Positions 1 to 64,000 of a stretch of DNA of 64,000 nt are shown one piece after another. The position numbers and the translations under genes were made by a program. Origin of the DNA: Duganella zoogloeoides (GTDB lineage: Bacteria > Pseudomonadota > Gammaproteobacteria > Burkholderiales > Burkholderiaceae_D); assembly GCF_034479515.1 (NCBI RefSeq), contig NZ_CP140152.1, forward strand, positions 4,216,001 to 4,280,000, written 5' to 3'. Positions within the stretch are counted from its first letter, which is position 1; each line of letters starts with the position of its first letter. The notes beneath the pieces are model-generated. The model had not been told where the DNA came from. It did no database searches and saw nothing but the letters and a program-made list of their open reading frames with translations.

Positions 1-39
1 CCGGAAGATACACCGGCCGGCACCGAGCACTTCCATTAA
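1..39 (+). CDS. C-terminal end of a gene entering from the left edge (partial)
   Basis: Frame 1 from the first base is open for 12 codons (PEDTPAGTEHFH) and ends in TAA. The codons look typical of this GC-rich genome. Too little remains to name a family, and the frame could be open by chance. Confidence 0.3.
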   Translation, partial: PEDTPAGTEHFH

Positions 40-73
40 AGTCCAGCCTGGAATCTGGCCGTTATACTTCGAT

Positions 74-184
74 CCGTCATTCCCGCGCAAGCGGGAATCC
101 ATAGACCGGTTGCGCCGCGCCAGCTTAACGCAGAGCCGGACGACTCACCTGACGCATGGATTCCCGCGTCCGCGCGAATGACGG
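74..184. repeat. Inverted pair of palindromic repeat units
   Basis: Two copies of a roughly 30-bp element face each other in the intergenic space. The left copy (74-104) contains GTCATTCCCGCGCAAGCGGG followed by AATCCAT. The right copy (156-184) begins ATGGATTCCCGCG and ends GAATGACGG. Each unit is itself partly self-complementary. A related single unit lies at 25819-25850, so this looks like a dispersed REP/MITE-like family. The rest of 40-220 holds no gene that I can see. Confidence 0.6.
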
Positions 185-220
185 AGCTAGCGCTGGCAGC
201 AAATATCCAGCGGCTTTGAC

Positions 221-685
221 TTACCAGCCTGAAAACGGCTGCTTGATCAAATTCGAGTTGTAGTACCGCGCATCGTCGGTCACCTCGTCCGCAACCCACT
301 CGGGTTGGTCGAACGCCTCATCCTCGGCACCGAGCTCGATCTCGGCCACCACCAGCCCCGCATTCGCACCGAGAAATTCATCGACCTCCCACACGTGGGC
401 GCCATTGGTGATCTTGCGCCGGTACTTTTCGATCAGCGGCTGCTCGCACAAGCCGTCGAGCAGCTCTGCCGCGTCCTGCATGGGTATCGGATACTCCCAC
501 TCGCCGCGCGTGGCACCCACGCTCTTGCCCTTGATGGTGATCACCGCGCGGTCGCCTTCGATGCGCACGCGCACCGTGCGCTCCTTCTGCGACGACAGGT
601 AACCCTGGCGGAAGAACACCGGTTCGCCCAGCGTCTTCCAGGCGTCGCCCTGCACCAGGAACTTGCGCTCGATTTCGACGCCCAT
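221..685 (-). CDS. CYTH domain protein (class IV adenylate cyclase / inorganic triphosphatase-like)
   Basis: A 154-aa protein that begins MGVEIERKFLV, the EIERKFLV signature opening the CYTH triphosphate tunnel. Later acidic and basic motifs fit the family: VRVRIEG, AVITIKG, YPIPMQDA, VWEVDEF and EIELGAEDE. CYTH proteins bind triphosphates with divalent metal; bacterial members of this size are usually inorganic tripolyphosphatases. It starts 2 nt after the stop of the M14 peptidase, so the two genes are probably co-transcribed. The exact substrate cannot be read from sequence. The domain call is secure; the enzymatic call is inference. Confidence 0.85.
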   Translation of the reverse strand: MGVEIERKFLVQGDAWKTLGEPVFFRQGYLSSQKERTVRVRIEGDRAVITIKGKSVGATRGEWEYPIPMQDAAELLDGLCEQPLIEKYRRKITNGAHVWEVDEFLGANAGLVVAEIELGAEDEAFDQPEWVADEVTDDARYYNSNLIKQPFSGW

Positions 686-687
686 GA

Positions 688-1815
688 TCAGTAGTCGTCC
701 AGCGACAGCAGGATCGGTTGCAGGATGGCCGCGCCCAGCGCAGCGGAGCGGGCGCCATTCCAGCCCACGCGCACGTCGGGCAGATCGGCGTTGTCCTTGA
801 ACGGCATCTCGAGCGTCAATGCCAGGCAGCCGAAGTGGTGGCCCACGTACTTGGAGGCCAGCGTGAGCATGTCTTCCTTGTACTTGCTGGCCGCGTAGCC
901 GACCTTGTCCTGGAAGTCCGGGCTGGCGTTTTTATAACGGTCGATAAACGCTTGCTGCTTGGCGCGGCGTTCGTCGCTGAAGTTTTCCAGCATCTCGTTA
1001 CCGGCCACGAAGTTGTACGGCAGCGCCTCGTCGCCGTGGATGTCGAAAAACATGTCGATGCCCGTCTCGTGCATCTTCTGCTTTACGCACAGCACTTCCG
1101 GACTGCGCTCCAAGGTTGGCGTCATCCACTCGCGGTTGAGGTTGGCGCCGGCCGCATTGGTACGCAGGTTGCCGCGCACCGAGCCGTCCGGATTCATGTT
1201 CGGCACGATATAGAACACGCAGCTTTGCAGCAGCTTGCGCGCGATCGGGTTGGCGTCGTCGAGCAGCGAATCGATCAGGCCTTCGACAAACCATTCGGCC
1301 ATCGATTCGCCCGGGTGCTGGCGCGCGATGAACCAGATTTTTTTCGGCGCATCGGGCTGGCCGATCACCACCAGGTTCATGTCGCGGCCATCGACCGTGC
1401 TGCCCAGGTCTTGTACCCTGGCCAGCGGGTGCTCGCCCACTTCGCCCAGCAGGCGCAGGTGGCGCTCGAACGAGTATGGCTCGAAGTAGGCGTAGTAGAT
1501 GCTGTCGGTATCGGGCGTGTGCTTGATGGTCATGACAGCGCCGTCGAACGTGGTGGGCACGCGGAACCAGGTTTCGCCATCGTAACTGGCCACGGCGTTG
1601 TAGTTCTCGTAGCCCTTGGCATAGGTGGCTTCGCCGGCATTCAGGAAGCGCATGCGCACCGCCTGCCCCGCCGCGCCTTGCAGGCGGAAGTGGAACCATT
1701 GATGGATGTCCGCGTGCGAGTCCTTGCGCAGCTTGAGGTCGATGGCGTCGGCGGCTTCCGCGCGCACGACGTCAATGGCGCCGGAGTCGAAATTCTGGCT
1801 GATTTTGATGGTCAT
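688..1815 (-). CDS. M14-family (cytosolic carboxypeptidase-like) zinc peptidase
   Basis: A 375-aa protein with an N-terminal beta-rich domain (about residues 1-125, ending YFEPYSFERH) and a C-terminal M14 carboxypeptidase domain. Zinc ligands are visible as HPGE in ARQHPGESMAEWF (His167, Glu170) and a later His in FFDIHGDEALPYNF. The catalytic Glu is probably in LTLEMPFKDN. The layout matches bacterial relatives of eukaryotic cytosolic carboxypeptidases. No signal peptide is seen, so it is probably cytoplasmic. It lies 29 nt downstream of the CoA-transferase gene and 2 nt before the CYTH gene, suggesting one leftward operon. Confidence 0.85.
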   Translation of the reverse strand: MTIKISQNFDSGAIDVVRAEAADAIDLKLRKDSHADIHQWFHFRLQGAAGQAVRMRFLNAGEATYAKGYENYNAVASYDGETWFRVPTTFDGAVMTIKHTPDTDSIYYAYFEPYSFERHLRLLGEVGEHPLARVQDLGSTVDGRDMNLVVIGQPDAPKKIWFIARQHPGESMAEWFVEGLIDSLLDDANPIARKLLQSCVFYIVPNMNPDGSVRGNLRTNAAGANLNREWMTPTLERSPEVLCVKQKMHETGIDMFFDIHGDEALPYNFVAGNEMLENFSDERRAKQQAFIDRYKNASPDFQDKVGYAASKYKEDMLTLASKYVGHHFGCLALTLEMPFKDNADLPDVRVGWNGARSAALGAAILQPILLSLDDY

Positions 1816-1844
1816 GTCGATCCAATAGATGATTATCGATCGCG

Positions 1845-3338
1845 CTATTTTACCAGCATGGTCCCTTCGCGTTTATAGCGGGCATGCCATGCCAGCGCCT
1901 GTTCCAGCACGTGCGGCGTCTGGCCGCCGCCGGCCAGCGCCTGCTCAACATACGCGCGCAATTGCGGGCGATAGTCGGGGTGGGCGCACTGCTCGATGAT
2001 CAGCGGCGCGCGCTCGCGCGGGGCCAGGCCACGCAGGTCGGCCAGGCCCCATTCGGTCACCAGCACGTCGACATCGTGCTCGGTGTGGTCCACGTGCGCG
2101 GCAAACGGCACCACGCTCGAAATGGCGCCGTCCTTGGCCACCGACTTGCTGACGAAAATCGACAGCTGGCCATTGCGGGCGAAGTCGCCCGAGCCGCCGA
2201 TCCCGTTCATCATGTGCGTGCCGCCCACGTGGGTGGAGTTGACATTGCCGTAGATGTCGAATTCCAGCGCCGTGTTGAGCGCGATGATGCCAAGCCGGCG
2301 CACGATTTCCGGGTGATTGCTGATCTCCTGCGGGCGCAGCACGATGCGGTCGCGGTACTGCTCGAGATTGGCGATGAAGCGCTCGTGGGTGGCGGCACTC
2401 AAGGTAATCGAGGACGCCGACGCCACGGCCAGGTGGCCCGAGTCGAGCAGCGCGATGGCGCTGTCCTGCAGCACCTCCGAGTACATGGTCATGTCGCGGA
2501 ACGACGATGCAGATAAACCATGCAGCACGGCGTTGGCAATGGTGCCGATACCGGCCTGCAGCGGCAGCAGCTGCGGCCCCATGCGCCCGGCCGCCACCTC
2601 GCCTTCCAGGAACGCCACCACGTGGCGCGCGATGGCGTCGGTCTCGGTATCGGGCGGCAGCGCGTTGGACGGGCTGTCGGCGCTGTCGGTGATGACGATG
2701 GCGGCGATGCGCGCCGGGTCGATGGCGATCGCGGTGGCGCCGATGCGCTGCAGCGGCGACGTCAACGGAATCGGTTCGCGTTCGGGCCGCGCGTGCGGCA
2801 CGTAGATGTCATGAAAGCCTTCCAGCGCCAGCGGCGCGGCCAGGTTGATCTCGATGATCACCTGCGCCGCCTGCTGGGCGAAGCTGGCCGTATTCCCGAC
2901 CGACATGGTGGGGATGATGCTGCCGTCTTCGGTGATGGCCACCGCTTCGATCACCGCGATATCGACGGCTTTCAGGTCGCCCGAACGCAGCTGCTCGGCG
3001 GTCTCGGACAGGTGCTGGTCGATGAACATCACCTCGCCCGTGTTGATCTTGCGCCGCAGCGCGGCGTCGGCCTGGAACGGCATGCGCCGTGCGACCACGC
3101 CGGCATTGGCCATCAGGCCGTCGCTGTCGTTGCCCAGCGAGGCGCCGGTGAGCAGGGTCAGGTGCAAGGGCGCCTGGCGCGCGCGTTCCACCAGCGCCAG
3201 CGGCAGCGCTTTGGCGTCGCCGGCGCGGGTAAAACCGCTCATGCCGACGGTCATGCCGTCGCTGAACAGCGCGGCGGCGCGGTCGGCGGTCATTACCTTG
3301 TCCATCAGCGTTGCAAGGCGAATGCGGTCTTCATACAT
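1845..3338 (-). CDS. Acetyl-CoA hydrolase/transferase family protein (succinate or propionate CoA-transferase type)
   Basis: A 497-aa protein of the acetyl-CoA hydrolase/transferase family, close to the usual length of about 500. Recognisable parts are the N-terminal FSDGMTVGMSGFT loop, the QAGIGTIANAV glycine motif, and MYSEVLQDS, where the catalytic glutamate of this family is expected. The C-terminal VSVVPFAAHVDHTEHDVDVLVTEWGLADLRGL-type region is also present (VTEWGLADLRG is visible). It moves CoA between short acyl groups such as acetate, succinate or propionate; the preferred pair cannot be told. It is divergent from a LysR gene that may control it. Confidence 0.88.
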   Translation of the reverse strand: MYEDRIRLATLMDKVMTADRAAALFSDGMTVGMSGFTRAGDAKALPLALVERARQAPLHLTLLTGASLGNDSDGLMANAGVVARRMPFQADAALRRKINTGEVMFIDQHLSETAEQLRSGDLKAVDIAVIEAVAITEDGSIIPTMSVGNTASFAQQAAQVIIEINLAAPLALEGFHDIYVPHARPEREPIPLTSPLQRIGATAIAIDPARIAAIVITDSADSPSNALPPDTETDAIARHVVAFLEGEVAAGRMGPQLLPLQAGIGTIANAVLHGLSASSFRDMTMYSEVLQDSAIALLDSGHLAVASASSITLSAATHERFIANLEQYRDRIVLRPQEISNHPEIVRRLGIIALNTALEFDIYGNVNSTHVGGTHMMNGIGGSGDFARNGQLSIFVSKSVAKDGAISSVVPFAAHVDHTEHDVDVLVTEWGLADLRGLAPRERAPLIIEQCAHPDYRPQLRAYVEQALAGGGQTPHVLEQALAWHARYKREGTMLVK

Positions 3339-3387
3339 GGTGTGCTCCTCGATCTTCTTATAGAGTTTCAGTATAGAATTGCCGAGT

Positions 3388-3430
3388 CAGTCGCTTTATG
3401 ACTTAAATTCCTGCTACCCAGTCGCTTTAT
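3388..3430. promoter_or_regulatory. 12-bp direct repeat in the divergent LysR / CoA-transferase promoter region
   Basis: CAGTCGCTTTAT occurs exactly twice, at 3388-3399 and 3419-3430, 31 bp apart (about three helical turns). It sits just before the lysR start at 3433 and upstream of the CoA-transferase gene. The position fits a regulator site, but the repeat is direct, not the inverted T-N11-A type usual for LysR proteins. It is therefore only a candidate. Confidence 0.4.
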
Positions 3431-3432
3431 TC

Positions 3433-4323
3433 ATGGACCTTCGCTCGCTGCGCTATTTTGTCGAAACCGTGCGCCTCAACAGTTTTACCCAGGCGGCGGA
3501 GTCGCTGCACGTCACCCAGTCCACCATCAGCAAGATGGTGCGCCAGCTGGAACAGGAAACGGGCGCGCAGCTGTTGATACGCGACGGCCGCAAACTGGCG
3601 CTGACCGATATCGGCCGCGTGGTGTACGCGCGCGGCGAAGACATGCTGGCCTCGATGCGGCGCCTGGCGCAGGAAGTGCACGACACGCAAACCGTGGAGC
3701 TTGGCCAGCTCACGGTCGGCATCCCGCCCATGATCAACCTGCTGTTTACGCCCGTGCTGAAGGCGTTCCGCGAACGCCATCCGCAAATCACCCTCACGCT
3801 GCTGGAAGACACGGGGCAAGCCATCGAACGCAAGGTCGCCAACGGCGAACTGGAAATCGGCTTGACCGTGCTGCCGGCCGACCCGGCCTTGGCACTGCAA
3901 ACGGCCGCCATCGCCAGCTACCCGCTGTGGGCGCTGGCCGCGCAAGGCACGTTTCGCAAGAGCCGCGCCACGTTGCCGTTCAAGGCGCTGGACCGATTGC
4001 CGCTGGTGCTGCTCACCGACGACTTCGCGCTCACGCGCAGGCTGCGCGCGGCGTTCGGCGCAGCCGGGTTCGAGCCGCAGGTAGCGGCGCAAAGCGGGCA
4101 ATGGGACTGGCTGGTGGCGATGGCGTCGGCCGGTATGGGCGTGGCGCTGCTGCCGGAACCGTTCATAGATCGGCTGGCGCTTGGCCCGCTGGATGCGGTG
4201 CGGCTGGTGGAACCGGCGCTGCCATGGCAGCCAGCCCACGTGTGGCAGGGCGGCTACCTGTCGCACGCGGCGCGCGCGTGGCTCGACGTGTGCGAGGAAG
4301 TGCTGGGGGCCGCTACGGGTTAA
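3433..4323 (+). CDS. LysR-family transcriptional regulator
   Basis: A 296-aa LysR regulator that starts MDLRSLRYFVETVRLNSF. The winged helix-turn-helix covers residues 1-60 (SFTQAAESLHVTQSTISKMVRQLE). An effector-binding domain follows (QLTVGIPPMINLLFTPVL). The ATG at 3433 is preferred over the in-frame codon at 3379 because it begins exactly at the conserved LysR N-terminus. The gene is divergent from the CoA-transferase gene, the usual arrangement for a LysR regulator and its target. Its stop overlaps the stop of the convergent patatin gene through a shared TTAA. Confidence 0.9.
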   Translation: MDLRSLRYFVETVRLNSFTQAAESLHVTQSTISKMVRQLEQETGAQLLIRDGRKLALTDIGRVVYARGEDMLASMRRLAQEVHDTQTVELGQLTVGIPPMINLLFTPVLKAFRERHPQITLTLLEDTGQAIERKVANGELEIGLTVLPADPALALQTAAIASYPLWALAAQGTFRKSRATLPFKALDRLPLVLLTDDFALTRRLRAAFGAAGFEPQVAAQSGQWDWLVAMASAGMGVALLPEPFIDRLALGPLDAVRLVEPALPWQPAHVWQGGYLSHAARAWLDVCEEVLGAATG

Positions 4324-5447
4324 GCCGGTGACAGTGGTGGCAGCGTGTGCAGCGCCACGCCTTCGATCAGATCCACCTTCGATTCCCACGGCCGCAGGGC
4401 GATCATGCGCTGCGCCTCTTCATACCCGGCCTGCCAGCGCGCGTTGATGCCGCTCGAGGAAAAATCGATATCCTTGGTATGGTCCTCGCCGCCGATGCGC
4501 GGCGCCACCAGCGACAGCACGTGCATGGTGGTGCCACAGCCCCAGCACGACAGGTCGCGCACTTCGGGCAGTTCGGCCACGTCGGGCGGCAGGTGCAGGC
4601 TCAGTTCGCGGATCACGTGACGCAGCCGGTGCAGCTTGCGCTGCTGTTCGATATTGCTGGAGCGGCTCGCGTACTGGATCTCCTTCTGCTTGTCGAGCAC
4701 GTCGAGGATGCTTTGCGGCTCGGTACCGTCCGGGTTCCACACCTGCACCGAGAAGATCACCGAACTGCGGCGCGGCTCGTCGTCGAGCACCGCTTCGATC
4801 GGCGTGTTGGAATAGATGCCGCCATCCCAGTACGGCTCACCGTCGATGCGCACGGCGGGAAAGGCCGGCGGCAGCGCGCCCGACGCCATCACGTGGTCGG
4901 CGGTGAGTACGTCGCGACTGCTGTCGAAGTAGCGCATGGCGCCGGTGCGGGCGTTGACCGCGCCGACCGTGAAGCGCGGCTGCTGATGATTGAGGTAGTC
5001 GTAGTCGATCAGTTGCTCCAGCGTGGCGCGCAGCGGCGCGGTCTGGTAGAACGACGCGTGCTCCACGCCCACCTTGGCATCGGGATTCCACCAGGCCGAC
5101 AGGTTGGGCTCGAAAAAGGCGGGAATGCCCTGCCCCACCGTGAGCGCATTGGCCACGCTGCGCGGCAAGGACGTCACCCCGAGCGCATTGCGCTCCATGC
5201 GTTGCCAGAACTGGCGCAGGCGCTCGAGGCGCTGCTCCGGTGGATTGCCGGCGATGATGGCGCCGTTGATGGCGCCGATCGACGTGCCGATCACCCAGTC
5301 GGGTTCCAGCCCCGCCTCGTGCATGGCCTGATAGACGCCCAGCTGGTAAGCGCCCAGAGCGCCGCCGCCCTGCAGGACCAGGACGACCTGGCCAAGCTGG
5401 GCAGAGTTTGAAACGGATGCGGGGGTGCGGTTCAAACGGTACTCCAC
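4320..5447 (-). CDS. Patatin-like phospholipase with DUF3734-type C-terminus
   Basis: A 375-aa patatin-fold acyl hydrolase. The oxyanion loop is LQGGGALGAYQLGVY, the nucleophile elbow is GTSIG, and the catalytic dyad aspartate lies in YWDGGIYSN. The extra C-terminal region (RSSNIEQQRKLHRLRHVI onward) fits the DUF3734-containing bacterial subgroup. No signal peptide is seen. The start is GTG at 5447; no in-frame ATG lies upstream of the patatin core. That GTG is inside a perfect hairpin (5442-5465). The gene follows katA after 30 nt on the same strand. Substrate unknown, probably a phospholipid or other acyl ester. Confidence 0.88.
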   Translation of the reverse strand: MEYRLNRTPASVSNSAQLGQVVLVLQGGGALGAYQLGVYQAMHEAGLEPDWVIGTSIGAINGAIIAGNPPEQRLERLRQFWQRMERNALGVTSLPRSVANALTVGQGIPAFFEPNLSAWWNPDAKVGVEHASFYQTAPLRATLEQLIDYDYLNHQQPRFTVGAVNARTGAMRYFDSSRDVLTADHVMASGALPPAFPAVRIDGEPYWDGGIYSNTPIEAVLDDEPRRSSVIFSVQVWNPDGTEPQSILDVLDKQKEIQYASRSSNIEQQRKLHRLRHVIRELSLHLPPDVAELPEVRDLSCWGCGTTMHVLSLVAPRIGGEDHTKDIDFSSSGINARWQAGYEEAQRMIALRPWESKVDLIEGVALHTLPPLSPA

Positions 5448-5465
5448 GTTGGTGGCAACGTGGAG
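5442..5465 (-). promoter_or_regulatory. Perfect hairpin spanning the patatin start codon
   Basis: CTCCACGTTG (5442-5451), a GTGG spacer and CAACGTGGAG (5456-5465) form a 10-bp perfect inverted repeat between katA and the patatin gene. In leftward RNA the hairpin contains the GTG start. It has no U-run, so it is a poor intrinsic terminator. It could mask the start or protect the end of the katA message. Confidence 0.5.
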
Positions 5466-5477
5466 ATTGTAGTGCAG

Positions 5478-6941
5478 TTAAGCGACTTCCACACCACGCG
5501 CCTTGAGCGCAGCGCGCACGCCGGCGCCGTAAGCCGGATCGGCCTGATCGAAGTGGGTCAATTGACGGGCGATGATCTCGGCGCTCACCTGCGACAACGG
5601 ACCGGCGATATTGTCGAACAGGTTCTGCTGCTCTTGCGCCGGCAGCAGGCGGAACAGGTTGCCCGCTTGCGTGTAATCGTCTTCCTTGCCGCGACCGTCG
5701 TAGCGCCCTGCCGCGCCGTGCAGCGCCAGCCCCGGTTCGCCGTGACCCATGCCTTGCGGGTTGCTGCCGTTGCTATCGACCGGCTGGTAGTTCTGCGCCC
5801 CGCCGCCGTTGGCGATCGCCATGGCGCCGTCGCGCTGCTGGTTGTGGAACGGGCAGCGTGGCGCGTTCACCGGCAGGTGCTGGTGATTCACACCCACGCG
5901 GTACAGCTGGGCGTCGTGGTAGGCGAACAGGCGCGCTTGCAGCATCTTGTCCGGCGAGTAGCCCAGGCCCGGCACCACGTTCGACGGCGACAATGCAGCC
6001 TGCTCCACCTCCGCGTGGTAGTTCACAGGATTGCGATTGAGTTCGAACACGCCGACCGGGATCAACGGGAAGTCCGCATGCGGCCACACCTTGGTCAGGT
6101 CGAACGGGTTCCAGCCGGTGCGCTGCTCCCATGCCGCCAGTTCCGCCTCGGTGGCCACTTGCAGGCGCACGTCCCAGCGCGGGAAGTCGCCGGCCGCAAT
6201 CGCGCCGAACAGGTCGCGCTGGGCGTAGTCCGGATCTTCACCGGCGATGCGGGTGGCCACGGCAGCTGGCAAATTCTTGATGCCCTGCTGCGTCTTCAGG
6301 TGCCACTTGCAGTACACGCGCTCGCCCGCCTCGTTGATCAGGCTGAAGGTGTGGCTGCCGAAGCCGTCCATGTGGCGATAGCCGTCCGGCGTGCCACGGT
6401 CCGAGAACAGCATCGTCACCTGGTGCAGGCTCTCCGGCGTCTTGCTCCAGAAGTCGAACATCATGGTCGGCGACTTCAGGTTGGTTTGCGGATCGCGCTT
6501 CTGGGTGTGGATAAAATCGGGGAACTTGATGCCGTCCTTGATAAAGAACATCGGCGTGTTGTTACCGACCAGGTCCCAGTTGCCGTCCTCGGTGTAGAAG
6601 CGCATGGCGAAACCGCGCGGATCGCGTTCGGTATCGGCACTGCCTTTTTCGCCGCCCACGGTGGAGAAGCGCACGAAGGTCTCGGTCTGCTTGCCGATGC
6701 TGGCGAACAGCCTGGCCTTGGTAAAACGGGTGATGTCGTGGGTGACGGTGAAGGTGCCGTAGGCGCCCGAACCCTTGGCATGGACCACGCGCTCCGGAAT
6801 GCGCTCGCGGTTGAAATGCTGGAGTTTTTCGAGCAGGTGGAAGTCTTGCAGCAGCAGCGGGCCGCGCGGGCCAGCGGACAGCGAATTCTGGTTGTCGGCG
6901 ACCGGGATGCCGGAGGCGGTGGTGATAGGTGGCTGGCTCAT
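5478..6941 (-). CDS. katA: Monofunctional haem catalase, small-subunit type
   Basis: A 487-aa catalase, the normal size for clade 3 small-subunit enzymes, splitting H2O2 to water and oxygen in the cytoplasm. The distal haem histidine is His54 in ERVVHAKGSGAYGTF. The NADPH-clade core RFSTVGGEKGSADTERDPRG, the distal Asn in DLVGNNTPMFF, and the haem-ligand tyrosine in RLFAYHDAQLYRVG are all visible. A GAGGAG ribosome site precedes the ATG. An OxyR-like site lies about 65-100 bp upstream. A second, unrelated catalase (katG) is at 20.3 kb. Confidence 0.95.
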   Translation of the reverse strand: MSQPPITTASGIPVADNQNSLSAGPRGPLLLQDFHLLEKLQHFNRERIPERVVHAKGSGAYGTFTVTHDITRFTKARLFASIGKQTETFVRFSTVGGEKGSADTERDPRGFAMRFYTEDGNWDLVGNNTPMFFIKDGIKFPDFIHTQKRDPQTNLKSPTMMFDFWSKTPESLHQVTMLFSDRGTPDGYRHMDGFGSHTFSLINEAGERVYCKWHLKTQQGIKNLPAAVATRIAGEDPDYAQRDLFGAIAAGDFPRWDVRLQVATEAELAAWEQRTGWNPFDLTKVWPHADFPLIPVGVFELNRNPVNYHAEVEQAALSPSNVVPGLGYSPDKMLQARLFAYHDAQLYRVGVNHQHLPVNAPRCPFHNQQRDGAMAIANGGGAQNYQPVDSNGSNPQGMGHGEPGLALHGAAGRYDGRGKEDDYTQAGNLFRLLPAQEQQNLFDNIAGPLSQVSAEIIARQLTHFDQADPAYGAGVRAALKARGVEVA

Positions 6942-7004
6942 GCTATGGCTCCTCGTTGTTTAATAGACTGAGGCTATTTTAAACGCTGGATGCGATAAAT
7001 AAAA

Positions 7005-7041
7005 ACTATAAATATCTATGGCTTTCATAGATAACGCCAAT
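7005..7041 (-). promoter_or_regulatory. OxyR-like binding site upstream of katA
   Basis: The OxyR consensus is four ATAG/CTAT elements spaced by 7 bp. Here the two central elements, CTAT (7016-7019) and ATAG (7027-7030), are exact with a 7-bp spacer. On the katA strand the upstream outer element is ATTG (3 of 4), while the downstream outer one is poor. The location, upstream of a katA -10-like TAAAAT near 6977-6983, suits activation by OxyR. Confidence 0.5.
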
Positions 7042-7053
7042 AGCTACCGGCAA

Positions 7054-7080
7054 TAAAAAAACCGGGGACGCACCCCGGTT
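7054..7080 (-). terminator. Intrinsic terminator of the cyanophycin synthetase operon
   Basis: Read leftward, AACCGGGG, a 5-nt loop and CCCCGGTT form an 8-bp stem (7060-7080), followed by a run of seven T residues. It lies 20 nt beyond the stop of the 854-aa synthetase gene and before the katA promoter. Confidence 0.8.
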
Positions 7081-7099
7081 TCATTGCTTACTCTGACGA

Positions 7100-9664
7100 T
7101 CAGACTTCGGCGATACGCTTGCGGATATGCGCCAGCGCGTCTTCCACCTGGTCGATCAGGATCAGGCACAGATCCCCTTCCTGCAGGCGGCTCAGCGCCG
7201 TATCGATGGCCAGGAACTCGCCGTAAATCTCCTGCACGTGCGACGTGCGCGGTGCGCCTTGCAGACCGGAGCGCAGCAGCGCCACCACTTCGCCATCGAC
7301 GCGGCCGCGCTGGCACGCGTCTTCGTACAGCAGCACGTCGTCGAACGCGCGACCGAGGATTTCGGTCTGCTGCCGGATGTCTTCGTCGCGGCGGTCGCCG
7401 GCGCCGGAAATCACCACGCCACGACGCTTGGCCGGCATGGTTTCTACGGCCTGCACCAGCGCCAGGATGGCATCCGGATTGTGGCCGTAGTCGGCGATCA
7501 CGGTCGCACCCTTGTAATCGAACACGTTGAAGCGGCCGGGCGCGTTGTCGGAATCGTTGGCGAAGGTTTTCAGGCCCAGGCGGATCGCATCCCAGCTGAT
7601 GCCCACGCCCCATGCGGCAGCGACCGACGCCATCACGTTCTCGACCTGGAAGCCGATGGCGCCGTTGCGGGTGATCGGCACTTCCGCCAGCGGAATGCGT
7701 ACCTGCTGCTTGCCTTCGGCAGCGACCAGGTGGCCGTCCGCGACGTACACGGTGCGGCAGCCCTGCGCCAGGTGGGTGGCGATGACGGGATGGCCGGCGT
7801 CCGCGCCGAAGTAGATGATCTTGCCTTTGCAGTTGGCGGCCATGGCGGCGACGATCGGATCGACCGCGTTCAACACCGCGTAGCCGTCTGCCGCGACGTT
7901 CTGCACGATCACGCGCTTCAAGACCGCCAGGTCTTCCACGGTGGTGATGTAGTTCAGGCCCAGGTGGTCGCCGGCGCCGATGTTGGTCACTACCGCCACC
8001 TGGCAGCGGTCGAAGGCCAGGCCTTCGCGCAGGATGCCGCCACGGGCGCTTTCGAATACCGCCGCGTCCACGTCCGGGTGCAGCAGCACGTTGCGCGCGC
8101 TGCGCGGCCCGCTGCAGTCGCCGCTGTCGGTCTGGCGGCCTTCGATGTACACGCCGTCGGTGTTGGTCATGCCGGTGCGCAGGCCGCTGGCCGTGAGCAG
8201 GTGCGCGATCAGGCGCACGGTGGTGGTCTTGCCGTTGGTGCCGGTGACGGCAACGACCGGGATGCGGCCGTTTTCTCCCGGCGCGAACATGGTGTTCACG
8301 ATGGCCTCGCCCACGGCGCGGCCCTTGCCGTACGACGGCGCGATGTGCATGCGCAGGCCGGGGGCGGCGTTGACTTCCACCACGCCGCCGCGACGGTCGT
8401 CAAACGGTTCGAGCACGCCTTCGCACACCACGTCCACGCCGCAGATATCGAGACCGATCATCTGCGCCGCTTCCACCGCGCGCGCCGCCACTTCCGGGTG
8501 CACGTCGTCGGTCACGTCGGTGGCGGTGCCGCCGGTGGACAGGTTGGCGTTGTTACGCAGGATCACGCGCTGACCCTTGCCTGGCACGGAGTCCGCTTCC
8601 AGGTCTTGCAGCGCCAGGCGCGCCAGGGCAATGTCGTCGAACCGGATCTTGGTCAGCGACGTCGAGTGGCCGCTGCCACGGCGCGGGTCGGCATTGACCA
8701 GGTCCACCAGTTGGCGCACCGTGTGCACGCCGTCGCCAACCACTTGCGGCGGGTCGCGGCGGGCGGCAGCAATGAGCTTGTTGCCGATGACGAGCAGGCG
8801 GAAATCGTGGCCCGGAAGGTAGCGCTCGACCATCACGTCGTCGCGGAATTCCTTGGCGGTGCGGAACGCCTGCTCCAGGTGCTCTTTCGAATTGACGTTG
8901 ACCGTCACGCCCTTGCCCTGGTTGCCGTCCTTCGGCTTGACCACGACCGGCATGCCGATGTCCTGCGCGGCTTGCCAGGCGTCCGCCTCGTCTTCCACGG
9001 TGCGGCCGTACGGGACCGGCACGCCGGCCGCGTGCAGCAGCTTCTTGGTCAGTTCCTTGTCCTGGGCGATCGATTCGCCGATGGCGCTGGTGGTGTCCAT
9101 TTCGGCAGCCTGGATGCGGCGCTGCTTGGAACCCCAGCCGAACATCACCATGCTGCCTTCGGTCAGGCGGCGGATCGGGATGTCGCGCGCCAGCGCGGCG
9201 TTGACGATGGAGCCGGTGCTCGGTCCGAGGCGCACGTCTTCGTCGAGGTCGCGCAGTTCGGTGAGCGCGGCGTCGAGGTCGAAGGGGGTGTCGTTCAGCG
9301 CGGCGTTGATCAGGTTTTCGGCCATGGCGACGGCCAGGCGGCCCACGGCTTCTTCCGAGTATTCCACCACGGTCTGGTACACGCCCTCTTCCGGCGTGGC
9401 GGTGGTGCGGCTGAAGGTGACCGGGCAGCCGGCTTGCGCCTGCAGGCTCAGGGCTGCGGCTTCGAGCACATTGGCCAGCGAGATGGTTTCACCGGTGGCG
9501 TGCAGGGCGCCGACCGCCGGGAAGCGCGCGTGCAGGCGCTGCTCGAAGCCGGGCAATTGCGCAATAGCGCGCTGGTCGGGCGGGCACGATACGACCACTT
9601 CCATGGCGGTGTGGTGGCTCCAGAGATTCGGGCCACGAAGGGCGCGGGTGCGGATGACTTCCAT
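7100..9664 (-). CDS. cphA: Cyanophycin synthetase, Mur-competent copy
   Basis: An 854-aa cyanophycin synthetase. CphA makes the multi-L-arginyl-poly-L-aspartate reserve polymer by alternating ATP-dependent ligations. The ATP-grasp domain (about 200-460) has KPKDGNQGKG (243-252) and EVNAAPGLRMH. The Mur-ligase-like domain (about 470-854) has an intact P-loop, VTGTNGKTTT (Lys479), and a full C-terminal lid domain (FNVFDYKGATVIADYGHNPD onward). The N-domain is odd: where the paralogue reads GHVLEHVVLELQ, this one reads LANVLEAAALSLQ, so both histidines of that motif are gone. It is second in a two-gene operon, 21 nt after the paralogue, and ends at a strong terminator. Confidence 0.93.
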   Translation of the reverse strand: MEVIRTRALRGPNLWSHHTAMEVVVSCPPDQRAIAQLPGFEQRLHARFPAVGALHATGETISLANVLEAAALSLQAQAGCPVTFSRTTATPEEGVYQTVVEYSEEAVGRLAVAMAENLINAALNDTPFDLDAALTELRDLDEDVRLGPSTGSIVNAALARDIPIRRLTEGSMVMFGWGSKQRRIQAAEMDTTSAIGESIAQDKELTKKLLHAAGVPVPYGRTVEDEADAWQAAQDIGMPVVVKPKDGNQGKGVTVNVNSKEHLEQAFRTAKEFRDDVMVERYLPGHDFRLLVIGNKLIAAARRDPPQVVGDGVHTVRQLVDLVNADPRRGSGHSTSLTKIRFDDIALARLALQDLEADSVPGKGQRVILRNNANLSTGGTATDVTDDVHPEVAARAVEAAQMIGLDICGVDVVCEGVLEPFDDRRGGVVEVNAAPGLRMHIAPSYGKGRAVGEAIVNTMFAPGENGRIPVVAVTGTNGKTTTVRLIAHLLTASGLRTGMTNTDGVYIEGRQTDSGDCSGPRSARNVLLHPDVDAAVFESARGGILREGLAFDRCQVAVVTNIGAGDHLGLNYITTVEDLAVLKRVIVQNVAADGYAVLNAVDPIVAAMAANCKGKIIYFGADAGHPVIATHLAQGCRTVYVADGHLVAAEGKQQVRIPLAEVPITRNGAIGFQVENVMASVAAAWGVGISWDAIRLGLKTFANDSDNAPGRFNVFDYKGATVIADYGHNPDAILALVQAVETMPAKRRGVVISGAGDRRDEDIRQQTEILGRAFDDVLLYEDACQRGRVDGEVVALLRSGLQGAPRTSHVQEIYGEFLAIDTALSRLQEGDLCLILIDQVEDALAHIRKRIAEV

Positions 9665-9685
9665 AAATCTGCTTGTTCTTTCGTA

Positions 9686-11863
9686 TCAGTGATGGATGCG
9701 CTTCGGATTCGCATCGAAGGTGCGCAAACCGGCGGCGATCAGTTCCGGCGTCAGGCCCAGCGCCCAACCGGCGGCAATCGCAGCCAGCACGGCCTCGGGC
9801 GGCACCAGCGGCGACAGCGGCAGGCTGACCATGTCCACGTAGCCCTGGCCCAGCACGATGGTGTGCTGGTCGCCCTGGATGCGCTGGAAGACCACGCGCG
9901 CGCTGTCCTGGCGGTGCTGGACGATGGCCGGCAGATGCTCTTCCACGCCGTAGAAAATCACTTCGCCGTCGCACAAATCTGCCATCTCCACCACTTGCGG
10001 ATCTGCGGCGTTGAGCACGGCGGCACCGCTGGCCAGCACCACGTCCACCTGGGTGCGCAGCACGTTGTACAGTTTGTCGTCGGTGTCGATGTGGAACTCG
10101 GCCACGTCTTCCAGGCCGGAGACATCGGTCACCACGCCCACCGTGCACTTGTCGTAGGCCAGGCCTTCGGTGAGGATCATGCGCGCGCTCGATTCGAACA
10201 CCGCCGCTTCCACGTTCTTGTTGAGCAGCAGCCGCTCGCCGGTTTCCCAGTCGGACAGGCCGTCGCGCGACAGCAGGCGGCTGTTCACGTACAGGCCGTC
10301 GGCGCAGCTCACGCCGACCTTCTTGCCGCCCACTTGCAGCAGCCAGGCGATCAGGCGCGCGGCCATGGTGGTGCCGTGCGTGCCGGTGATGCCCACGACC
10401 GGGATGCGGCCCGTGTCTTCCTGCTTGAACAACTGTTCCACGATGGCGGCGCCGACGTTGCGCGGCTCGCCGTGTTCGGGCTTCAGGTGCATCAGCAGGC
10501 CGGGGCTGGCATTGACTTCGATGATGGCGCCGCCCTGCTCGTGCAGCGGACGGGTAATGTCGGACGCCACCAGGTCGATGCCGGCGATGTCGAGGCCCAC
10601 CACGCGCGCAGCCAGCGTGGCCATGGCGGCCACTTCCGGGTGCACCTTGTCGGTGACGTCGGTGGTGACGTTGCCGTTGGCCTGGATCAGCACCTTCTGG
10701 CCGTCCAGCGGCACGGAAAGCGCGTCCATGCCCTGGCGCTTGAGTTCCAGGATGGTTTCGCCGGCTTCCGCCGGCTTGATCAGGCTAAGGGGGAAATCTT
10801 CTTCCTCGCCACGGCGCGGATCGATATTGATGTGCAGATCGACGAGCTGCTGGATGGTGTGGACGCCGTCGCCGGTGATCCACAAGGCTTCGCCGGCGGC
10901 GGCAGCGATCATGCGCTTGCCGACGACCAGCAGGCGGTGCTCGTTACCGACGATGAAGCGCTCGACGATCACGCTCGAGCTGTAGCCTTCGTCGGACGCC
11001 AGCGCATAGGCGGCAGTGACATCGGCTTCGGTCATCAGGTTGAGCGACACGCCACGGCCATGGTTGCCGTTGTACGGCTTGACCACGACCGGCAGGCCGA
11101 TGTCCTGCGCGGCTTCCCAGGCAGCTTCCGCGCTGGTCACCAGTTCACCTTCGGGCACCGGCACGCCGCACGACGACAGCAGCGACTTGGTCAGGTCCTT
11201 GTCGCTGGCGATGCCTTCGGCAATCGCGCTGGTCTGCTCGGTTTCGGCGGTCCAGATGCGGCGCTGGGCGGCGCCGTGGCCCAGTTGCACCAGGTTGCCG
11301 TCGGTGAGGCGAATCGACGGAATCGCGCGGTCGGTAGCGGCATCGACGATGTTGCCGGTGCTCGGACCCAGGCACAGCGTCTCAACCAGGTCGGTCAGTT
11401 CGGCCACGGTGGCGGCCAGGTCGTACGGTTGATCCTCGATCATTGCCATCAGCAGGTCGCGCCCGGCGGCCAGGGCGGCGCGGCCGACCTGTTCCTGGCG
11501 GGTGCGGAACGCCATCTTGTAGTAGCCGGTGTCCTCGCCGATCTGGCGGGTTTTGCCGAAGCCGGTCTTCATGCCGGCCAGGTTTTGCAGCTCCAGCACC
11601 ACGTGCTCGAGCACGTGGCCGGCGTAGGTGCCGTCGCGCAGGCGCTCGAGGAAGCCGCCCACCTCGCCCACGCCGCAGCGGTGCTCGAGCAGGCCCGGCA
11701 GGATCGTGGTCAGGCGCTCGTACAGGCCCGGCAGCAGGTTGGACGGGTATTGTTCCAGCTCGCCAATGTCCAGCCACGCCTCGATCACCGGGCGATAGGT
11801 CCAGATATTGGGGCCGCGCAAGTGGGTGACGCGGAGGATTTCTATGCTTTTCTTCTTGATCAT
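9686..11863 (-). CDS. Cyanophycin synthetase paralogue with degenerate, truncated Mur domain
   Basis: A 725-aa CphA-family protein, about 130 aa shorter than its neighbour. The N-domain is canonical (GTYAGHVLEHVVLELQNLAG, about 78-97; HVLEH at 83-87). The ATP-grasp domain is intact (KPYNGNHGRG, EVNASPGLLMH). The Mur P-loop reads GITGTHGTTMA: the ATP-binding Lys of GTNGKT is replaced by Thr (about residues 494-499). The protein stops at FDANPKRIHH, before the Mur lid. It should perform at most the ATP-grasp ligation. Comparable short forms (CphA2/CphA') are known in other bacteria. It is first in the operon; its promoter region is shared with the ABC transporter gene. Confidence 0.88.
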   Translation of the reverse strand: MIKKKSIEILRVTHLRGPNIWTYRPVIEAWLDIGELEQYPSNLLPGLYERLTTILPGLLEHRCGVGEVGGFLERLRDGTYAGHVLEHVVLELQNLAGMKTGFGKTRQIGEDTGYYKMAFRTRQEQVGRAALAAGRDLLMAMIEDQPYDLAATVAELTDLVETLCLGPSTGNIVDAATDRAIPSIRLTDGNLVQLGHGAAQRRIWTAETEQTSAIAEGIASDKDLTKSLLSSCGVPVPEGELVTSAEAAWEAAQDIGLPVVVKPYNGNHGRGVSLNLMTEADVTAAYALASDEGYSSSVIVERFIVGNEHRLLVVGKRMIAAAAGEALWITGDGVHTIQQLVDLHINIDPRRGEEEDFPLSLIKPAEAGETILELKRQGMDALSVPLDGQKVLIQANGNVTTDVTDKVHPEVAAMATLAARVVGLDIAGIDLVASDITRPLHEQGGAIIEVNASPGLLMHLKPEHGEPRNVGAAIVEQLFKQEDTGRIPVVGITGTHGTTMAARLIAWLLQVGGKKVGVSCADGLYVNSRLLSRDGLSDWETGERLLLNKNVEAAVFESSARMILTEGLAYDKCTVGVVTDVSGLEDVAEFHIDTDDKLYNVLRTQVDVVLASGAAVLNAADPQVVEMADLCDGEVIFYGVEEHLPAIVQHRQDSARVVFQRIQGDQHTIVLGQGYVDMVSLPLSPLVPPEAVLAAIAAGWALGLTPELIAAGLRTFDANPKRIHH

Positions 11864-12034
11864 GTTTCGAACTTTATAACTTCGTTATCGGCTCGGGCCG
11901 TGGCCGCGCGCCGTATTTTAAACCCTGTAATATCGCTGTCGCCAAATCACATTTGGCATCACCCATGTCCTGATCAAGTTCATCAAGCAGTACCAGCGTC
12001 TTTGTCCGTGCGTTATACTTGCCGCTAGAACAAA

Positions 12035-12078
12035 TAAGTCAGTACTGACTTAACTTCTGTCAATTATTAGCGACAGAA
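12035..12078. promoter_or_regulatory. 18-bp perfect palindrome plus inverted repeat in the cph/ABC divergent promoter region
   Basis: The 348-bp space between the two divergent cyanophycin units (11864-12211) has no gene. It contains TAAGTCAGTACTGACTTA (12035-12052), a perfect palindrome of the type bound by dimeric repressors. Just after it, TTCTGTC (12055-12061) and GACAGAA (12072-12078) form a 7-bp inverted repeat around an AT-rich loop. Part of the region is AT-rich relative to the flanking genes. No TetR/GntR gene is adjacent; the nearest regulator is the ribbon-helix-helix gene at 15.0 kb. Confidence 0.55.
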
Positions 12079-12211
12079 TACCGTAATTCATTACTTTTAC
12101 CAGAGACAATGCACGATTGAATTCCTGCACTGCCGCTGCCATGTAAGTAAGCACTTAACCACGCACCTCAGCACACAACGCTTTTTTCCCGAATCCGGAG
12201 TACGCCACACA

Positions 12212-14488
12212 ATGACAAGCCAACAACTTTCCACCATATCGAGCGTCGGCGGCGAGCTGCCCGACCGCTGGCGTTCCGATATACAGGCACAACTTTCCCA
12301 AGGGGAAAACGTTGTAAGTGCCCTGGAGGTTGACCTGGATCAGCAACTTCGTTTCGCCAAGGGTGTGGTCGTGATTACCAACACCCGCCTGCTGGCGCGC
12401 GCGCCGGGCCAGGAGCAATGGCAGGCATGGCCGTTCTCGTTCGATCTGTCGCTGGAACACCACGATCACGCGGGCGTGGGCCACCTGGAACTGGTGTCCG
12501 CGCGCGGCCGCCTGGCCGCCTGGCGTTTTACGCTGGGCCAGAACCTGCAGGCAATCCGCCTGATCGAGCACTTTGCCGCCCAGCGCGACAGCCATTCCAG
12601 CGGCGAGCCGGTCATCAGCGACGAGACCAACATGTGCCCCAGTTGCAAGGCGCCGCTCGAACCGGACCAGGAAGAATGCCCGGTCTGCACCAAGGTGGTG
12701 TACACGCCGCCGTCCACCTGGACCCTGTTCCGCCTGTGGCGCTTCGCCCGCCCCTATAAACTGCAACTGGGCCTGGGCTTTTTGCTGATGCTGCTGTCCA
12801 CCGGCGCCCACATGATCCCGCCGTATCTGACCATCCCGCTGATGGACAAGGTGCTGATCCCGTACCAGAACGGCACGCCGGTCGATTCGAGCCTGGTGGC
12901 GCTGTACATGTCCGGCCTGGTGGGCGCAGCGGTGCTGGCGTGGATTTTCGGCTGGGCCAAGACCTATGTGCTGGCACTGGTCTCCGAGCGCATCGGCGCC
13001 GACCTGCGCACCGAGACTTATGACCACCTGCTGCGCCTCTCGCTCGAATACTTCGGCGGCAAGCGCACCGGCGACCTAATGTCGCGCATCGGTAGCGAAA
13101 GCGACCGCATTTGCGTGTTCCTGTCGCTGCATTTGCTCGACTTCGCATCCGACTGCCTGATGATCATCATGACCGGCGTGATCCTGTTCTCGATCGATCC
13201 GTATCTCGCCATCTTCGCGCTGGCGCCGCTGCCGTTCATCGCCTGGCTGATCCACCTGGTGCGCGACCGCCTGCGCACCGGTTTCGAAAAGATCGACCGC
13301 GTGTGGGGCGAAGTGACCAACGTGCTGGCCGATACCATACCCGGCATCCGCGTCGTCAAAGCGTTCGCCCAGGAGACGCGCGAAGCGGCGCGCTTCCGCA
13401 CCGCCAACAAGCACAACCTGGCCGTCAACGACAAGCTCAATAAAATCTGGTCGCTGTTCTCGCCCACCGTGTCGTTCCTGACCGAACTGGGCCTGCTGGT
13501 GATCTGGGTGTTCGGCATTTACCAGGTCTCGAAGGGCAATATCACGGTCGGTGTGCTGTCCGCGTTCATCGCGTACTCGAGCCGCTTCTACGGCCGGCTC
13601 GATTCGATGAGCCGCATCGTCTCGGTCACGCAAAAATCGGCGTCGGCCGCCAAGCGTATTTTCGATATTCTCGATCACGTGTCGTCGGTGCCCGATCCGG
13701 TCAACCCGGTCAAGCTGGCCAAGGTGGAAGGCAATATCACCTTGCGCGAAGTGGGCTTCCGCTACGGTAACCGCGCGGTCAACCGCGGCATCAACCTCGA
13801 TATCAAGGCCGGCGAAATGGTGGGCCTGGTCGGCCACTCGGGTTCCGGCAAATCGACGCTGGTCAACCTGATCTGCCGCTTCTACGACGTGGCCGAAGGC
13901 GCCATCATGCTCGACGGCGTCGATATCCGCTCGCTGGCCATTTCCGACTACCGCCGCCAGATCGGCCTGGTGCTGCAGGAGCCGTTCCTGTTCTTCGGCA
14001 CCATCGCCGAGAACCTCGCCTACGGCAAACCGGATGCGACGCGCGCCGAGATCATGGCAGCCGCCCGCGCCGCGCACGCCCACGAATTCATCCTGCGCCT
14101 GCCGCAGGGCTACGATTCGATGGTCGGTGAACGCGGCCAGGGCCTGTCCGGCGGCGAGCGCCAGCGCATCTCGATCGCGCGTGCGCTGCTGATCGACCCG
14201 AAGATCCTGATCCTCGACGAAGCCACCGCCTCGGTCGATTCGGAGACCGAAAAAGAAATTCAGCGCGCGCTGGAAAACCTGGTCAAAGGCCGCACCACGA
14301 TCGCGATTGCCCACCGCCTGTCCACGCTGGCCAAAGCGGACCGCCTGGTGGTGATGGACCGCGGCGTGGTGGTGGAAGAAGGCGCCCATGATGAACTGAT
14401 GGCCAAGGAAGGCGCGTACTACCGCCTGGTACAGGCGCAAGCCCGCAACGTGGACACGGACCTCGACGACCGTGGCAGCAAGGATTGA
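12212..14488 (+). CDS. Cyanophycin-locus ABC exporter with N-terminal zinc ribbon
   Basis: A 758-aa fused type I ABC exporter half-transporter. Residues 1-125 form a soluble, PH-like domain (DLDQQLRFAKGVVVITNTRLLAR). Residues 142-159 are a four-cysteine zinc ribbon (CPSC ... CPVC). Six membrane helices follow (about 180-460), then an ATPase domain with Walker A GHSGSGKST, signature LSGGERQRISIARAL and Walker B ILILDEATASVDSE. The extra cytosolic N-terminus is not found in MsbA-type exporters. It is divergent from the cyanophycin synthetases and followed by DUF1854, a pairing I know as cyanophycin metabolism-associated. Probably works as a homodimer; substrate unknown. Confidence 0.9.
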   Translation: MTSQQLSTISSVGGELPDRWRSDIQAQLSQGENVVSALEVDLDQQLRFAKGVVVITNTRLLARAPGQEQWQAWPFSFDLSLEHHDHAGVGHLELVSARGRLAAWRFTLGQNLQAIRLIEHFAAQRDSHSSGEPVISDETNMCPSCKAPLEPDQEECPVCTKVVYTPPSTWTLFRLWRFARPYKLQLGLGFLLMLLSTGAHMIPPYLTIPLMDKVLIPYQNGTPVDSSLVALYMSGLVGAAVLAWIFGWAKTYVLALVSERIGADLRTETYDHLLRLSLEYFGGKRTGDLMSRIGSESDRICVFLSLHLLDFASDCLMIIMTGVILFSIDPYLAIFALAPLPFIAWLIHLVRDRLRTGFEKIDRVWGEVTNVLADTIPGIRVVKAFAQETREAARFRTANKHNLAVNDKLNKIWSLFSPTVSFLTELGLLVIWVFGIYQVSKGNITVGVLSAFIAYSSRFYGRLDSMSRIVSVTQKSASAAKRIFDILDHVSSVPDPVNPVKLAKVEGNITLREVGFRYGNRAVNRGINLDIKAGEMVGLVGHSGSGKSTLVNLICRFYDVAEGAIMLDGVDIRSLAISDYRRQIGLVLQEPFLFFGTIAENLAYGKPDATRAEIMAAARAAHAHEFILRLPQGYDSMVGERGQGLSGGERQRISIARALLIDPKILILDEATASVDSETEKEIQRALENLVKGRTTIAIAHRLSTLAKADRLVVMDRGVVVEEGAHDELMAKEGAYYRLVQAQARNVDTDLDDRGSKD

Positions 14489-14493
14489 AGCAG

Positions 14494-14961
14494 ATGAGCA
14501 TTAACTTTGAACTGATACGCAACCCCTTCGGCAAACTGGTACTGACCACGCTTGATGGCGTGGTCCACGAAGGCGTGGCAGCGGTGCGCGCCTTCCCGGT
14601 GCAGGCGCCGGAAGACGGCATTGCGCTGGTCAATCACGACGGCAAGGAAGTGGCCTGGATCGACCGTATCGAGGATTTGCCGGCAGCGGTGGGCGCGCTG
14701 GTGCGCGAGGAATTGAGCGGACGCGAATTCATGCCCGAGATCAGCCGCATCGTGGCCGTGACCAGCTTTGCCACGCCGTGCACCTGGACCGTCAATACCG
14801 ACCGTGGCGACACCGAGTTCGTGCTGCGCGGCGAAGAAGACATCCGCCGGCTGACGGCCGATACGCTCCTGATCTCGGACATCCACGGGATTCACTTCCT
14901 GGTGCGCGATGTGCGCCAGTTGGACAAGCACAGCAAGAAGTTACTGGATCGCTTCCTGTAA
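14494..14961 (+). CDS. DUF1854 protein of the cyanophycin locus
   Basis: A 155-aa soluble protein with the DUF1854 pattern: NPFGKLVLTTLDG near the start, EDGIALVNHDGKEVAWI, and the C-terminal ISDIHGIHFLVRDVRQLDKHSKKLLDRFL-type end (VRDVRQLDKHSKK is visible). No signal peptide or membrane segment. The ATG at 14494 is chosen because AAGGA (14480-14484) lies 9 nt upstream. A TTG at 14485 overlaps the ABC stop but has no usable spacing. It is coupled to the ABC transporter gene and occurs with it next to cphA genes in related bacteria (established co-occurrence). Function unknown; an accessory of the transporter is my inference. Confidence 0.87.
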   Translation: MSINFELIRNPFGKLVLTTLDGVVHEGVAAVRAFPVQAPEDGIALVNHDGKEVAWIDRIEDLPAAVGALVREELSGREFMPEISRIVAVTSFATPCTWTVNTDRGDTEFVLRGEEDIRRLTADTLLISDIHGIHFLVRDVRQLDKHSKKLLDRFL

Positions 14962-14987
14962 GACGGTGCAGTGCACGGGTTCGGCGC

Positions 14988-15338
14988 TTACTTGGCCGGC
15001 ACCCCGGCCTGTTTTTTCGCCAGCAGGTCCGCCACCGGGTTGTCCGGATCGGCGGCCAGGGTCCAGTTGCCGCTTTCGATTTCGGACGGCCGCACGTCGC
15101 GCTGGTTGCCGAGGTTGACGCCAAAGCTGTAGCGCAACTCGGGGTTGCGCAGCGATAGCCGTTCGAGCGCCTCGAAAATGATGCGCATATCGATGTCGTT
15201 GGAGCTGTCCGTCAGGCTTCGCTCCAGCCGCCCCACCAGCTCGGCATTGACGCTGCGGCCGGCCTTGCCAGCTTCTGCCTTCAACTTTTCGAACAGCGAA
15301 AACGGCATGCGGAATTGACTACGATAGATGTTTGTCAT
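14988..15338 (-). CDS. Ribbon-helix-helix (Arc-type) DNA-binding protein
   Basis: A 116-aa protein whose first 50 residues carry an Arc-like ribbon-helix-helix fold: the beta strand YRSQFRMPFSLFEKL, then helices with GRSVNAELVGRLERSL. Such proteins bind operators as dimers. The C-terminal half (FGVNLGNQRDVRPSE onward) matches nothing I recognise. It is convergent with DUF1854, 26 nt away. It is the only regulator beside the cyanophycin locus, so it could bind the 12035-12052 palindrome, though nothing in the sequence proves that. The 244 bp upstream (15339-15582) hold no gene. Confidence 0.75.
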   Translation of the reverse strand: MTNIYRSQFRMPFSLFEKLKAEAGKAGRSVNAELVGRLERSLTDSSNDIDMRIIFEALERLSLRNPELRYSFGVNLGNQRDVRPSEIESGNWTLAADPDNPVADLLAKKQAGVPAK

Positions 15339-15582
15339 GACGCTATCTTGGCATCAACGCGGCAAACCCGCTAGTGCCTGAAATTCTCAAAATAGTGACA
15401 AAACGGTCTGGAACTGCGAAAAGACGGTCCTGGAGCGGTACATTTCGTCGCTAACCCGCGCGAGTCTTGGTCACCCCAAGAATCTTACCAATTCGGCATT
15501 TCCATCTGTATCATAGCCATAGCGTCGCAGCCCGACGTTTCCGGCCGGGCGGCACCCGGCGCGCTCCGTGGAAGACGCTGTC

Positions 15583-15813
15583 ATGCACACCCTGGTCCGT
15601 ATCGCCGCCATGGCGGGCACCACCCTCTTGGCCGCCCGTGCCACACTCGGTCCGCTGGCACTCACGCGCATGATGTGCCCACCCGATGCCATCGGCCAGC
15701 ACTGGCTGCAAGACGTCGAACGCATCGACAGCTATCGCCTGACCGATGGCCGGCTGCGGCGCACCGTGTCCGGCAATGGCGGCAGCTACGCCTGGGAACG
15801 CGTGCAGCCGTGA
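15583..15813 (+). CDS. Small protein coupled to the MscS channel gene
   Basis: A 76-aa ORF starting MHTLVRIAAMAGTTLLAARATL, with a hydrophobic N-terminal segment that may be an anchor or signal peptide. The tail (DSYRLTDGRLRRTVSGNGGSYAWERV) resembles small beta-rich periplasmic proteins. GGAAG precedes the ATG by about 10 nt. Its TGA overlaps the GTG start of the channel gene (GTGA), typical of translational coupling and the main reason to believe the gene is real. A GTG at 15568 is an alternative start. No family recognised. Confidence 0.55.
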   Translation: MHTLVRIAAMAGTTLLAARATLGPLALTRMMCPPDAIGQHWLQDVERIDSYRLTDGRLRRTVSGNGGSYAWERVQP

Positions 15814-18215
15814 GCCTGCCTGTGCGTTTGGCCGCCACGGCGATCTGGCTGATGATGCTGGCCCTTGCCGGCCTGGTGACTGCGGCAGCGGCACCGCCGC
15901 CGCCAGGCGCGCCGGCCACCCCCATCACCATCCAGGACATCCTCAAGCAAACCGACGAAGACCAGCAACTGGTCGATGTCGCCCGCCAGCTGCTGGCCGC
16001 GCCGCCGCCGTTCGCGCGCCTGCGCGCCACGCTCGACGCCATCGCCGCGCCGGTCAACGCCAAGCTGCTCTCGGCCCGGGGCACGGCCTTGCGCGCCCTG
16101 CCCATCATGCGTCTCGAGAGCCTGGCCCGCCACTGGGAATTCGATGCGCGCCGCTATGCGCGCTGGGAAGCGGAGTCCCGTGCCACTTTCGCGCCATATG
16201 CCGACAGCGCCATGCAACTGGCGCAGCGCCGCCTGGCCTGGTCGGCGGCGCGCGGCGCCGGCACGCTCGGGGGGCTGCCGCCGGTAATGTCCACCCGTAT
16301 CGAGGCGGTGCTGGTGCAGATCGACGCGTGCGAGGCGGCACTGGGCGCGGCCTTGTCCACCCAGTTCGAACTGACCGAGCGCGCCAGCGTCATCAAGGCG
16401 CGTATCCGCAGCGGCCAGGCCGACGTGGGCGCCGCCATCGATGACATCGACCGCCGCCTGCTGAAGATCGATGTGCCGCCGCTGTGGCAGCAGTCGGGCA
16501 TTGGCGGTGGCGCAGGTGCGCCGCTCGACGCCATGCAGCGCGGCCTCGACATCGAAGCCCGGTTCGCCAACGACTACAATGCTGCCAGTACCGGCAACCA
16601 GCAAGCGCTGCGTGTACTGCAGATCCTGCTGCTGCCGTTGATCCTGGTGCTGGCGCTGCGCAGCCGGCGCCACGGCAGCCTGCCCGAAGCGGGCACCAGC
16701 GCGCTGCGGCGGCCAGTGTCGGCCTGGCTGCTGCTGTCGCTGCTGGCGGTGCTGGTCTTTGAGCCCGATGCGCCGCTGCTGGTCGAGGAATTCGTGCTGA
16801 TGCTGGCACTGATCCCGGTGCTGCGCCTGCTGCCGAAAAACACTGCCGCCTGGCTCGGTATGCCGCCCTCCATCGCCGTGGGTCTGTACGCGATCGACCG
16901 CCTGGGCGTGGCGATCGTGGCGGACGTGGGGCTCTACCGCCTCTTCACGCTGGCGCTCAACCTTCTGGCGCTGGGCTTGACGGTCTGGATGCTGCGTCAA
17001 CCCTGCCCGCCGCATGCCGCGCGGTACAACATGCTGCAACGTCTCAAGCGCCCGCTCGAATGGGGTGTGCTGCTGATACTGGCGGTGGCGGCCATCTGCA
17101 ACGTGGTCGGCAATATCTCGCTGGCCGAAACGCTGACCAGCGGCGTGATCGAAAGCGGCTACATGGCGCTCCTGCTCTACGCTGGCGTGACAGCCTGCCA
17201 GGGACTGTTACGCGGCATGCTCAGCGCGCCGGAGCCCGATGGCGGCACCCTCGTGCACCGCCAGGGGCCGGCGCTGGTGGCAGCCTGCGACCGCCTGCTG
17301 GTCGTGGCAGGATTGGTCGGATGGCTGGTCTACAGCCTGCACCGTTTCCGCCTGCTGAGGCCGCTGCAAAATGCCGGCAGTTCAGTGCTGGCCGTGGGCA
17401 TCGACGTCGGCGAGGTATCCCTCCACCTCGGCGACGTGGTGGTCTTCGTGTTCTCGACCTGGCTGGCGGTGTGGGTTGCGCAGGCAGTGCGGCGCCTGCT
17501 GCGCGAGGAACTGCCCGGCCACAGCAGGCTGCCGCGCGGGGTGGGCAACAGTATCGCCTCGCTCAGCTACTACGGCGTGCTGCTGCTGGGGATCCTGTTC
17601 GCGCTGTCGGCCGCCGGCTTCAAGGTCAGCCAGTTGATGTTCATTTTCGGCGCGCTGGGCGTGGGCATCGGCTTCGGCCTGCAAAACGTGGTCAACAATT
17701 TTGTGTCGGGCGTGGTGCTGATGTTCGAGCGGCCTATCCAGCCCGGCGACGTGATCGACGCCGCCGGCATCTCCGGCACAGTGCGCGACATCCGGCTGCG
17801 CGCCACCACCATCCGTACCTTCGACGGCGCCGACTCGGTGGTGCCCAACGGCCTGCTTCTGAGCGGCAACCTCACCAACTGGACCATGTACGACCGCAGT
17901 CGCCGTTTCGAGGTCACCATCAACGTTGCGTATGGCACCGACGCGGCACGCGTGATCGCGATCCTGAATGCCACGGCCGGCGCCACCGCCGGCGTGGCGG
18001 CCGAGCCGGCGCCGGTGGTGCTGCTGACCAGCGCTGGCGACAATGGCGTCAATTTCGCCGTGCGCGTGTGGACGGCCGATGTCGGTGGCTGGCTGCAGGT
18101 GCGCGGCGCGCTGCTCGAAAACATCCTCGCCGCCCTGCAGACTGCAGGCATCGAAATCCCCTACCAGCAGCTCGACATACATGTACGCAAACCAACCGGA
18201 GACCCGCATGAATAA
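15810..18215 (+). CDS. Large MscS-family mechanosensitive channel
   Basis: An 801-aa protein starting at GTG 15810 with the signal peptide SLPVRLAATAIWLMMLALAG. A long periplasmic, largely helical domain (about 30-270) is followed by several membrane segments (270-560). The MscS core follows: the pore-lining GALGVGIGFGLQNVVNNFVSG helix, FERPIQPGDVID, and the beta domain with NGLLLSGNLTNWT. This architecture resembles the DUF3772/MscK-like large channels that relieve hypo-osmotic shock. The longer frame from 15675 would overlap the upstream ORF and lacks a signal peptide. The 3' end overlaps the next gene by 8 bp. Confidence 0.88.
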   Translation: MSLPVRLAATAIWLMMLALAGLVTAAAAPPPPGAPATPITIQDILKQTDEDQQLVDVARQLLAAPPPFARLRATLDAIAAPVNAKLLSARGTALRALPIMRLESLARHWEFDARRYARWEAESRATFAPYADSAMQLAQRRLAWSAARGAGTLGGLPPVMSTRIEAVLVQIDACEAALGAALSTQFELTERASVIKARIRSGQADVGAAIDDIDRRLLKIDVPPLWQQSGIGGGAGAPLDAMQRGLDIEARFANDYNAASTGNQQALRVLQILLLPLILVLALRSRRHGSLPEAGTSALRRPVSAWLLLSLLAVLVFEPDAPLLVEEFVLMLALIPVLRLLPKNTAAWLGMPPSIAVGLYAIDRLGVAIVADVGLYRLFTLALNLLALGLTVWMLRQPCPPHAARYNMLQRLKRPLEWGVLLILAVAAICNVVGNISLAETLTSGVIESGYMALLLYAGVTACQGLLRGMLSAPEPDGGTLVHRQGPALVAACDRLLVVAGLVGWLVYSLHRFRLLRPLQNAGSSVLAVGIDVGEVSLHLGDVVVFVFSTWLAVWVAQAVRRLLREELPGHSRLPRGVGNSIASLSYYGVLLLGILFALSAAGFKVSQLMFIFGALGVGIGFGLQNVVNNFVSGVVLMFERPIQPGDVIDAAGISGTVRDIRLRATTIRTFDGADSVVPNGLLLSGNLTNWTMYDRSRRFEVTINVAYGTDAARVIAILNATAGATAGVAAEPAPVVLLTSAGDNGVNFAVRVWTADVGGWLQVRGALLENILAALQTAGIEIPYQQLDIHVRKPTGDPHE

Positions 18216-18615
18216 ACTCTTGATGGCGGCGCTGTGCGCAGCGCTCGCCTGTGGCAGCGCCTGGGCGGTCGACCCGATACGGCCCGAAGAGATCGTGCTC
18301 ACCCACGCAGCGCCACTGCAGAAAATCAGCGGCAAGATCAAGGGCCGCGCGACTGCCGAATACAGCATTGCCGTGCCGGCAGGCGCCAAGATCGACATCC
18401 GCCTGACAGGCGCCAACCGCTCGGCCAACTTCAACGTCACCGCCGCGGGCGCGGACGAGGCGCTGTTCGTGGGCTCGCGCGATGGCAACCGGTTTCATGC
18501 GACGGCGCCGACGGCTACCGTCTATCGCGTCAGTGTTTACCTGATGCGCAACGCGGCGCGCCGCAACGAGTCGGCGAGCTTTGTGCTGGAAGCGGGCCTT
18601 GGCGCCGCACGCTGA
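18208..18615 (+). CDS. Small exported protein resembling g-type lysozyme inhibitors
   Basis: A 135-aa protein with signal peptide MNKLLMAALCAALACGSAWA. The mature part shows the motif set I associate with PliG-like periplasmic inhibitors: ANFNVTAAGADEALFVGSRDGN and VYRVSVYLMRNAARRNE. Those inhibitors protect peptidoglycan from goose-type lysozyme. The ATG overlaps the channel stop as ATGAATAA, so translation is coupled. Family membership is recognition by pattern, not alignment. Confidence 0.65.
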   Translation: MNKLLMAALCAALACGSAWAVDPIRPEEIVLTHAAPLQKISGKIKGRATAEYSIAVPAGAKIDIRLTGANRSANFNVTAAGADEALFVGSRDGNRFHATAPTATVYRVSVYLMRNAARRNESASFVLEAGLGAAR

Positions 18616-18630
18616 GTTGTTCGAGGCGTG

Positions 18631-19598
18631 CTAGTCGCGCCCATTGAGCACGGTAAGCGGGGTGCCAGCGGCGCCCTGCGAAAGTGGCTCAGCAGTCACC
18701 AGCAAGGTGGTCCCGGGCAGCAGCAGCGGCGCCACTTTTGCATAAAAATCCGGCGCCACCTGCACCCGGTTGCGCACCGCCTCATCTACCGGCCTGCCGG
18801 ATTCGTTGGCATGCCCGGCTACGCCAACGTAGAACCATGCCGGTGCGCCGGTGGCATCCGTCCCAGCGTGAGCACATGGGTGGCATCGCTGTCGGCCGGC
18901 AGGATGGCGCGGGCGCGGCCGATTTCCACGCCATTCCTCAGCACCACCACCGCCTGGTCACTGCGCGAAATGACGATCGTCACCGGCCCCGATGCAGCGC
19001 GCTCCGGCGCCCAGAACTCTCCGGTCTGTTCGCCGACGAGGGTTGACGGCGCCAAGACATCTGCGCTGTCGGTGGTCACCGCGTGGCTGGCATCGCCGGT
19101 CACCACCACGGTGGTGCCGCGCCGGGTGGCGTCGAACAGTTCGCGCGCAAACGCGTACGGCAAATGCACGCAGCCATGGCTTTCCGGGTAGCCGGGCAGA
19201 CCGCCCGCATGCAAGGCCACGCCATCCCAGGTCAGGCGCTGCTGGTACGGCATGCTGGCGTTGTTGTAGGCGTTGGAGTGGTGCTCCACATTCTTTTCCA
19301 GGATGGTGAAGACGCCGGTGGGCGTGGCGTGCCCCGGTTTTCCCGTGGAGACGGTCGAAACGCCGATGCGCACACCGTTGCGATAAATGGTCGCGACCTG
19401 GCGCGACAAATCCACGTACACCAGCACCGGCCCGGCGGGCGCAATACGCGGCGCCCACACCCACTGCCCCGGCTTGAGCGCATCCGCCCGCCGCGCCAGT
19501 TCCACCGGCGACGACACCTTCGCGCCTTGCGCCAAAACGGCGCCGGCCAGCAGCGCGCCGTATGCGAGAGCCGCCAGCGTGAATGCTACGCGCGCCAT
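18631..19598 (-). pseudogene. L,D-transpeptidase (YkuD) gene with a single-base frameshift
   Basis: The ATG at 19598 begins the signal peptide MARVAFTLAALAYGALLAG and lies 4 nt after the stop of the upstream gene. The YkuD domain is intact, with the active site HAGGLPGYPESHGCVHLP (His and Cys of the HX..SHGCVR-type motif). Such enzymes cross-link peptidoglycan or attach proteins to it. The annotatable frame stops at 18819 after LTLGRMPPAHRH. A one-base shift at the C-run 18862-18864 instead continues DATGAPAWFYVGVAGHANES through NRVQVAPDFYAKVAPLLLPG to a TAG at 18631, which restores a natural C-terminus. Either a true mutation or a G4-to-G3 sequencing error; the catalytic domain lies upstream of the shift. 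Confidence 0.75.
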
Positions 19599-19602
19599 GC
19601 TG

Positions 19603-20112
19603 CTAGAACCTGCGATGGCCATCGTCGGCATCGCAGCGGCCGTTGAACTTGATCATGCCATCGACGGTCATGGCTCCGGTGCGGCGGTTGATCGACAGGC
19701 GCGGCTGATTCAGTGCATTGAGGCGGAACTTGCCGCGAATCTCGTCGTGCCCCACGAGCAGGTCATCGATGCGCCACCAGCCATCGCGGTTGTCGCCATG
19801 CAGCGGCGGAATCAGGCTTTTGGGTAACTGGATATCGCCGCGATCGCCGTGAATGGAGACGGTGATGGTGGCCTGAAAATCGGCTTTGCCGGTTTCAACG
19901 CTTTGCTTGGGCACGTACTTGTGCTGCTGCGCGTCCCACTCGTAGCCCGAGTGGACTTCGGCGGTGGTTTTCTCGGCGCCGCCGTAACAGACCAGTTGCA
20001 GATCGGGGCCGCGATCATCGCGGTCGTCCCGCTGGCGGTCCTGGGCGTGGGTGGCGGTGCAGGCGGCAAGTACCAGGATCAGCGGCAGGAGCCGGCGTGG
20101 TGCGGTGTTCAT
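19603..20112 (-). CDS. Exported protein of unknown function
   Basis: A 169-aa protein. The N-terminus MNTAPRRLLPLILVLAACTATHA is a signal peptide with a possible lipobox (VLAAC). The mature part starts with a charged stretch (DRQRDDRDDRGPD) and then a single domain containing LQLVCYGGAEKTT, LPKSLIPPLHG, WWRIDDLLVGHDEIRGKFRLN and MTVDGMIKFNGRC. Two cysteines flank the domain and could form a disulfide. It precedes the L,D-transpeptidase on the same strand, so a cell-envelope role is plausible. I do not recognise the family. Confidence 0.7.
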   Translation of the reverse strand: MNTAPRRLLPLILVLAACTATHAQDRQRDDRDDRGPDLQLVCYGGAEKTTAEVHSGYEWDAQQHKYVPKQSVETGKADFQATITVSIHGDRGDIQLPKSLIPPLHGDNRDGWWRIDDLLVGHDEIRGKFRLNALNQPRLSINRRTGAMTVDGMIKFNGRCDADDGHRRF

Positions 20113-20131
20113 CGGATGTCTCCTTGGGTGA

Positions 20132-22543
<2,412 letters not shown>

Positions 22544-22559
22544 TGATGGCTTGATCGGT

Positions 22560-22585
22560 CGGCCCTGTCGCTGCTGTCAGGGCCG
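22560..22585 (+). terminator. Candidate katG terminator hairpin
   Basis: CGGCCCTG and CAGGGCCG pair as an 8-bp stem around a 10-nt loop, 17 nt after the katG stop. There is no T-run, so it may be a Rho-assisted end or an mRNA stabiliser. Confidence 0.4.
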
Positions 22586-22616
22586 GCGATATCTGGCTCA
22601 GGAAGCGCGGACGGTT

Positions 22617-22807
22617 CGGCAACGAGCCGCCCGAGGGTTTGGGATAAGGGCGGCACTTTCCGCATGGTGTACACAGCGCAGTTCGAAGGCTCGGTCTTTG
22701 TGCTTCATTCATTTCAAAAAAAGACGATGCAAACCGCTCAGTCCGATATCGATCTGGCGCAGCGCCGATATAAACAGGTGAAGGAGCAACAACATGGAAA
22801 AAATTGA
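22617..22807 (+). pseudogene. HigB/RelE-type toxin remnant (C-terminal part)
   Basis: One frame ending in TGA at 22805-22807 reads VWDKGGTFRMVYTAQFEG, then VFVLHSFQKKTMQTAQ and DIDLAQRRYKQVKEQ. This is the C-terminal core of the phage Gp49/HigB-like RelE toxin family, which normally has about 110 aa. The residues that should come before VWDKGG are not recognisable and there is no start with a ribosome site. The N-terminal half is therefore lost. The fragment overlaps the antitoxin start by 14 nt, as in intact toxin-antitoxin operons. Confidence 0.65.
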
Positions 22808-23090
22808 GACGTTCGCCAATCCCTGGGATGCCATCGCAGAGTCCCCAGCCGAAGCGGCGAATCTCCTGGCTCGCGCCGAGTTGATGCTTTCAATCACAGA
22901 AATTATTCGTCACAACGCCTGGAAGCAGGCTGATGCTGCTATCCACTGCGGCGTTACCCAACCCCGGGTAAATGATTTGCTACGCGGCCGAGTGTCGCGG
23001 TTTTCTTTGGACGCGCTCGTCAATATCGTTTCCGCCCTTGGTTACAGGGTTCATTTCGATGTGAAAAAGATGGAAGCGCAGGCCGCTTAA
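22794..23090 (+). CDS. HigA-type helix-turn-helix antitoxin
   Basis: A 98-aa protein with an XRE-type helix-turn-helix (about 45-85): NAWKQADAAIHCGVTQPRVNDLLRGRVSRFSLDALVNI, followed by SALGYRVHFDVKKME. This matches the short HigA-like antitoxins that pair with Gp49-family toxins. AAGGAG stands about 8 nt before the ATG. Its toxin partner directly upstream is only a fragment, so this is now a solitary antitoxin or DNA-binding protein. Confidence 0.75.
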   Translation: MEKIETFANPWDAIAESPAEAANLLARAELMLSITEIIRHNAWKQADAAIHCGVTQPRVNDLLRGRVSRFSLDALVNIVSALGYRVHFDVKKMEAQAA

Positions 23091-23225
23091 GTCGCGGTCT
23101 ATACCGCCACCATATCGGGCGCCAACAGCACCGAGGTGCGTGGCGAACAGTTGCTGTCCCAAGTCCGGCAAATCCTCGCTGTCACTGGCGCGGCCAAGGC
23201 CAATCTGATCGGCCATAGCCACTGA
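23091..23225 (+). pseudogene. Fragment of a secreted triacylglycerol lipase
   Basis: Immediately after the antitoxin stop the same strand reads [20 protein letters not shown], then [22 protein letters not shown] and a stop. This matches the region of Burkholderia/Pseudomonas-type lipases leading into the nucleophile elbow GHSHGG. Both the N-terminal and the whole C-terminal parts are missing, so it cannot be active. It is directly followed by remains of the matching chaperone. Confidence 0.65.
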
Positions 23226-23854
23226 TCACGGCCGGCGCGTTCGCCGCCCTGGGGCTATCCGGGTCACTGGCGCGCGGCGAACCGCCGGCACCAGCACCGC
23301 CAAAGCAAGACCCCGATCTGTTCGCGTTCGTGCGCTCGATGGAAGGCACGCGGCCCGACGGCAACGTGACCGTCGCCGCCGGCGACGCGCTGGTGATCGA
23401 TGTGGAATTGGGCCACCTGTTCGACTACTACCTGGCAGGCCTCGGCGAAAAACCGCTGGCCGCCATCCGCAGCAGGAAAGCGCCGGCCTGTTCGGCCAGG
23501 AAGACGCACCCGTTGACGACACCGTGGTGCGCATGGCCGTGCTGGCCGACGGCACGCTGGACGAGGCGCAGCGGCAGCGCAAGCTCGCTACGCTCGACGC
23601 GGCGCTGCCGCCGGCCCAGCGCCTGGCTCGCGACGCACCGCAGCAGGTCAGCGCGCTCGATGCCGCCGTGCGCGACTTGCGTGCGCACGGTGGTGGCGAC
23701 AATGACGTCTATTGGCTGCGCGGCGACGTTTTCGCCGCAAGCGGCAGCGCGACTGGGGGAACTCGATCGCGAGGAAGCGCAGTGGCAGCAGCGTATTACT
23801 GCCTGGCGCGCGCAGATGGCGGCGCTGGGCGTGGGGGTGACCTTGAACATCTAG
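23225..23854 (+). pseudogene. Decayed lipase chaperone (foldase, Lif-type)
   Basis: Three pieces in different frames read as one lipase-specific foldase. Piece 1 is an N-terminal anchor and DLFAFVRSMEGTRPDG with LVIDVELGHLFDYYLAGLGE. Piece 2 runs from about 23485: GLFGQEDAPVDDTVVRMAVL, then RQRKLATLDAALPPAQRLARD and GGGDNDVYWLRGDVF. Piece 3 is AAARLGELDREEAQWQQRIT and AWRAQMAALGV, ending at TAG 23854. A middle stretch of roughly 80 residues is absent. Foldases normally sit just downstream of their lipase, as these relics do. Confidence 0.65.
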
Positions 23855-23957
23855 GAGGGGTAGCAACGCCCACCGGCATGCCTTACCTTTTGCCTTGGCT
23901 TGCTATATTATTTGCAACGCCCGCCATGTGGCATTGTGGCCACACCTCAGGACGATA

Positions 23958-24194
23958 ATGGACAAAGAAATCGCGAAAGTGGTCTTGAGTTTGATGGACC
24001 AGGCAAATGGAAATCTCAATGAAGCGCTGATGGTCATAAAAAATGGGGGCTCAGAGGAAGATTTTCTGAATAACCGTACAGAGATCGGAAAGATTATGTT
24101 GGAAATTTACCTCAATGTAATGAGGCCCATCCATAACGAACACTCTGAGTTGGAACCTGAGAAATTGAGACAAAGCCGACTTTCCAGCGAATGA
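23958..24194 (+). CDS. Small orphan protein, copy 1 of a tandem pair
   Basis: A 78-aa, acidic, probably all-helical protein starting MDKEIAKVVLSLMDQANGNLNE. It shares a skeleton with the next gene: KEIA, LNE, a conserved ED-F patch, G-IM, M--IH-E, and ELEPE-LR--R at the end. No signal peptide, cysteine or known motif. The patch is clearly more AT-rich than its surroundings, suggesting recent arrival. Paired small paralogues of this kind are often immunity proteins, but no toxin gene is adjacent, so the role is unknown. Confidence 0.6.
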   Translation: MDKEIAKVVLSLMDQANGNLNEALMVIKNGGSEEDFLNNRTEIGKIMLEIYLNVMRPIHNEHSELEPEKLRQSRLSSE

Positions 24195-24266
24195 TGGCTG
24201 CAATCAAGAAAAAAGCACGAACATCAGCCTAGCTGGAACCGGACATCAAGGATGGGTATTAAATAA

Positions 24267-24500
24267 ATGAAGAAAGAAATTGCCACTCAACTAAACGACA
24301 TGCTGGTCGATCAATACGGCCAACTAAACGAATCCATTTACTTGGTCCGGGATAATTGCACTGAAGACGAATTTTACGAGTATAGACGTGCTGCCGGAGC
24401 AATTATGGCCGACATGTATTTCAAGATCATGAAGTCTATTCATTTGGAATATCCTGAACTCGAACCGGAAGCACTACGCAGCGCGAGAATCAATACTTGA
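24267..24500 (+). CDS. Small orphan protein, copy 2 of a tandem pair
   Basis: A 77-aa protein, MKKEIATQLNDMLVDQYGQLNE at its start and IHLEYPELEPEALRSARINT at its end. It aligns without gaps over most of its length with the 78-aa gene 72 nt upstream, yet only about a third of residues are identical, so the duplication is old. It is AT-rich like its partner. AAAGA-type purine bases precede the ATG. Function not recognised. Confidence 0.6.
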   Translation: MKKEIATQLNDMLVDQYGQLNESIYLVRDNCTEDEFYEYRRAAGAIMADMYFKIMKSIHLEYPELEPEALRSARINT

Positions 24501-24718
24501 GACAAGGAATATTGCTTGATGAAGTCAGCATCACTGATCCCGACAGTCCGTACGGACCTCGGAGGGGACCGGACTGCCGGGGCTGGCGCGCCGCAAGAGC
24601 ACGAATATCCACATCAAGGAATCGACCCCGGACATTTCGAGCATCGACATCGACATCGACCTGCAGCGGGCGTAGATCAAAGAGAAAGCCGGCGCTGAAA
24701 AGACTAAGCCCAGCTCCG

Positions 24719-24740
24719 ATATTAGACAACCGTCTAATAT
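24719..24740. repeat. 9-bp perfect inverted repeat
   Basis: ATATTAGAC, AACC, GTCTAATAT form a strong hairpin about 50 bp downstream of the leftward tRNA-Pro. It lacks a T-run. The surrounding 24501-24788 has no gene I can name. One frame ends in a low-complexity DISSIDIDIDLQRA tail at about 24675 and may be a relic. Confidence 0.5.
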
Positions 24741-24788
24741 ACAGCGCTGAGCTTTTATACAGTTTATGCTGCAAGTCCTTGATTCTAT

Positions 24789-24865
<77 letters not shown>

Positions 24866-24965
24866 ACTAGGCCAAGATTATAGCAGCCACTTTAAGCATT
24901 TGTCATGTTTGTGTTGTGCCGGGTAAGATTTACTTTCTTCTCCTGTCAAAACCCCCACAGCCGCC

Positions 24966-25799
24966 ATGACCAACTCCACCGACATCGCCCGCGCCGCCGC
25001 CCTCATCGACCAGGCCGACCTGCTGCTCGTTGCCGCTGGCGCCGGTATGGGCGTCGATTCCGGCTTGCCCGATTTTCGCGGCAATGACGGTTTCTGGAAG
25101 GCCTACCCTGCCCTGGCGCAGGCGCGGCTGGCGTTTGCCAGCGTGGCGTCGCCGCGCACGTTCGAGGACGATGCGGCGCTGGCGTGGGGCTTTTATGGGC
25201 ATCGCTTGCAGCTCTATCGCGCGACGGTGCCGCATGCGGGCTTTGCGCTGCTCAGGGACTGGGGCGCGCGCATGGCGCACGGGGTTGCGGTTTTCACCAG
25301 TAATGTCGATGGCCAGTTCCAGCGCGCCGGCTTCGATCCCCAGCGCATCCTAGAATGTCATGGCTCGATTCACCACCTGCAATGCCTGGCGCCTTGTTGC
25401 GAGGCGATCTGGCCGGCGGACGGGTTTGTACCGCAGGTCGATGATGCGGCTTGCCGGCTGCTCAATGAAGCGCCGGTGTGCCCGCATTGCGGTGGCCTGG
25501 CGCGGCCGAATATTTTGATGTTTGGCGACGGCGGTTGGGTCGAGCGGCGCACGGCGGTGCAGGAGGCGCGGCTGGAGGCGTTGCTGGCCAGGGCGCGGCG
25601 GCCGGTGGTGGTGGAGCTGGGCGCCGGGGTGGCGATTCCCTCGGTGCGGCATTTCAGCCAGCGGGTGGTGCGCGATTACGGTGGGCGGCTGGTGCGGATC
25701 AATCCGCGTGAGGCGGGCGTTGGCTCGGCACTGGATGTGGGGCTAGCCTGCGGGGCGCTGGCGGGATTGATGGCGATTGATCAGGTGCTTCGCGCCTGA
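24966..25799 (+). CDS. SIR2-family NAD-dependent protein deacylase
   Basis: A 277-aa sirtuin. NAD-binding motifs are GAGMGVDSGLPDFRG (near 27-41) and TSNVDGQFQRAGF, the catalytic His lies in ECHGSIHHLQC, and a zinc module is formed by CLAPCC and CPHCGG. It ends with a Rossmann segment VVVELGAGVAIPSVRHF. The GAGMGVDSG variant replaces the more usual GAGIS-x-SGI, a pattern seen in a bacterial subgroup. Sirtuins remove acyl groups from lysines using NAD. No partner gene is adjacent. Confidence 0.88.
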   Translation: MTNSTDIARAAALIDQADLLLVAAGAGMGVDSGLPDFRGNDGFWKAYPALAQARLAFASVASPRTFEDDAALAWGFYGHRLQLYRATVPHAGFALLRDWGARMAHGVAVFTSNVDGQFQRAGFDPQRILECHGSIHHLQCLAPCCEAIWPADGFVPQVDDAACRLLNEAPVCPHCGGLARPNILMFGDGGWVERRTAVQEARLEALLARARRPVVVELGAGVAIPSVRHFSQRVVRDYGGRLVRINPREAGVGSALDVGLACGALAGLMAIDQVLRA

Positions 25800-25818
25800 G
25801 TGCAGCGGATTGCCGGGT

Positions 25819-25850
25819 CCATGGATCCCCGCTTTCGCGGGGACGACGGA
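25819..25850. repeat. Single copy of the dispersed palindromic repeat
   Basis: CCATGGATCCCCGCTTTCGC followed by GGGGACGACGGA resembles the two units at 74-184 (ATGGATTCCCGC ... GAATGACGG). It forms a hairpin of CCCCG and CGGGG. It lies just after the sirtuin gene and could act as an mRNA 3' structure. Confidence 0.55.
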
Positions 25851-25874
25851 TTGACCGCTAACGATCGATATCGT

Positions 25875-26582
25875 TTATACGATTTTTACCGTGATGCCGT
25901 CGATGCCGGCTACCGTACCCACCAGCACCTGCCCCTGCACCACTGCTCCCACGCCCTCGGGCGTGCCGCTGAAGATCAGGTCTCCCGGCGCCAGCGTAAA
26001 CAGCGTGGACAGGTTGGCGATGGTTTCGTCGATCGACCAGATCAAGTCGTCGATGCTCGACGTTTGTTTGGTCACGCCATCGACCTTCAGTTCGATCGCG
26101 GCGCGGTTGATGTCGCCGGCGGCGGCGGCCGGGGTGATCACGCCGATCGGCGCCGAGTAGTCGAACGCTTTGCCGATTTCCCATGGACGGCCGGCGTCGC
26201 GCATCTTGAATTGCAGGTCGCGGCGGGTCATGTCGAAGCCGACCGCATAGCCGAAGATGTGGCTTGCTGCGTCTTCCACGGCGATGTTGCTGCCGCCTTT
26301 GCCAATCGCCACCACCAGCTCGCACTCGTAGTGCAGGTTGGCGGTTACCGGTGGGTACGGCAGCTCGGCCACCTGGCCTGGCGCGACCGGCACCACGGCC
26401 TGGGCATCAGCCGGTTTGCTGAAGAAGAATGGCGGTTCACGGTCCGGGTCGGAACCCATTTCGCGCGCGTGGCCCGCGTAGTTGCGGCCCACGCAGTACA
26501 CGCGGCGCACCGGGAACAAGGCGTCGGTGCCGGCGACTGGCAAGCCGACGATGTCATGGGCGGGGATTACATAGGCAGTCAT
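25875..26582 (-). CDS. Fumarylacetoacetate hydrolase family protein
   Basis: A 235-aa FAH-fold enzyme. It has VYCVGRNYAGHAREMG, then PFFFSKPADA, and the metal-binding acidic residues in LHYECELVVAIGKGG and FGYAVGFDMTRRDLQ. The C-terminus has LIFSGTPEGVGAVVQG. Members of this length hydrolyse fumarylpyruvate or related acylpyruvates, or decarboxylate oxaloacetate. No aromatic degradation genes are nearby, so the true substrate is unclear. It lies 60 nt downstream of the TetR gene on the same strand. Confidence 0.9.
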   Translation of the reverse strand: MTAYVIPAHDIVGLPVAGTDALFPVRRVYCVGRNYAGHAREMGSDPDREPPFFFSKPADAQAVVPVAPGQVAELPYPPVTANLHYECELVVAIGKGGSNIAVEDAASHIFGYAVGFDMTRRDLQFKMRDAGRPWEIGKAFDYSAPIGVITPAAAAGDINRAAIELKVDGVTKQTSSIDDLIWSIDETIANLSTLFTLAPGDLIFSGTPEGVGAVVQGQVLVGTVAGIDGITVKIV

Positions 26583-26642
26583 GATGCTCCGATATCGTGT
26601 TGGGGATACCGGACATGTTACAACAGACGCTCTCCCCCTGCA

Positions 26643-27257
26643 TCAGGTCATAAGAAGGGCGCGCATCGCCACCTGGAATGCTTCCGTCAGGCCGGCACGG
26701 TTCATGTCCGGACGGTGCAGAGCGCGCACGGTCAGGCCATGGAAGTACGCGATCATGGTGTCGATCCGGCTGTCGAGCAGCACGTCCTCCACCGACAGGT
26801 TGCGGCGTTCGCGGCCACGCCTGACCAGTTCGCGCAACTGGCCACGCGCGGAGTCCTCGTGCGCGCGCAGGCGCTCGGCGATCACCGGGTTGCGCGAGGC
26901 TTCCGCATACATCTCGATCGAGACGTGCCACGGTTGCGGATCAAGCGCTTCGGTGACATGGCGCTCGGCGTCGTCGATCATCGCCTGCAGCGGATCCTCG
27001 AGCGAATCGAGGTTGCTCAGCATGGCGCTTACGTACTCGGAGTGCGCCTCCACGAACGCCAGGATGATGGCGTTCTTGCCGTCAAAATAATTGTAGATAT
27101 GGCCGGCGCTCATGCCGGCCTGCTTGGAGATCTCCGACATGCTGGCGCCGTGGAAGCCGCTGCGTGCAAAGCAAACGGCCGCCGCTTCCAGCACCTGGTT
27201 ACGCCGCCCCGCTGCCTTCTCGGGATCGACTCGCCGTTTTGCGGGAGAAGTGGTCAT
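26643..27257 (-). CDS. TetR/AcrR-family repressor of the efflux operon
   Basis: A 204-aa regulator. The helix-turn-helix is FARSGFHGASMSEISKQAGMSAGHIYNYFDGKNAI near residues 30-65, followed by a helical ligand domain. The ATG at 27257 is chosen because AAGGAA precedes it closely and it lies in front of a typical TetR start (MTTSPAKRRVDPEK). It is the last gene after the adaptor, pump and outer membrane channel genes on the same strand, so it is probably autoregulated through the operator at 33230-33249. Confidence 0.88.
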   Translation of the reverse strand: MTTSPAKRRVDPEKAAGRRNQVLEAAAVCFARSGFHGASMSEISKQAGMSAGHIYNYFDGKNAIILAFVEAHSEYVSAMLSNLDSLEDPLQAMIDDAERHVTEALDPQPWHVSIEMYAEASRNPVIAERLRAHEDSARGQLRELVRRGRERRNLSVEDVLLDSRIDTMIAYFHGLTVRALHRPDMNRAGLTEAFQVAMRALLMT

Positions 27258-27316
27258 GATAATTCCTTGGGTAGGCGGCGACCGCACAACTGCGCGGCCG
27301 CCGCATGGTCGCAGGA

Positions 27317-28813
27317 TCAGCCGCGCGGTGCTGGCTGCACTGCTTGCGTTGCCTGTGGCGCTGGCGTTACCTGTGCCGCCTCCGGCTGCCAGCCGCCGCC
27401 CAGCACCTTGTACAAGGTGACGGCGTTGCTGGTCTGGTTCAGGCGCGTGGTGATCAGGCCTTGCTGCGCCTGGTACAACGCGCGCTGCGATACCAGCGAG
27501 TTGAGGTACGTGTCGGCGCCGTTGCGATAGCGCGCTTCGTTGATGTTGTAGCTCTTCTCGGCCGCCTGCACCAGCGCCTGCTGGGAGTTCAGGCGCTCGT
27601 CGATGGTGCCGCGAATGGCCAGGGCATCGGCCACTTCGCGGAACGCCACCTGGATCGCTTTTTCGTACTGCGCCACCGAGATATCGCGGTCAGCCTTGGC
27701 GATATCGAGATTGGCGCGGTTGACGCCTCCGTCGAAGATCGGCAGGTTGATCTGCGGCGCGAAGCTCCAGGTACCCGAGCCGGCCTTGAACAGGCCGGAC
27801 AGGTCGCGGCTGGCGCTGCCGCCCGACGCCGTCAGCGAAATGCTGGGGAAGAAGGCGGCGCGCGCCACGCCGATGTTGGCGTTGGCCGAGCGCAGCGCGC
27901 GTTCGGCCTGCTGCACGTCGGGACGACGCTGCAGCAGGTCGGACGGCAGGCTGCCCGGCAGAGCGGTCAGTTCGGTCACCGATACCAGCTCGCCTTCCGG
28001 CAGCAGCGTGGTCGGCACGGTGCCGCCCACCAGCAGGTTCAATGCGTTCTGGTCCTGCGCCACTTGCGCGGTATAGGTGGCGACGTCGTTGCGCGCCGTT
28101 TCCACGCTGGTCTGGGCGTCGTACACGTCCACGCCCGACGTGGCGCCGGCGTCGAAGCGCTTGCGGCTCAGGTCATACGTGGTCTGCTGGCTGCGCAGGG
28201 TTTCCTGCGCCAGCTTCAGGCGCTGCTGGTCGGCCGTGAGCGTGAGCCAGGCGTTGGCCACTTCGGCCACCAGGCTGATTTGCTGCGTGCGGCGCGCTTC
28301 TTCGGTGCCGAGGTAGGTTTGCAGGCCCGCTTCGGCGCCGTTGCGTACGCGGCCGAAGAAGTCCAGCTCATACGCGGCCAGCGAAAGTCCGCCGCTGTAC
28401 TGGCGGGTAATGGCCGCTTCGCCGGTGCCGGTCATGGTGCGCGGCGTGCGGGTAGCGGTCTGGCCCACGCCAGCGGCCACGGTCGGCAGCAACGGCGCGC
28501 TGCTGATGTTGTATTGGGCGCGGGCACGCTCGATGTTGAGCACCGAGACGCGCAGGTCGCGGTTGTTGGCCAGCGCCAGCTCGATCACCTGGCGCAGGCG
28601 CGCATCGGCGAAGTACTCGCGCCACTGGATCTCGGACACCGGACGGGCATCGGCTGCCGCTGCCGGCAAGCCCTTGTAGGCTTCGCCGGCAGGCCAGGCC
28701 TGGCCCACCGGTGCCGCCGGACGCTCGTACACGGGCGCCAGGCTGCAACCGCCCAGCAGCGCCAGCGCCGCCAGGGTGAATAAGGATTTATGCATGTTGT
28801 TCATGATCGTCAT
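27317..28813 (-). CDS. Outer membrane efflux channel lipoprotein (OprM/NodT type)
   Basis: A 498-aa TolC-like channel. The signal peptide ends in a lipobox, LALLGGCSLAP, so the mature protein is lipid-anchored in the outer membrane. The two repeated helical hairpin halves are seen, with LDFFGRVRNGAEAG, LLQRRPDVQQAERALRSANANIGVARAAFFPSISLTASGG and FDGGVNRANL (in pieces). It completes the RND tripartite pump. The start could also be ATG 28804 or 28795; none has a good ribosome site. The proline/glutamine-rich tail is probably disordered. Confidence 0.92.
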   Translation of the reverse strand: MTIMNNMHKSLFTLAALALLGGCSLAPVYERPAAPVGQAWPAGEAYKGLPAAAADARPVSEIQWREYFADARLRQVIELALANNRDLRVSVLNIERARAQYNISSAPLLPTVAAGVGQTATRTPRTMTGTGEAAITRQYSGGLSLAAYELDFFGRVRNGAEAGLQTYLGTEEARRTQQISLVAEVANAWLTLTADQQRLKLAQETLRSQQTTYDLSRKRFDAGATSGVDVYDAQTSVETARNDVATYTAQVAQDQNALNLLVGGTVPTTLLPEGELVSVTELTALPGSLPSDLLQRRPDVQQAERALRSANANIGVARAAFFPSISLTASGGSASRDLSGLFKAGSGTWSFAPQINLPIFDGGVNRANLDIAKADRDISVAQYEKAIQVAFREVADALAIRGTIDERLNSQQALVQAAEKSYNINEARYRNGADTYLNSLVSQRALYQAQQGLITTRLNQTSNAVTLYKVLGGGWQPEAAQVTPAPQATQAVQPAPRG

Positions 28814-28815
28814 GA

Positions 28816-31800
28816 TTAATGTGCCTCCACGACTGGCGTAGCGTCAGGTGCCGGCTTGGCCTTGGTCTTGCCAAAGCGGCCGCGCACCAGCACGAAGAAC
28901 AATGGTACGAAGAAGATGCCCAGGAAGGTCGCCGTCAGCATGCCGCCCAGCACACCCACGCCGATCGCGTTCTGGCTGCCCGAACCGGCGCCGCTGCTGA
29001 TTGCCAGCGGCAGCACGCCCAGGCCGAAGGCGATCGACGTCATCAGGATCGGACGCAGACGCGTATGCACGGCCTGCAGGGTCGCTTCCTTCAGTTCCAC
29101 GCCCTGCTCCTGCAGGTCCTTGGCGAATTCCACGATCAGGATCGCGTTCTTCGCACCCAGGCCCACCACGGTCAGCAGACCCACCTGGAAGTACACGTCG
29201 TTCGACAGCTTGAAAAGGAACGTCGCCAGCACCGTACCGAGAATACCGAGCGGTACGATCAGCAGCACCGAGAACGGCACCGACCAGCTTTCATACAGCG
29301 CGGCCAGGCACAGGAACACGATCAGGATCGAGATCGCATACAGCTGCGTGGTTTGCGAACCGGAGTCGCGTTCTTCCGTCGACAGGCCGGTCCACTCGTA
29401 GCCGATACCGGGCGGCAGCTTGGCCGCCATGCTTTCGACTTCCGCCATCGCGGCGCCCGAGCTCTGGCCCGGCGCCGGCTGGCCCAGGATCTCGACCGAC
29501 GGCAGGCCGTTGTAGCGTTCCAGGCGCGGCGACGCGTAGATCCACTCGCCGTGCGAGAAGGCCGAGAATGGCACCATCTCGCCAGCGGTGTTACGCACGA
29601 ACCACTTGTTCAGGTCTTCCGGCACCATGCGCGCTTCGGCCTGGCCCTGGATGTACACCTTCTTCACGCGGCCACGGTCGATGAAGTCGTTAACATACGC
29701 AGAACCCCAGGCGGTGCTCAGCACGCGGTTCACGTCCGCGATCGCCAGGCCCAGCGCAACGGCTTTTTGCTGGTCCACGGTGATCTTGTATTGCGGCGTA
29801 TCTTCCTGGCCGTTCGGACGCACGCCGACAATGACCTTGCTCTGCGCGGCCATGCCCAGCATCTGGTTACGCGCCGCCATCAGCGCCTCGTGGCCCACGC
29901 CGCCGGTGTCCTGCAACATCAGGTCGAACCCGGATGCGTTACCCAGTTCCAGCACCGCTGGCGGGGCGAACGCGAACACCATCGCATCCTTGATCTGCGA
30001 GAAGGCACCCATGGCGCGGCCCGCGATCGCGCTCACGGCGTGATCCTTGCCTTTGCGCTCGGACCAGTCTTTCATCCGCACGAAGGCGATACCGGTGTTC
30101 TGGCCGTTACCCGCGAAGCTGAAGCCGGCCACCGCAAATACCGATGCCACCGATTCCTTCTCGTTGTTCATGAAGTGCTGCTCGACTTTTTCGATGGTCT
30201 TGAGCGTGCGCTCTTGCGTGGCGCCGGTCGGCAGCTGGATCTGGGTAAACAGCACGCCCTGGTCCTCTTCCGGCAGGAACGACGTTGGCAGGCGCAGGAA
30301 CACGAACGCCATGACCGCGACGATCAGCGCATATACCACCAGCGAAATGCCGCTCTTGTTGATGATCGAGCCGACGATGCCCTGGTACTTGCGGTTGCCG
30401 CGATCGAAATTGCGGTTGAACCAGCCGAAAAAACCGGTAGTGGCCATCGCATGGCCTTTCGGCACTTGCTTGAGCATGGTGGCGCACAGCGCCGGGGTGA
30501 AGATCATCGCGACGATCACCGAGAGCACCATCGCCGAGACGATCGTAATCGAGAACTGGCGGTAAATCACGCCGGTGGAGCCGCCGAAGAACGCCATCGG
30601 CACGAACACGGCCGACAGCACCATGGCGATACCGACCAGCGCACCGCTGATCTGGCCCATCGATTTGCGGGTGGCCTCGATCGGGGACAGACCCTCCTCG
30701 GTCATGATCCGCTCGACGTTTTCCACCACCACGATCGCATCATCGACCAGCAAGCCGATGGCCAGCACGATGGCGAACATGGTCAGCGTATTGATCGAGT
30801 AACCGAGCACCGACAGGATGCCGAAGGTACCGAGCAGCACGACCGGTACGGCCATGGTTGGAATCAAGGTGGCGCGGAAATTTTGCAGGAACAGGTACAT
30901 CACCAGGAACACCAGGATCACGGCTTCGATCAGGGTTTTCACCACTTCTTCGATCGAGATCTTGACGAACGGGGTGGTATCGAAGGCCACCATGGCTTTC
31001 AGGCCTTGCGGGAACTGCTTTTCCATCTGCGCGATCTTGGCTTTCACCGCCTCGGCGGTGTCGAGCGCGTTGGCGCCGGTCGCCAGCTTGATGGCGATAC
31101 CGGTTGCGGCATTGCCGTTATAACGGGCCAGGATCGAGTAGTTTTCACGGCCCAGTTCCATCTTGGCGACGTCGCGCAGGTACACGGTAGCGCCGTTGGT
31201 GGTGGTCTTGAGCAGGATGGCGCCGAATTGCTCGGCCGTTTGCAGGCGGCTCTGGGCCGACACGGTGGCGTTCAGCTGCTGGCCGGCGACGGCTGGCGCG
31301 CCGCCCAGTTCACCGGCGGACACCTCGGTGTTCTGCGCGGTAATCGCGGTGGTCACGTCTGCCGGAGTCAGCTGGTAGCTTTGCAGTTTGGCCGGATCGA
31401 GCCAGATGCGCATCGCGTATTGCGAACCGAAGTTGGTCACGTCGCCCACGCCTTCCACGCGCGAGATCGGATCGAGCACGCTGGCGGTGACATAGTCGCC
31501 GATGTCGGCCTGGTTCATCGAACCGTCTTCCGACACGAAGCCGATCACCAGCAGGAAGTTCTTGGTAGCCTTGTTGACCACCAGGCCCTGTTGGGTCACG
31601 GCGGTAGGCAGCAGCGGCGTGGCCAGTTGCAGCTTGTTCTGCACCTGCACCTGCGCGATATCCGGGTTGGTGCCGGATTCGAACGTCAGCGTGATGCTGA
31701 TGCCGCCCGACGAATCGGAGGACGAGGCCATGTAGCGCAAGCCGTCGATACCCTTCATCTTCTGTTCGATGACCTGGGTCACAGCGTCTTCCACCGTCTT

Positions 31801-31962
31801 GGCGGAAGCGCCCGGGTACGAGCCGCTGATCGAGATCGACGGCGGTGCGATGGCGGGGTACTGGGCGATCGGCAGGCCGAGGATGGCCAGTACGCCACCC
31901 AGCATGATCACGATCGCGATCACCCAGGCGAAAATCGGGCGATCAATAAAGAAACGGGACAT
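28816..31962 (-). CDS. RND multidrug efflux permease (HAE1/AcrB family)
   Basis: A 1048-aa inner-membrane proton antiporter, the normal length for AcrB/MexB. It begins [20 protein letters not shown]. Proton-relay residues are present in the fourth helix ([19 protein letters not shown], double Asp), and the tenth helix region [16 protein letters not shown] carries the conserved Lys. It starts 15 nt after the adaptor stop and ends 2 nt before the channel gene. It should expel hydrophobic drugs, dyes or solvents; the exact spectrum is not predictable. Confidence 0.96.
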
Positions 31963-31977
31963 GTGTGATCTCCTCGA

Positions 31978-33177
31978 TTACTGCTTGGCGGCCGGCGCGG
32001 CCGGTGCACCACCGGCGGCTGGCGCGGCGGCTGGGGCCTTGGCGACAACGGCTGGCGCGCCCGGCTTGACCTTCTGTACGCCTTCGACGATCACCTGGTC
32101 GCCATCGGCCAGGCCGGATTTCACCAGCCACTTGGTGCCGTAGGTGCCGGCGGTGGTCAGCACGCGTTGTTCGACCTTGCCTTCCTTGTTCAGGACCAGC
32201 GCGGTGGCCTGGCCCTTCTGGTTGCGGGTCACGCCTTGCTGCGGCACGGTGATGGCTTTTTCGTCGACGCCCGATTCGATCACGGCGCGCACGAACATGC
32301 CCGGCAGGAGATTCTGTTTCGGGTTCGGGAAGATGGCGCGCAGCGTGACGTTGCCGGTACCCTGGTCCACGGACACGTCCGAGAATTGCAGCTTGCCCGC
32401 TTCGGCGTACTTGGTGCCGTCGGCAAGTACCAGCGACACCTTGGCCTGGCCCGATTGTTTGAGGCTGCCGTCAGCCATCTCGCGCTTCAAGCGCAGCAGG
32501 TCTTCGCTGGACTGGGTGACGTCCACATAGATCGGATCGAGCTGCTGCACGGTGGTCAGCGCTTCGGTCTGATTGGCCGTCACCAGTGCGCCCGGGGTCA
32601 CGGTCGAACGGCTGATACGGCCGCTGATCGGCGCATACACATTGGTATAGCGCAGGTTGATATTGGCTTCCTGCAGCGCGGCGGTGGCCGATTCGATATC
32701 GGCCTGGGCCTGGGCGTCGGCGGCGAGCGCATCTTCGTAATCCTGGCGGCTCACGCCCTCGATCGCCAGCAGTTCCTTGTAACGCGCGACCTTGGGACCA
32801 CTGGTGAGCAGGTTGGCCTTGGCGCGCGTGAGCGCCGCCTTGGCCGAATTGACATTGGCTTGATAGATCGATGGATCGATCTGGTACAGGGCGGTACCGG
32901 CCTTGACGTCGGAACCTTCGACAAACAGGCGTTTAAGAATCACACCGTTGACCTGCGGGCGCACTTCAGCCACCTGGAAGGCGCTGGTGCGACCCGGCAG
33001 TTCGGTCGTGATTTGCAGTGGCTCTTGCACCACTTTATAGACGCCCACTTCCGCCACCTGCGGTTTTTGAGGTGCTTCGGACGTGGATTTGGAGCAACCA
33101 GCCACGAAGGCGGTTGCAGTGATCAGGGCTGCGACCCCGGCCGTCCGCAGGGACGGTTTGCAGAAAAGAGCTTCCAT
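31978..33177 (-). CDS. RND efflux periplasmic adaptor (MexA/AcrA family)
   Basis: A 399-aa lipoprotein adaptor; lipobox FVAGCSKS after a signal sequence. The lipoyl halves (VRPQVNGVILKRLFVEGSDVKAG and YAPISGRISRSTVTPGALVT), helical hairpin and beta-barrel (VTLRAIFPNPKQNLLPGMFV) are in order. The end is an Ala/Pro-rich low-complexity tail (about 25 aa). It is the first gene of the efflux operon, just downstream of the TetR operator. Confidence 0.94.
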   Translation of the reverse strand: MEALFCKPSLRTAGVAALITATAFVAGCSKSTSEAPQKPQVAEVGVYKVVQEPLQITTELPGRTSAFQVAEVRPQVNGVILKRLFVEGSDVKAGTALYQIDPSIYQANVNSAKAALTRAKANLLTSGPKVARYKELLAIEGVSRQDYEDALAADAQAQADIESATAALQEANINLRYTNVYAPISGRISRSTVTPGALVTANQTEALTTVQQLDPIYVDVTQSSEDLLRLKREMADGSLKQSGQAKVSLVLADGTKYAEAGKLQFSDVSVDQGTGNVTLRAIFPNPKQNLLPGMFVRAVIESGVDEKAITVPQQGVTRNQKGQATALVLNKEGKVEQRVLTTAGTYGTKWLVKSGLADGDQVIVEGVQKVKPGAPAVVAKAPAAAPAAGGAPAAPAAKQ

Positions 33178-33229
33178 GTGGTGAGGCTTTCTGAGGAGAT
33201 TACGAGAGGAATTATAAATATGCAGACGC

Positions 33230-33249
33230 TAGAATGAACGATCATTCTA
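33230..33249. promoter_or_regulatory. TetR-type operator of the RND efflux operon
   Basis: TAGAATGA (33230-33237), ACGA, TCATTCTA (33242-33249) form a perfect 8+8 inverted repeat, 53 bp before the adaptor ATG. Its size and symmetry fit the TetR repressor encoded at the end of the operon. The rest of 33178-33436 is AT-rich promoter sequence shared with the divergent GGDEF gene. Confidence 0.7.
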
Positions 33250-33436
33250 ACTATGTCAAGTTGGAATTTAATTCCGCAAGGCAACTCGCTACTTCATTTA
33301 AGTTATATTTAAGGAATTATTCCGTGGCTATCAGGAAACAATTTGGCCATTCAGACAAGATTATGCCGGGCGCCGATGCTAGAATTACCGGTTACTCTTT
33401 CATCCTACTAGCGGCCGGTGGCGGCCATTTCGCCCG

Positions 33437-35614
33437 ATGCGTACGCAGCCCAATTCTCATGCCACGCCGCCCCGCCTGACCACCCTGGTCACGTTGGGCG
33501 TCAGCGCGACGGTGCTGCTCACGGTGCTCGCCCTGTTGATCCTGGTCGATCATTTCGCGCTCAACTATGCCGAGCGCGAAGCAGGCCAGCGCCTGCAACA
33601 ACTGTCCTGGCAAATGCGCGACGCCCTCAATCGCGGCGTGCAAAAAGCTGGCGGCGACGTCCGCTTGCTGAGCGAGCTGCCGCAACTGCGCGCCGCCCGC
33701 TCGCCCGACGAAGTGCGCACGGTGCTCGACAGCCTGCAGCGCGCCTCCCCCGACTATGCGTGGATCGGCCTGGCGGCGCGGGACGGCCGCGTGCTCGCTG
33801 CCACCCAGAACCTGCTCGAAGGCGTGGACGTAAGCAACCGCACCTGGTTCCAGGCCGGCCGCGACGGCCTGTACGCCGGCGATGCCGGGCCGCTCTCCGC
33901 CGCCGCCGAGATCGACGACAAGTTGCCAGCCAGCGGCGCGCCGTGGCGCTTCATCGATGTGGCCGGCCCGGTGCCGGGCGCCGATGGCAGCGTGCGCGGC
34001 GTGCTGGGCGTGCGCATGAGCTGGGGCTGGGCGCGGCGCCTGATGCACGGCGTGCTGGCGCCGGCCGAACAAACCGACGCTGCCGAGATTTTTGTCGTGC
34101 GCGGCGACGGCCAAGTCTTGCTGGGCCCTGCCGGCATGGAGCAGCAGCGGCTGCAAACGGCCAGCCTGGCGCTGTCGCACAGCGGCAAATCGGGCGCCGT
34201 GCGCGAAACCTGGAGCGACGAGCGCGAATACCTGAGCGGCTACTCCCTCACCGGCCAGACCGGCGACGCCGCCACCCTGCCCTGGTCGGTGATCGTGCGC
34301 CAGCCGCTGGCCGTGGCGCTGGCCGACGCCCGCGCGCTCGAACGCCAGATACTGCTGCTCGGCGCCTTCCTCGGCGTGGTGCTGGCTGCTGCCGCCGCCG
34401 TCATCGCGCGCCGCTACACCCGGCCGTTCAATCAGCTGAGCGCGCAGCTCGAGCGGCATTCGGACGCGCCCGACGATGCCGCCGGCCTGCCCGACAGCGC
34501 CACCATCGCCACCATTGCCACGGTGGGCAGCTTCCACGAATTGCAGGTGCTCTCCGGCGCACTGGCGCGCATGGTGCACAAGGAGCAGCAGCACCTGGCC
34601 GCGCTGCGCACGCTCAACGAGCAGCTGGAAACCACGGTGGCCGAGCGCACCCGCGAAATCGCCAGCAAGGCGCTGCAACTGGAGCGCGCGCTGGCGCAGG
34701 AGCACACTACCCAGCTGCTGCTGCAGGAACGCGCCGCCGAGCTGCGCGCCATCCTCGACAACACCCACGACGCCTTCATCGCGCTCGACCATCGCGGCGT
34801 AATCCTGGACTGGAACCGCCAAGCCGAAAAGCTGATCGGCTGGCGCCGCGCCGAGGTGATCGGCCAGCCGCTCGGTGCAATGGTGCTGCCGCCCCTGCTG
34901 CGCCGCACCTGCGAACGCGACATGCAGCTGCTGGCCGAGCGCGGCCCGGGCGCCGGGGCGTCGCTAAGCCGCCGGATGGAACTGACCATGCACCACCGCG
35001 ACGGCCAGGAGTTGCCGGTGGAAGCGTCGGTGGCATACGTGCCGCGCAGCGGCGGCCACGTGTTCATCGCCTTCCTGCACGATATCAGCGAGCGCAAACG
35101 CATGATCGCGTCGCTCGAGGAAATGGCGCTGCACGACACGCTCACCGGTTTGCCCAACCGCCGCGCACTGATGCAGACGCTGCCAGCGGCGCTGCAACGC
35201 GCGCAGCGTTCAGGCCAGCGCTGCGCCGTGTTCTTCCTCGACCTCGACCGCTTCAAGCAGGTCAATGACCGTTACGGCCACGAGGAAGGCGACGAGCTGC
35301 TGCGCCAGTTTGCCGACCGCGTGCGCGGCGCAGTGCGCAAGACCGACACCGTGGGCCGCCTGGCCGGCGACGAATTCATCGTCATCGTGGAAATGCTGGG
35401 CAGCGACGCCGATGCCTACGAGGCCGCCGACAAGCTGGGGCCGCTGCTGCGCCAGCCGTTCATGCTCAAGACCGTGACGGTGGCATTGAGCGCCAGCGTG
35501 GGCGTGGCCATTCACCACCCGGACGATCCGCAGGATGTCGCCACGCTGCTGGCCCGTGCCGACCGCGCCATGTATGCGGTCAAGCAGCGCGATCAGCGAC
35601 AGGCCTTGCCCTGA
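33437..35614 (+). CDS. Membrane diguanylate cyclase with sensor, PAS and GGDEF domains
   Basis: A 725-aa protein. Two membrane segments (VTLGVSATVLLTVLALLILV near 20-38 and ILLLGAFLGVVLAAAAAVIA near 300-320) enclose a periplasmic Cache-like sensor domain. A coiled coil leads to a PAS domain (ELRAILDNTHDAFIALDHRG, near 435-550), then a GGDEF domain with the signature RLAGDEFIVIVE and the metal aspartate in FFLDLDRFKQVNDRYGH. The A-G-D-E-F variant of GGDEF is usually active, making cyclic di-GMP. It precedes the KaiC-like gene by 99 nt on the same strand. Confidence 0.9.
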   Translation: MRTQPNSHATPPRLTTLVTLGVSATVLLTVLALLILVDHFALNYAEREAGQRLQQLSWQMRDALNRGVQKAGGDVRLLSELPQLRAARSPDEVRTVLDSLQRASPDYAWIGLAARDGRVLAATQNLLEGVDVSNRTWFQAGRDGLYAGDAGPLSAAAEIDDKLPASGAPWRFIDVAGPVPGADGSVRGVLGVRMSWGWARRLMHGVLAPAEQTDAAEIFVVRGDGQVLLGPAGMEQQRLQTASLALSHSGKSGAVRETWSDEREYLSGYSLTGQTGDAATLPWSVIVRQPLAVALADARALERQILLLGAFLGVVLAAAAAVIARRYTRPFNQLSAQLERHSDAPDDAAGLPDSATIATIATVGSFHELQVLSGALARMVHKEQQHLAALRTLNEQLETTVAERTREIASKALQLERALAQEHTTQLLLQERAAELRAILDNTHDAFIALDHRGVILDWNRQAEKLIGWRRAEVIGQPLGAMVLPPLLRRTCERDMQLLAERGPGAGASLSRRMELTMHHRDGQELPVEASVAYVPRSGGHVFIAFLHDISERKRMIASLEEMALHDTLTGLPNRRALMQTLPAALQRAQRSGQRCAVFFLDLDRFKQVNDRYGHEEGDELLRQFADRVRGAVRKTDTVGRLAGDEFIVIVEMLGSDADAYEAADKLGPLLRQPFMLKTVTVALSASVGVAIHHPDDPQDVATLLARADRAMYAVKQRDQRQALP

Positions 35615-35713
35615 GCCGTCTGGGGGACTCCCTGTTTCGGCCGATTGGGGTAAGATCGAACGATTCACGCTGGCCCTGTGACGCCAGCTCCCCTGCCCTC
35701 CCGGACCTGCCCC

Positions 35714-37225
35714 ATGGAACCTCAAAACAGCGATACCACCGATTTTCTCTCCAGCGGCGTGCCCGGCCTCGATGAGGTGCTGGGCGGCGGGCTCACCGCC
35801 GACCGTCTTTACCTGGTGGAAGGCGAGCCGGGCACCGGCAAGACAACGCTGGCGCTGCAATTCCTGATCGAGGGCGCGCGCCGGGGCGAGCACGTGCTGT
35901 ACATCACGCTGGCCGAAACCGCCGTCGAACTGCGCAGCGTGGCGCAGTCGCACGGCTGGGACATGGCCGGCATCCAGATCGAGGAAATCATCCCCGCTGA
36001 AAATGCGCTCGACCCCGACCAGCAATACACCATTTTCCACCCGGCCGAAATCGAAATGGGCACCACCACCCAGCGCATCGTCGCCGCCATCGACAAATCG
36101 CGGCCGCGCCGCGTGGTGCTCGATTCGCTGTCCGAGTTGCAGCTGCTGGCGGAAAACCCGCTGCGCTACCGGCGCCAGGTGCTCGCGCTCAAGCAGTACC
36201 TCACCAGCCGCTCGTGCACCACCGTGCTGCTCGATGACCGCACCGCGCTCAGTACCGACTTGCAGGTGCGTAGCGTGGCGCACGCGGTCATGACGCTGGA
36301 GCTGGCCGACCAGGCCTATGGCGCCGAGCGGCGCCGCATCCGCGTGGTCAAGTATCGCGGCATTGCGTTCCACGGCGGCGCCCACGATTACCAGATCATC
36401 CGCGGCGGCCTGCGCGTGTATCCGCGCCTGGTGGCAGCCGACACCCGCGTGAGCAGCGCCCGGCGCCAGCTATCGTCCGGCATGCCGGCGCTCGACCAGT
36501 TGATCGGCGGCGGCCTGGAGGAAGGCATGAGCACCCTGATCAGCGGCCCGTCCGGCACCGGCAAGTCGTCGCTGGCGGCGCAGTTCGTGCATGCGGCCGC
36601 GCAGCGGGGCGAAAAAAGCGCCATGTTCCTGTTCGAGGAAGCACGCAACAACCTGCTCAACCGCTGCGCCAACCTGGGCCTGGACCTGGCCGGCGCCGAG
36701 GACAGCGGCCTGCTCACCATCCAGCAGGTCGATCCGGCCGAACTGGCGCCGGGCCAGCTCACCCACGCGGTGGTGCAGGCGGTGGAACGCGGCGTCAAGG
36801 TGCTGGTCATCGACAGCCTGAACGGCTACCTGAACGCCATGCCCGACGAGCGCTTCCTGGCCACCTACCTGCACGAAATCCTCACGTACCTGGGCCAGCG
36901 CGGCGTGGTGAGCATCATCGTCGGCGTCCAGCGCGGCATGATCGGCACCGCCAGCTCCGCGGTCGATGCCAGTTACATCGCCGACAACATCATCATGCTG
37001 CGCTACTTCGAAGCCGAGGGCGAGGTGCGGCAGGCGATCTCCGTGTTCAAGAAGCGCGGCAGCGCCCACGAGCGCACCATCCGCCGCTTCGAAGTGAGCA
37101 CCGGCGGCATCAAGGTCGGGCCGGTGCTGCGCGGCTTCCACGGCATCCTCACCGGGGTACCCACGTACGACAGCGCCGAGATTTCCCAGAATGCCGGCCA
37201 ATCCGCTGCCGACTTCCAGATCTGA
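35714..37225 (+). CDS. KaiC-like double RecA-fold ATPase
   Basis: A 503-aa protein with two KaiC domains. Domain 1 has Walker A GEPGTGKTT and DRLYLVEGE, with Walker B VVLDSLSEL. Domain 2 has Walker A GPSGTGKSS and Walker B VLVIDSLNGY. The paired catalytic glutamates that follow the strand after Walker A are visible as ITLAETAVEL and FLFEEARNN. ATG 35714 is preferred over the 35678 start because the KaiC fold begins just after it (DFLSSGVPGLDEVLGGGL). No kaiA or kaiB is present. In other proteobacteria such genes sit with histidine kinases, as here, and likely act in signalling, not timekeeping. Confidence 0.9.
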   Translation: MEPQNSDTTDFLSSGVPGLDEVLGGGLTADRLYLVEGEPGTGKTTLALQFLIEGARRGEHVLYITLAETAVELRSVAQSHGWDMAGIQIEEIIPAENALDPDQQYTIFHPAEIEMGTTTQRIVAAIDKSRPRRVVLDSLSELQLLAENPLRYRRQVLALKQYLTSRSCTTVLLDDRTALSTDLQVRSVAHAVMTLELADQAYGAERRRIRVVKYRGIAFHGGAHDYQIIRGGLRVYPRLVAADTRVSSARRQLSSGMPALDQLIGGGLEEGMSTLISGPSGTGKSSLAAQFVHAAAQRGEKSAMFLFEEARNNLLNRCANLGLDLAGAEDSGLLTIQQVDPAELAPGQLTHAVVQAVERGVKVLVIDSLNGYLNAMPDERFLATYLHEILTYLGQRGVVSIIVGVQRGMIGTASSAVDASYIADNIIMLRYFEAEGEVRQAISVFKKRGSAHERTIRRFEVSTGGIKVGPVLRGFHGILTGVPTYDSAEISQNAGQSAADFQI

Positions 37226-37230
37226 AACCG

Positions 37231-38766
37231 ATGGAAACCCGCATCCTGATCTACGCTCCCACCGGCCAGGATGGACCGCTGGCGGCGCGCGTGCTGGCAC
37301 TGGCCAACCTCGACAGCCACGTGTGCGCTACCGTGGCCGAGCTGGAACAGCAGATCGAACTGGGCGTCGGCGCCGTGCTCACGGTGGAAGAGGCATTGAC
37401 GCCTGCCGGCTACAAGCTGCTGCACGACGTGGTGGCGCGCCAGCCCGACTGGTCGGATCTGCCGATCCTGCTGCTTACCCACCACGGCGCCGATTCGGCC
37501 ACCGTGCGGCGCGCGGTGGCCGGCTTGGGCAACCTGACGCTGCTCGAACGCCCGGTGCGCACGCTGACCCTGATCACGGCCCTGCAGGCGACGCTGCGCG
37601 CGCGCCACAAGCAGTACCAGGTGCGCGAGGCCGCGCGCCGCAAGGATGAATTCCTGGCCAGCCTGGGGCACGAGCTGCGCAACCCGCTGGCGCCGATCCG
37701 CACCTCGGTGTCGCTGCTCACGCATATGTATCCGGACGCGGCGCCGGTGGCGCGCATCCGCGACATGGTCGAGCGCCAGGTCAAGCTGCTCACGCGGCTG
37801 GTGGACGACCTGCTCGACGTCGCCCGCATCACGCGCGGCAAGATCAAGCTGCAAAACCAGCTGGTCGCGCTGCAGGCGGTGATGACCCACGTGAACGAAC
37901 TGTGCACGCAGGCGGCCACCGCCAAACGTATTCACGTGGCGTGGCAGCTGCCGGTCAGCGAAATCCTGCTCAATGCCGACTACGCGCGCATCGTGCAAAT
38001 TTTTGCCAACATCCTCTCCAACGCCATCAAGTTCACGCCGCAGGGCGGCCACGTGGTGGTGCGCGCGCAGGTGACGGACAACATGCTGGAGGTGTCGCTG
38101 CGCGACAGCGGCATCGGCCTGGAGCCGGAAGCGCTCTCGCGCATCTTCACCATGTTCGAGCAGGGCACCACGGTGGCCGGGCAATTCACCAGCGGTCTCG
38201 GGATCGGCCTGAGCCTGGCACGCCAGTTCGCCGAAATGCACGGCGGTTCGGTAGAAGCGTCGAGCGATGGCGTGGGCCGGGGCAGCGAGTTCGTGATCCG
38301 CCTGCCGATCGTGCACGTGAGCGAAAATCACCACCAGGAAAGCGCCCCGCTGCCCGCCCACGCCGCGCTCGACGGCAGGCGCATGCAGGTGCTGGTGGTG
38401 GACGACAACCAGGACGCCGCCGACTCGCTGGCCGCGCTGCTGGAAATCGACGGCTTCGACGTGCGCGCCGAATATGGCGGCGCGGGGGCCGTATCAGCAG
38501 TTGCCGAGCGCATCCCGGACATGATCATCATGGACCTGGGCATGCCCGGCATGGACGGCTACGAGGCGGCACGGGCAATCCGCCAGCAACCGGGCGCGGA
38601 CAAGATCCTGCTGATCGCCCTCACCGGCTGGGGCCAGAGCGACGCCCGCCGCCGCACCACAGAAGCAGGCTTCGACCATCACCTGGTCAAGCCGGTGGAA
38701 CTCGCACAGATCATTCGCCTGGCGGGGGCGCGGCATAACCGCGAGCAAGTGCAGGCGGCACGGTAG
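37231..38766 (+). CDS. Hybrid sensor histidine kinase / response regulator
   Basis: A 511-aa soluble protein starting 5 nt after the KaiC-like gene. The order is a degenerate receiver-like N-domain (METRILIYAPTGQDGPLAARV, about 1-130), HisKA with phospho-acceptor His in FLASLGHELRNPLAPIRTS, HATPase with NILSNAIKFTPQGG and GLGIGLSLARQFAEMHGG, and a C-terminal receiver with the Asp pocket VVDDNQDAAD and phospho-Asp in MIIMDLGMPGMDGYE. The tight spacing to the KaiC-like gene implies a joint complex or phosphorelay. No membrane segments, so its signal probably comes from the KaiC-like partner. Confidence 0.92.
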   Translation: METRILIYAPTGQDGPLAARVLALANLDSHVCATVAELEQQIELGVGAVLTVEEALTPAGYKLLHDVVARQPDWSDLPILLLTHHGADSATVRRAVAGLGNLTLLERPVRTLTLITALQATLRARHKQYQVREAARRKDEFLASLGHELRNPLAPIRTSVSLLTHMYPDAAPVARIRDMVERQVKLLTRLVDDLLDVARITRGKIKLQNQLVALQAVMTHVNELCTQAATAKRIHVAWQLPVSEILLNADYARIVQIFANILSNAIKFTPQGGHVVVRAQVTDNMLEVSLRDSGIGLEPEALSRIFTMFEQGTTVAGQFTSGLGIGLSLARQFAEMHGGSVEASSDGVGRGSEFVIRLPIVHVSENHHQESAPLPAHAALDGRRMQVLVVDDNQDAADSLAALLEIDGFDVRAEYGGAGAVSAVAERIPDMIIMDLGMPGMDGYEAARAIRQQPGADKILLIALTGWGQSDARRRTTEAGFDHHLVKPVELAQIIRLAGARHNREQVQAAR

Positions 38767-38784
38767 GCCCCTGCATCAAGTTCC

Positions 38785-40704
38785 CTACTTCCAGTCTCCA
38801 CGCAACGCCGCCACATCGGCCCGCAACCCATCGGGCGTGACGTCCTGCGGCGACACCGGTTGGCCAACGGCCAGCGCGAGTTTCGAGCGCAGGCCGGCGT
38901 GGAAGGCGCGGCCGAAGATGTTTTCCTTGTTGCGGCTCAGCAGGTGAGTCCACAGGCCGCGCAGCGCCATCGGGATCACCGGCACTTGCGAGCGCTCGAT
39001 GATCTTGGCGATGCCGCCCTTGAACGGGTTGATCTCGCCGTCGCGCGTCAACTGCCCTTCCGGGAAGATGCAGACAATTTCGCCTTCGTGCAGTGCCTGG
39101 GCGATGTCGATGTAGGCTTTTTCCATCAGCCACGGATCTTCCTTGGCCGGCGCAATCGGGATCGCGCGCGCGGTGCGGAAGATCCAGCCCAGGAACGGCG
39201 TCTTGAAGATGCGGTGGTCCATCACGAAGCGGATCGGGCGCGGGGCGATGGCGCCGATCACCAGCGCATCGACATAGCTGACGTGGTTACACACGAGGAC
39301 CGCCGCGCCTTCGGCCGGAATGCGCTCGGCGTTTACCGTGTGCACGCGGTGCACGGTGTGGATCAGCAGCCAGGCCAGGAAGCGCATCAGGAATTCCGGC
39401 ACCAGCGAGAAGATATAGATTGCCACCAGCGCGTTGAGCAGGGCCGTGACCAGGAACAGCTGCGGGATCGTCAAGCCCTGGCCCAGCAGCACGATCGCCA
39501 TGCCGGCCGCCGCCACCATGAACAAGGCGTTGAGGATGTTCATGCCGGCGATGGTGCGCGAGATGTGGGCGGGATCGGCGCGCAGCTGGATCAGCGCGAA
39601 CAGCGGCACGATGAAAAAGCCGCCGAACATGCCGATCATCAGAAAGTCGAACAGGATGCGCCAGATGCCGGGCTGCGCCAGCAGGGTCATCACGTCGGCC
39701 GACGTGCCGGCCAGCGCGGCGCCACTGACGGCGAACGCATTGCTGGCAAAGTAGAGGTCGGCGCCAAAGATGGTCAGGCCGATCGAGCCGAACGGCACCA
39801 GGCCTATCTCCACCTTGGCGCCCGACAACCGCTCGCACAGCAGCGAGCCCGATCCCACGCCCAGCGAAAACACGGTGAGCAGCATCACGAACGCGCCGTG
39901 GTCGCCGTGCAGGTAATCCTTGGAATACACGGGCAGTTGCGCCAACAGGACTGCGCCATAAAACCAGAACCACGAGTTGCCCAGCATCGACTGGAACACC
40001 ACCCGGTTCTTGCTCGAGAAACGCAGGTTGCGCACCGATTCGCCGACGAAATTCCAGCTCACCTTCAGTTCGGGCGCCGGCGCCGGCGAGGCTGGAATCC
40101 GGTAGCTGGCCAGCAAACCGACGACCGCCACGAAGATGGTGGCGCCGGCCTCGAAGTACAGGCCATGCGGCTGCATCACCACCAGCACCGCACCGAGAAT
40201 TTCGCCGGCCAGGATGCCGACGAACGTACCCATTTCGGTCACGCCGTTACCGCCGATCAGTTCTTCCTTTTTCAGGTGCTGCGGCAGGTAAGCATATTTG
40301 ACGGGGCCGAACAGCGTGGAATGGATACCCATGCCCACCACTGCAGCGACCAGCAACCACAAATGGTGGGTCATCCAGCCGATGCCGGCGACCAGCATGA
40401 TGGCCACTTCCAGCCACTTCACGCAGCGCGTCAGGCCCGCCTTGTCAAACTTGTCGGCCAGTTGGCCGGCGGTGGCGGAAAACAGCACATAGGGGAGGAT
40501 AAACAGGCCGGGGATCAGGTTGGTCACCAGCGACGGCGCCAAGGTGGTCCAGCTGAGCGCATCGAAAGTGATGACGACGATCAGCGCAGTCTTGAACAGG
40601 TTGTCGTTGAAAGCACCGAGGAATTGGGTCCAGAAGAAAGGAGCGAAGCGACGTTGCTTCAGCAGGGAAAACTGGTTGGGCTGGCTCGGGTTGGGCTGGC
40701 TCAT
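38785..40704 (-). CDS. MFS transporter (LplT-like) fused to a PlsC-type acyltransferase
   Basis: A 639-aa fusion. Residues 1-430 form a 12-helix MFS transporter (FFWTQFLGAFNDNLFKTALIVV), like the lysophospholipid flippase LplT. Residues 440-639 are an acyltransferase with NHVSYVDALVIG (HX4D) and FPEGQLTRDGEINPFKGG. Together they would bring lysophospholipid inward and re-acylate it. In many bacteria a third acyl-ACP synthetase domain (as in Aas) follows; here the protein ends after PlsC. It is convergent with the histidine kinase gene. Confidence 0.9.
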   Translation of the reverse strand: MSQPNPSQPNQFSLLKQRRFAPFFWTQFLGAFNDNLFKTALIVVITFDALSWTTLAPSLVTNLIPGLFILPYVLFSATAGQLADKFDKAGLTRCVKWLEVAIMLVAGIGWMTHHLWLLVAAVVGMGIHSTLFGPVKYAYLPQHLKKEELIGGNGVTEMGTFVGILAGEILGAVLVVMQPHGLYFEAGATIFVAVVGLLASYRIPASPAPAPELKVSWNFVGESVRNLRFSSKNRVVFQSMLGNSWFWFYGAVLLAQLPVYSKDYLHGDHGAFVMLLTVFSLGVGSGSLLCERLSGAKVEIGLVPFGSIGLTIFGADLYFASNAFAVSGAALAGTSADVMTLLAQPGIWRILFDFLMIGMFGGFFIVPLFALIQLRADPAHISRTIAGMNILNALFMVAAAGMAIVLLGQGLTIPQLFLVTALLNALVAIYIFSLVPEFLMRFLAWLLIHTVHRVHTVNAERIPAEGAAVLVCNHVSYVDALVIGAIAPRPIRFVMDHRIFKTPFLGWIFRTARAIPIAPAKEDPWLMEKAYIDIAQALHEGEIVCIFPEGQLTRDGEINPFKGGIAKIIERSQVPVIPMALRGLWTHLLSRNKENIFGRAFHAGLRSKLALAVGQPVSPQDVTPDGLRADVAALRGDWK

Positions 40705-40814
40705 AGGGCGCGGGTCCGTTCGTGTAAGTTCCAGGGTGAGCGGATTATACCCGCAGGCCGGCGTGCCTCGGCATGCGATTAGGCAACTTTAGCGGTGAGC
40801 AATTGAGGATTAGG

Positions 40815-41120
40815 TCAGGCTTTTTGCGGCTTGCCGCGTTGCAGCCACAGATCGACATGCGGCAAAGCCAGCCACACTACCGCCATGCCACCCAGCACGA
40901 TGCCCAGGCCCGGTCCGATGCCGTAGTCTTCGGTAGCAGCGGCCAGCGCGCCGGTGGCCAGCGGTACCGACAACCAGCGCAGGAACTTGGCCCGGCCCAG
41001 CGCCGCCGGCCACAGGCGTTGGCGCGGCGCGGCCAGGTACAGGCACAGCGCTGCCAGTGCCGCCGTGAAAGCAGACGCCAGCGCACAATTGAGCATCGAG
41101 ACGATTTCCATGCTTGCCAT
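40815..41120 (-). CDS. DUF3325 membrane protein, iron-regulated
   Basis: A 101-aa protein with three hydrophobic segments, fitting DUF3325. The core is MLNCALASAFTAALAALCLYLA, WLSVPLATGALAAATEDYG and GLGIVLGGMAVVWLALPHVDLW. DUF3325 genes usually end siderophore-receptor operons with PepSY and DUF3649 genes. None of these is adjacent here, yet two Fur boxes stand directly upstream, supporting an iron-uptake role. The longer frame from 41160 would start inside the first Fur box. Confidence 0.78.
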   Translation of the reverse strand: MASMEIVSMLNCALASAFTAALAALCLYLAAPRQRLWPAALGRAKFLRWLSVPLATGALAAATEDYGIGPGLGIVLGGMAVVWLALPHVDLWLQRGKPQKA

Positions 41121-41139
41121 ACCTCACCCCTTGATTCCG

Positions 41140-41189
41140 ATGAGAACAATTCTCATTCATTGAATCTTAAATGAGAATCGTTTTCATTT
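41140..41189 (-). promoter_or_regulatory. Two Fur boxes before the DUF3325 gene
   Basis: ATGAGAACAATTCTCAT (41140-41156) and AAATGAGAATCGTTTTCATT (41169-41188) are both close to the Fur consensus GATAATGATAATCATTATC and are palindromic. They lie 20-70 bp upstream of the DUF3325 start, so iron starvation should induce it. Confidence 0.75.
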
Positions 41190-41243
41190 CAAGCGGAGAT
41201 TTGATGGGAGTGTCTGCCAGCTAACATTGGTCAACGTCGGACG

Positions 41244-41278
41244 AAAAAAAGGCCGGGTCTGGTGACAGACCCGGCCTT
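41244..41278 (-). terminator. Intrinsic terminator of the ribBA-ribH-nusB operon
   Basis: Read leftward, AAGGCCGGGTCTG and CAGACCCGGCCTT pair as a 13-bp perfect stem around a 4-nt loop, followed by seven T residues. It lies 30 nt after the nusB stop. Confidence 0.92.
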
Positions 41279-41307
41279 CTCGATGCATGCTGCGCACCAG
41301 GGTGCGA

Positions 41308-41778
41308 TCAGCGCTTCTTGTCGCCTGCCACTTCATCGGCACGCAGCTTCGGCGCCAATTTGTCGAGCACACCGTTGACGTACTTGTGACCGTCGATACC
41401 GCCAAACGACTTGGTCAGTTCAACAGCTTCGTTGATCACCACGCGGTAAGGGATTTCGAGGTTGTTTTTCAGCTCGTAGGCACCGATCAGCAGCACCGCG
41501 TGCTCGATCGGCGACAGCTCGTTGATGCCGCGATCGACCAGCGGCGCAAACGTTTCGCGCAGTGCCACGGAGTCCTGGATCGCACCGTACAGCAGCTTGG
41601 TGAAATGCTCGGCATCGGCCTTGTCGAAGCCGTGGGCGGCGCGGATGTTGTTGACGACCGTCGTAGCCGGTTCGTTGTTCAGCAGCCACTGGTACAGGCC
41701 CTGCAGCGCGAACTCGCGCGCGCGGTGGCGCGGGGTGCGGTTCTTGCTGGGGTTGGCGTGTAGGCTTTTATCTGTCAT
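41308..41778 (-). CDS. nusB: Transcription antitermination factor NusB
   Basis: A 156-aa all-helical RNA-binding protein of standard length. Conserved family segments are RHRAREFALQGLYQWLL, ERGINELSPIEHAVLLIGAYEL-like text (RGINELSPIEHAVL is visible) and PYRVVINEAVELTKSFGGIDGHKYVNGVLDK. NusB binds boxA with NusE to protect rRNA transcription from Rho. It is the last gene of the riboflavin unit, the common order ribH-nusB. Confidence 0.96.
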   Translation of the reverse strand: MTDKSLHANPSKNRTPRHRAREFALQGLYQWLLNNEPATTVVNNIRAAHGFDKADAEHFTKLLYGAIQDSVALRETFAPLVDRGINELSPIEHAVLLIGAYELKNNLEIPYRVVINEAVELTKSFGGIDGHKYVNGVLDKLAPKLRADEVAGDKKR

Positions 41779-41804
41779 GGGGTTACCTGTTAATGAAGAG
41801 CGAC

Positions 41805-42293
41805 TTATTCGTCGTCGCCCTGGTCCTGATTGAGTTCTTCGAGGGCGATGGTCAGATTGGCCATTTCCACTGCCACGCGGGCGGCGTCGGTGCCTTTTTC
41901 GACCATGCGCACTTCCGCCTGTTCATCGGTTTCAGTGGTGAGAATGGCGTTGGCGATCGGGATGCCGTAGTCGAGGCCGATGCGGGTGATACCGGCGCCC
42001 GACTCGTTCGAGACCAGCTCGAAGTGGTACGTCTCGCCACGGATCACGGCGCCCAGGGCGATCAGCGCGTCGAACTGCTGCGACTCGGCCATTTTTTGCA
42101 GCACCAGCGGCACTTCCAGCGCGCCGGGCACGGTCACGTGCAGGACGTCTTCGTCTTCCACGCCCAGGCGTTTCAGTTCTGCCAGGCAGGACGACAGCAG
42201 GCCGTGGCCGATGTCTTCGTTAAAACGGGCTTGAACGATGCCGACACGCAGGCCGTCGCCGTTCAGGTTGGTATCGTAGCTTCCTACGGTCAT
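41805..42293 (-). CDS. ribH: 6,7-dimethyl-8-ribityllumazine synthase
   Basis: A 162-aa lumazine synthase, joining the ribityl pyrimidine with dihydroxybutanone phosphate. Motifs: [52 protein letters not shown] (the catalytic His region) and [15 protein letters not shown]. These enzymes form pentamers or icosahedral shells. It is 20 nt after ribBA and 26 nt before nusB. Confidence 0.96.
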
Positions 42294-42313
42294 GATGAGC
42301 CTCTTTAATCAGG

Positions 42314-43423
42314 TTAGTTGGGTTTGGCCAGGTAGCCGGTCACTTCCAGGTCGAAGCCCGTCATCGACGGCATCTTGCGCGGGCTGGCCAGCAGTTGCAT
42401 TTTGCACACGCCGACTTCGCGCAGGATTTGCGCGCCAATACCGTAGCTGCGCAGGTCCATGCTGGCCGCGCGGCCTTTCGGCTTGGTTTCCGGTTTGTCG
42501 AGGGCGGCAAATTGCGAGAAGAACTGCTCGGCGGTTTCTTCGCAATTGAGCAGCACGATCACGCCGCTATCGGCAGCCTTGACCGCTGCCAGCGACGACG
42601 ACAGGTTCCACGAGTGGGTGGTCGCTTCCGATTCCAGCACGTCGAGGATGGAGACGGGCTGGTGCACGCGCACCAGGGTGTCCTTGTCTTTTTCGATCTC
42701 ACCGTGCACCAGCGCCAGGTGGGCCGAACCGCTCGGCTTGTCGCGGTATGCAATCATGCGGAACTGGCCTTGCGCCGTGTTCAACTGGCGCTCGCCCACC
42801 TTTTCCACCAGCGACTCGTTGCGGCTGCGGTACTGGATCAGGTCGGCGATGGTGCCGATCTTGAGGTTGTGTTCCTTGGCAAATTCCAGCAGATCCGGCA
42901 GACGCGCCATGGTGCCGTCGTCCTTCATGATCTCGCAGATCACCGAGGCAGGCGTGAGGCCGGCCATGGCGGTCAGGTCGCAACCGGCTTCGGTGTGACC
43001 AGCACGCATCAGCACGCCGCCTTTTTGCGCCTTGAGCGGGAAGATATGGCCCGGCTGCACGATATCGATGGCCTTGGCATCCTTGGCCACGGCCACGGCA
43101 ATGGTCTTGGCGCGGTCGGCAGCCGAGATGCCCGTGGTTACGCCTTCAGCCGCTTCGATCGACACCGTGAAATTGGTGCCAAAGGCGGTGCCGTTACGCG
43201 ACGACATCATCGACAGCTCGAGCAGGTCGCAGCGTTCCTCGGTCAGCGTGAGGCACACCAGGCCGCGCGCATACTTGACCATGAAGTTGATGGCTTCCGG
43301 CGTGACGAAGTCCGCCGCGAGCACCAGGTCACCTTCGTTTTCCCGGTCTTCTTCATCGACCAGGATCACCATGCGGCCAGCGCGCAATTCGGCGACGATT
43401 TCTTCGGTGCTGGAAATTGACAT
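42314..43423 (-). CDS. ribBA: Bifunctional RibBA (DHBP synthase / GTP cyclohydrolase II-like)
   Basis: A 369-aa fusion. The N-half is 3,4-dihydroxy-2-butanone 4-phosphate synthase with DEEDRENEGDLVLAADFVTP, GHIFPLKAQKGGVLMRAGHTEA. The C-half should be GTP cyclohydrolase II but lacks the three-cysteine zinc motif (CxxDxFxSxRCDC); the corresponding stretch reads ESEATTHSWNLSSSLAAVK. Such RibBA forms, with a dead RibA half, are common in betaproteobacteria. ATG 43423 (MSISSTEE) is chosen because AAGGATT precedes it and it matches the family N-terminus. No FMN riboswitch is evident upstream. Confidence 0.92.
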   Translation of the reverse strand: MSISSTEEIVAELRAGRMVILVDEEDRENEGDLVLAADFVTPEAINFMVKYARGLVCLTLTEERCDLLELSMMSSRNGTAFGTNFTVSIEAAEGVTTGISAADRAKTIAVAVAKDAKAIDIVQPGHIFPLKAQKGGVLMRAGHTEAGCDLTAMAGLTPASVICEIMKDDGTMARLPDLLEFAKEHNLKIGTIADLIQYRSRNESLVEKVGERQLNTAQGQFRMIAYRDKPSGSAHLALVHGEIEKDKDTLVRVHQPVSILDVLESEATTHSWNLSSSLAAVKAADSGVIVLLNCEETAEQFFSQFAALDKPETKPKGRAASMDLRSYGIGAQILREVGVCKMQLLASPRKMPSMTGFDLEVTGYLAKPN

Positions 43424-43561
43424 TTTTAATCCTTGGGAGCTAATGCGAGAATAACCCGCTATTTTAATGGATTTACGGCACTCCCACCGCAAAAGCCCAC
43501 TTTTATCCTCGGGCTGCCAGCTCGATGCTTTTCTTTTCGAAAATATTCTGTGACATCGCGA

Positions 43562-43594
43562 GGCAATTTATCGCTTACGCGAGACGATATTGCC
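43562..43594. repeat. Inverted repeat in the ribBA / cytochrome c divergent region
   Basis: GGCAAT-TT-ATCG and CGAT-ATTGCC face each other across 11 bp. It is the only clear symmetric element in 43424-43645 and may be an operator for either divergent gene. Confidence 0.35.
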
Positions 43595-43645
43595 CTACGG
43601 CAGCAGTTGTGCGCGTAAGATTGATCCGGCCACATGGAGACATCG

Positions 43646-44089
43646 ATGCCTTTTAGCCCGCCCACCTGCTTGGTCCTGTGCCTGATTTTTTCGGTGCAGC
43701 AGGCGCACGCCCAGGGCGCTGCAGCGATCAAGCAGGGCCAGCGGCTGTGGCAGCAGCGCTGCACCGACTGTCACGCGCTCGACACCGACGAGACCGGCCC
43801 GCGCCATCGCGGCGTATTCGGCCGCCGTGCCGGCAGCATCAAAGGCTACGATTACTCGCGCGCGCTCAAGCGTTCGCAGGTGACGTGGGACGCCCGGTCG
43901 CTCGACCGCTGGCTGACCGATCCAGAACAGTTCATTCCGGGGCAGAACATGGATTTCAAGGTGAGCAATGCAGCCGAGCGGGCTGCGCTGATTGCTTATT
44001 TGCAAAGCTTGTCTGCGCCGGGTGTGGGCAAACCTTTTACGCAACCGGTGCAAACGCCGCGTGCAGCGCCAGGTAGGCAGCGCCAATGA
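43646..44089 (+). CDS. Small periplasmic class I c-type cytochrome
   Basis: A 147-aa protein with signal peptide MPFSPPTCLVLCLIFSVQQAHA and a haem motif CTDCH. GPRHRGVFGRRAGSIKGYDYS and a distal methionine in FIPGQNMDFKVS fit the mitochondrial-like cytochrome c subgroup. It is a soluble electron carrier. ATG 43646 is favoured over 43634 because GGAG lies 6 nt before it and it starts directly at the signal peptide. Its end overlaps the convergent ROK gene by 53 bp. Confidence 0.88.
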   Translation: MPFSPPTCLVLCLIFSVQQAHAQGAAAIKQGQRLWQQRCTDCHALDTDETGPRHRGVFGRRAGSIKGYDYSRALKRSQVTWDARSLDRWLTDPEQFIPGQNMDFKVSNAAERAALIAYLQSLSAPGVGKPFTQPVQTPRAAPGRQRQ

Positions 44090-45266
44090 CATTGGCGTCC
44101 ACGCCAACCTCGCCTGCCAACACCGGCGGACGGTCGACGCCCGACCAGTCGTAGCGCGTCAGCGCCGTTTCCACCTGCGCAAGCAGCAGCGCCAGCAAAC
44201 CGCGCCCGAGCTTGCCATCGACGATCACCGCGTCCAGATCGACCATGCAGGCTGCGTTGCAGACAGCGTAAGCCAACGCGTCAGCTGCTTCGTTCGCCCA
44301 AGCCTGCGTGAAGCCGGACCAAGGCGCTGCGAGGGCGCGTTCGTCGCGCGCGGCGTCCACGTCGAGGCCAGCCTCTGTATAGCGCTGTTCGAGCATCGCC
44401 AGCGATGCTACGCTGAGCAACTGCGCTGGCAACCCGCCTCGTTCTCCCGGTCCGCTCTGTCTGCCCACCCCGTTTGATCCGTTTGATCCGTTTGATCCGC
44501 TTGATGCGCCTCGTTCGCCTGCGGCCGACCGCAGCGGCATGGAGCCGAGGGCACCGGCGTTGCCATGCGCACCGCAGTGGGGGCGGCCGCCCAACACCAG
44601 GCTTCCGCCAGCCAGGGCGTCAAGATACACATACAGATAATCAGGCAAATCGCGACCGCGACCGGCCAGCAGTTCGGCCACACAGGCAGCGGCGGTATCT
44701 TTGGCGAAAACCACCGGCAGCGTCGTCATCGCCTGCAAACGGGCGCGGATATCGACATTGGCCCACTCCCTGGCCTGCTCTGGCATCTGCCCCAGCAACT
44801 GGTGCCAGGTGCCCAGCGCCAGCGGCGCAGCGACTCCAATGCCGCACAACCGCGCCGCCCCGCTCGCGCCAAGTTGGGCAACAATGGCATCGAGTTGACT
44901 GGCGATGGCAGCAAACACTGCATCTACTTCGGGGTGCGGATAGACCACCTCGGCGCGAAAGCGCGCTTGGCCAGTCAGATCAAGCAGCATCACTTCCAGG
45001 CTGCGCCGGCCGATATGGATGCCGATCGCGTAGGCGCCGTCGGGGTTGAGCGCGATCGGCTGCGACGGCTGCCCTACTCTGCCGCGCACGGCTTCGAGCT
45101 TGCGCACCAGTTTTTCGTCGAGCAGCCGGTTGATGATGACCGAGGCGCTCTGGCTGCTGAGTTCAGTCGCGCGCGCCAGGTCGGCCTTGGCCAAGCTGCC
45201 AAGCCGACGCAGATGATGCAGCATGAGCCGTTCGTTGGGGCCAAGCGCGCGCAGGTTCGATGACAT
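44037..45266 (-). CDS. ROK-family transcriptional regulator (NagC/XylR-like)
   Basis: A 409-aa protein. An N-terminal winged helix (NERLMLHHLRRLGSLAKADLARATELSSQSASVIINRLLDEKLV, in pieces, residues 10-60) precedes a ROK sugar-kinase-like domain (GAYAIGIHIGRRSLEVMLLDLTG). The usual ROK zinc cysteines (CxCGxxGC) are replaced by HCGAHGNAGALG. Where that motif should continue there is a low-complexity SGSNGSNGSNG insert encoded by 9-bp repeats (near 44465-44510). It is divergent from the SemiSWEET sugar transporter gene and from a near-perfect palindrome. Confidence 0.85.
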   Translation of the reverse strand: MSSNLRALGPNERLMLHHLRRLGSLAKADLARATELSSQSASVIINRLLDEKLVRKLEAVRGRVGQPSQPIALNPDGAYAIGIHIGRRSLEVMLLDLTGQARFRAEVVYPHPEVDAVFAAIASQLDAIVAQLGASGAARLCGIGVAAPLALGTWHQLLGQMPEQAREWANVDIRARLQAMTTLPVVFAKDTAAACVAELLAGRGRDLPDYLYVYLDALAGGSLVLGGRPHCGAHGNAGALGSMPLRSAAGERGASSGSNGSNGSNGVGRQSGPGERGGLPAQLLSVASLAMLEQRYTEAGLDVDAARDERALAAPWSGFTQAWANEAADALAYAVCNAACMVDLDAVIVDGKLGRGLLALLLAQVETALTRYDWSGVDRPPVLAGEVGVDANVIGAAYLALHAAFAPVA

Positions 45267-45317
45267 GGGGATAGCGGAACAGGTTGCCGGAGATTTTGTA
45301 GTATAGTTTTCCTTTAA

Positions 45318-45342
45318 TTAATAAATCAAGTTGACTTATTAA
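45318..45342. promoter_or_regulatory. 25-bp palindromic operator between ROK regulator and SemiSWEET
   Basis: TTAATAAATCAA (45318-45329), one G, then TTGACTTATTAA (45331-45342) form a palindrome with one mismatch pair. Its AT-rich, wide symmetry resembles operators of NagC/XylR-type ROK repressors. It is 16 bp from the SemiSWEET start and 51 bp from the ROK start, so it could control both. Confidence 0.7.
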
Positions 45343-45358
45343 TCCAAAAGGAAAAACC

Positions 45359-45625
45359 ATGCATTTTGACTCTACCCTGTTGGGCCTGATTGCCGCTTTT
45401 TGCACGACTGTCGCCTTCATCCCGCAAGTGCTCTTGATCTGGCGCCGCAAATCCGCTGCCGGTGTTTCCACCGGCATGTACTGCGTGTTCTGCTTCGGCG
45501 TGCTGCTATGGCTGATTTACGGCGTGATCATCGAGGCATGGCCCATCGCCATCAACAACGGCATCACGCTGATGCTGGCGTGCTCGGTGCTGGTGATGAA
45601 ATGGGCCTACCGGAACAATCCGTAG
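45359..45625 (+). CDS. SemiSWEET sugar transporter
   Basis: An 88-aa membrane protein with three helices: LLGLIAAFCTTVAFIPQVLLIW (with the PQ hinge), STGMYCVFCFGVLLWLIYGV and AINNGITLMLACSVLVMKW. This is the three-helix half-size SWEET fold that works as a dimer to move sugars across the inner membrane. AAGGA lies 6 nt before the ATG. A ROK regulator is divergent. Its stop is immediately followed by the stop of the convergent ribE. Confidence 0.9.
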   Translation: MHFDSTLLGLIAAFCTTVAFIPQVLLIWRRKSAAGVSTGMYCVFCFGVLLWLIYGVIIEAWPIAINNGITLMLACSVLVMKWAYRNNP

Positions 45626-46261
45626 TTAGCGGGTAGCAGCGCCCACCGACACCATGCGTTCCACGTAACGCGCGATCAGGTCGATCTCGAGGTTGACCTG
45701 CACGCCCACCACCAGGTGCTTCAAGGTGGTCATGGCGATCGTGTGCGGGATCAGGTTGATCGAGAACTGGCACACCAGGTCGGCGCCGGTGCCGATGTCG
45801 GTCACGCGGTTGACGGTCAGCGACACGCCGTTGACCACGATCGAGCCTTTGAAGGCCAGGAACTTGGCAAGCTCGTGATCGGCTTCGACCACCAGTTCCC
45901 ACGATTCGCCCACTGGCTCGAACTTGCGCACCACGCCCAGGCCATCGACGTGGCCGGACACCAGGTGGCCGCCCAGGCGCTCGTTCAGGGTCAGCGCCTT
46001 TTCCAGGTTTACTTCGGTGAGCGTATCGAGGCCGACGGTGCAGTTGAGGCTTTCGCGCGAGACATCGACGCGGAAGTTGGACTCGTCCTTTTCCACAACC
46101 GTCATGCAGGCGCCGTTGATGGCGATCGAGTCGCCGAGCGCAACGTCGGCCAGCGGCAGGCCGCCGGCATGAATGTCCAGGCGCACGCCTGCAAACGAGC
46201 CGCCTTCGAGCGGGGTGACCGAGGCGATTTTGCCGACTGCGGCAACGATTCCAGTAAACAT
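45626..46261 (-). CDS. ribE: Riboflavin synthase, alpha chain
   Basis: A 211-aa riboflavin synthase starting MFTGIVAAVGKI, the family's conserved start. The two similar lumazine-binding barrels are seen: GDSIAINGACMTVVEK and KGSIVVNGVSLTVNRV. It dismutates two 6,7-dimethyl-8-ribityllumazine molecules into riboflavin. The in-frame codon at 46273 is rejected since MFTGIV is the true N-terminus. It starts 8 nt after ribD stops. Confidence 0.95.
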   Translation of the reverse strand: MFTGIVAAVGKIASVTPLEGGSFAGVRLDIHAGGLPLADVALGDSIAINGACMTVVEKDESNFRVDVSRESLNCTVGLDTLTEVNLEKALTLNERLGGHLVSGHVDGLGVVRKFEPVGESWELVVEADHELAKFLAFKGSIVVNGVSLTVNRVTDIGTGADLVCQFSINLIPHTIAMTTLKHLVVGVQVNLEIDLIARYVERMVSVGAATR

Positions 46262-46269
46262 AAGAGTTC

Positions 46270-47379
46270 TCAAATAGGGGTGGAGGAACGATTAAAACGG
46301 GCCAGCAGCCGTACATCGGCGCCGATCTGCTTTACTTCGTGGAATTTCAACGACTGTTTTTGCGACAAATGCGTGAGCGCCGGCAGCGCGAACATGCCTT
46401 GCGCATCGCCCAGCAACATCGGCGCGAGGTACACCAGCAACTCGTCAACGCAACCTTCGCGGATCAGGGAGCCATTGAGCTTGCTGCCTGCTTCAACATG
46501 CAATTCATTGATCTGGCGCCGGCCCAGCTCGCGCATCAGCTCGGGCAGATCGACCTTGCCGGACGCATTGGGCAGCAGGATCACTTCGTTGCCCAGCGCG
46601 CGCAAGGCTGCGCCCTTTTCCGGGTCGCGCACGGCGGCCACGATCCAGGTGCCGCCTCCTTGCAATATCTTGGCGGCCGGGTCGATTTCAAGGCGGCTGT
46701 CGATGACGATGCGGATCGGCTGGCGCGGCGTGTCGATGCCGCGCACGTTCAACTGCGGATCGTCGGCCTTGACAGTACCGATGCCGGTGAGGATGGCGCA
46801 GGCGCGCGCACGCCAGGCGTGGCCGTCGGCGCGGGCCCGCTCGCCCGTGATCCACTGGCTGGCGCCGTTGTGCAGCGCGGTCATGCCATCGAGGCTGGCG
46901 GCGGTTTTCATGCGCACCCACGGCAGACCACGCGTCATGCGCGAGAAAAAGCCGATATTCAATTCATAGGCTTGCTCGGCCAGCAAACCGCTGCTCACCG
47001 CAATACCGGCTGCGGCCAGCTTGGCCATGCCCTGCCCTGCCACCAGCGGATTGGGGTCTTCCATGGCCGCCACCACGCGGGCCAGGCCGGCGTGCACCAG
47101 CGCGTCGGCGCACGGCGGCGTGCGGCCGTGGTGGCTGCACGGCTCGAGCGTGACGTACGCCGTGGCGCCGCGCACGTCGTGGCCACGGGCCTGCGCGTCT
47201 TTCAATGCCTGGATTTCCGCGTGGTCGCCGCCCACCTGCTGGGTGACGCCGGCGCCGATCACTGCGCCGTCGCGCACGATCACGCAGCCGATGTGCGGAT
47301 TGGGCGACGTGGTGTACAGGCCGCGCTCGGCCCAGGCCAGGGCCAGGGTCATGCCCTCGGTATCGTTGTGGATTCTCAC
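46270..47379 (-). CDS. ribD: Bifunctional diaminohydroxyphosphoribosylaminopyrimidine deaminase / reductase
   Basis: A 369-aa enzyme doing the second and third steps from GTP to riboflavin. The zinc deaminase half has HAEIQAL and PCSHHGRTPPC; the reductase half has VRMKTAASLDGM and INELHVEAGSKLNGSLI. The start is GTG 47379: the fimT stop TAAGGA provides its ribosome site, 6 nt away. Riboflavin genes thus sit at the tail of the minor pilin operon. Confidence 0.95.
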   Translation of the reverse strand: MRIHNDTEGMTLALAWAERGLYTTSPNPHIGCVIVRDGAVIGAGVTQQVGGDHAEIQALKDAQARGHDVRGATAYVTLEPCSHHGRTPPCADALVHAGLARVVAAMEDPNPLVAGQGMAKLAAAGIAVSSGLLAEQAYELNIGFFSRMTRGLPWVRMKTAASLDGMTALHNGASQWITGERARADGHAWRARACAILTGIGTVKADDPQLNVRGIDTPRQPIRIVIDSRLEIDPAAKILQGGGTWIVAAVRDPEKGAALRALGNEVILLPNASGKVDLPELMRELGRRQINELHVEAGSKLNGSLIREGCVDELLVYLAPMLLGDAQGMFALPALTHLSQKQSLKFHEVKQIGADVRLLARFNRSSTPI

Positions 47380-47386
47380 TATGTCC

Positions 47387-48001
47387 TTAATCTAATGCGC
47401 CTGTGCAGGCAGCCTCCACGGCCGGATCGCACACGCGCAGCCGGCCCAGCATATTGATCTTGATGTTGCGGACGTTGTCGCCCAGCGCCAGCGACAGCGT
47501 GCCCCAGCGGGCGGCCAGGCTGTTCGCTGCGCTGCAACTGCGTCCCGCACCATTATAAGCAACGTAGGCTGGCGGCGCTTTGGAAGAGAACGAAATGCCC
47601 ATCCGCAGGCCATCAGGCAGCGGGCCGCGCCGGAAGATCGCGGTCTCGCCGGCATCGGGCCGGCGGTTGCCGTTGGCATCGACAAACACGATCCAGCCGC
47701 CCCGCCAATCGATGCCGCCAGGGTCGAGCGGCGCCAGCATGACCATGCTCCCGCGCGCGATCGCCTGCGAGCGGGTGAGATCGATGGCGGCCACCAGGTC
47801 GGTGACGGCAGCGCGCAACCGCTGGCGCTGCATCGTCTGCTGATAGGCGGGCGCAGCGGCGGCTAGCAGGATGCCGGCCAGGGCAAGCACCAGAAGCAAC
47901 TCGACCAAGGTGACGCCTGCTGCTGTGGCGGCGCGCCTGCCAGGGCATCGGGGCGACGGTTGGCGAATATGCATCGTGTCAGTGGCGTGCGCGGTGTGCA
48001 T
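47387..48001 (-). CDS. fimT: FimT/GspH-type minor pseudopilin
   Basis: About 204 aa. The prepilin cleavage motif is AAG-VTLVELLLVLALAGILLAAA, cut after Gly to expose the helical N-terminus. The C-terminal part has WRGGWIVFVDANGNRRPDAGE and the FimT/GspH fold ending with VRNIKINMLGRLRVC. The leader is long (start 48001 or 47974); a start at 48028 would overlap pilE. It is the last pilus gene, 7 nt before ribD. Confidence 0.82.
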   Translation of the reverse strand: MHTAHATDTMHIRQPSPRCPGRRAATAAGVTLVELLLVLALAGILLAAAAPAYQQTMQRQRLRAAVTDLVAAIDLTRSQAIARGSMVMLAPLDPGGIDWRGGWIVFVDANGNRRPDAGETAIFRRGPLPDGLRMGISFSSKAPPAYVAYNGAGRSCSAANSLAARWGTLSLALGDNVRNIKINMLGRLRVCDPAVEAACTGALD

Positions 48002-48015
48002 GGTATGCCCGGAAT

Positions 48016-48471
48016 TTAGCGCCAGCAATCGGCCCGTGGCCCACCTGCCTGGCGCAGACCACTGCTGGTCAATGTCAACTCGCCGCAGTCGGCGTCGCGA
48101 AAGCGCGCGTCAACCCGGGGCGTGCCGGGTGTGGCGACCAGTTGCACGCACGTGTCCAGCGTGTGGCCATCGCAGGCTTTACCTTCGATTTCGTAGCCGC
48201 TGGCCGGTGCGGTGGCGCCGCTCCACCACTGGAACTGGCGCTGTTCGGGGTCATCGCCTTGCACGGCGGGGCCAAAGGCGAGATAGCTGCCGTGCTGGGT
48301 GAAGTAGCGCTCTTGCTGCAACATCAAACGCTGCATGGTGGCTTGCGCTTCGTGGCGGCGGGTGCGCACCAGGTGGTCATTCCACGCCGGCGCGGCAACA
48401 GCCGCCAGCAGCATGGCGATGACGCATACGACCAGCAGTTCAATCATCGAAAATCCGCGCGGCGTGTTCAT
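48016..48471 (-). CDS. pilE: PilE-like type IV minor pilin
   Basis: A 151-aa pilin with leader MNTPRG, cleavage before F, and the core FSMIELLVVCVIAMLLAAVA with Glu5. It contains the TMQRLMLQQERYFTQHGSYL motif of PilE-like minor pilins and cysteine pairs (CDGHTLDTC). ATG overlaps the pilY1 stop (ATGA), so translation is coupled. The longer frame from 48570 would run through pilY1 and is rejected. Confidence 0.86.
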   Translation of the reverse strand: MNTPRGFSMIELLVVCVIAMLLAAVAAPAWNDHLVRTRRHEAQATMQRLMLQQERYFTQHGSYLAFGPAVQGDDPEQRQFQWWSGATAPASGYEIEGKACDGHTLDTCVQLVATPGTPRVDARFRDADCGELTLTSSGLRQAGGPRADCWR

Positions 48472-50873
48472 GGCACCGCCCGTTGCGCTTGGTGCGCCTG
48501 GTTCGCCTGGTTCGCTTGAGGCTGCTGGTATGCCTGGTGCAACTGGCGCCAGTTTGCTACCTCGCGCCAACTGAGGCGGCCGGCGCGTTTGCGGGTGTGG
48601 ACCGTGCCCAGCACCGGTTCGCCCTGTGGCCCGGGTGTGCCGATGGCGAAGTCCTGTTCCAGGTTTGCCCGGCCGGTGGGCTCCCGCGCCGTGGGGGGCT
48701 TAATGGATGGCACTGGCAGCAACAGCGGCCGGGGCACGTATCGTGTGGTGCGTTCGGCAACGACAGGCGGCGGCGCTTCCAGCGTGGGCGGCAATCTGGC
48801 GGTAACGCTTTGGCCGAGCGCCAGGCCGGTCAGCACGTTGAGCACGTAAGTTCGGCTGTGCGCGGGCGAGCAGGATGCGCCAGGATTGCCCGGTGTGGTC
48901 GGCGTGGTCGGCGTCCCCGGGGTGGCAGGTGTGCCCGGCTGGCCCGATTGCCCGGACTGGCCTCCCTCGTTAATGGGCAGCACGGTATTAAATGCCAGCG
49001 CACCGTTCACCAGTACGCCACTATCGAGGCTGCGTTCGCCGGTGGTGGACGATGCCAGCAAGTCCATGTACCAGCCCATGCTGCCTGGCGCCATCGCTTC
49101 GCCTTCGATGGCGAGGCGTTCGCTCGCCGGATCGCCTTTGAGCTCGCGCCGCGTAAGCTGGCGCCGGCCGGAGACAGGTTCGGGCGGCGTGCGCAGGCTG
49201 TCGCGGATGGCGTAATAGGTTTGCGGCGCGAAGCGGGCTGGATCGCGGTCGGCCTGTTCGATCAGCTTGCCGGTGCCGAACAGCACCAGGTAACCGCCAT
49301 TGTCGGCGTGAGCCACTTGCGGCAGTTGCGCGATAGGCTGGCGGCGGCCGCTGGCATCGCGCGCAACAAACAGCGGTGATAGCGACGCGTTGTCCGCTAG
49401 CGGTTGCGCCTGTCCTGTCTGAGCCGTCTGAACCACCGGTCCCGTCTGGACCGTCTGGACCGTCTGGATGATCTGCCCCGTCCGCACCGTCTGAATCACC
49501 TGCCCCGCCTGGCCGGCCTGCGCCGCAAGGCTCCACGATGGACCGGCCGTCAAGTCGAAGCGCCACAGATTGCCTTGCAGGTCGCCGGCGTACGCGTAGC
49601 GGGCGGCGCCCTGGCGATCGGCCACCAGCGCTGGCGCGTACAAGGCATTAGGCAAGGTGGCGTCCGCGATGGGGGTGCGCAAGCGGTAGTAATTGTCGTT
49701 GAGGCGCCAGGGCGCATTGCGCGGCTTGTCCAGCGCCAGCAGGAACAAGGCGCCGTCGCCGGAAGGGCTGGCGTTGCCGTCGGCAGCGTAGTTGTTCAAG
49801 CCGCTGGCGACGACTGCAAAATAGCGATAAACCGGTGCGCCGCCGTACGTGCCCACGCGCAGCTTGGCCAGTTGCGGTGTGCTGGTGACGTTGCCGATAT
49901 TGGGATCGTGGCGGTCGGTGAATTCCCACAGCACGCCGCCCTGTTCTGCAAACCGGACGGGATCGGTGATATCGAGCGCGAACACGCCTTGCGCACCGCC
50001 GCCCATACCGGACACCAGCACCGTGCGCGCGCTGCCGGCGATCATCACGTCGCCCGCCTGGGTCGGACCATCGACGTAGGCGCGGTGTACATAATCTTTA
50101 TCGGCCAGCCGGTGCAACGCACCGAACAGCGCGGCCGGGACGTAGGCAAACAGCTCGGCGCCATCGGCAGCATTGAAGGCATGCAGCATGCCGTCGTTGG
50201 CGCCAAGATAAAGCATGTCCGGCCGCGCCCGCACCAGCCCCTGTGAGGATTGGCCCACGTTCACCGGCGTGCTGTGGACCGAGTTGCCCAGCACGCTGCC
50301 GCGTGCGCGGAATAGCGTACCTTCTGCGCTGCGCTCGCCGCGTAACCAGGCCAGGCGTTGCGGGCCGCTGCCGTCGCTGGCAGGATCGAGCTGGGCGCGC
50401 TGCTCGGGCGACAGGGCTTCCCACGCGAACGGCACCATGACCAGAGTGCCGTCAGCCTGGACGATGGCGGTGTGAAGATTGCGCCGTTCCGGCGGCGGCG
50501 ATGCGGCGCGGATGGCGCTGCCGGTGAGCAGTGCGCCAGCATCCCATACGGCCTGCTTCGCTTGCGACAAGCCGCCGGTACCGGGCGCCATCGCATAGCG
50601 GATGAAGCTGCCGGACCAATCGGCCGTCTGCATCGCTGACTGGTACAAGGTGCCGGCCTGGTCGGGCTTGCTGGGAACGAGTACCAGCGCGGGGCCCTCA
50701 AGTTGTCCCGCACTGTCCTGGCGGCACGACGACGCCAGCGGTTCGCTGGCGATCGCCAGCAATGGCGGCGCAGACCAGGCGGCGTTGCTCACGCCCCAGC
50801 TTACACACGCAATCAGGCAGTAAATCAGGCACCGTTCCGGCACCATCGTCAACCAAACCATCTGCGTACCCAT
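48468..50873 (-). CDS. pilY1: PilY1-like type IV pilus tip protein (short form)
   Basis: An 801-aa secreted protein with a signal peptide (ICLIACVSWGV-like, near 17-33). The beta-propeller has YLGANDGMLHAFNAADG, RTVLVSGMGGGAQGVFALD and YAGDLQGNLWRFDLTAG. It lacks the N-terminal von Willebrand-type adhesion domain of longer PilY1 proteins. The calcium loop normally before YAGDL (DxDxDGxxD) reads VADRQGAARYA and looks nonfunctional. Low-complexity repeats QTVQTVQTGP, QSGQSGQPGTPATPGTPTTP and QANQANQAHQAQ interrupt the protein. Confidence 0.88.
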   Translation of the reverse strand: MGTQMVWLTMVPERCLIYCLIACVSWGVSNAAWSAPPLLAIASEPLASSCRQDSAGQLEGPALVLVPSKPDQAGTLYQSAMQTADWSGSFIRYAMAPGTGGLSQAKQAVWDAGALLTGSAIRAASPPPERRNLHTAIVQADGTLVMVPFAWEALSPEQRAQLDPASDGSGPQRLAWLRGERSAEGTLFRARGSVLGNSVHSTPVNVGQSSQGLVRARPDMLYLGANDGMLHAFNAADGAELFAYVPAALFGALHRLADKDYVHRAYVDGPTQAGDVMIAGSARTVLVSGMGGGAQGVFALDITDPVRFAEQGGVLWEFTDRHDPNIGNVTSTPQLAKLRVGTYGGAPVYRYFAVVASGLNNYAADGNASPSGDGALFLLALDKPRNAPWRLNDNYYRLRTPIADATLPNALYAPALVADRQGAARYAYAGDLQGNLWRFDLTAGPSWSLAAQAGQAGQVIQTVRTGQIIQTVQTVQTGPVVQTAQTGQAQPLADNASLSPLFVARDASGRRQPIAQLPQVAHADNGGYLVLFGTGKLIEQADRDPARFAPQTYYAIRDSLRTPPEPVSGRRQLTRRELKGDPASERLAIEGEAMAPGSMGWYMDLLASSTTGERSLDSGVLVNGALAFNTVLPINEGGQSGQSGQPGTPATPGTPTTPTTPGNPGASCSPAHSRTYVLNVLTGLALGQSVTARLPPTLEAPPPVVAERTTRYVPRPLLLPVPSIKPPTAREPTGRANLEQDFAIGTPGPQGEPVLGTVHTRKRAGRLSWREVANWRQLHQAYQQPQANQANQAHQAQRAVP

Positions 50874-50880
50874 TTATCCC

Positions 50881-51384
50881 TCACTCAGCTATGAACACAC
50901 TCTGCAACACTACTTCCGTGCCGGGTTTCGGGCCGAAGCCGATCGCCGTCACGCGGTAGCAAGTCTGTGGATCGGCTGCGTCGGTGCCGGGTTCGTGGCA
51001 TTCCAGGCTTTCGATCACGTAACGCGGCTTTTTGAAGGGCAGCAATCCCATGCCGGTCTTCATCGTCGCGCCGGTCGCCTCGCCGTATTCGACGGTGCAG
51101 CCGCCGCCATCGTCGCCGCCCAGGTCGGCGTGCTGCCAGGCGGGATCGACGCCGCAGGCGTCCTGCGCCACCACGGCGCTGCCGTTTTGAATACTGCGCT
51201 CTGCATCCGCCAAGGCATCCTCCGCCGCGTGGAAGGCGATTTCGCGGTCACGCTCGCCACGCGCGGCCTGTTCGCCCTGCAAACCCAGGCGCGCAGCCGA
51301 CGCGCCCAGCAGCATGACCAGCAACATCATGACCAGGCACACCACCACCGTTACTCCGCGTTGCGTACGCATGGTCGTGACCAT
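50881..51384 (-). CDS. pilX: PilX-like type IV pilus assembly protein
   Basis: A 167-aa minor pilin. MVTTMRTQRGVTVVVCLVMMLLVMLLGASAARLGLQGEQAARGERDREIAFHAAEDALADAE in sequence is the PilX pattern: a short basic leader, a hydrophobic helix, and an E-A-A-rich stretch. The conserved C-terminal YRVTAIGFGPKPGTEVVLQS is present. Its neighbours are pilW (4-nt gap) and pilY1 (7-nt gap). Confidence 0.85.
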   Translation of the reverse strand: MVTTMRTQRGVTVVVCLVMMLLVMLLGASAARLGLQGEQAARGERDREIAFHAAEDALADAERSIQNGSAVVAQDACGVDPAWQHADLGGDDGGGCTVEYGEATGATMKTGMGLLPFKKPRYVIESLECHEPGTDAADPQTCYRVTAIGFGPKPGTEVVLQSVFIAE

Positions 51385-51388
51385 GGTG

Positions 51389-52423
51389 TCACCCGCTCTT
51401 GTTGCGTAGCATGACCGTCAGTCCCACCAGGCGCCGCGCCCGCCATCGCTCCGTCGCCGGGATCTGCGCTTCCATGAGGCGCGTGCCCAGGTCCTGGCTG
51501 TGGCCGTCTGCATACGCCGGCCCGAACAGGTCGAATTGCATGGCGTGGGTGTCACTACGGGTGTTGCCGTCGCCATGCAGCAGCAAGGCCAGCTTGACGG
51601 TGCATACGCGTTTCCAGTGGCTGCGCCGCTGCAGTTCGCGCTGTTGTTCTTCTGGCGTGGCGCCTGCTGGCGCCAGCGCGTTGTCGAGGGCGCGGATGGC
51701 GGTGGCGCTCAAGTATCGGTTGGGGACGCCGTCGGCAGGCTGGTCGGTGTCCAGGCCGTACAGCACCTGGAACGATTCGACGCCGCGCACGATGGCGTCC
51801 GCGCCCCAGTTGCCATTGCCCAGATATTTGCAGCGCAATTCGCCGTCGCCGCCCTCGCCCAGTGCGACATAGAAGATGCTCCAGCCGAGCGCGTCGCCAT
51901 CATCGGGCGCCGCCACGCCGAAGCCGCCGCAGTTGATGCTCGAGCCATCGCCGCTGATGCCCTGGCCGTGACCGGCAAAGCGCACGGCCAGCACATCGCT
52001 GCCGTTGGCAACAGCTGGCAGCGGCGTAGCAATGCCGTAGCTGGCCTTGCCCAGGCTGTGCGCATCCCAGCCGCTGATCAACGCCGGCGCATCGTCGGCG
52101 ATGGATACCGGCGCGGTCGTGCTGTCCCAGTTGACGTAAGCGCCCTGCCGCACCGACTGCGCCATGATCTCCAGCGCATAGCGGCCGCCATCGTCAAGCC
52201 AGGCGCTCTCGGCGTGGTGGCGATAGTTGCCGGCCGACGCCAGCAGCAGGCTGCCAGCCAACAAGGTCAACAAAAGCCCCAGGCCGGCGGCAACCAGCAG
52301 CTCGACCAGGCTCCAGCCGTCCTGGCGCGTGAGCTTTATGAACCTGCTCCGAGATCGGCCTTGCTTACGCGAGCACTTCATTAACGTGCTCGGATACAGG
52401 CCCTGGTGGCGCACGCGTTTCAT
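51389..52423 (-). CDS. pilW: PilW-like type IV pilus assembly protein
   Basis: About 344 aa. The prepilin motif DG-WSLVELLVAAGLGLLLTLLAGSLLLASAGNYR (in pieces) is near residues 36-65, after an unusually long leader. The conserved ADDAPALISGWD, VLAVRFAG and VRGVESFQVLYGLD segments identify PilW. The leader contains two related 42-bp units (52382-52423 and the next 42 bp), each starting ATGAA, so the true start may be ATG 52381. ATG 52423 overlaps the pilV stop (TGATG). Confidence 0.85.
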   Translation of the reverse strand: MKRVRHQGLYPSTLMKCSRKQGRSRSRFIKLTRQDGWSLVELLVAAGLGLLLTLLAGSLLLASAGNYRHHAESAWLDDGGRYALEIMAQSVRQGAYVNWDSTTAPVSIADDAPALISGWDAHSLGKASYGIATPLPAVANGSDVLAVRFAGHGQGISGDGSSINCGGFGVAAPDDGDALGWSIFYVALGEGGDGELRCKYLGNGNWGADAIVRGVESFQVLYGLDTDQPADGVPNRYLSATAIRALDNALAPAGATPEEQQRELQRRSHWKRVCTVKLALLLHGDGNTRSDTHAMQFDLFGPAYADGHSQDLGTRLMEAQIPATERWRARRLVGLTVMLRNKSG

Positions 52424-53001
52424 CACAGTGCTCCGACCGGCAGCGCCACGCCCGGCACATGCTGGCCGGTGCGATCGACTTGCGGCCTACCGTCGGCGCG
52501 TTTGCCGCGCCAGCCCACCTTGATCACCAGCGGTGCACCGGCCCCGCCACTGCAAGGCCACAGCAAGGTGCCGCCGCTCCACAGGCCGGCGTCGCGGCAG
52601 ATCACCACGCGGCCGCTGGGCAGGTGCGTGCGCAGGGCAGTCTTGATTTCGTAGAGGTCGAACCAGGCCAGTTGGGCCGCGTTGCAGGCATCGGCGTAGC
52701 ACAGCACGGCCGGCGGCGCGGGCGGAGGCTGGTCGAGCACGTCGTAGTCGAGGGTCAGGTAGGGATTGGCGCCATCGGGCAATTGCATCTGCGACGGATT
52801 GGCGCGCAGGCGTTCGGCCATACTGGTCGCCAGCAGCGATGCCTGCGCCAGCAAGGCGCTCTGGTGCCGCGCGCGCATGGCCGCCAGTTGCATCGACACC
52901 CCGCCGACGATGCCCACCGCCAGCACGAACACGGCAATCAGCACCTCGAGCAGGGTGAAGCCCCCAACCGACCACAACTTTGTACCTGAGCGCACGGCCA
53001 A
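52423..53001 (-). CDS. pilV: PilV-like type IV pilus modification protein
   Basis: A 192-aa pilin-like protein, first in the minor pilin operon. The prepilin motif is SVGG-FTLLEVLIAVFVLAVGIVGGVSMQLAAM, and the text NPYLTLDYDVLDQPPPAPP and CYADACNAAQLAWFDLYE matches PilV. It starts the 5.6-kb operon pilV-pilW-pilX-pilY1-pilE-fimT, which runs into ribD. Confidence 0.87.
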   Translation of the reverse strand: MAVRSGTKLWSVGGFTLLEVLIAVFVLAVGIVGGVSMQLAAMRARHQSALLAQASLLATSMAERLRANPSQMQLPDGANPYLTLDYDVLDQPPPAPPAVLCYADACNAAQLAWFDLYEIKTALRTHLPSGRVVICRDAGLWSGGTLLWPCSGGAGAPLVIKVGWRGKRADGRPQVDRTGQHVPGVALPVGAL

Positions 53002-53195
53002 CCTCCGCTACATGACGAGGACAGGGTTCGACGTTAGCAGTGCTTTATGGCTGAGATCTGCGATGGATCAAGCGTGCGCTCGGGTTCGGCCGGTTGACAA
53101 CAGTTGGCGAACACGACAGTAAAGCGGTAAGACGACACGCTTGCATTCGGTTAACTTTTAAGCAATCATGGGCCACCATGTGATCGGGGCCAATT

Positions 53196-53906
53196 ATGAG
53201 TTTTCTCCTTGTCTTTGCTGGTACCTGCCTGGCTGGCGGTGGTGGCTTCGTCTGGCAGCGCCAGCGCCGCACCCGGCGCGAGGCCACCATCCGCGAGTTT
53301 CTGCTGCCGAAAGGATTGTTCGAAGCACTGCGTGTTCATCATCCGCAACTGACGCCCAAGGATTGCCACCTGGTGGCACAGGGACTGCGCCAGTTCTTCC
53401 TGGTCCACCTGAAAAGCGGCGGGCAGTTTGTGTCGATGCCGTCGCAGGTAGTGGACGACCTGTGGCACGAATTCATCCTCTACACCCGGGCTTACGAACA
53501 GTTTTGCCGCAAGGCATTCGGCGGCACCCTGCACCACACTCCGGCCATCGCGCTTGACCAGCGCCACCGTGGCAACGACGGCATCCGGCGCACCTGGCGC
53601 CTGGCCTGCGCCGAAGAAAATATCGATCCGCGCCATCCGTCGCGGCTGCCGTTGCTGTTTGCGCTGGACAGCAAGCTGGCCATCCCGAACGGCTTCGTGT
53701 ACGTGCCCGATTGCGACGGCGTCGCGCGCAAGGGCGGTCAAGGCGATGGTGGTGGCGGCGATACTTACTGCGGTGCCCACCTCGGCGGTGGCGACAGCGG
53801 CTCAGGCACCGGGAGTGGCGACAGTAGCGATGGCGGTGGCGACAGCGATGGCGGTGGCGACAGCGGCGGCTGCGGTGGCGGAGGATGCGGTGGTGGCGGC
53901 GACTAG
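53196..53906 (+). CDS. Glycine-rich domain protein with Asp/Ser/Gly/Cys tail
   Basis: A 236-aa protein. One N-terminal hydrophobic segment (LLVFAGTCLAGGGGFVW) anchors it. The core has KDCHLVAQGLRQFFLVHLKSG and MPSQVVDDLWHEFILYTRAYEQFC, a pattern seen in bacterial glycine-rich-domain proteins. The last 60 residues are GD/GS/GG repeats closing with GGCGGGGCGGGGD. The repeats arise from 12-18 bp DNA units, and the end has been duplicated downstream. Function unknown. The gene is divergent from the pilus operon. Confidence 0.72.
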   Translation: MSFLLVFAGTCLAGGGGFVWQRQRRTRREATIREFLLPKGLFEALRVHHPQLTPKDCHLVAQGLRQFFLVHLKSGGQFVSMPSQVVDDLWHEFILYTRAYEQFCRKAFGGTLHHTPAIALDQRHRGNDGIRRTWRLACAEENIDPRHPSRLPLLFALDSKLAIPNGFVYVPDCDGVARKGGQGDGGGGDTYCGAHLGGGDSGSGTGSGDSSDGGGDSDGGGDSGGCGGGGCGGGGD

Positions 53907-54008
53907 GCGCGCCCGACACAACCGCGACAGCAGTGACAGCGATGGCGACAGCGGCGGGAATAGCAGTGACTGCGGTGGCGGAGATTGCAGCGACCAGGCG
54001 CGCCTGAC
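53827..54008 (+). repeat. Diverged 91-bp tandem duplication at the 3' end of the glycine-rich gene
   Basis: GACTAGGCGCGCCCGAC at 53901-53917 recurs as GACCAGGCGCGCCTGAC at 53992-54008, and a GGCGACAGC/TGCGGTGGCGGAG block recurs at about the same 91-bp step. The stop TAG in copy 1 is CAG in copy 2. Copy 2 in its own frame still reads DSSDSDGDSGG and CGGGDCSD. No other gene is seen between 53907 and 54095. Confidence 0.5.
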
Positions 54009-54095
54009 GCAAGCTTTCGCGCGAGCAGCAGCGACGAAGATGGTACGAAGGTACAGCAGGAGCTGCAACACAGCAAAGGAGGACCGGTCAGGCCC

Positions 54096-54569
54096 CTACT
54101 CGGTCTTGCGCGGCTTGCTTTCCTCACCCACTTCCGCAATCGCATTCTGGAACTCGGCCAGGTCTTCGAAGTTTTTGTAGACGGAAGCAAAACGGATGTA
54201 GGCCACGGTATCGAGGCACTGCAATTCCTGCATGACCAGTTCGCCGATGTAGCCGGTATCGACTTCGCGCAGGCCGCTGGTGAGCAGTTTTTCTTTGATG
54301 GACGAGACCGCCGCATCGACGGCGGGCGCCGCCACGGGGCGTTTGCGCAAGGCCAGCGACAGGCTGCCACGCAATTTTTCCGCCGAGTATTCGGTACGGC
54401 TGCCGTTCTTCTTGACCACGGCCGGCATCACCAGCTCGATGCGCTCGTACGTGGTAAATCGTTTATCACATTTCGTGCAGCGACGGCGACGGCGGATGGC
54501 ATCCCCTTCCTCGGATACACGCGTATCGAGAACCTGGGTATCGTCATGCTGGCAGAACGGACATTTCAT
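54096..54569 (-). CDS. nrdR: Transcriptional repressor NrdR
   Basis: A 157-aa repressor starting [17 protein letters not shown]. The zinc ribbon uses CPFC and [13 protein letters not shown], and the ATP-cone follows ([20 protein letters not shown]). NrdR represses ribonucleotide reductase genes in response to dATP. ATG 54569 matches the invariant MKCPFC start. It follows glyA on the same strand after 57 nt, the usual glyA-nrdR pair. Confidence 0.96.
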
Positions 54570-54626
54570 ATGAGCCACTGAATATTGAAACGGCGCGCCG
54601 GTGGTGACCGCCGGCGCGCCAGGGGA

Positions 54627-55874
54627 TTACTTGGCGTAGACCGGGTACTTGTCGGCCAACACTTTAACAGCAGCTTTGACACGCTCGATGGTGGCGGCGT
54701 CGTGCGGGTTGTCCAGCACGTCGGCGATCAGGTTGCCCACTTCTTCCGCTTCGGCTTCCTTGAAACCACGGGTGGTCATCGCTGGCGAACCGAGGCGGAT
54801 GCCCGAGGTCACGAACGGCTTCTGCGGATCGTTCGGGATGCCGTTCTTGTTGGTGGTGATGTGGGCGGTGCCCAGGATCGCTTCGGCTTCCTTGCCGGTC
54901 AGGTTCTTCGGACGCAGGTCCACCAGCATCACGTGCGACTCGGTGCCGCCGGAGACGATACGCAGGCCGCGCTTGATCAGGGTCTTGGCCAGCACGTCGG
55001 CGTTGATCACCACTTGTTGCTGGTAAGCCTTGAATTCAGGCGTCAGCGCTTCCTTGAAAGCCACTGCCTTGCCGGCGATGACGTGCATCAGCGGGCCGCC
55101 CTGGATGCCGGGGAAGATGGCCGAGTTGATGATTTTCTCGTGCTCGGCCTTCATCAGGATGATGCCGCCGCGCGGGCCGCGCAACGATTTGTGCGTGGTC
55201 GAGGTGACGAAGTCGGCGTGCGGCACCGGGTTCGGGTACAGGCCTGCAGCGATCAGGCCTGCGTAGTGGGCCATATCGACCATGAAGTAAGCGCCCACTG
55301 CCTTGGCAACGGCTGCAAAACGCTCAAAGTCGATCTTTTTCGAGAAGGCCGACGCGCCGGCGATGATCAGCTTCGGCTTGTGTTCCTTGGCCAGCGCTTC
55401 CATCGCGTCGTAGTCGATGTCTTCTTCAGCGGTCAGGCCGTACGACACCACGTTGAACCATTTGCCGGACATGTTCAATGGCATGCCGTGGGTCAGGTGG
55501 CCGCCTTCGGCCAGCGACATGCCCATGATGGTGTCGCCTGGTTTCAGGACGGCGAAGAACACGCCCTGGTTTGCCTGCGAGCCGGAGTTCGGCTGCACGT
55601 TGGCCGCTTCCGCGCCGAACAGCTGCTTGACGCGGTCGATCGCCAGTTGCTCGACGACGTCCACGTATTCGCAGCCACCGTAGTAGCGCTTGCCTGGGTA
55701 GCCTTCGGCGTATTTATTGGTCAGCTGGGAGCCTTGGGCTTCCATGACGGCTGGCGAGGTGTAGTTCTCGGAAGCGATCAGTTCGATGTGGTCGTGCTGG
55801 CGGGTGTTTTCGTTCTGGATGGCGCCGAACAGTTCCGGGTCAACGCTGGCGAGGGTGTGATCTTTTGCGAACAT
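54627..55874 (-). CDS. glyA: Serine hydroxymethyltransferase
   Basis: A 415-aa PLP enzyme converting serine and tetrahydrofolate to glycine and methylene-THF. Motifs: [37 protein letters not shown] (in pieces), the PLP lysine in [17 protein letters not shown], and [13 protein letters not shown] 55874 begins MFAKDHTL; longer upstream frames run through the riboswitch. GGAG precedes the ATG. Expression is probably set by the ZTP riboswitch upstream. Confidence 0.97.
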
Positions 55875-55973
55875 GAAAAAACTCCAATAATGAGTAACGT
55901 TGTTGCTGGCAGGTTGGATCGAATGAGGGAAGCCAAAGCGGACAGGCAGCCTCTTTCGTGCATTCCATCGATG

Positions 55974-56098
55974 GGCTGCCCAGGCGAACGGCTGTTGAAA
56001 TCTCACGTTTCCCGATGGATGTCCATCTTTCGCCGACGGACCAGCGCACCATTTTGGGGCTGCCCGCAGCTTTTCGCCAGTTACGTGAGACGTAATGG
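55974..56098 (-). ncRNA. ZTP (pfl motif) riboswitch controlling glyA
   Basis: In the leftward leader of glyA the two conserved aptamer halves are seen: CACGTAACTGGCGAAAAG near the 5' end and CCGTTCGCCTGGGCAGCC at the 3' end. A linking hairpin and TCGGGAAACGTGAGA lie between. ZTP/pfl riboswitches sense the purine intermediate ZTP and commonly control glyA, folD and purH. The aptamer's GGGCAGCC can also pair with GGCTGCC about 22 nt downstream, a possible switching helix. The remaining leader to 55875 and 56099-56252 holds no gene. Confidence 0.85.
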
Positions 56099-56252
56099 AA
56101 CCCGGATTGTAATTTATGCGCCAGATTTGAGCAAATTTGCGCGAAAGGCGGGCTGATCTAATTTGCAACATCGGCATTTTGCGGCATCGCCGGGCGACAT
56201 TGGGCATTTCAGCTACAATTTTGCCACCCTGTCACTCACTCTAGGAACCCTC

Positions 56253-57002
56253 ATGATCGTCTTCATCACTGGCGCCTCCGCCGGCTTCGGCGCTGCCATG
56301 GCCCGCATCTTCGTTCAAAACGGCCATAAAGTCCTGATCGCCGGCCGCCGCGCCGACCGCCTGCAGGCCCTGGCCGCCGAACTGGGCGACGCCACCCTGC
56401 CGGTCGTGCTCGATGTGACCGACCGTGCGTCGATCGCGTCCGTGCTGGCTGGTTTGCCGGAAGCCTGGCGCCAGATCGACGTACTGGTTAACAACGCCGG
56501 CCTGGCACTGGGCGTGACGCCAGCGCACGAATCGTCGCTGGAAGACTGGGACACCATGATCGCCACCAATATCAGCGGTCTGGTTGCGATGACGCGCGCC
56601 ATCCTGCCGGACATGGTCAAGCGCGGCAGCGGCACGATCATCAATATCGGCTCGGTCGCCGGCGATACGCCTTATCCGGGCGGCAACGTGTATGGGGCGA
56701 CCAAGGCCTTCGTCGAGCAGTTCACGCTCAACCTGCGTGCCGACCTGGTGGGCACGGGCGTGCGCGCCACCAACCTGGCGCCGGGCCTGTGCGGCGGTAC
56801 CGAGTTTTCCAACGTGCGCATGAAGGGCAACGACGAGGCTGCCGCCAAGGTCTACGAAGGCACCACGCCGCTGACCGCCGACGATATCGCCAACACCGCG
56901 TACTGGATCGCCACCCTACCCGCGCATATCAATATCAACCGCATCGAGATGATGCCGACCTGCCAGGGTTATGGCCCGCTCAACATCAAGCGCACGCTGT
57001 AA
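56253..57002 (+). CDS. SDR-family oxidoreductase (YdfG-like)
   Basis: A 249-aa short-chain dehydrogenase. NADP-binding GASAGFGAAMA and the AGRRADRL arginine motif, the NNAGLALG motif, Ser in NIGSVAGDTPYPGG, and the Tyr-Lys pair in NVYGATKAFVEQF are all present. APGLCGGTEFSNVR and the C-terminal INRIEMMPTCQGYGPL fit the YdfG group, which oxidises 3-hydroxy acids such as allo-threonine. ATG 56253 has GGAA upstream and matches the family start. Confidence 0.9.
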   Translation: MIVFITGASAGFGAAMARIFVQNGHKVLIAGRRADRLQALAAELGDATLPVVLDVTDRASIASVLAGLPEAWRQIDVLVNNAGLALGVTPAHESSLEDWDTMIATNISGLVAMTRAILPDMVKRGSGTIINIGSVAGDTPYPGGNVYGATKAFVEQFTLNLRADLVGTGVRATNLAPGLCGGTEFSNVRMKGNDEAAAKVYEGTTPLTADDIANTAYWIATLPAHININRIEMMPTCQGYGPLNIKRTL

Positions 57003-57142
57003 GCGCGGCGCGGCGAATGGACAGTAAAACTTAAATTTCGCTGAATTTTGCAGGGGAAGGACGCAATTGGCCCGTCCTTCCTTCAACCAGAGCAATAAAT
57101 TCGCGTAGAATGTTGCTCAATCTTATTTGCAATCAACACAAC

Positions 57143-57556
57143 ATGCCAGCACAGTTCGACTGGAATGTCCGGGTCTATTACGAAGACACCGACGCCGGCG
57201 GGATCGTCTATTACGCCAACTACCTGAAATTCTTCGAGCGGGCCCGTACCGAATGGCTGCGCCACCTCAATGTGAACCAGCGCGCATTGCAGCAGGAACA
57301 TGACGTGTTGTTCGTCGTCAAAAGTGTGACCTCGGAGTATCATGCGCCTGCAAAGCTTGACGACGTAATAAAATTAACTCTTAGCATCCAAAAACTAGGC
57401 CGTGCATCGGTTGCATTCCAGCAGCAAGCATGGTGTGGCGAGCAATTGTTGAATTCGGCCCAGGTGACCATCGCCTGCGTCGATACCACCATGCGCTTGC
57501 GCGCCATACCATCCGCCGTGGCCGAAAAAATGCGTCACTACGTAATCTCCGACTGA
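57143..57556 (+). CDS. ybgC: Tol-Pal-associated acyl-CoA thioesterase
   Basis: A 137-aa hotdog-fold thioesterase: FDWNVRVYYEDTDAGGIVYYANYLKFFERARTEWLR in sequence, with the catalytic Asp of YEDTDAGG. It opens the tol-pal operon, 15 nt before tolQ. ATG 57143 (MPAQFDW) is chosen; 57110 is a possible alternative with no better ribosome site. Confidence 0.93.
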   Translation: MPAQFDWNVRVYYEDTDAGGIVYYANYLKFFERARTEWLRHLNVNQRALQQEHDVLFVVKSVTSEYHAPAKLDDVIKLTLSIQKLGRASVAFQQQAWCGEQLLNSAQVTIACVDTTMRLRAIPSAVAEKMRHYVISD

Positions 57557-57571
57557 TCAGACTGATAAACA

Positions 57572-58264
57572 ATGAACGTCACCCAAGACCTCTCTTTCAT
57601 CTCCCTCATCACCAATGCCCACCTGATCGTGCAGTTGATCATGGCGTTGTTGCTCATTATCTCGCTGGTCAGCTGGACCTACATCTTCAGCAAGCTGTTC
57701 GCAGTGCGTTCCGCGCGCCGCCAGACCGTGGAATTCGAAAAAACCTTCTGGGCCGGCGGCAACCTGCACGCGCTGCACCAGAATGCTGGCAAGGACCGCG
57801 CTGGCAGCGGCCCGCTGGCCCGCATCTTCGAAGCCGGCATGGGCGAATTCATCAAGAGCAAGGCCGCCTACGCCGCCAGCCGTGAAACCATGGACCACGG
57901 CGCCATCCTGGACGGCGCCCGCCGCGCCATGCGCGCTGCCTTCCAGCGCGAAATGGATGTACTGGAATCGCACCTGGCCTTCCTGGCCTCGGTCGGTTCG
58001 GTGTCGCCGTACATCGGCCTGCTCGGTACCGTGTGGGGCATCATGAACGCGTTCCGCGGTCTGGCCAATGTGCAGCAAGCCACGCTGGCAGCGGTCGCGC
58101 CCGGCATTGCCGAAGCGCTGATCGCTACCGCCATCGGCCTGTTCGCGGCGATTCCTGCGGTGGTGGCCTACAACCGCTTCTCGCACGATATCGATCGCCT
58201 GGCGATCCGCTTCGAGAGCTTTGTCGAAGAGTTCTCCAACATCCTGCAACGCCAGTCGCGCTAA
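57572..58264 (+). CDS. tolQ: Tol-Pal system proton channel subunit TolQ
   Basis: A 230-aa inner-membrane protein with three helices (LIVQLIMALLLIISLVSWTYIFSK; ASVGSVSPYIGLLGTVWGIMNAF; APGIAEALIATAIGLFAAIPAVVAYN). These match TolQ/ExbB. With TolR it turns proton flow into work on TolA. First of the tolQRAB-pal series. Confidence 0.96.
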   Translation: MNVTQDLSFISLITNAHLIVQLIMALLLIISLVSWTYIFSKLFAVRSARRQTVEFEKTFWAGGNLHALHQNAGKDRAGSGPLARIFEAGMGEFIKSKAAYAASRETMDHGAILDGARRAMRAAFQREMDVLESHLAFLASVGSVSPYIGLLGTVWGIMNAFRGLANVQQATLAAVAPGIAEALIATAIGLFAAIPAVVAYNRFSHDIDRLAIRFESFVEEFSNILQRQSR

Positions 58265-58293
58265 GCGCGGGCATTTGATAAGGCAGAGCGATC

Positions 58294-58731
58294 ATGGGTT
58301 CTTCTTTTAACAGCAGCATGCGCGGCGGCCGTGGCCGCAAGCTCAAGTCCGAAATCAACGTCGTGCCGTACATCGACGTGATGTTGTGCCTGCTGATCAT
58401 TTTCATGGTCATGCCGTCGGCCAACGACGCCTCGGTGGTGGACTTGCCGCACGCGGAAAAATCGACCAAGCCGCCCAGCGACTACGTGCAGATCGTCATC
58501 AAGCCCAACGGCGCGCTGTCGATCGGCGTCAAGGGCAAGGATGCGGACGCGCCGGAAACGGCGCCGAGCCGCGACGCGCTGGTGAAAAAGCTGCGCACCT
58601 TGCACGACGAGCATCCCGACTACCCGGTGCTGATCTCGGGCGACAAGGAAAGCAAGTACGACGACGTGATCCAGCTGATCTCGGAAGCGAAAAAAATGGG
58701 CATTACCCGCGTGGGTTTGGCCACTCAATAA
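58294..58731 (+). CDS. tolR: Tol-Pal system subunit TolR
   Basis: A 145-aa ExbD/TolR protein. The single helix VVPYIDVMLCLLIIFMVMPSAN contains the essential proton-carrying Asp. The periplasmic domain with YPVLISGDKESKYDDVIQLI follows. It starts 29 nt after tolQ and ends 13 nt before tolA. Confidence 0.95.
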   Translation: MGSSFNSSMRGGRGRKLKSEINVVPYIDVMLCLLIIFMVMPSANDASVVDLPHAEKSTKPPSDYVQIVIKPNGALSIGVKGKDADAPETAPSRDALVKKLRTLHDEHPDYPVLISGDKESKYDDVIQLISEAKKMGITRVGLATQ

Positions 58732-58744
58732 GAACGTTGAATAG

Positions 58745-59734
58745 ATGAATCCCCCTACCGCAGGCGGCCCGTACAAGGTGCCGCGACAACACAACGGCTG
58801 GCGCGCAACGATACTTGCCGTATCGGTGCACGCGGTGCTGTTGCTGTTCCTGTGGGTGGGCGTGAGCTGGCAGAACACCGAACCGACCGAAGTCCAGGCA
58901 GAAATCTGGGACATGACGGTGCAGGACGCCGCCCCCGCCGCCCCGCCGGAACCCCAACCGGAACCTGATCCAGAACCGACTCCGGCGCCGGAGCCTGAAC
59001 CCGTGCCGCCGCCCGTGGTCAAAGCTCCACCACCACCGCCGGTGGAAGTGCCACCTGCGCCCAAAGCACCCGACATCGCCCTCGAACGCCTGAAGGAAAA
59101 GAAGAAAAAGCTCGAGGAAGAGAAGAAGATCGCCGAGGCCAGGGAACTCAAGGAAGCCCAGCTGAAGAAAGAGGCGGACGAGAAGCAGGCCAAGCTCGAC
59201 GCCAAGAAGAAGGCTGAGCAGAAAAAACTTGCCGAGCAAAAAGCCCGGGAAGAGGAAGAAAAAGAACAGGAAGAGAAAGAGAAGAAACTCGCCGCCGAGC
59301 AAGCCAAGAAAAAGGCCGCCGCAGAGAAACTGGCCAAGGAAAAGGCGGACAAGGCTGACAAGGCCGCCAAGGATAAGGCGTTTGCTGCGGAAATGAGCCG
59401 GATTACCGGTTCGGCCGCCAAGGGTGCCACCGGGACGGCTGCGCAATCGACTGGCGGCAAGGTTGATGGCGGTTACTCGGCAGCGATCCGTACCAAGGTC
59501 AAGAACAACCTGGTCTATGGCGGCACAGACGATACGCTGACGGCAACCTACAAGATCACCCAGTTGCCAACCGGTGAAATTATTGGCGTTCGCAAGATCA
59601 AGGGCAGCGCCTCGCCTGCGTACGACAGTGCGATCGAGAACGCAATTGCCAAATCGTCACCGCTCCCGAAGAAAAAAGATGGTACGGTAGAGCGCGAACT
59701 GGAACTGAACTTCAACATGAAGGATATGCACTAA
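58745..59734 (+). CDS. tolA: Tol-Pal envelope-spanning protein TolA
   Basis: A 329-aa protein. An N-terminal membrane helix ([20 protein letters not shown]) leads to a proline-rich stretch (about 60-105), a long Lys/Glu/Ala helix (about 110-215) and a TonB-like C-terminal domain ([42 protein letters not shown] in pieces). It links TolQR to Pal and TolB across the periplasm. Its TAA overlaps the tolB ATG by one base. Confidence 0.94.
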
Positions 59735-61008
59735 TGCAAACCAAATTTAAACACATCATTCTCTACGCCGGCCTGACCATCGCGGCCACCATGGGCAGCG
59801 CCCAGGCGCAGATGCGCATCGAAATTTCGGGCGCCGGCAGCAACCAGATCCCCGTCGCCGTGGCCGGCTTTGCCAACGAAGGCGTGGCCCCGCACATGGT
59901 CTCCGCCATTATCAAGGCCGACCTCGAACGCAGCGGCGCGTTTAAAATCATCGATGCCGGTGTGATCAGCGACGTCAACAACGTGGATTACAGCGGCTGG
60001 AAAGCCAAGGGCGCCGATGCGCTGGTGGTCGGCACCGTCAACGCCATGGCCGATGGCCGCTACGACGTGCGCTATAAACTGTACGACACCGTCAAGCAAT
60101 CGCAGATCTCCAACCTGGACAAGGCTGTGACCGCCCAGTTCACGCGCCTGTCCGCGCACCTGATCGCCGACGATGTGTTCTTCAAGCTGACCGGCGTGCG
60201 CGGTGCTTTTTCCACCCGCATTTCGTATGTAAAACAGGAAGGCCGCAGCAATATGCTGATGGTTGCCGACGCCGATGGCGAAGGCGAGCAACTGGCGCTG
60301 CGTTCCAACGAGCCGATCATTTCGCCGTCGTGGTCGCCGGACGGCACCAAGGTCGCGTACGTGTCGTTCGAGCAGAAAAAGCCGGTCGTCTATATCCAGA
60401 ACCTGATCACCCGCGCCCGCACCGTGGTGGCCAATGAAAAAGGCAATAACTCGGCGCCAGCCTGGGCGCCGGACGGCAACAAGCTGGCCGTGGCGCTGTC
60501 GCGTGACGGCAACTACGAGATCTACACGGTAAACGCCGACGGCAGCAACCTGCGCCGCGTCACCAGCAACGGCGGCATCGATACCGAGCCACAATGGTCG
60601 GCCGACGGCCAGAGCATCTACTTCACCAGCGACCGCAGCGGCGGCCCGCAAATTTATCGCATGAGCGCCAGCGGCGGCGACGCCAAGCGCGTGACCTTCT
60701 CCGGCACCTACAACACCAGCCCGCGCGTGTCGTCGGACGGCAAGACCCTGGCCTACATCTCGCGCCGCGACGGCAACTTCCAGCTGTACGTGCTGGACCT
60801 GGGCAGTGGCCAGGAAACGCGCCTGTCGGATACGACCAGCGACGAGTCGCCAAGTTTCGCGCCCAACGGCAAGTACATCATGTACGCCACGACGGCAGGC
60901 AGCCGCAAGTCGCTGGCCGTGGTCTCGGTGGATGGCCGTGTGAAGCAACGCCTGACCACTCAGGCGGGCAACATCAAGGAGCCCACCTGGGGTCCGTTCA
61001 TGCAGTAA
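59734..61008 (+). CDS. tolB: Tol-Pal periplasmic beta-propeller protein TolB
   Basis: A 424-aa exported protein: signal peptide ending TMGSAQA, an N-terminal domain, then a six-blade propeller with repeated [35 protein letters not shown] and [23 protein letters not shown] motifs. It binds Pal and helps tighten the outer membrane during division. Confidence 0.96.
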
Positions 61009-61042
61009 AACAATCAAAATCTAACGTTACTAGGAGAAACTC

Positions 61043-61576
61043 ATGCGTCAAATCAGCAGCTTAGCCCTCGTCCTGACCACGGCAGCGATCCTGTCGGCCT
61101 GCTCGTCGACCCCGATCAAGGAAAACACCCCGCCACCAGTGGTAGAGCGTCCAGCGACCGGCCCGGCAACGGCACCAGCGGACACCCGCACCGTGGCGCC
61201 AGTTGAAACCAAGTCGCTCGACCCGCTGGACGATCCAAAAGGCGTGCTGGCCAACCGCAGCGTGTACTTCGACTATGACAGCTACAGCGTGCGCGCCGAC
61301 GGCCGTCCAGTGGTGGAAAACCACTCGGCTTACCTGGCGAAAAACAAATCGCGCCAGATCCTGATCCAGGGTAACACCGATGACCGCGGCGGCTCCGAGT
61401 ACAACCTGGCCCTGGGCCTGAAGCGCGCCGAAGCCGTGCGTAAAGCCATGACCACGCTGGGCGTGTCCGATTCGCAAATCGAAGCCGTGTCGCTGGGCAA
61501 AGAGAAGCCAAAAGCTGCCGGCACCGATGAAGCCGCACGCGCTGAAAACCGCCGCGCCGACATCGTTTACAAGTAA
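61043..61576 (+). CDS. pal: Peptidoglycan-associated lipoprotein Pal
   Basis: A 177-aa outer-membrane lipoprotein. Lipobox ILSACSST, a proline/threonine-rich linker and an OmpA-like peptidoglycan domain: SVYFDYDSYSVRADGRPVVENHSAYL, QGNTDDRGGSEYNLALGLKRAEAV and AENRRADIVYK. AGGAGA precedes the ATG by about 7 nt. Confidence 0.96.
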   Translation: MRQISSLALVLTTAAILSACSSTPIKENTPPPVVERPATGPATAPADTRTVAPVETKSLDPLDDPKGVLANRSVYFDYDSYSVRADGRPVVENHSAYLAKNKSRQILIQGNTDDRGGSEYNLALGLKRAEAVRKAMTTLGVSDSQIEAVSLGKEKPKAAGTDEAARAENRRADIVYK

Positions 61577-61605
61577 TTTCTCTTTTGCCGGGTCACAGGC
61601 ATAAT

Positions 61606-61652
61606 ACGGGGCGGTACCCGGACTTGGTTCCCAAGTCCAGGCATCGCCCCGT
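61606..61652 (+). terminator. Hairpin between pal and cpoB
   Basis: ACGGGGCG and CGCCCCGT enclose an inner stem CGGACTTGG/CCAAGTCC. A T-rich stretch follows. It may terminate part of the transcripts after pal, or attenuate cpoB. Confidence 0.6.
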
Positions 61653-61682
61653 TTCCATTTTGATTTGTTGAAAGCGCCCGAC

Positions 61683-62438
61683 ATGATGAAACTCTCCAAA
61701 TCCGGCGTCTCCGCCGCCGTGCTCGCTGCGATGACCTGGCTGCCGCTGCAAGCCCATGCCGGCCTGTTCGATGACGACGAAGCCCGCAAGGCCCTGCTGG
61801 ACCTGCGCGCCAAGGTCGAAGCCTTGCGCGTCGAAACCAACGCCCGCCTCGAAACCAAGTCCGACAAGTCCAGCACGCTGGACATGATCAATCAGAACGA
61901 CAACACGATTCAGGAGATCGCCAAGCTGCGCGGCCAGATCGAAGTGCTGGCCAATGAAGTATCGATGGCCCAGAAGCGCCAGCGCGACCTGTACACCGAC
62001 CTCGACACGCGCATGCGCAAGCTCGAGCCGCGCGAAGTGAACGTGGACGGCAAAACCGCCCAGGTCGATCCGAGCGAAGAGCGCAGCTACGACGCCGCCA
62101 TGACCCAGTTCAAGGCCGGCGACTACAAGGCCGCCGGCGATGCCCTGGCCGCCTTCGTGCGCCAGTACCCTGCTTCCGTGTACACGCCGAACGCGCAGTA
62201 CTGGCTCGGCAACTCTTTCTACGCCCAGCGTGACTGCAAGAGCGCCATCGCGGCCCAGCAAGTGGTGCTGAAGAACTACGCCGACAGCCCGAAAGCGCCG
62301 GACGCCATGCTCAACATCGCCAGCTGCCAGACCGAGCTGAAAGACAAGGCGGCCAAGAAGACCTTGCAGGACCTGATCAAACAGTTCCCGGACTCGCAGG
62401 CGGCCGTGACGGCCAAGCAGCGCCTCGGCGGCAAGTAA
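61683..62438 (+). CDS. cpoB: Cell division coordinator CpoB (YbgF)
   Basis: A 251-aa periplasmic protein. Signal peptide ends LPLQAHA; then a coiled coil (ALLDLRAKVEALRVETNARLE, IAKLRGQIEVLANEV) and TPR repeats (YDAAMTQFKAGDYKAAGDAL, PNAQYWLGNSFYAQRDCKSA). It links Tol-Pal with PBP1b activity. The start is ATG 61683 or 61686. It closes the tol-pal operon. Confidence 0.94.
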   Translation: MMKLSKSGVSAAVLAAMTWLPLQAHAGLFDDDEARKALLDLRAKVEALRVETNARLETKSDKSSTLDMINQNDNTIQEIAKLRGQIEVLANEVSMAQKRQRDLYTDLDTRMRKLEPREVNVDGKTAQVDPSEERSYDAAMTQFKAGDYKAAGDALAAFVRQYPASVYTPNAQYWLGNSFYAQRDCKSAIAAQQVVLKNYADSPKAPDAMLNIASCQTELKDKAAKKTLQDLIKQFPDSQAAVTAKQRLGGK

Positions 62439-62527
62439 GCGCGTGCGTTGAGGCTGCCGGACAAATAAATTGTCCGGCAGGCATTTGACAGGATGTGCTG
62501 AAACATCCTATAATCTCGCTTCTTCGG

Positions 62528-62603
62528 GGGTCGTTAGCTCAGCTGGTAGAGCAGCGGACTTTTAATCCGTTGGTCGCAGGTTCGAATCCCGCACGGCCTA
62601 CCA
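62528..62603 (+). tRNA. tRNA-Lys (anticodon TTT), copy 1
   Basis: A 76-nt cloverleaf starting GGGTCGTTAGCTCAGCTGGT and ending ACGGCCTACCA with encoded CCA. The anticodon loop is CTTTTAA between GCGGA-type stems, giving anticodon TTT. Base pair 1-72 is a G-U wobble. Confidence 0.96.
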
Positions 62604-62616
62604 CCGAAGCACCCTT

Positions 62617-62692
62617 GGGTCGTTAGCTCAGCTGGTAGAGCAGCGGACTTTTAATCCGTTGGTCGCAGGTTCGAATCCCGCACGGCCTACCA
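62617..62692 (+). tRNA. tRNA-Lys (anticodon TTT), copy 2
   Basis: Identical in sequence to the copy 13 nt upstream. The second copy is followed by a strong terminator, so both are likely one transcript. Confidence 0.96.
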
Positions 62693-62706
62693 AGAATTAT
62701 CAAGGA

Positions 62707-62738
62707 AGCCCACGAATTTCGGTTCGTGGGCTTTTTTG
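62707..62738 (+). terminator. Terminator of the tRNA-Lys pair
   Basis: AGCCCACGAA and TTCGTGGGCT form a 10-bp stem with a 6-nt loop, followed by TTTTTGTTT. The next 140 bp (62739-62876) hold only an AT-rich promoter-like stretch. Confidence 0.9.
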
Positions 62739-62876
62739 TTTCTGGTCGCCCTCTGGTCGCACCGGAAGCGCTCCGCCCCCTTAGTAAAAAAAATTCCAAA
62801 AAATTAACAGGCCAAGGCCAATGCTTAGCCATACGGAAGAGGTATAAAATCGAGTCTTGTAATTAAGGGGGGAATC

Positions 62877-63449
62877 ATGTCAACGGACGATGACGGTGTA
62901 CCAGCAAGCCGCCAGACGGCAAGAGCAGCGCTAGTGAACATTCGCCGCATGCTCGCGGGTGAGGTGCCCTTTCCAACGTCGCCGGAAGCCGCCGCAGAAA
63001 TGGTCAAAGCTGCGGTTCCCGTCCAGGCACCGCAACAGGACGAGCCACCCTTCCTTGGCACCTCAGATCAAGTCATGGCAGGTTTCGAAGGAGCTGCGCA
63101 GAGAACACCTGACGGCACAGAGTACTGGAGCGCCATCGACCTAATGGAGCTCCTGGGCTACGGATCATGGAATCACTTTGAGCCAGTGATAAAGCGCGCC
63201 TACATCGCATGCAATCAAAGCGGCCTCACGATTAATGAACACTTCGCTGAGATCCATGAAAAAGTTGATACCGAAGGCGGCGTAGAACTTCGAATCCGCG
63301 ACGTTAACGTCACCCGATATGGTGCCTATCTAATTGCTCAAAATGGCGACTCGAAGAAGAAGCAGGTGGCGTTTGCTCAAACATACTTTGCTGCTCAAAC
63401 GCGCCGCCAAGAGCTACAGACGCAGCGCAGCGAAGAAATCACTGAGTGA
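62877..63449 (+). CDS. DinD-like DNA-damage-inducible protein, truncated by an IS element
   Basis: A 190-aa reading frame. After a 70-residue extension, FEGAAQRTPDGTEYWSAIDLMELLGYGSWNHFEPVI and GAYLIAQNGDSKKKQVAFAQTYFAAQTRRQEL (in pieces) match the N-terminal half of DinD, a RecA-filament modulator of about 270 aa. The frame stops at a TGA that belongs to the first bases of the IS end (63447). The gene is therefore cut and the C-terminal half must lie beyond the element, if kept. GGGGG stands before the ATG. Confidence 0.7.
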   Translation: MSTDDDGVPASRQTARAALVNIRRMLAGEVPFPTSPEAAAEMVKAAVPVQAPQQDEPPFLGTSDQVMAGFEGAAQRTPDGTEYWSAIDLMELLGYGSWNHFEPVIKRAYIACNQSGLTINEHFAEIHEKVDTEGGVELRIRDVNVTRYGAYLIAQNGDSKKKQVAFAQTYFAAQTRRQELQTQRSEEITE

Positions 63450-64000
63450 TCTTGCCCCCGTATAACCGGACACAGCCTGTCGCTTAATTAACGCCGCTTT
63501 CCTGAGCCCGGCGTGCCAGCTCCCTCCTATACATGCGAGGTGATTTCAACTTCAACGACGAGTGCGGATGCACCTCATTGAAATGCATAAATGCGTCTGG
63601 CAGTTGGGCCAGCACTACCTCGGCAGTGCTGCGGTCCATCAAGCTGACGTAGTCCCGTTTAAACGTGTTCACAAAGCGCTCGGCCATGCCGTTCGATTGC
63701 GGGCTGCACACCGGTGTATGCACCGGCTCGATGCCTAGCGCGCGTGCCAGCGCATGCGTTTCATGAGCTCGATAGGCACCGCCGTTGTCGCTCAAAAATT
63801 CCAGTTTGGCCGATCCCACGTTGGCCTGCCCAAATCTGGCCTCCACCGCCTCCACCAACATGTCGCGCACCGGCTCGCCAGGCAGGCCACGTTCGCCCCA
63901 GGCCCGCCACGCGATGATCTCACGATCACAGCAGTCTTTCATGAAGACGCCCGTCACCACCTCGCCGTTGTCGCAAGCGATCTCAAAGCCGTCGGAGCAC
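63447..64000 (-). mobile_element. IS3-family insertion sequence (right end, continues past window)
   Basis: The end TGATCTTGCCCCCGTATAAC followed by CGGACA resembles the terminal inverted repeats of IS2-group IS3 elements. The transposase is read leftward toward this end. The other end and any target duplication are outside the window. Confidence 0.75.
63484..64000 (-). CDS. IS3-family transposase, catalytic subunit (partial at window edge)
   Basis: The frame is open to the window edge and begins there with CSDGFEIACDNGEVVTGVFM. DDE residues visible are the Asp of EFLSDNGGAY and the Glu of SNGMAERFVNTFKRDY, with the typical 35-residue spacing. The first Asp is probably that of CSDGFE. The C-terminus HPHSSLKLKSPRMYRREL matches OrfB of the IS2 group. 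At least 172 aa are present; the N-terminal part is missing because of the window edge. Confidence 0.9.
   Translation of the reverse strand, partial: CSDGFEIACDNGEVVTGVFMKDCCDREIIAWRAWGERGLPGEPVRDMLVEAVEARFGQANVGSAKLEFLSDNGGAYRAHETHALARALGIEPVHTPVCSPQSNGMAERFVNTFKRDYVSLMDRSTAEVVLAQLPDAFMHFNEVHPHSSLKLKSPRMYRRELARRAQESGVN

Follow-up and report, generated by a model that had tools for sequence, protein, structure and literature searches.

Cyanophycin is a polymer in which nitrogen is stored. Cyanophycin synthetase 1 (CphA1), as represented by SuCphA1 (7lg5) and TeCphA1 (7wac), carries three active sites in a single chain. In SuCphA1, the primer-making site of the N domain comprises H57, C59, F67, R70, H79, E82, H83 and E87, with S603 and E607 of the M domain contacting the polymer bound there; H267 belongs to the G site, and D585-H586 to the M site (PMC9262961). 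Aspartate is bound by R323, N394, R458 and the space beside S396, R309 is the position at the primer end, and K499, T500, T522, E558, R731 and H748 are M-site residues (PMC9427784). The N domain of SuCphA1 is slow and yields (beta-Asp-Arg)4, not dipeptides, and expression levels offer no means of adjusting synthesis against cutting in a single-chain CphA1 (PMC9262961).

These sites have been separated by engineering. TmCphA1 became primer-independent when supplied in trans with either the solubilised N domain of SuCphA1 or a SuCphA1 whose G and M sites had been inactivated, and mutant dimers with the N site on one protomer and the G and M sites on the other were active, though somewhat weaker without primer (PMC9262961). 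The primer-dependent CphA1 of Tatumella morbirosei (7lgn) has no N-domain site (PMC9262961). CphA2 (7ta5, 8fxh) is devoid of the M-site P-loop and lid (PMC9427784), as well as of the N-site motif (PMC9262961). Cyanophycin is also cut by CphB (TIGR02069), a peptidase of the unrelated family S51 (PF03575), which releases dipeptides.

Tandem cphA genes and their neighbours are already in print. The Group 1 clusters, which lack cphB, contain two copies of cphA and an ABC transporter, are flanked by insertion sequences, and in Accumulibacter express both copies evenly; the sections covered of that account treat both copies as cphA and are silent on their active sites (PMC10687191). In Tetrasphaera (Actinomycetota), a long and a short cphA copy stand in series beside cphB (PMC10687191). 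An active-site split between such copies was not reported in the open-access literature that we searched by title and abstract. Here, we describe a gene pair from Duganella zoogloeoides with the gene content of the Group 1 clusters, in which the three sites of CphA1 are spread over two genes.

Results and discussion

Locus layout and sequence sets

The window (the whole 64,000-nucleotide stretch of contig NZ_CP140152.1 that was analysed) contains two adjacent minus-strand genes, S (9686..11863, 725 aa), the upstream member, and L (7100..9664, 854 aa), separated by 21 bp; all motifs given below for the two proteins lie on the same strand. Both passed the NCBIfam cyanophycin synthetase model NF010623 (cut-off 877) at 984.6 bits for S and 1248.5 bits for L, bearing out the first-pass annotation of the window, which had described a pair of cyanophycin synthetases; with TIGR02068 (cut-off 850), L was over (985.5 bits) and S under (700.2 bits). 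The approximately 130 C-terminal residues said to be missing from S are indeed absent, since S is 129 residues shorter than L and stops, ahead of the Mur lid, at position 719 of 871 in NF010623. Divergently from S, on the plus strand, lie an exporter-type ABC transporter (12212..14488; NF052233, cyanophycin metabolism-associated ABC transporter, 1411 bits) and a DUF1854 protein (14485..14961, searched from 14503; NF052234, cyanophycin metabolism-associated, 231 bits). The nearest named locus was that of Duganella phyllosphaerae, with 97% identity over S.

The first alignment, in SuCphA1 numbering, comprised 78 S and 77 L rows together with 14 rows of single-chain CphA1, the last representing 13 genes (L003 and L164 are the same gene). 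These first-set loci were hand-chosen, one or a few per genus, from pair genomes together with the window's own pair. Eighty regions were taken, of which one was a third CphA and another came from a genome fetched twice, whose second copy was dropped; three loci stop before L. A second set of 80 named loci gave 80 S and 74 L sequences; it shares lineages with the first set and is therefore a repeat draw without full independence. At six of the named S loci the contig runs out within about 0.6 kb, which leaves S without an L frame. The residues R561, K220, K261, R269, E300, D431, E450 and N452 were picked from the alignments and general knowledge of the ATP-grasp and Mur folds, and their roles are putative.

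L keeps both ligase sites and has lost the N site

The aspartate pocket of L is complete: Arg323 lies in AAARRDPP (8747..8770), Asn394 and Ser396 in the G-omega loop ANLSTGG (8528..8548), and Arg458 in APGLRMH (8345..8365), and together with R309 these residues were found in 77/77 aligned copies and 74/74 named ones. The M site is likewise whole. As the first-pass annotation had stated, the Mur P-loop reads GTNGKT (8225..8242) and the lid, which S is missing, is present (7160..7537; Pfam Mur_ligase_C, residues 710-835); K499, T500, E558, R561, D585, H586, R731 and H748 were complete with the lid in 76/76 copies, and K499 was kept in 74/74 named ones. The locus set aside in the 76-copy count, L126 (G125:C67), has an L of only a 469-aa frame away from the contig end, a candidate frameshift or assembly error. 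A fold model of L reached a mean pLDDT of 73.9 and was weak in the G domain; no claim made here rests on it.

At the N site, NVLEA (9458..9472) stands in place of HxxEH, as noted previously, and the loss proved to be wider than that motif. The Cys59 loop is deleted ahead of NVLEA, so that the H57, C59 and F67 columns are empty in 77/77 L copies; C59 is absent from all 74 named L sequences as well, and H83 is lost in 74/77. Two copies (L108 and L141) still have a readable HxxEH although C59 is gone. E215 is also absent from all 77, but equally from 11 of the 14 single-chain rows. L thus resembles T. morbirosei CphA1, for which no S partner is described, and with its primer-making site lost L alone should need a primer.

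The first-pass annotation had not remarked on the critical G-domain position 267, where the window's L carries Gln (DGNQGKG, 8909..8929). Gln occupies this position in 73/77 aligned L copies (His in the other 4) and in 74/74 named ones. Elsewhere, the position is His in the CphA1 of A. baylyi and in that of T. morbirosei, in this respect different from L, Lys in CphA2 7ta5 and Gln in the third CphA of the D. zoogloeoides genome. Since H267A abolishes SuCphA1 activity (PMC9262961), the G-site activity of L is only assumed.

S keeps the N site and has lost the aspartate pocket and the M site

The reverse arrangement was observed in S. Its N domain has the full set of catalytic and metal residues of the primer-making site (11591..11683; residues 61-91, H-x-C-x19-HxxEH-x3-E), including the HVLEH motif pointed out earlier. 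All eight site residues are invariant in 78/78 aligned and 80/80 named S copies. Among the 120 nearest S-like database proteins listed, 119 have the motif, and the last differs only at His57, which is not a metal ligand. The positions that contact the polymer in SuCphA1 are conserved in altered form, S603 as Arg (78/78 and 80/80) and E607 as Asp (78/78 and 79/80).

In the G domain, the complete CphA1 aspartate pocket is absent. Arg323 is replaced by Gly (AAAAGEALW, 10880..10906; 75/78, and 80/80 in the named set), the G-omega loop with Ser396 has suffered a five-residue deletion (GNVTTDVTD, 10649..10675; 78/78 and 80/80), and Arg458 is replaced by Leu (SPGLLMH, 10487..10507; 72/78 and 79/80), whereas N394 is kept in 72/78 copies and His267 (NGNHGRG, 11051..11071) in 73/78. 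The M site and lid of CphA1 are missing too: the P-loop reads GTHGTT (10367..10384) with Lys499 lost, as the first-pass annotation had reported, and the downstream lid is absent. K499 is kept in 24/78 S copies and 10/80 named ones, and nine long S rows retain the lid, D585-H586 and the Lys of the P-loop. K499 changed at least 14 times and the lid at least 7 times on a FastTree tree of 76 S rows (L160 and L161 left out). Because S396 is lost in all S copies and these M-site features survive in nine, the aspartate pocket was lost first and the M site later.

These losses decide against an obligate ligase split, in which the G site of S would add Asp and the M site of L would add Arg. The distribution of Gln in L and His in S (73/78) at position 267 would suit such an arrangement; however, R323, S396 and R458 are complete in L and lost in S. 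Without the CphA1 aspartate pocket S is not the Asp-adding half, and we rejected this candidate as extremely improbable.

The ATP- and Mg-binding residues of the S G domain persist (K220 in 77, K261 and E300 in 78, D431 in 77, E450 in 76 and N452 in 77 of 78 copies), as does R309 (78 of 78), so that of the "good ATP-grasp site" previously ascribed to S the nucleotide and metal part stands and the Asp-binding part falls. Such retention, in 76-78 of 78 copies for these seven residues, would suit an S that still ligated, its G domain joining a nucleophile other than Asp to the polymer end, whether beta-Asp-Arg, as in CphA2, or a capping amine. CphA2 offers a partial precedent, as it also has neither lid nor N site (PMC9427784, PMC9262961), and 7ta5 has Phe in place of R458. 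But 7ta5, the one chain from which these letters were read, keeps R323, S396 and the G-omega loop, all of them gone in S; both CphA2 chains (7ta5, 8fxh) cross the loop region without a net gap where S has its deletion; and CphA2 is without the N-site motif that S has. Candidate CphA2-like function in S, and with it the earlier suggestion that the 725-aa copy polymerises ready-made dipeptides, is weakened by this comparison. It is weakened further by two S copies that have lost Mg/ATP residues while keeping the N site, L159 (E450A) and L161 (D431A, E450D, N452T). We therefore regard continued ligation by S as improbable. For further CphA2 sequences, none was named CphA2 among the 120 matches listed from a shortened-query search, in which the named ones were cyanophycin synthetase pieces, nor among the 60 records listed from a plasmid search.

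Constraint and phylogeny

Sequence constraint differed between the two proteins by domain. Mean pairwise identity at 74 matched loci was 0.635 (N), 0.648 (G) and 0.465 (M-core) for S, and 0.604, 0.711 and 0.688, respectively, for L. Similarly, median dN/dS, obtained by a pairwise count (105 pairs from 15 Duganella-group loci), rose from 0.136 (N) through 0.267 (G) to 0.338 (M-core) in S and fell from 0.215 through 0.163 to 0.136 in L. The repeated loss of the M site and lid, together with the loss of the G pocket, might be read as the decay of a duplicate, or as the mark of a catalytically inactive protein that serves L only structurally. This reading appears very unlikely, given that the N site is invariant across both sets of copies, that the lowest dN/dS of S is found in its N domain, and that S co-occurs almost completely with L.

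In a G-domain tree (30 S, 30 L and 14 other rows; L161 left out), S, L and the single-chain rows were each separated from the remaining rows by a branch (SH-aLRT 98, 93 and 94, respectively). The branch uniting S and L is only 0.0046 long, and the tree thus does not establish one S/L duplication within Burkholderiales.

Distribution of the pair

We surveyed 358 distinct genomes, drawn from the family (116) and the order (250), with 8 counted in both. S occurred in 158 of them and L in 157; both were present in 155, meaning that 155 of the 160 genomes holding either hold both. S is therefore conserved in relatives, contrary to the unconserved 725-aa copy that the first-pass annotation had named as refuting its proposal. 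The five unpaired genomes are fragmented assemblies. S alone was seen in G087, G021 and G144, and L alone in G007 and G283; partner fragments were recovered in G021, G144 and G283, L of G007 starts at the contig start, and the G087 assembly is 68% complete. S preceded L on a shared strand in each of the 74/74 pairs, and in 67 the gap was within 100 bp. The recurrence of the residue pattern in 78 S and 77 L, and again in 80 S and 74 L, indicates that it is not chance.

Outside the order, among 369 genomes drawn from the class, pairs were found in one family (f142; L159, L160 and L161). These non-Burkholderiales S copies have the most degenerate G domains of all, with R269E in L160 in addition to the substitutions in L159 and L161 given above, and they nevertheless retain the N site, Arg603 and Asp607. 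These f142 losses are the best hint that S may be kept for cutting, not ligating.

A predicted two-gene cyanophycin synthetase

A widespread, conserved division of labour between S and L is real. We consider it probable that the pair forms a two-gene synthetase, in which L polymerises and S, derived from a synthetase that no longer ligates, serves as an endo-cyanophycinase that makes primers, either in trans or as part of a mixed oligomer. This interpretation draws on the residue patterns, their conservation, the separate clades, the selection contrasts, the co-occurrence and the gene order. L would be the polymerase, its G domain adding Asp and its M domain adding Arg, and would by itself require primer in the manner of T. 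morbirosei CphA1. S, a paralogue in which the G and M folds persist, keeps throughout only the site of an N-domain zinc endo-cyanophycinase; it would bind zinc and cut the product of L into short primers, either in trans or within the mixed oligomer. Synthesis and cutting would thereby sit on separate genes. The proposal that the pair splits the work thus survives in its division, with the modification that both ligase sites fall to L and only the primer-making site to S, and priming by the 725-aa copy is the best supported of the options that the first-pass annotation had put forward.

The natural combination of S and L seems, by analogy, a two-gene version of the SuCphA1/TmCphA1 mixture described above, and the conserved, pocketless G domain of S would suit the role of a dimer partner. 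The ATP/Mg residues kept in nearly all S copies, which cutting does not need, may argue against S as a pure cutter.

If so, the pair is predicted to be a natural two-subunit cyanophycin synthetase with the priming cut uncoupled from polymerisation, in which the balance of cutting and synthesis could be set by expression, unlike in single-chain CphA1 (PMC9262961). It offers a testable candidate for the role of two-cphA-copy clusters with an ABC transporter (PMC10687191). In surveys, a genome scored as having CphA1 may hold one polymerase and one cutter; in biotechnology, one gene of the pair expressed alone may give poor polymer for want of its partner.

Neighbouring genes and the scarcity of cyanophycinase

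The ABC transporter and DUF1854 genes were present upstream of S, in divergent orientation, in every named locus with 5 kb or more of upstream sequence (67/67). DUF1854 occurred in 85/86 pair genomes and 0/164 others among the 250 genomes of the order; our open-access literature search found no paper on DUF1854. In the same genomes, cyanophycinase (TIGR02069) was over the cut-off in 6/86 pair genomes and 12/164 others, exceeding 250 bits in just two pair genomes (G000 and G018). By contrast, it was present in 7/7 genomes that have one CphA1-like gene instead of a pair, always at more than 230 bits (these seven exclude G248, which has no cyanophycinase and only distant relatives). CphB is thus nearly absent from S-L pair genomes. 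This scarcity fits published accounts (PMC10206079, PMC10687191, PMC5670224), among them cyanophycinase in 2.8% of 903 beta-proteobacterial cphA1 genomes, with unrecognised isozymes suggested (PMC10206079), and two synthetase genes without cyanophycinase in Herminiimonas (PMC5670224).

Rare cyanophycinase and the divergent ABC exporter and DUF1854 genes of pair genomes raise the question of whether S may be the missing depolymerase. S would then be chiefly an endo-cyanophycinase that mobilises or sizes the polymer where the usual enzyme is missing, rather than a primer maker, and both the 6/86 against 7/7 distribution and the suggested isozymes (PMC10206079) speak for it. The slow N domain of SuCphA1 with its tetrameric product (PMC9262961) speaks against, as does the co-transcription-like layout with L, which suits synthesis; polymer breakdown may also belong to some other enzyme. 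We hold this alternative to be possible but unlikely. A bolder and doubtful extension would make S the cyanophycinase that beta-proteobacteria supposedly lack, a dead synthetase turned dedicated endo-cutter that, with the ABC transporter and DUF1854 protein, cuts the polymer of L down to short beta-Asp-Arg oligomers destined for turnover or export, the locus being an oligomer-making machine instead of a plain granule store. Priming and breakdown by S cannot be told apart from sequence alone. With the primer-making role preferred, S may still explain how D. zoogloeoides and related bacteria start the polymer, and perhaps break it down, without help from the usual cutting enzyme. It also provides a testable candidate answer to the question of how cyanophycin is handled in beta-proteobacteria in which no cyanophycinase can be recognised (PMC10206079).

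A second cyanophycin locus of the same D. zoogloeoides genome was found outside the window (G000:C1, L164:1167-6165), with a PF14518 iron-containing redox enzyme, a cyanophycinase (TIGR02069, 255.5 bits) and, directly after the latter, a third, single-chain CphA of 892 aa, in which C59 is Ser, H79 is Arg and H267 is Gln. In other Burkholderiales, we observed single-chain CphA1-like genes at L167, L168, L170 and L171 and their neighbours (G113, G155, G199 and G309); near these genes, the Mur part of L finds another match at about 31-43% identity, perhaps a separate Mur-type ligase.
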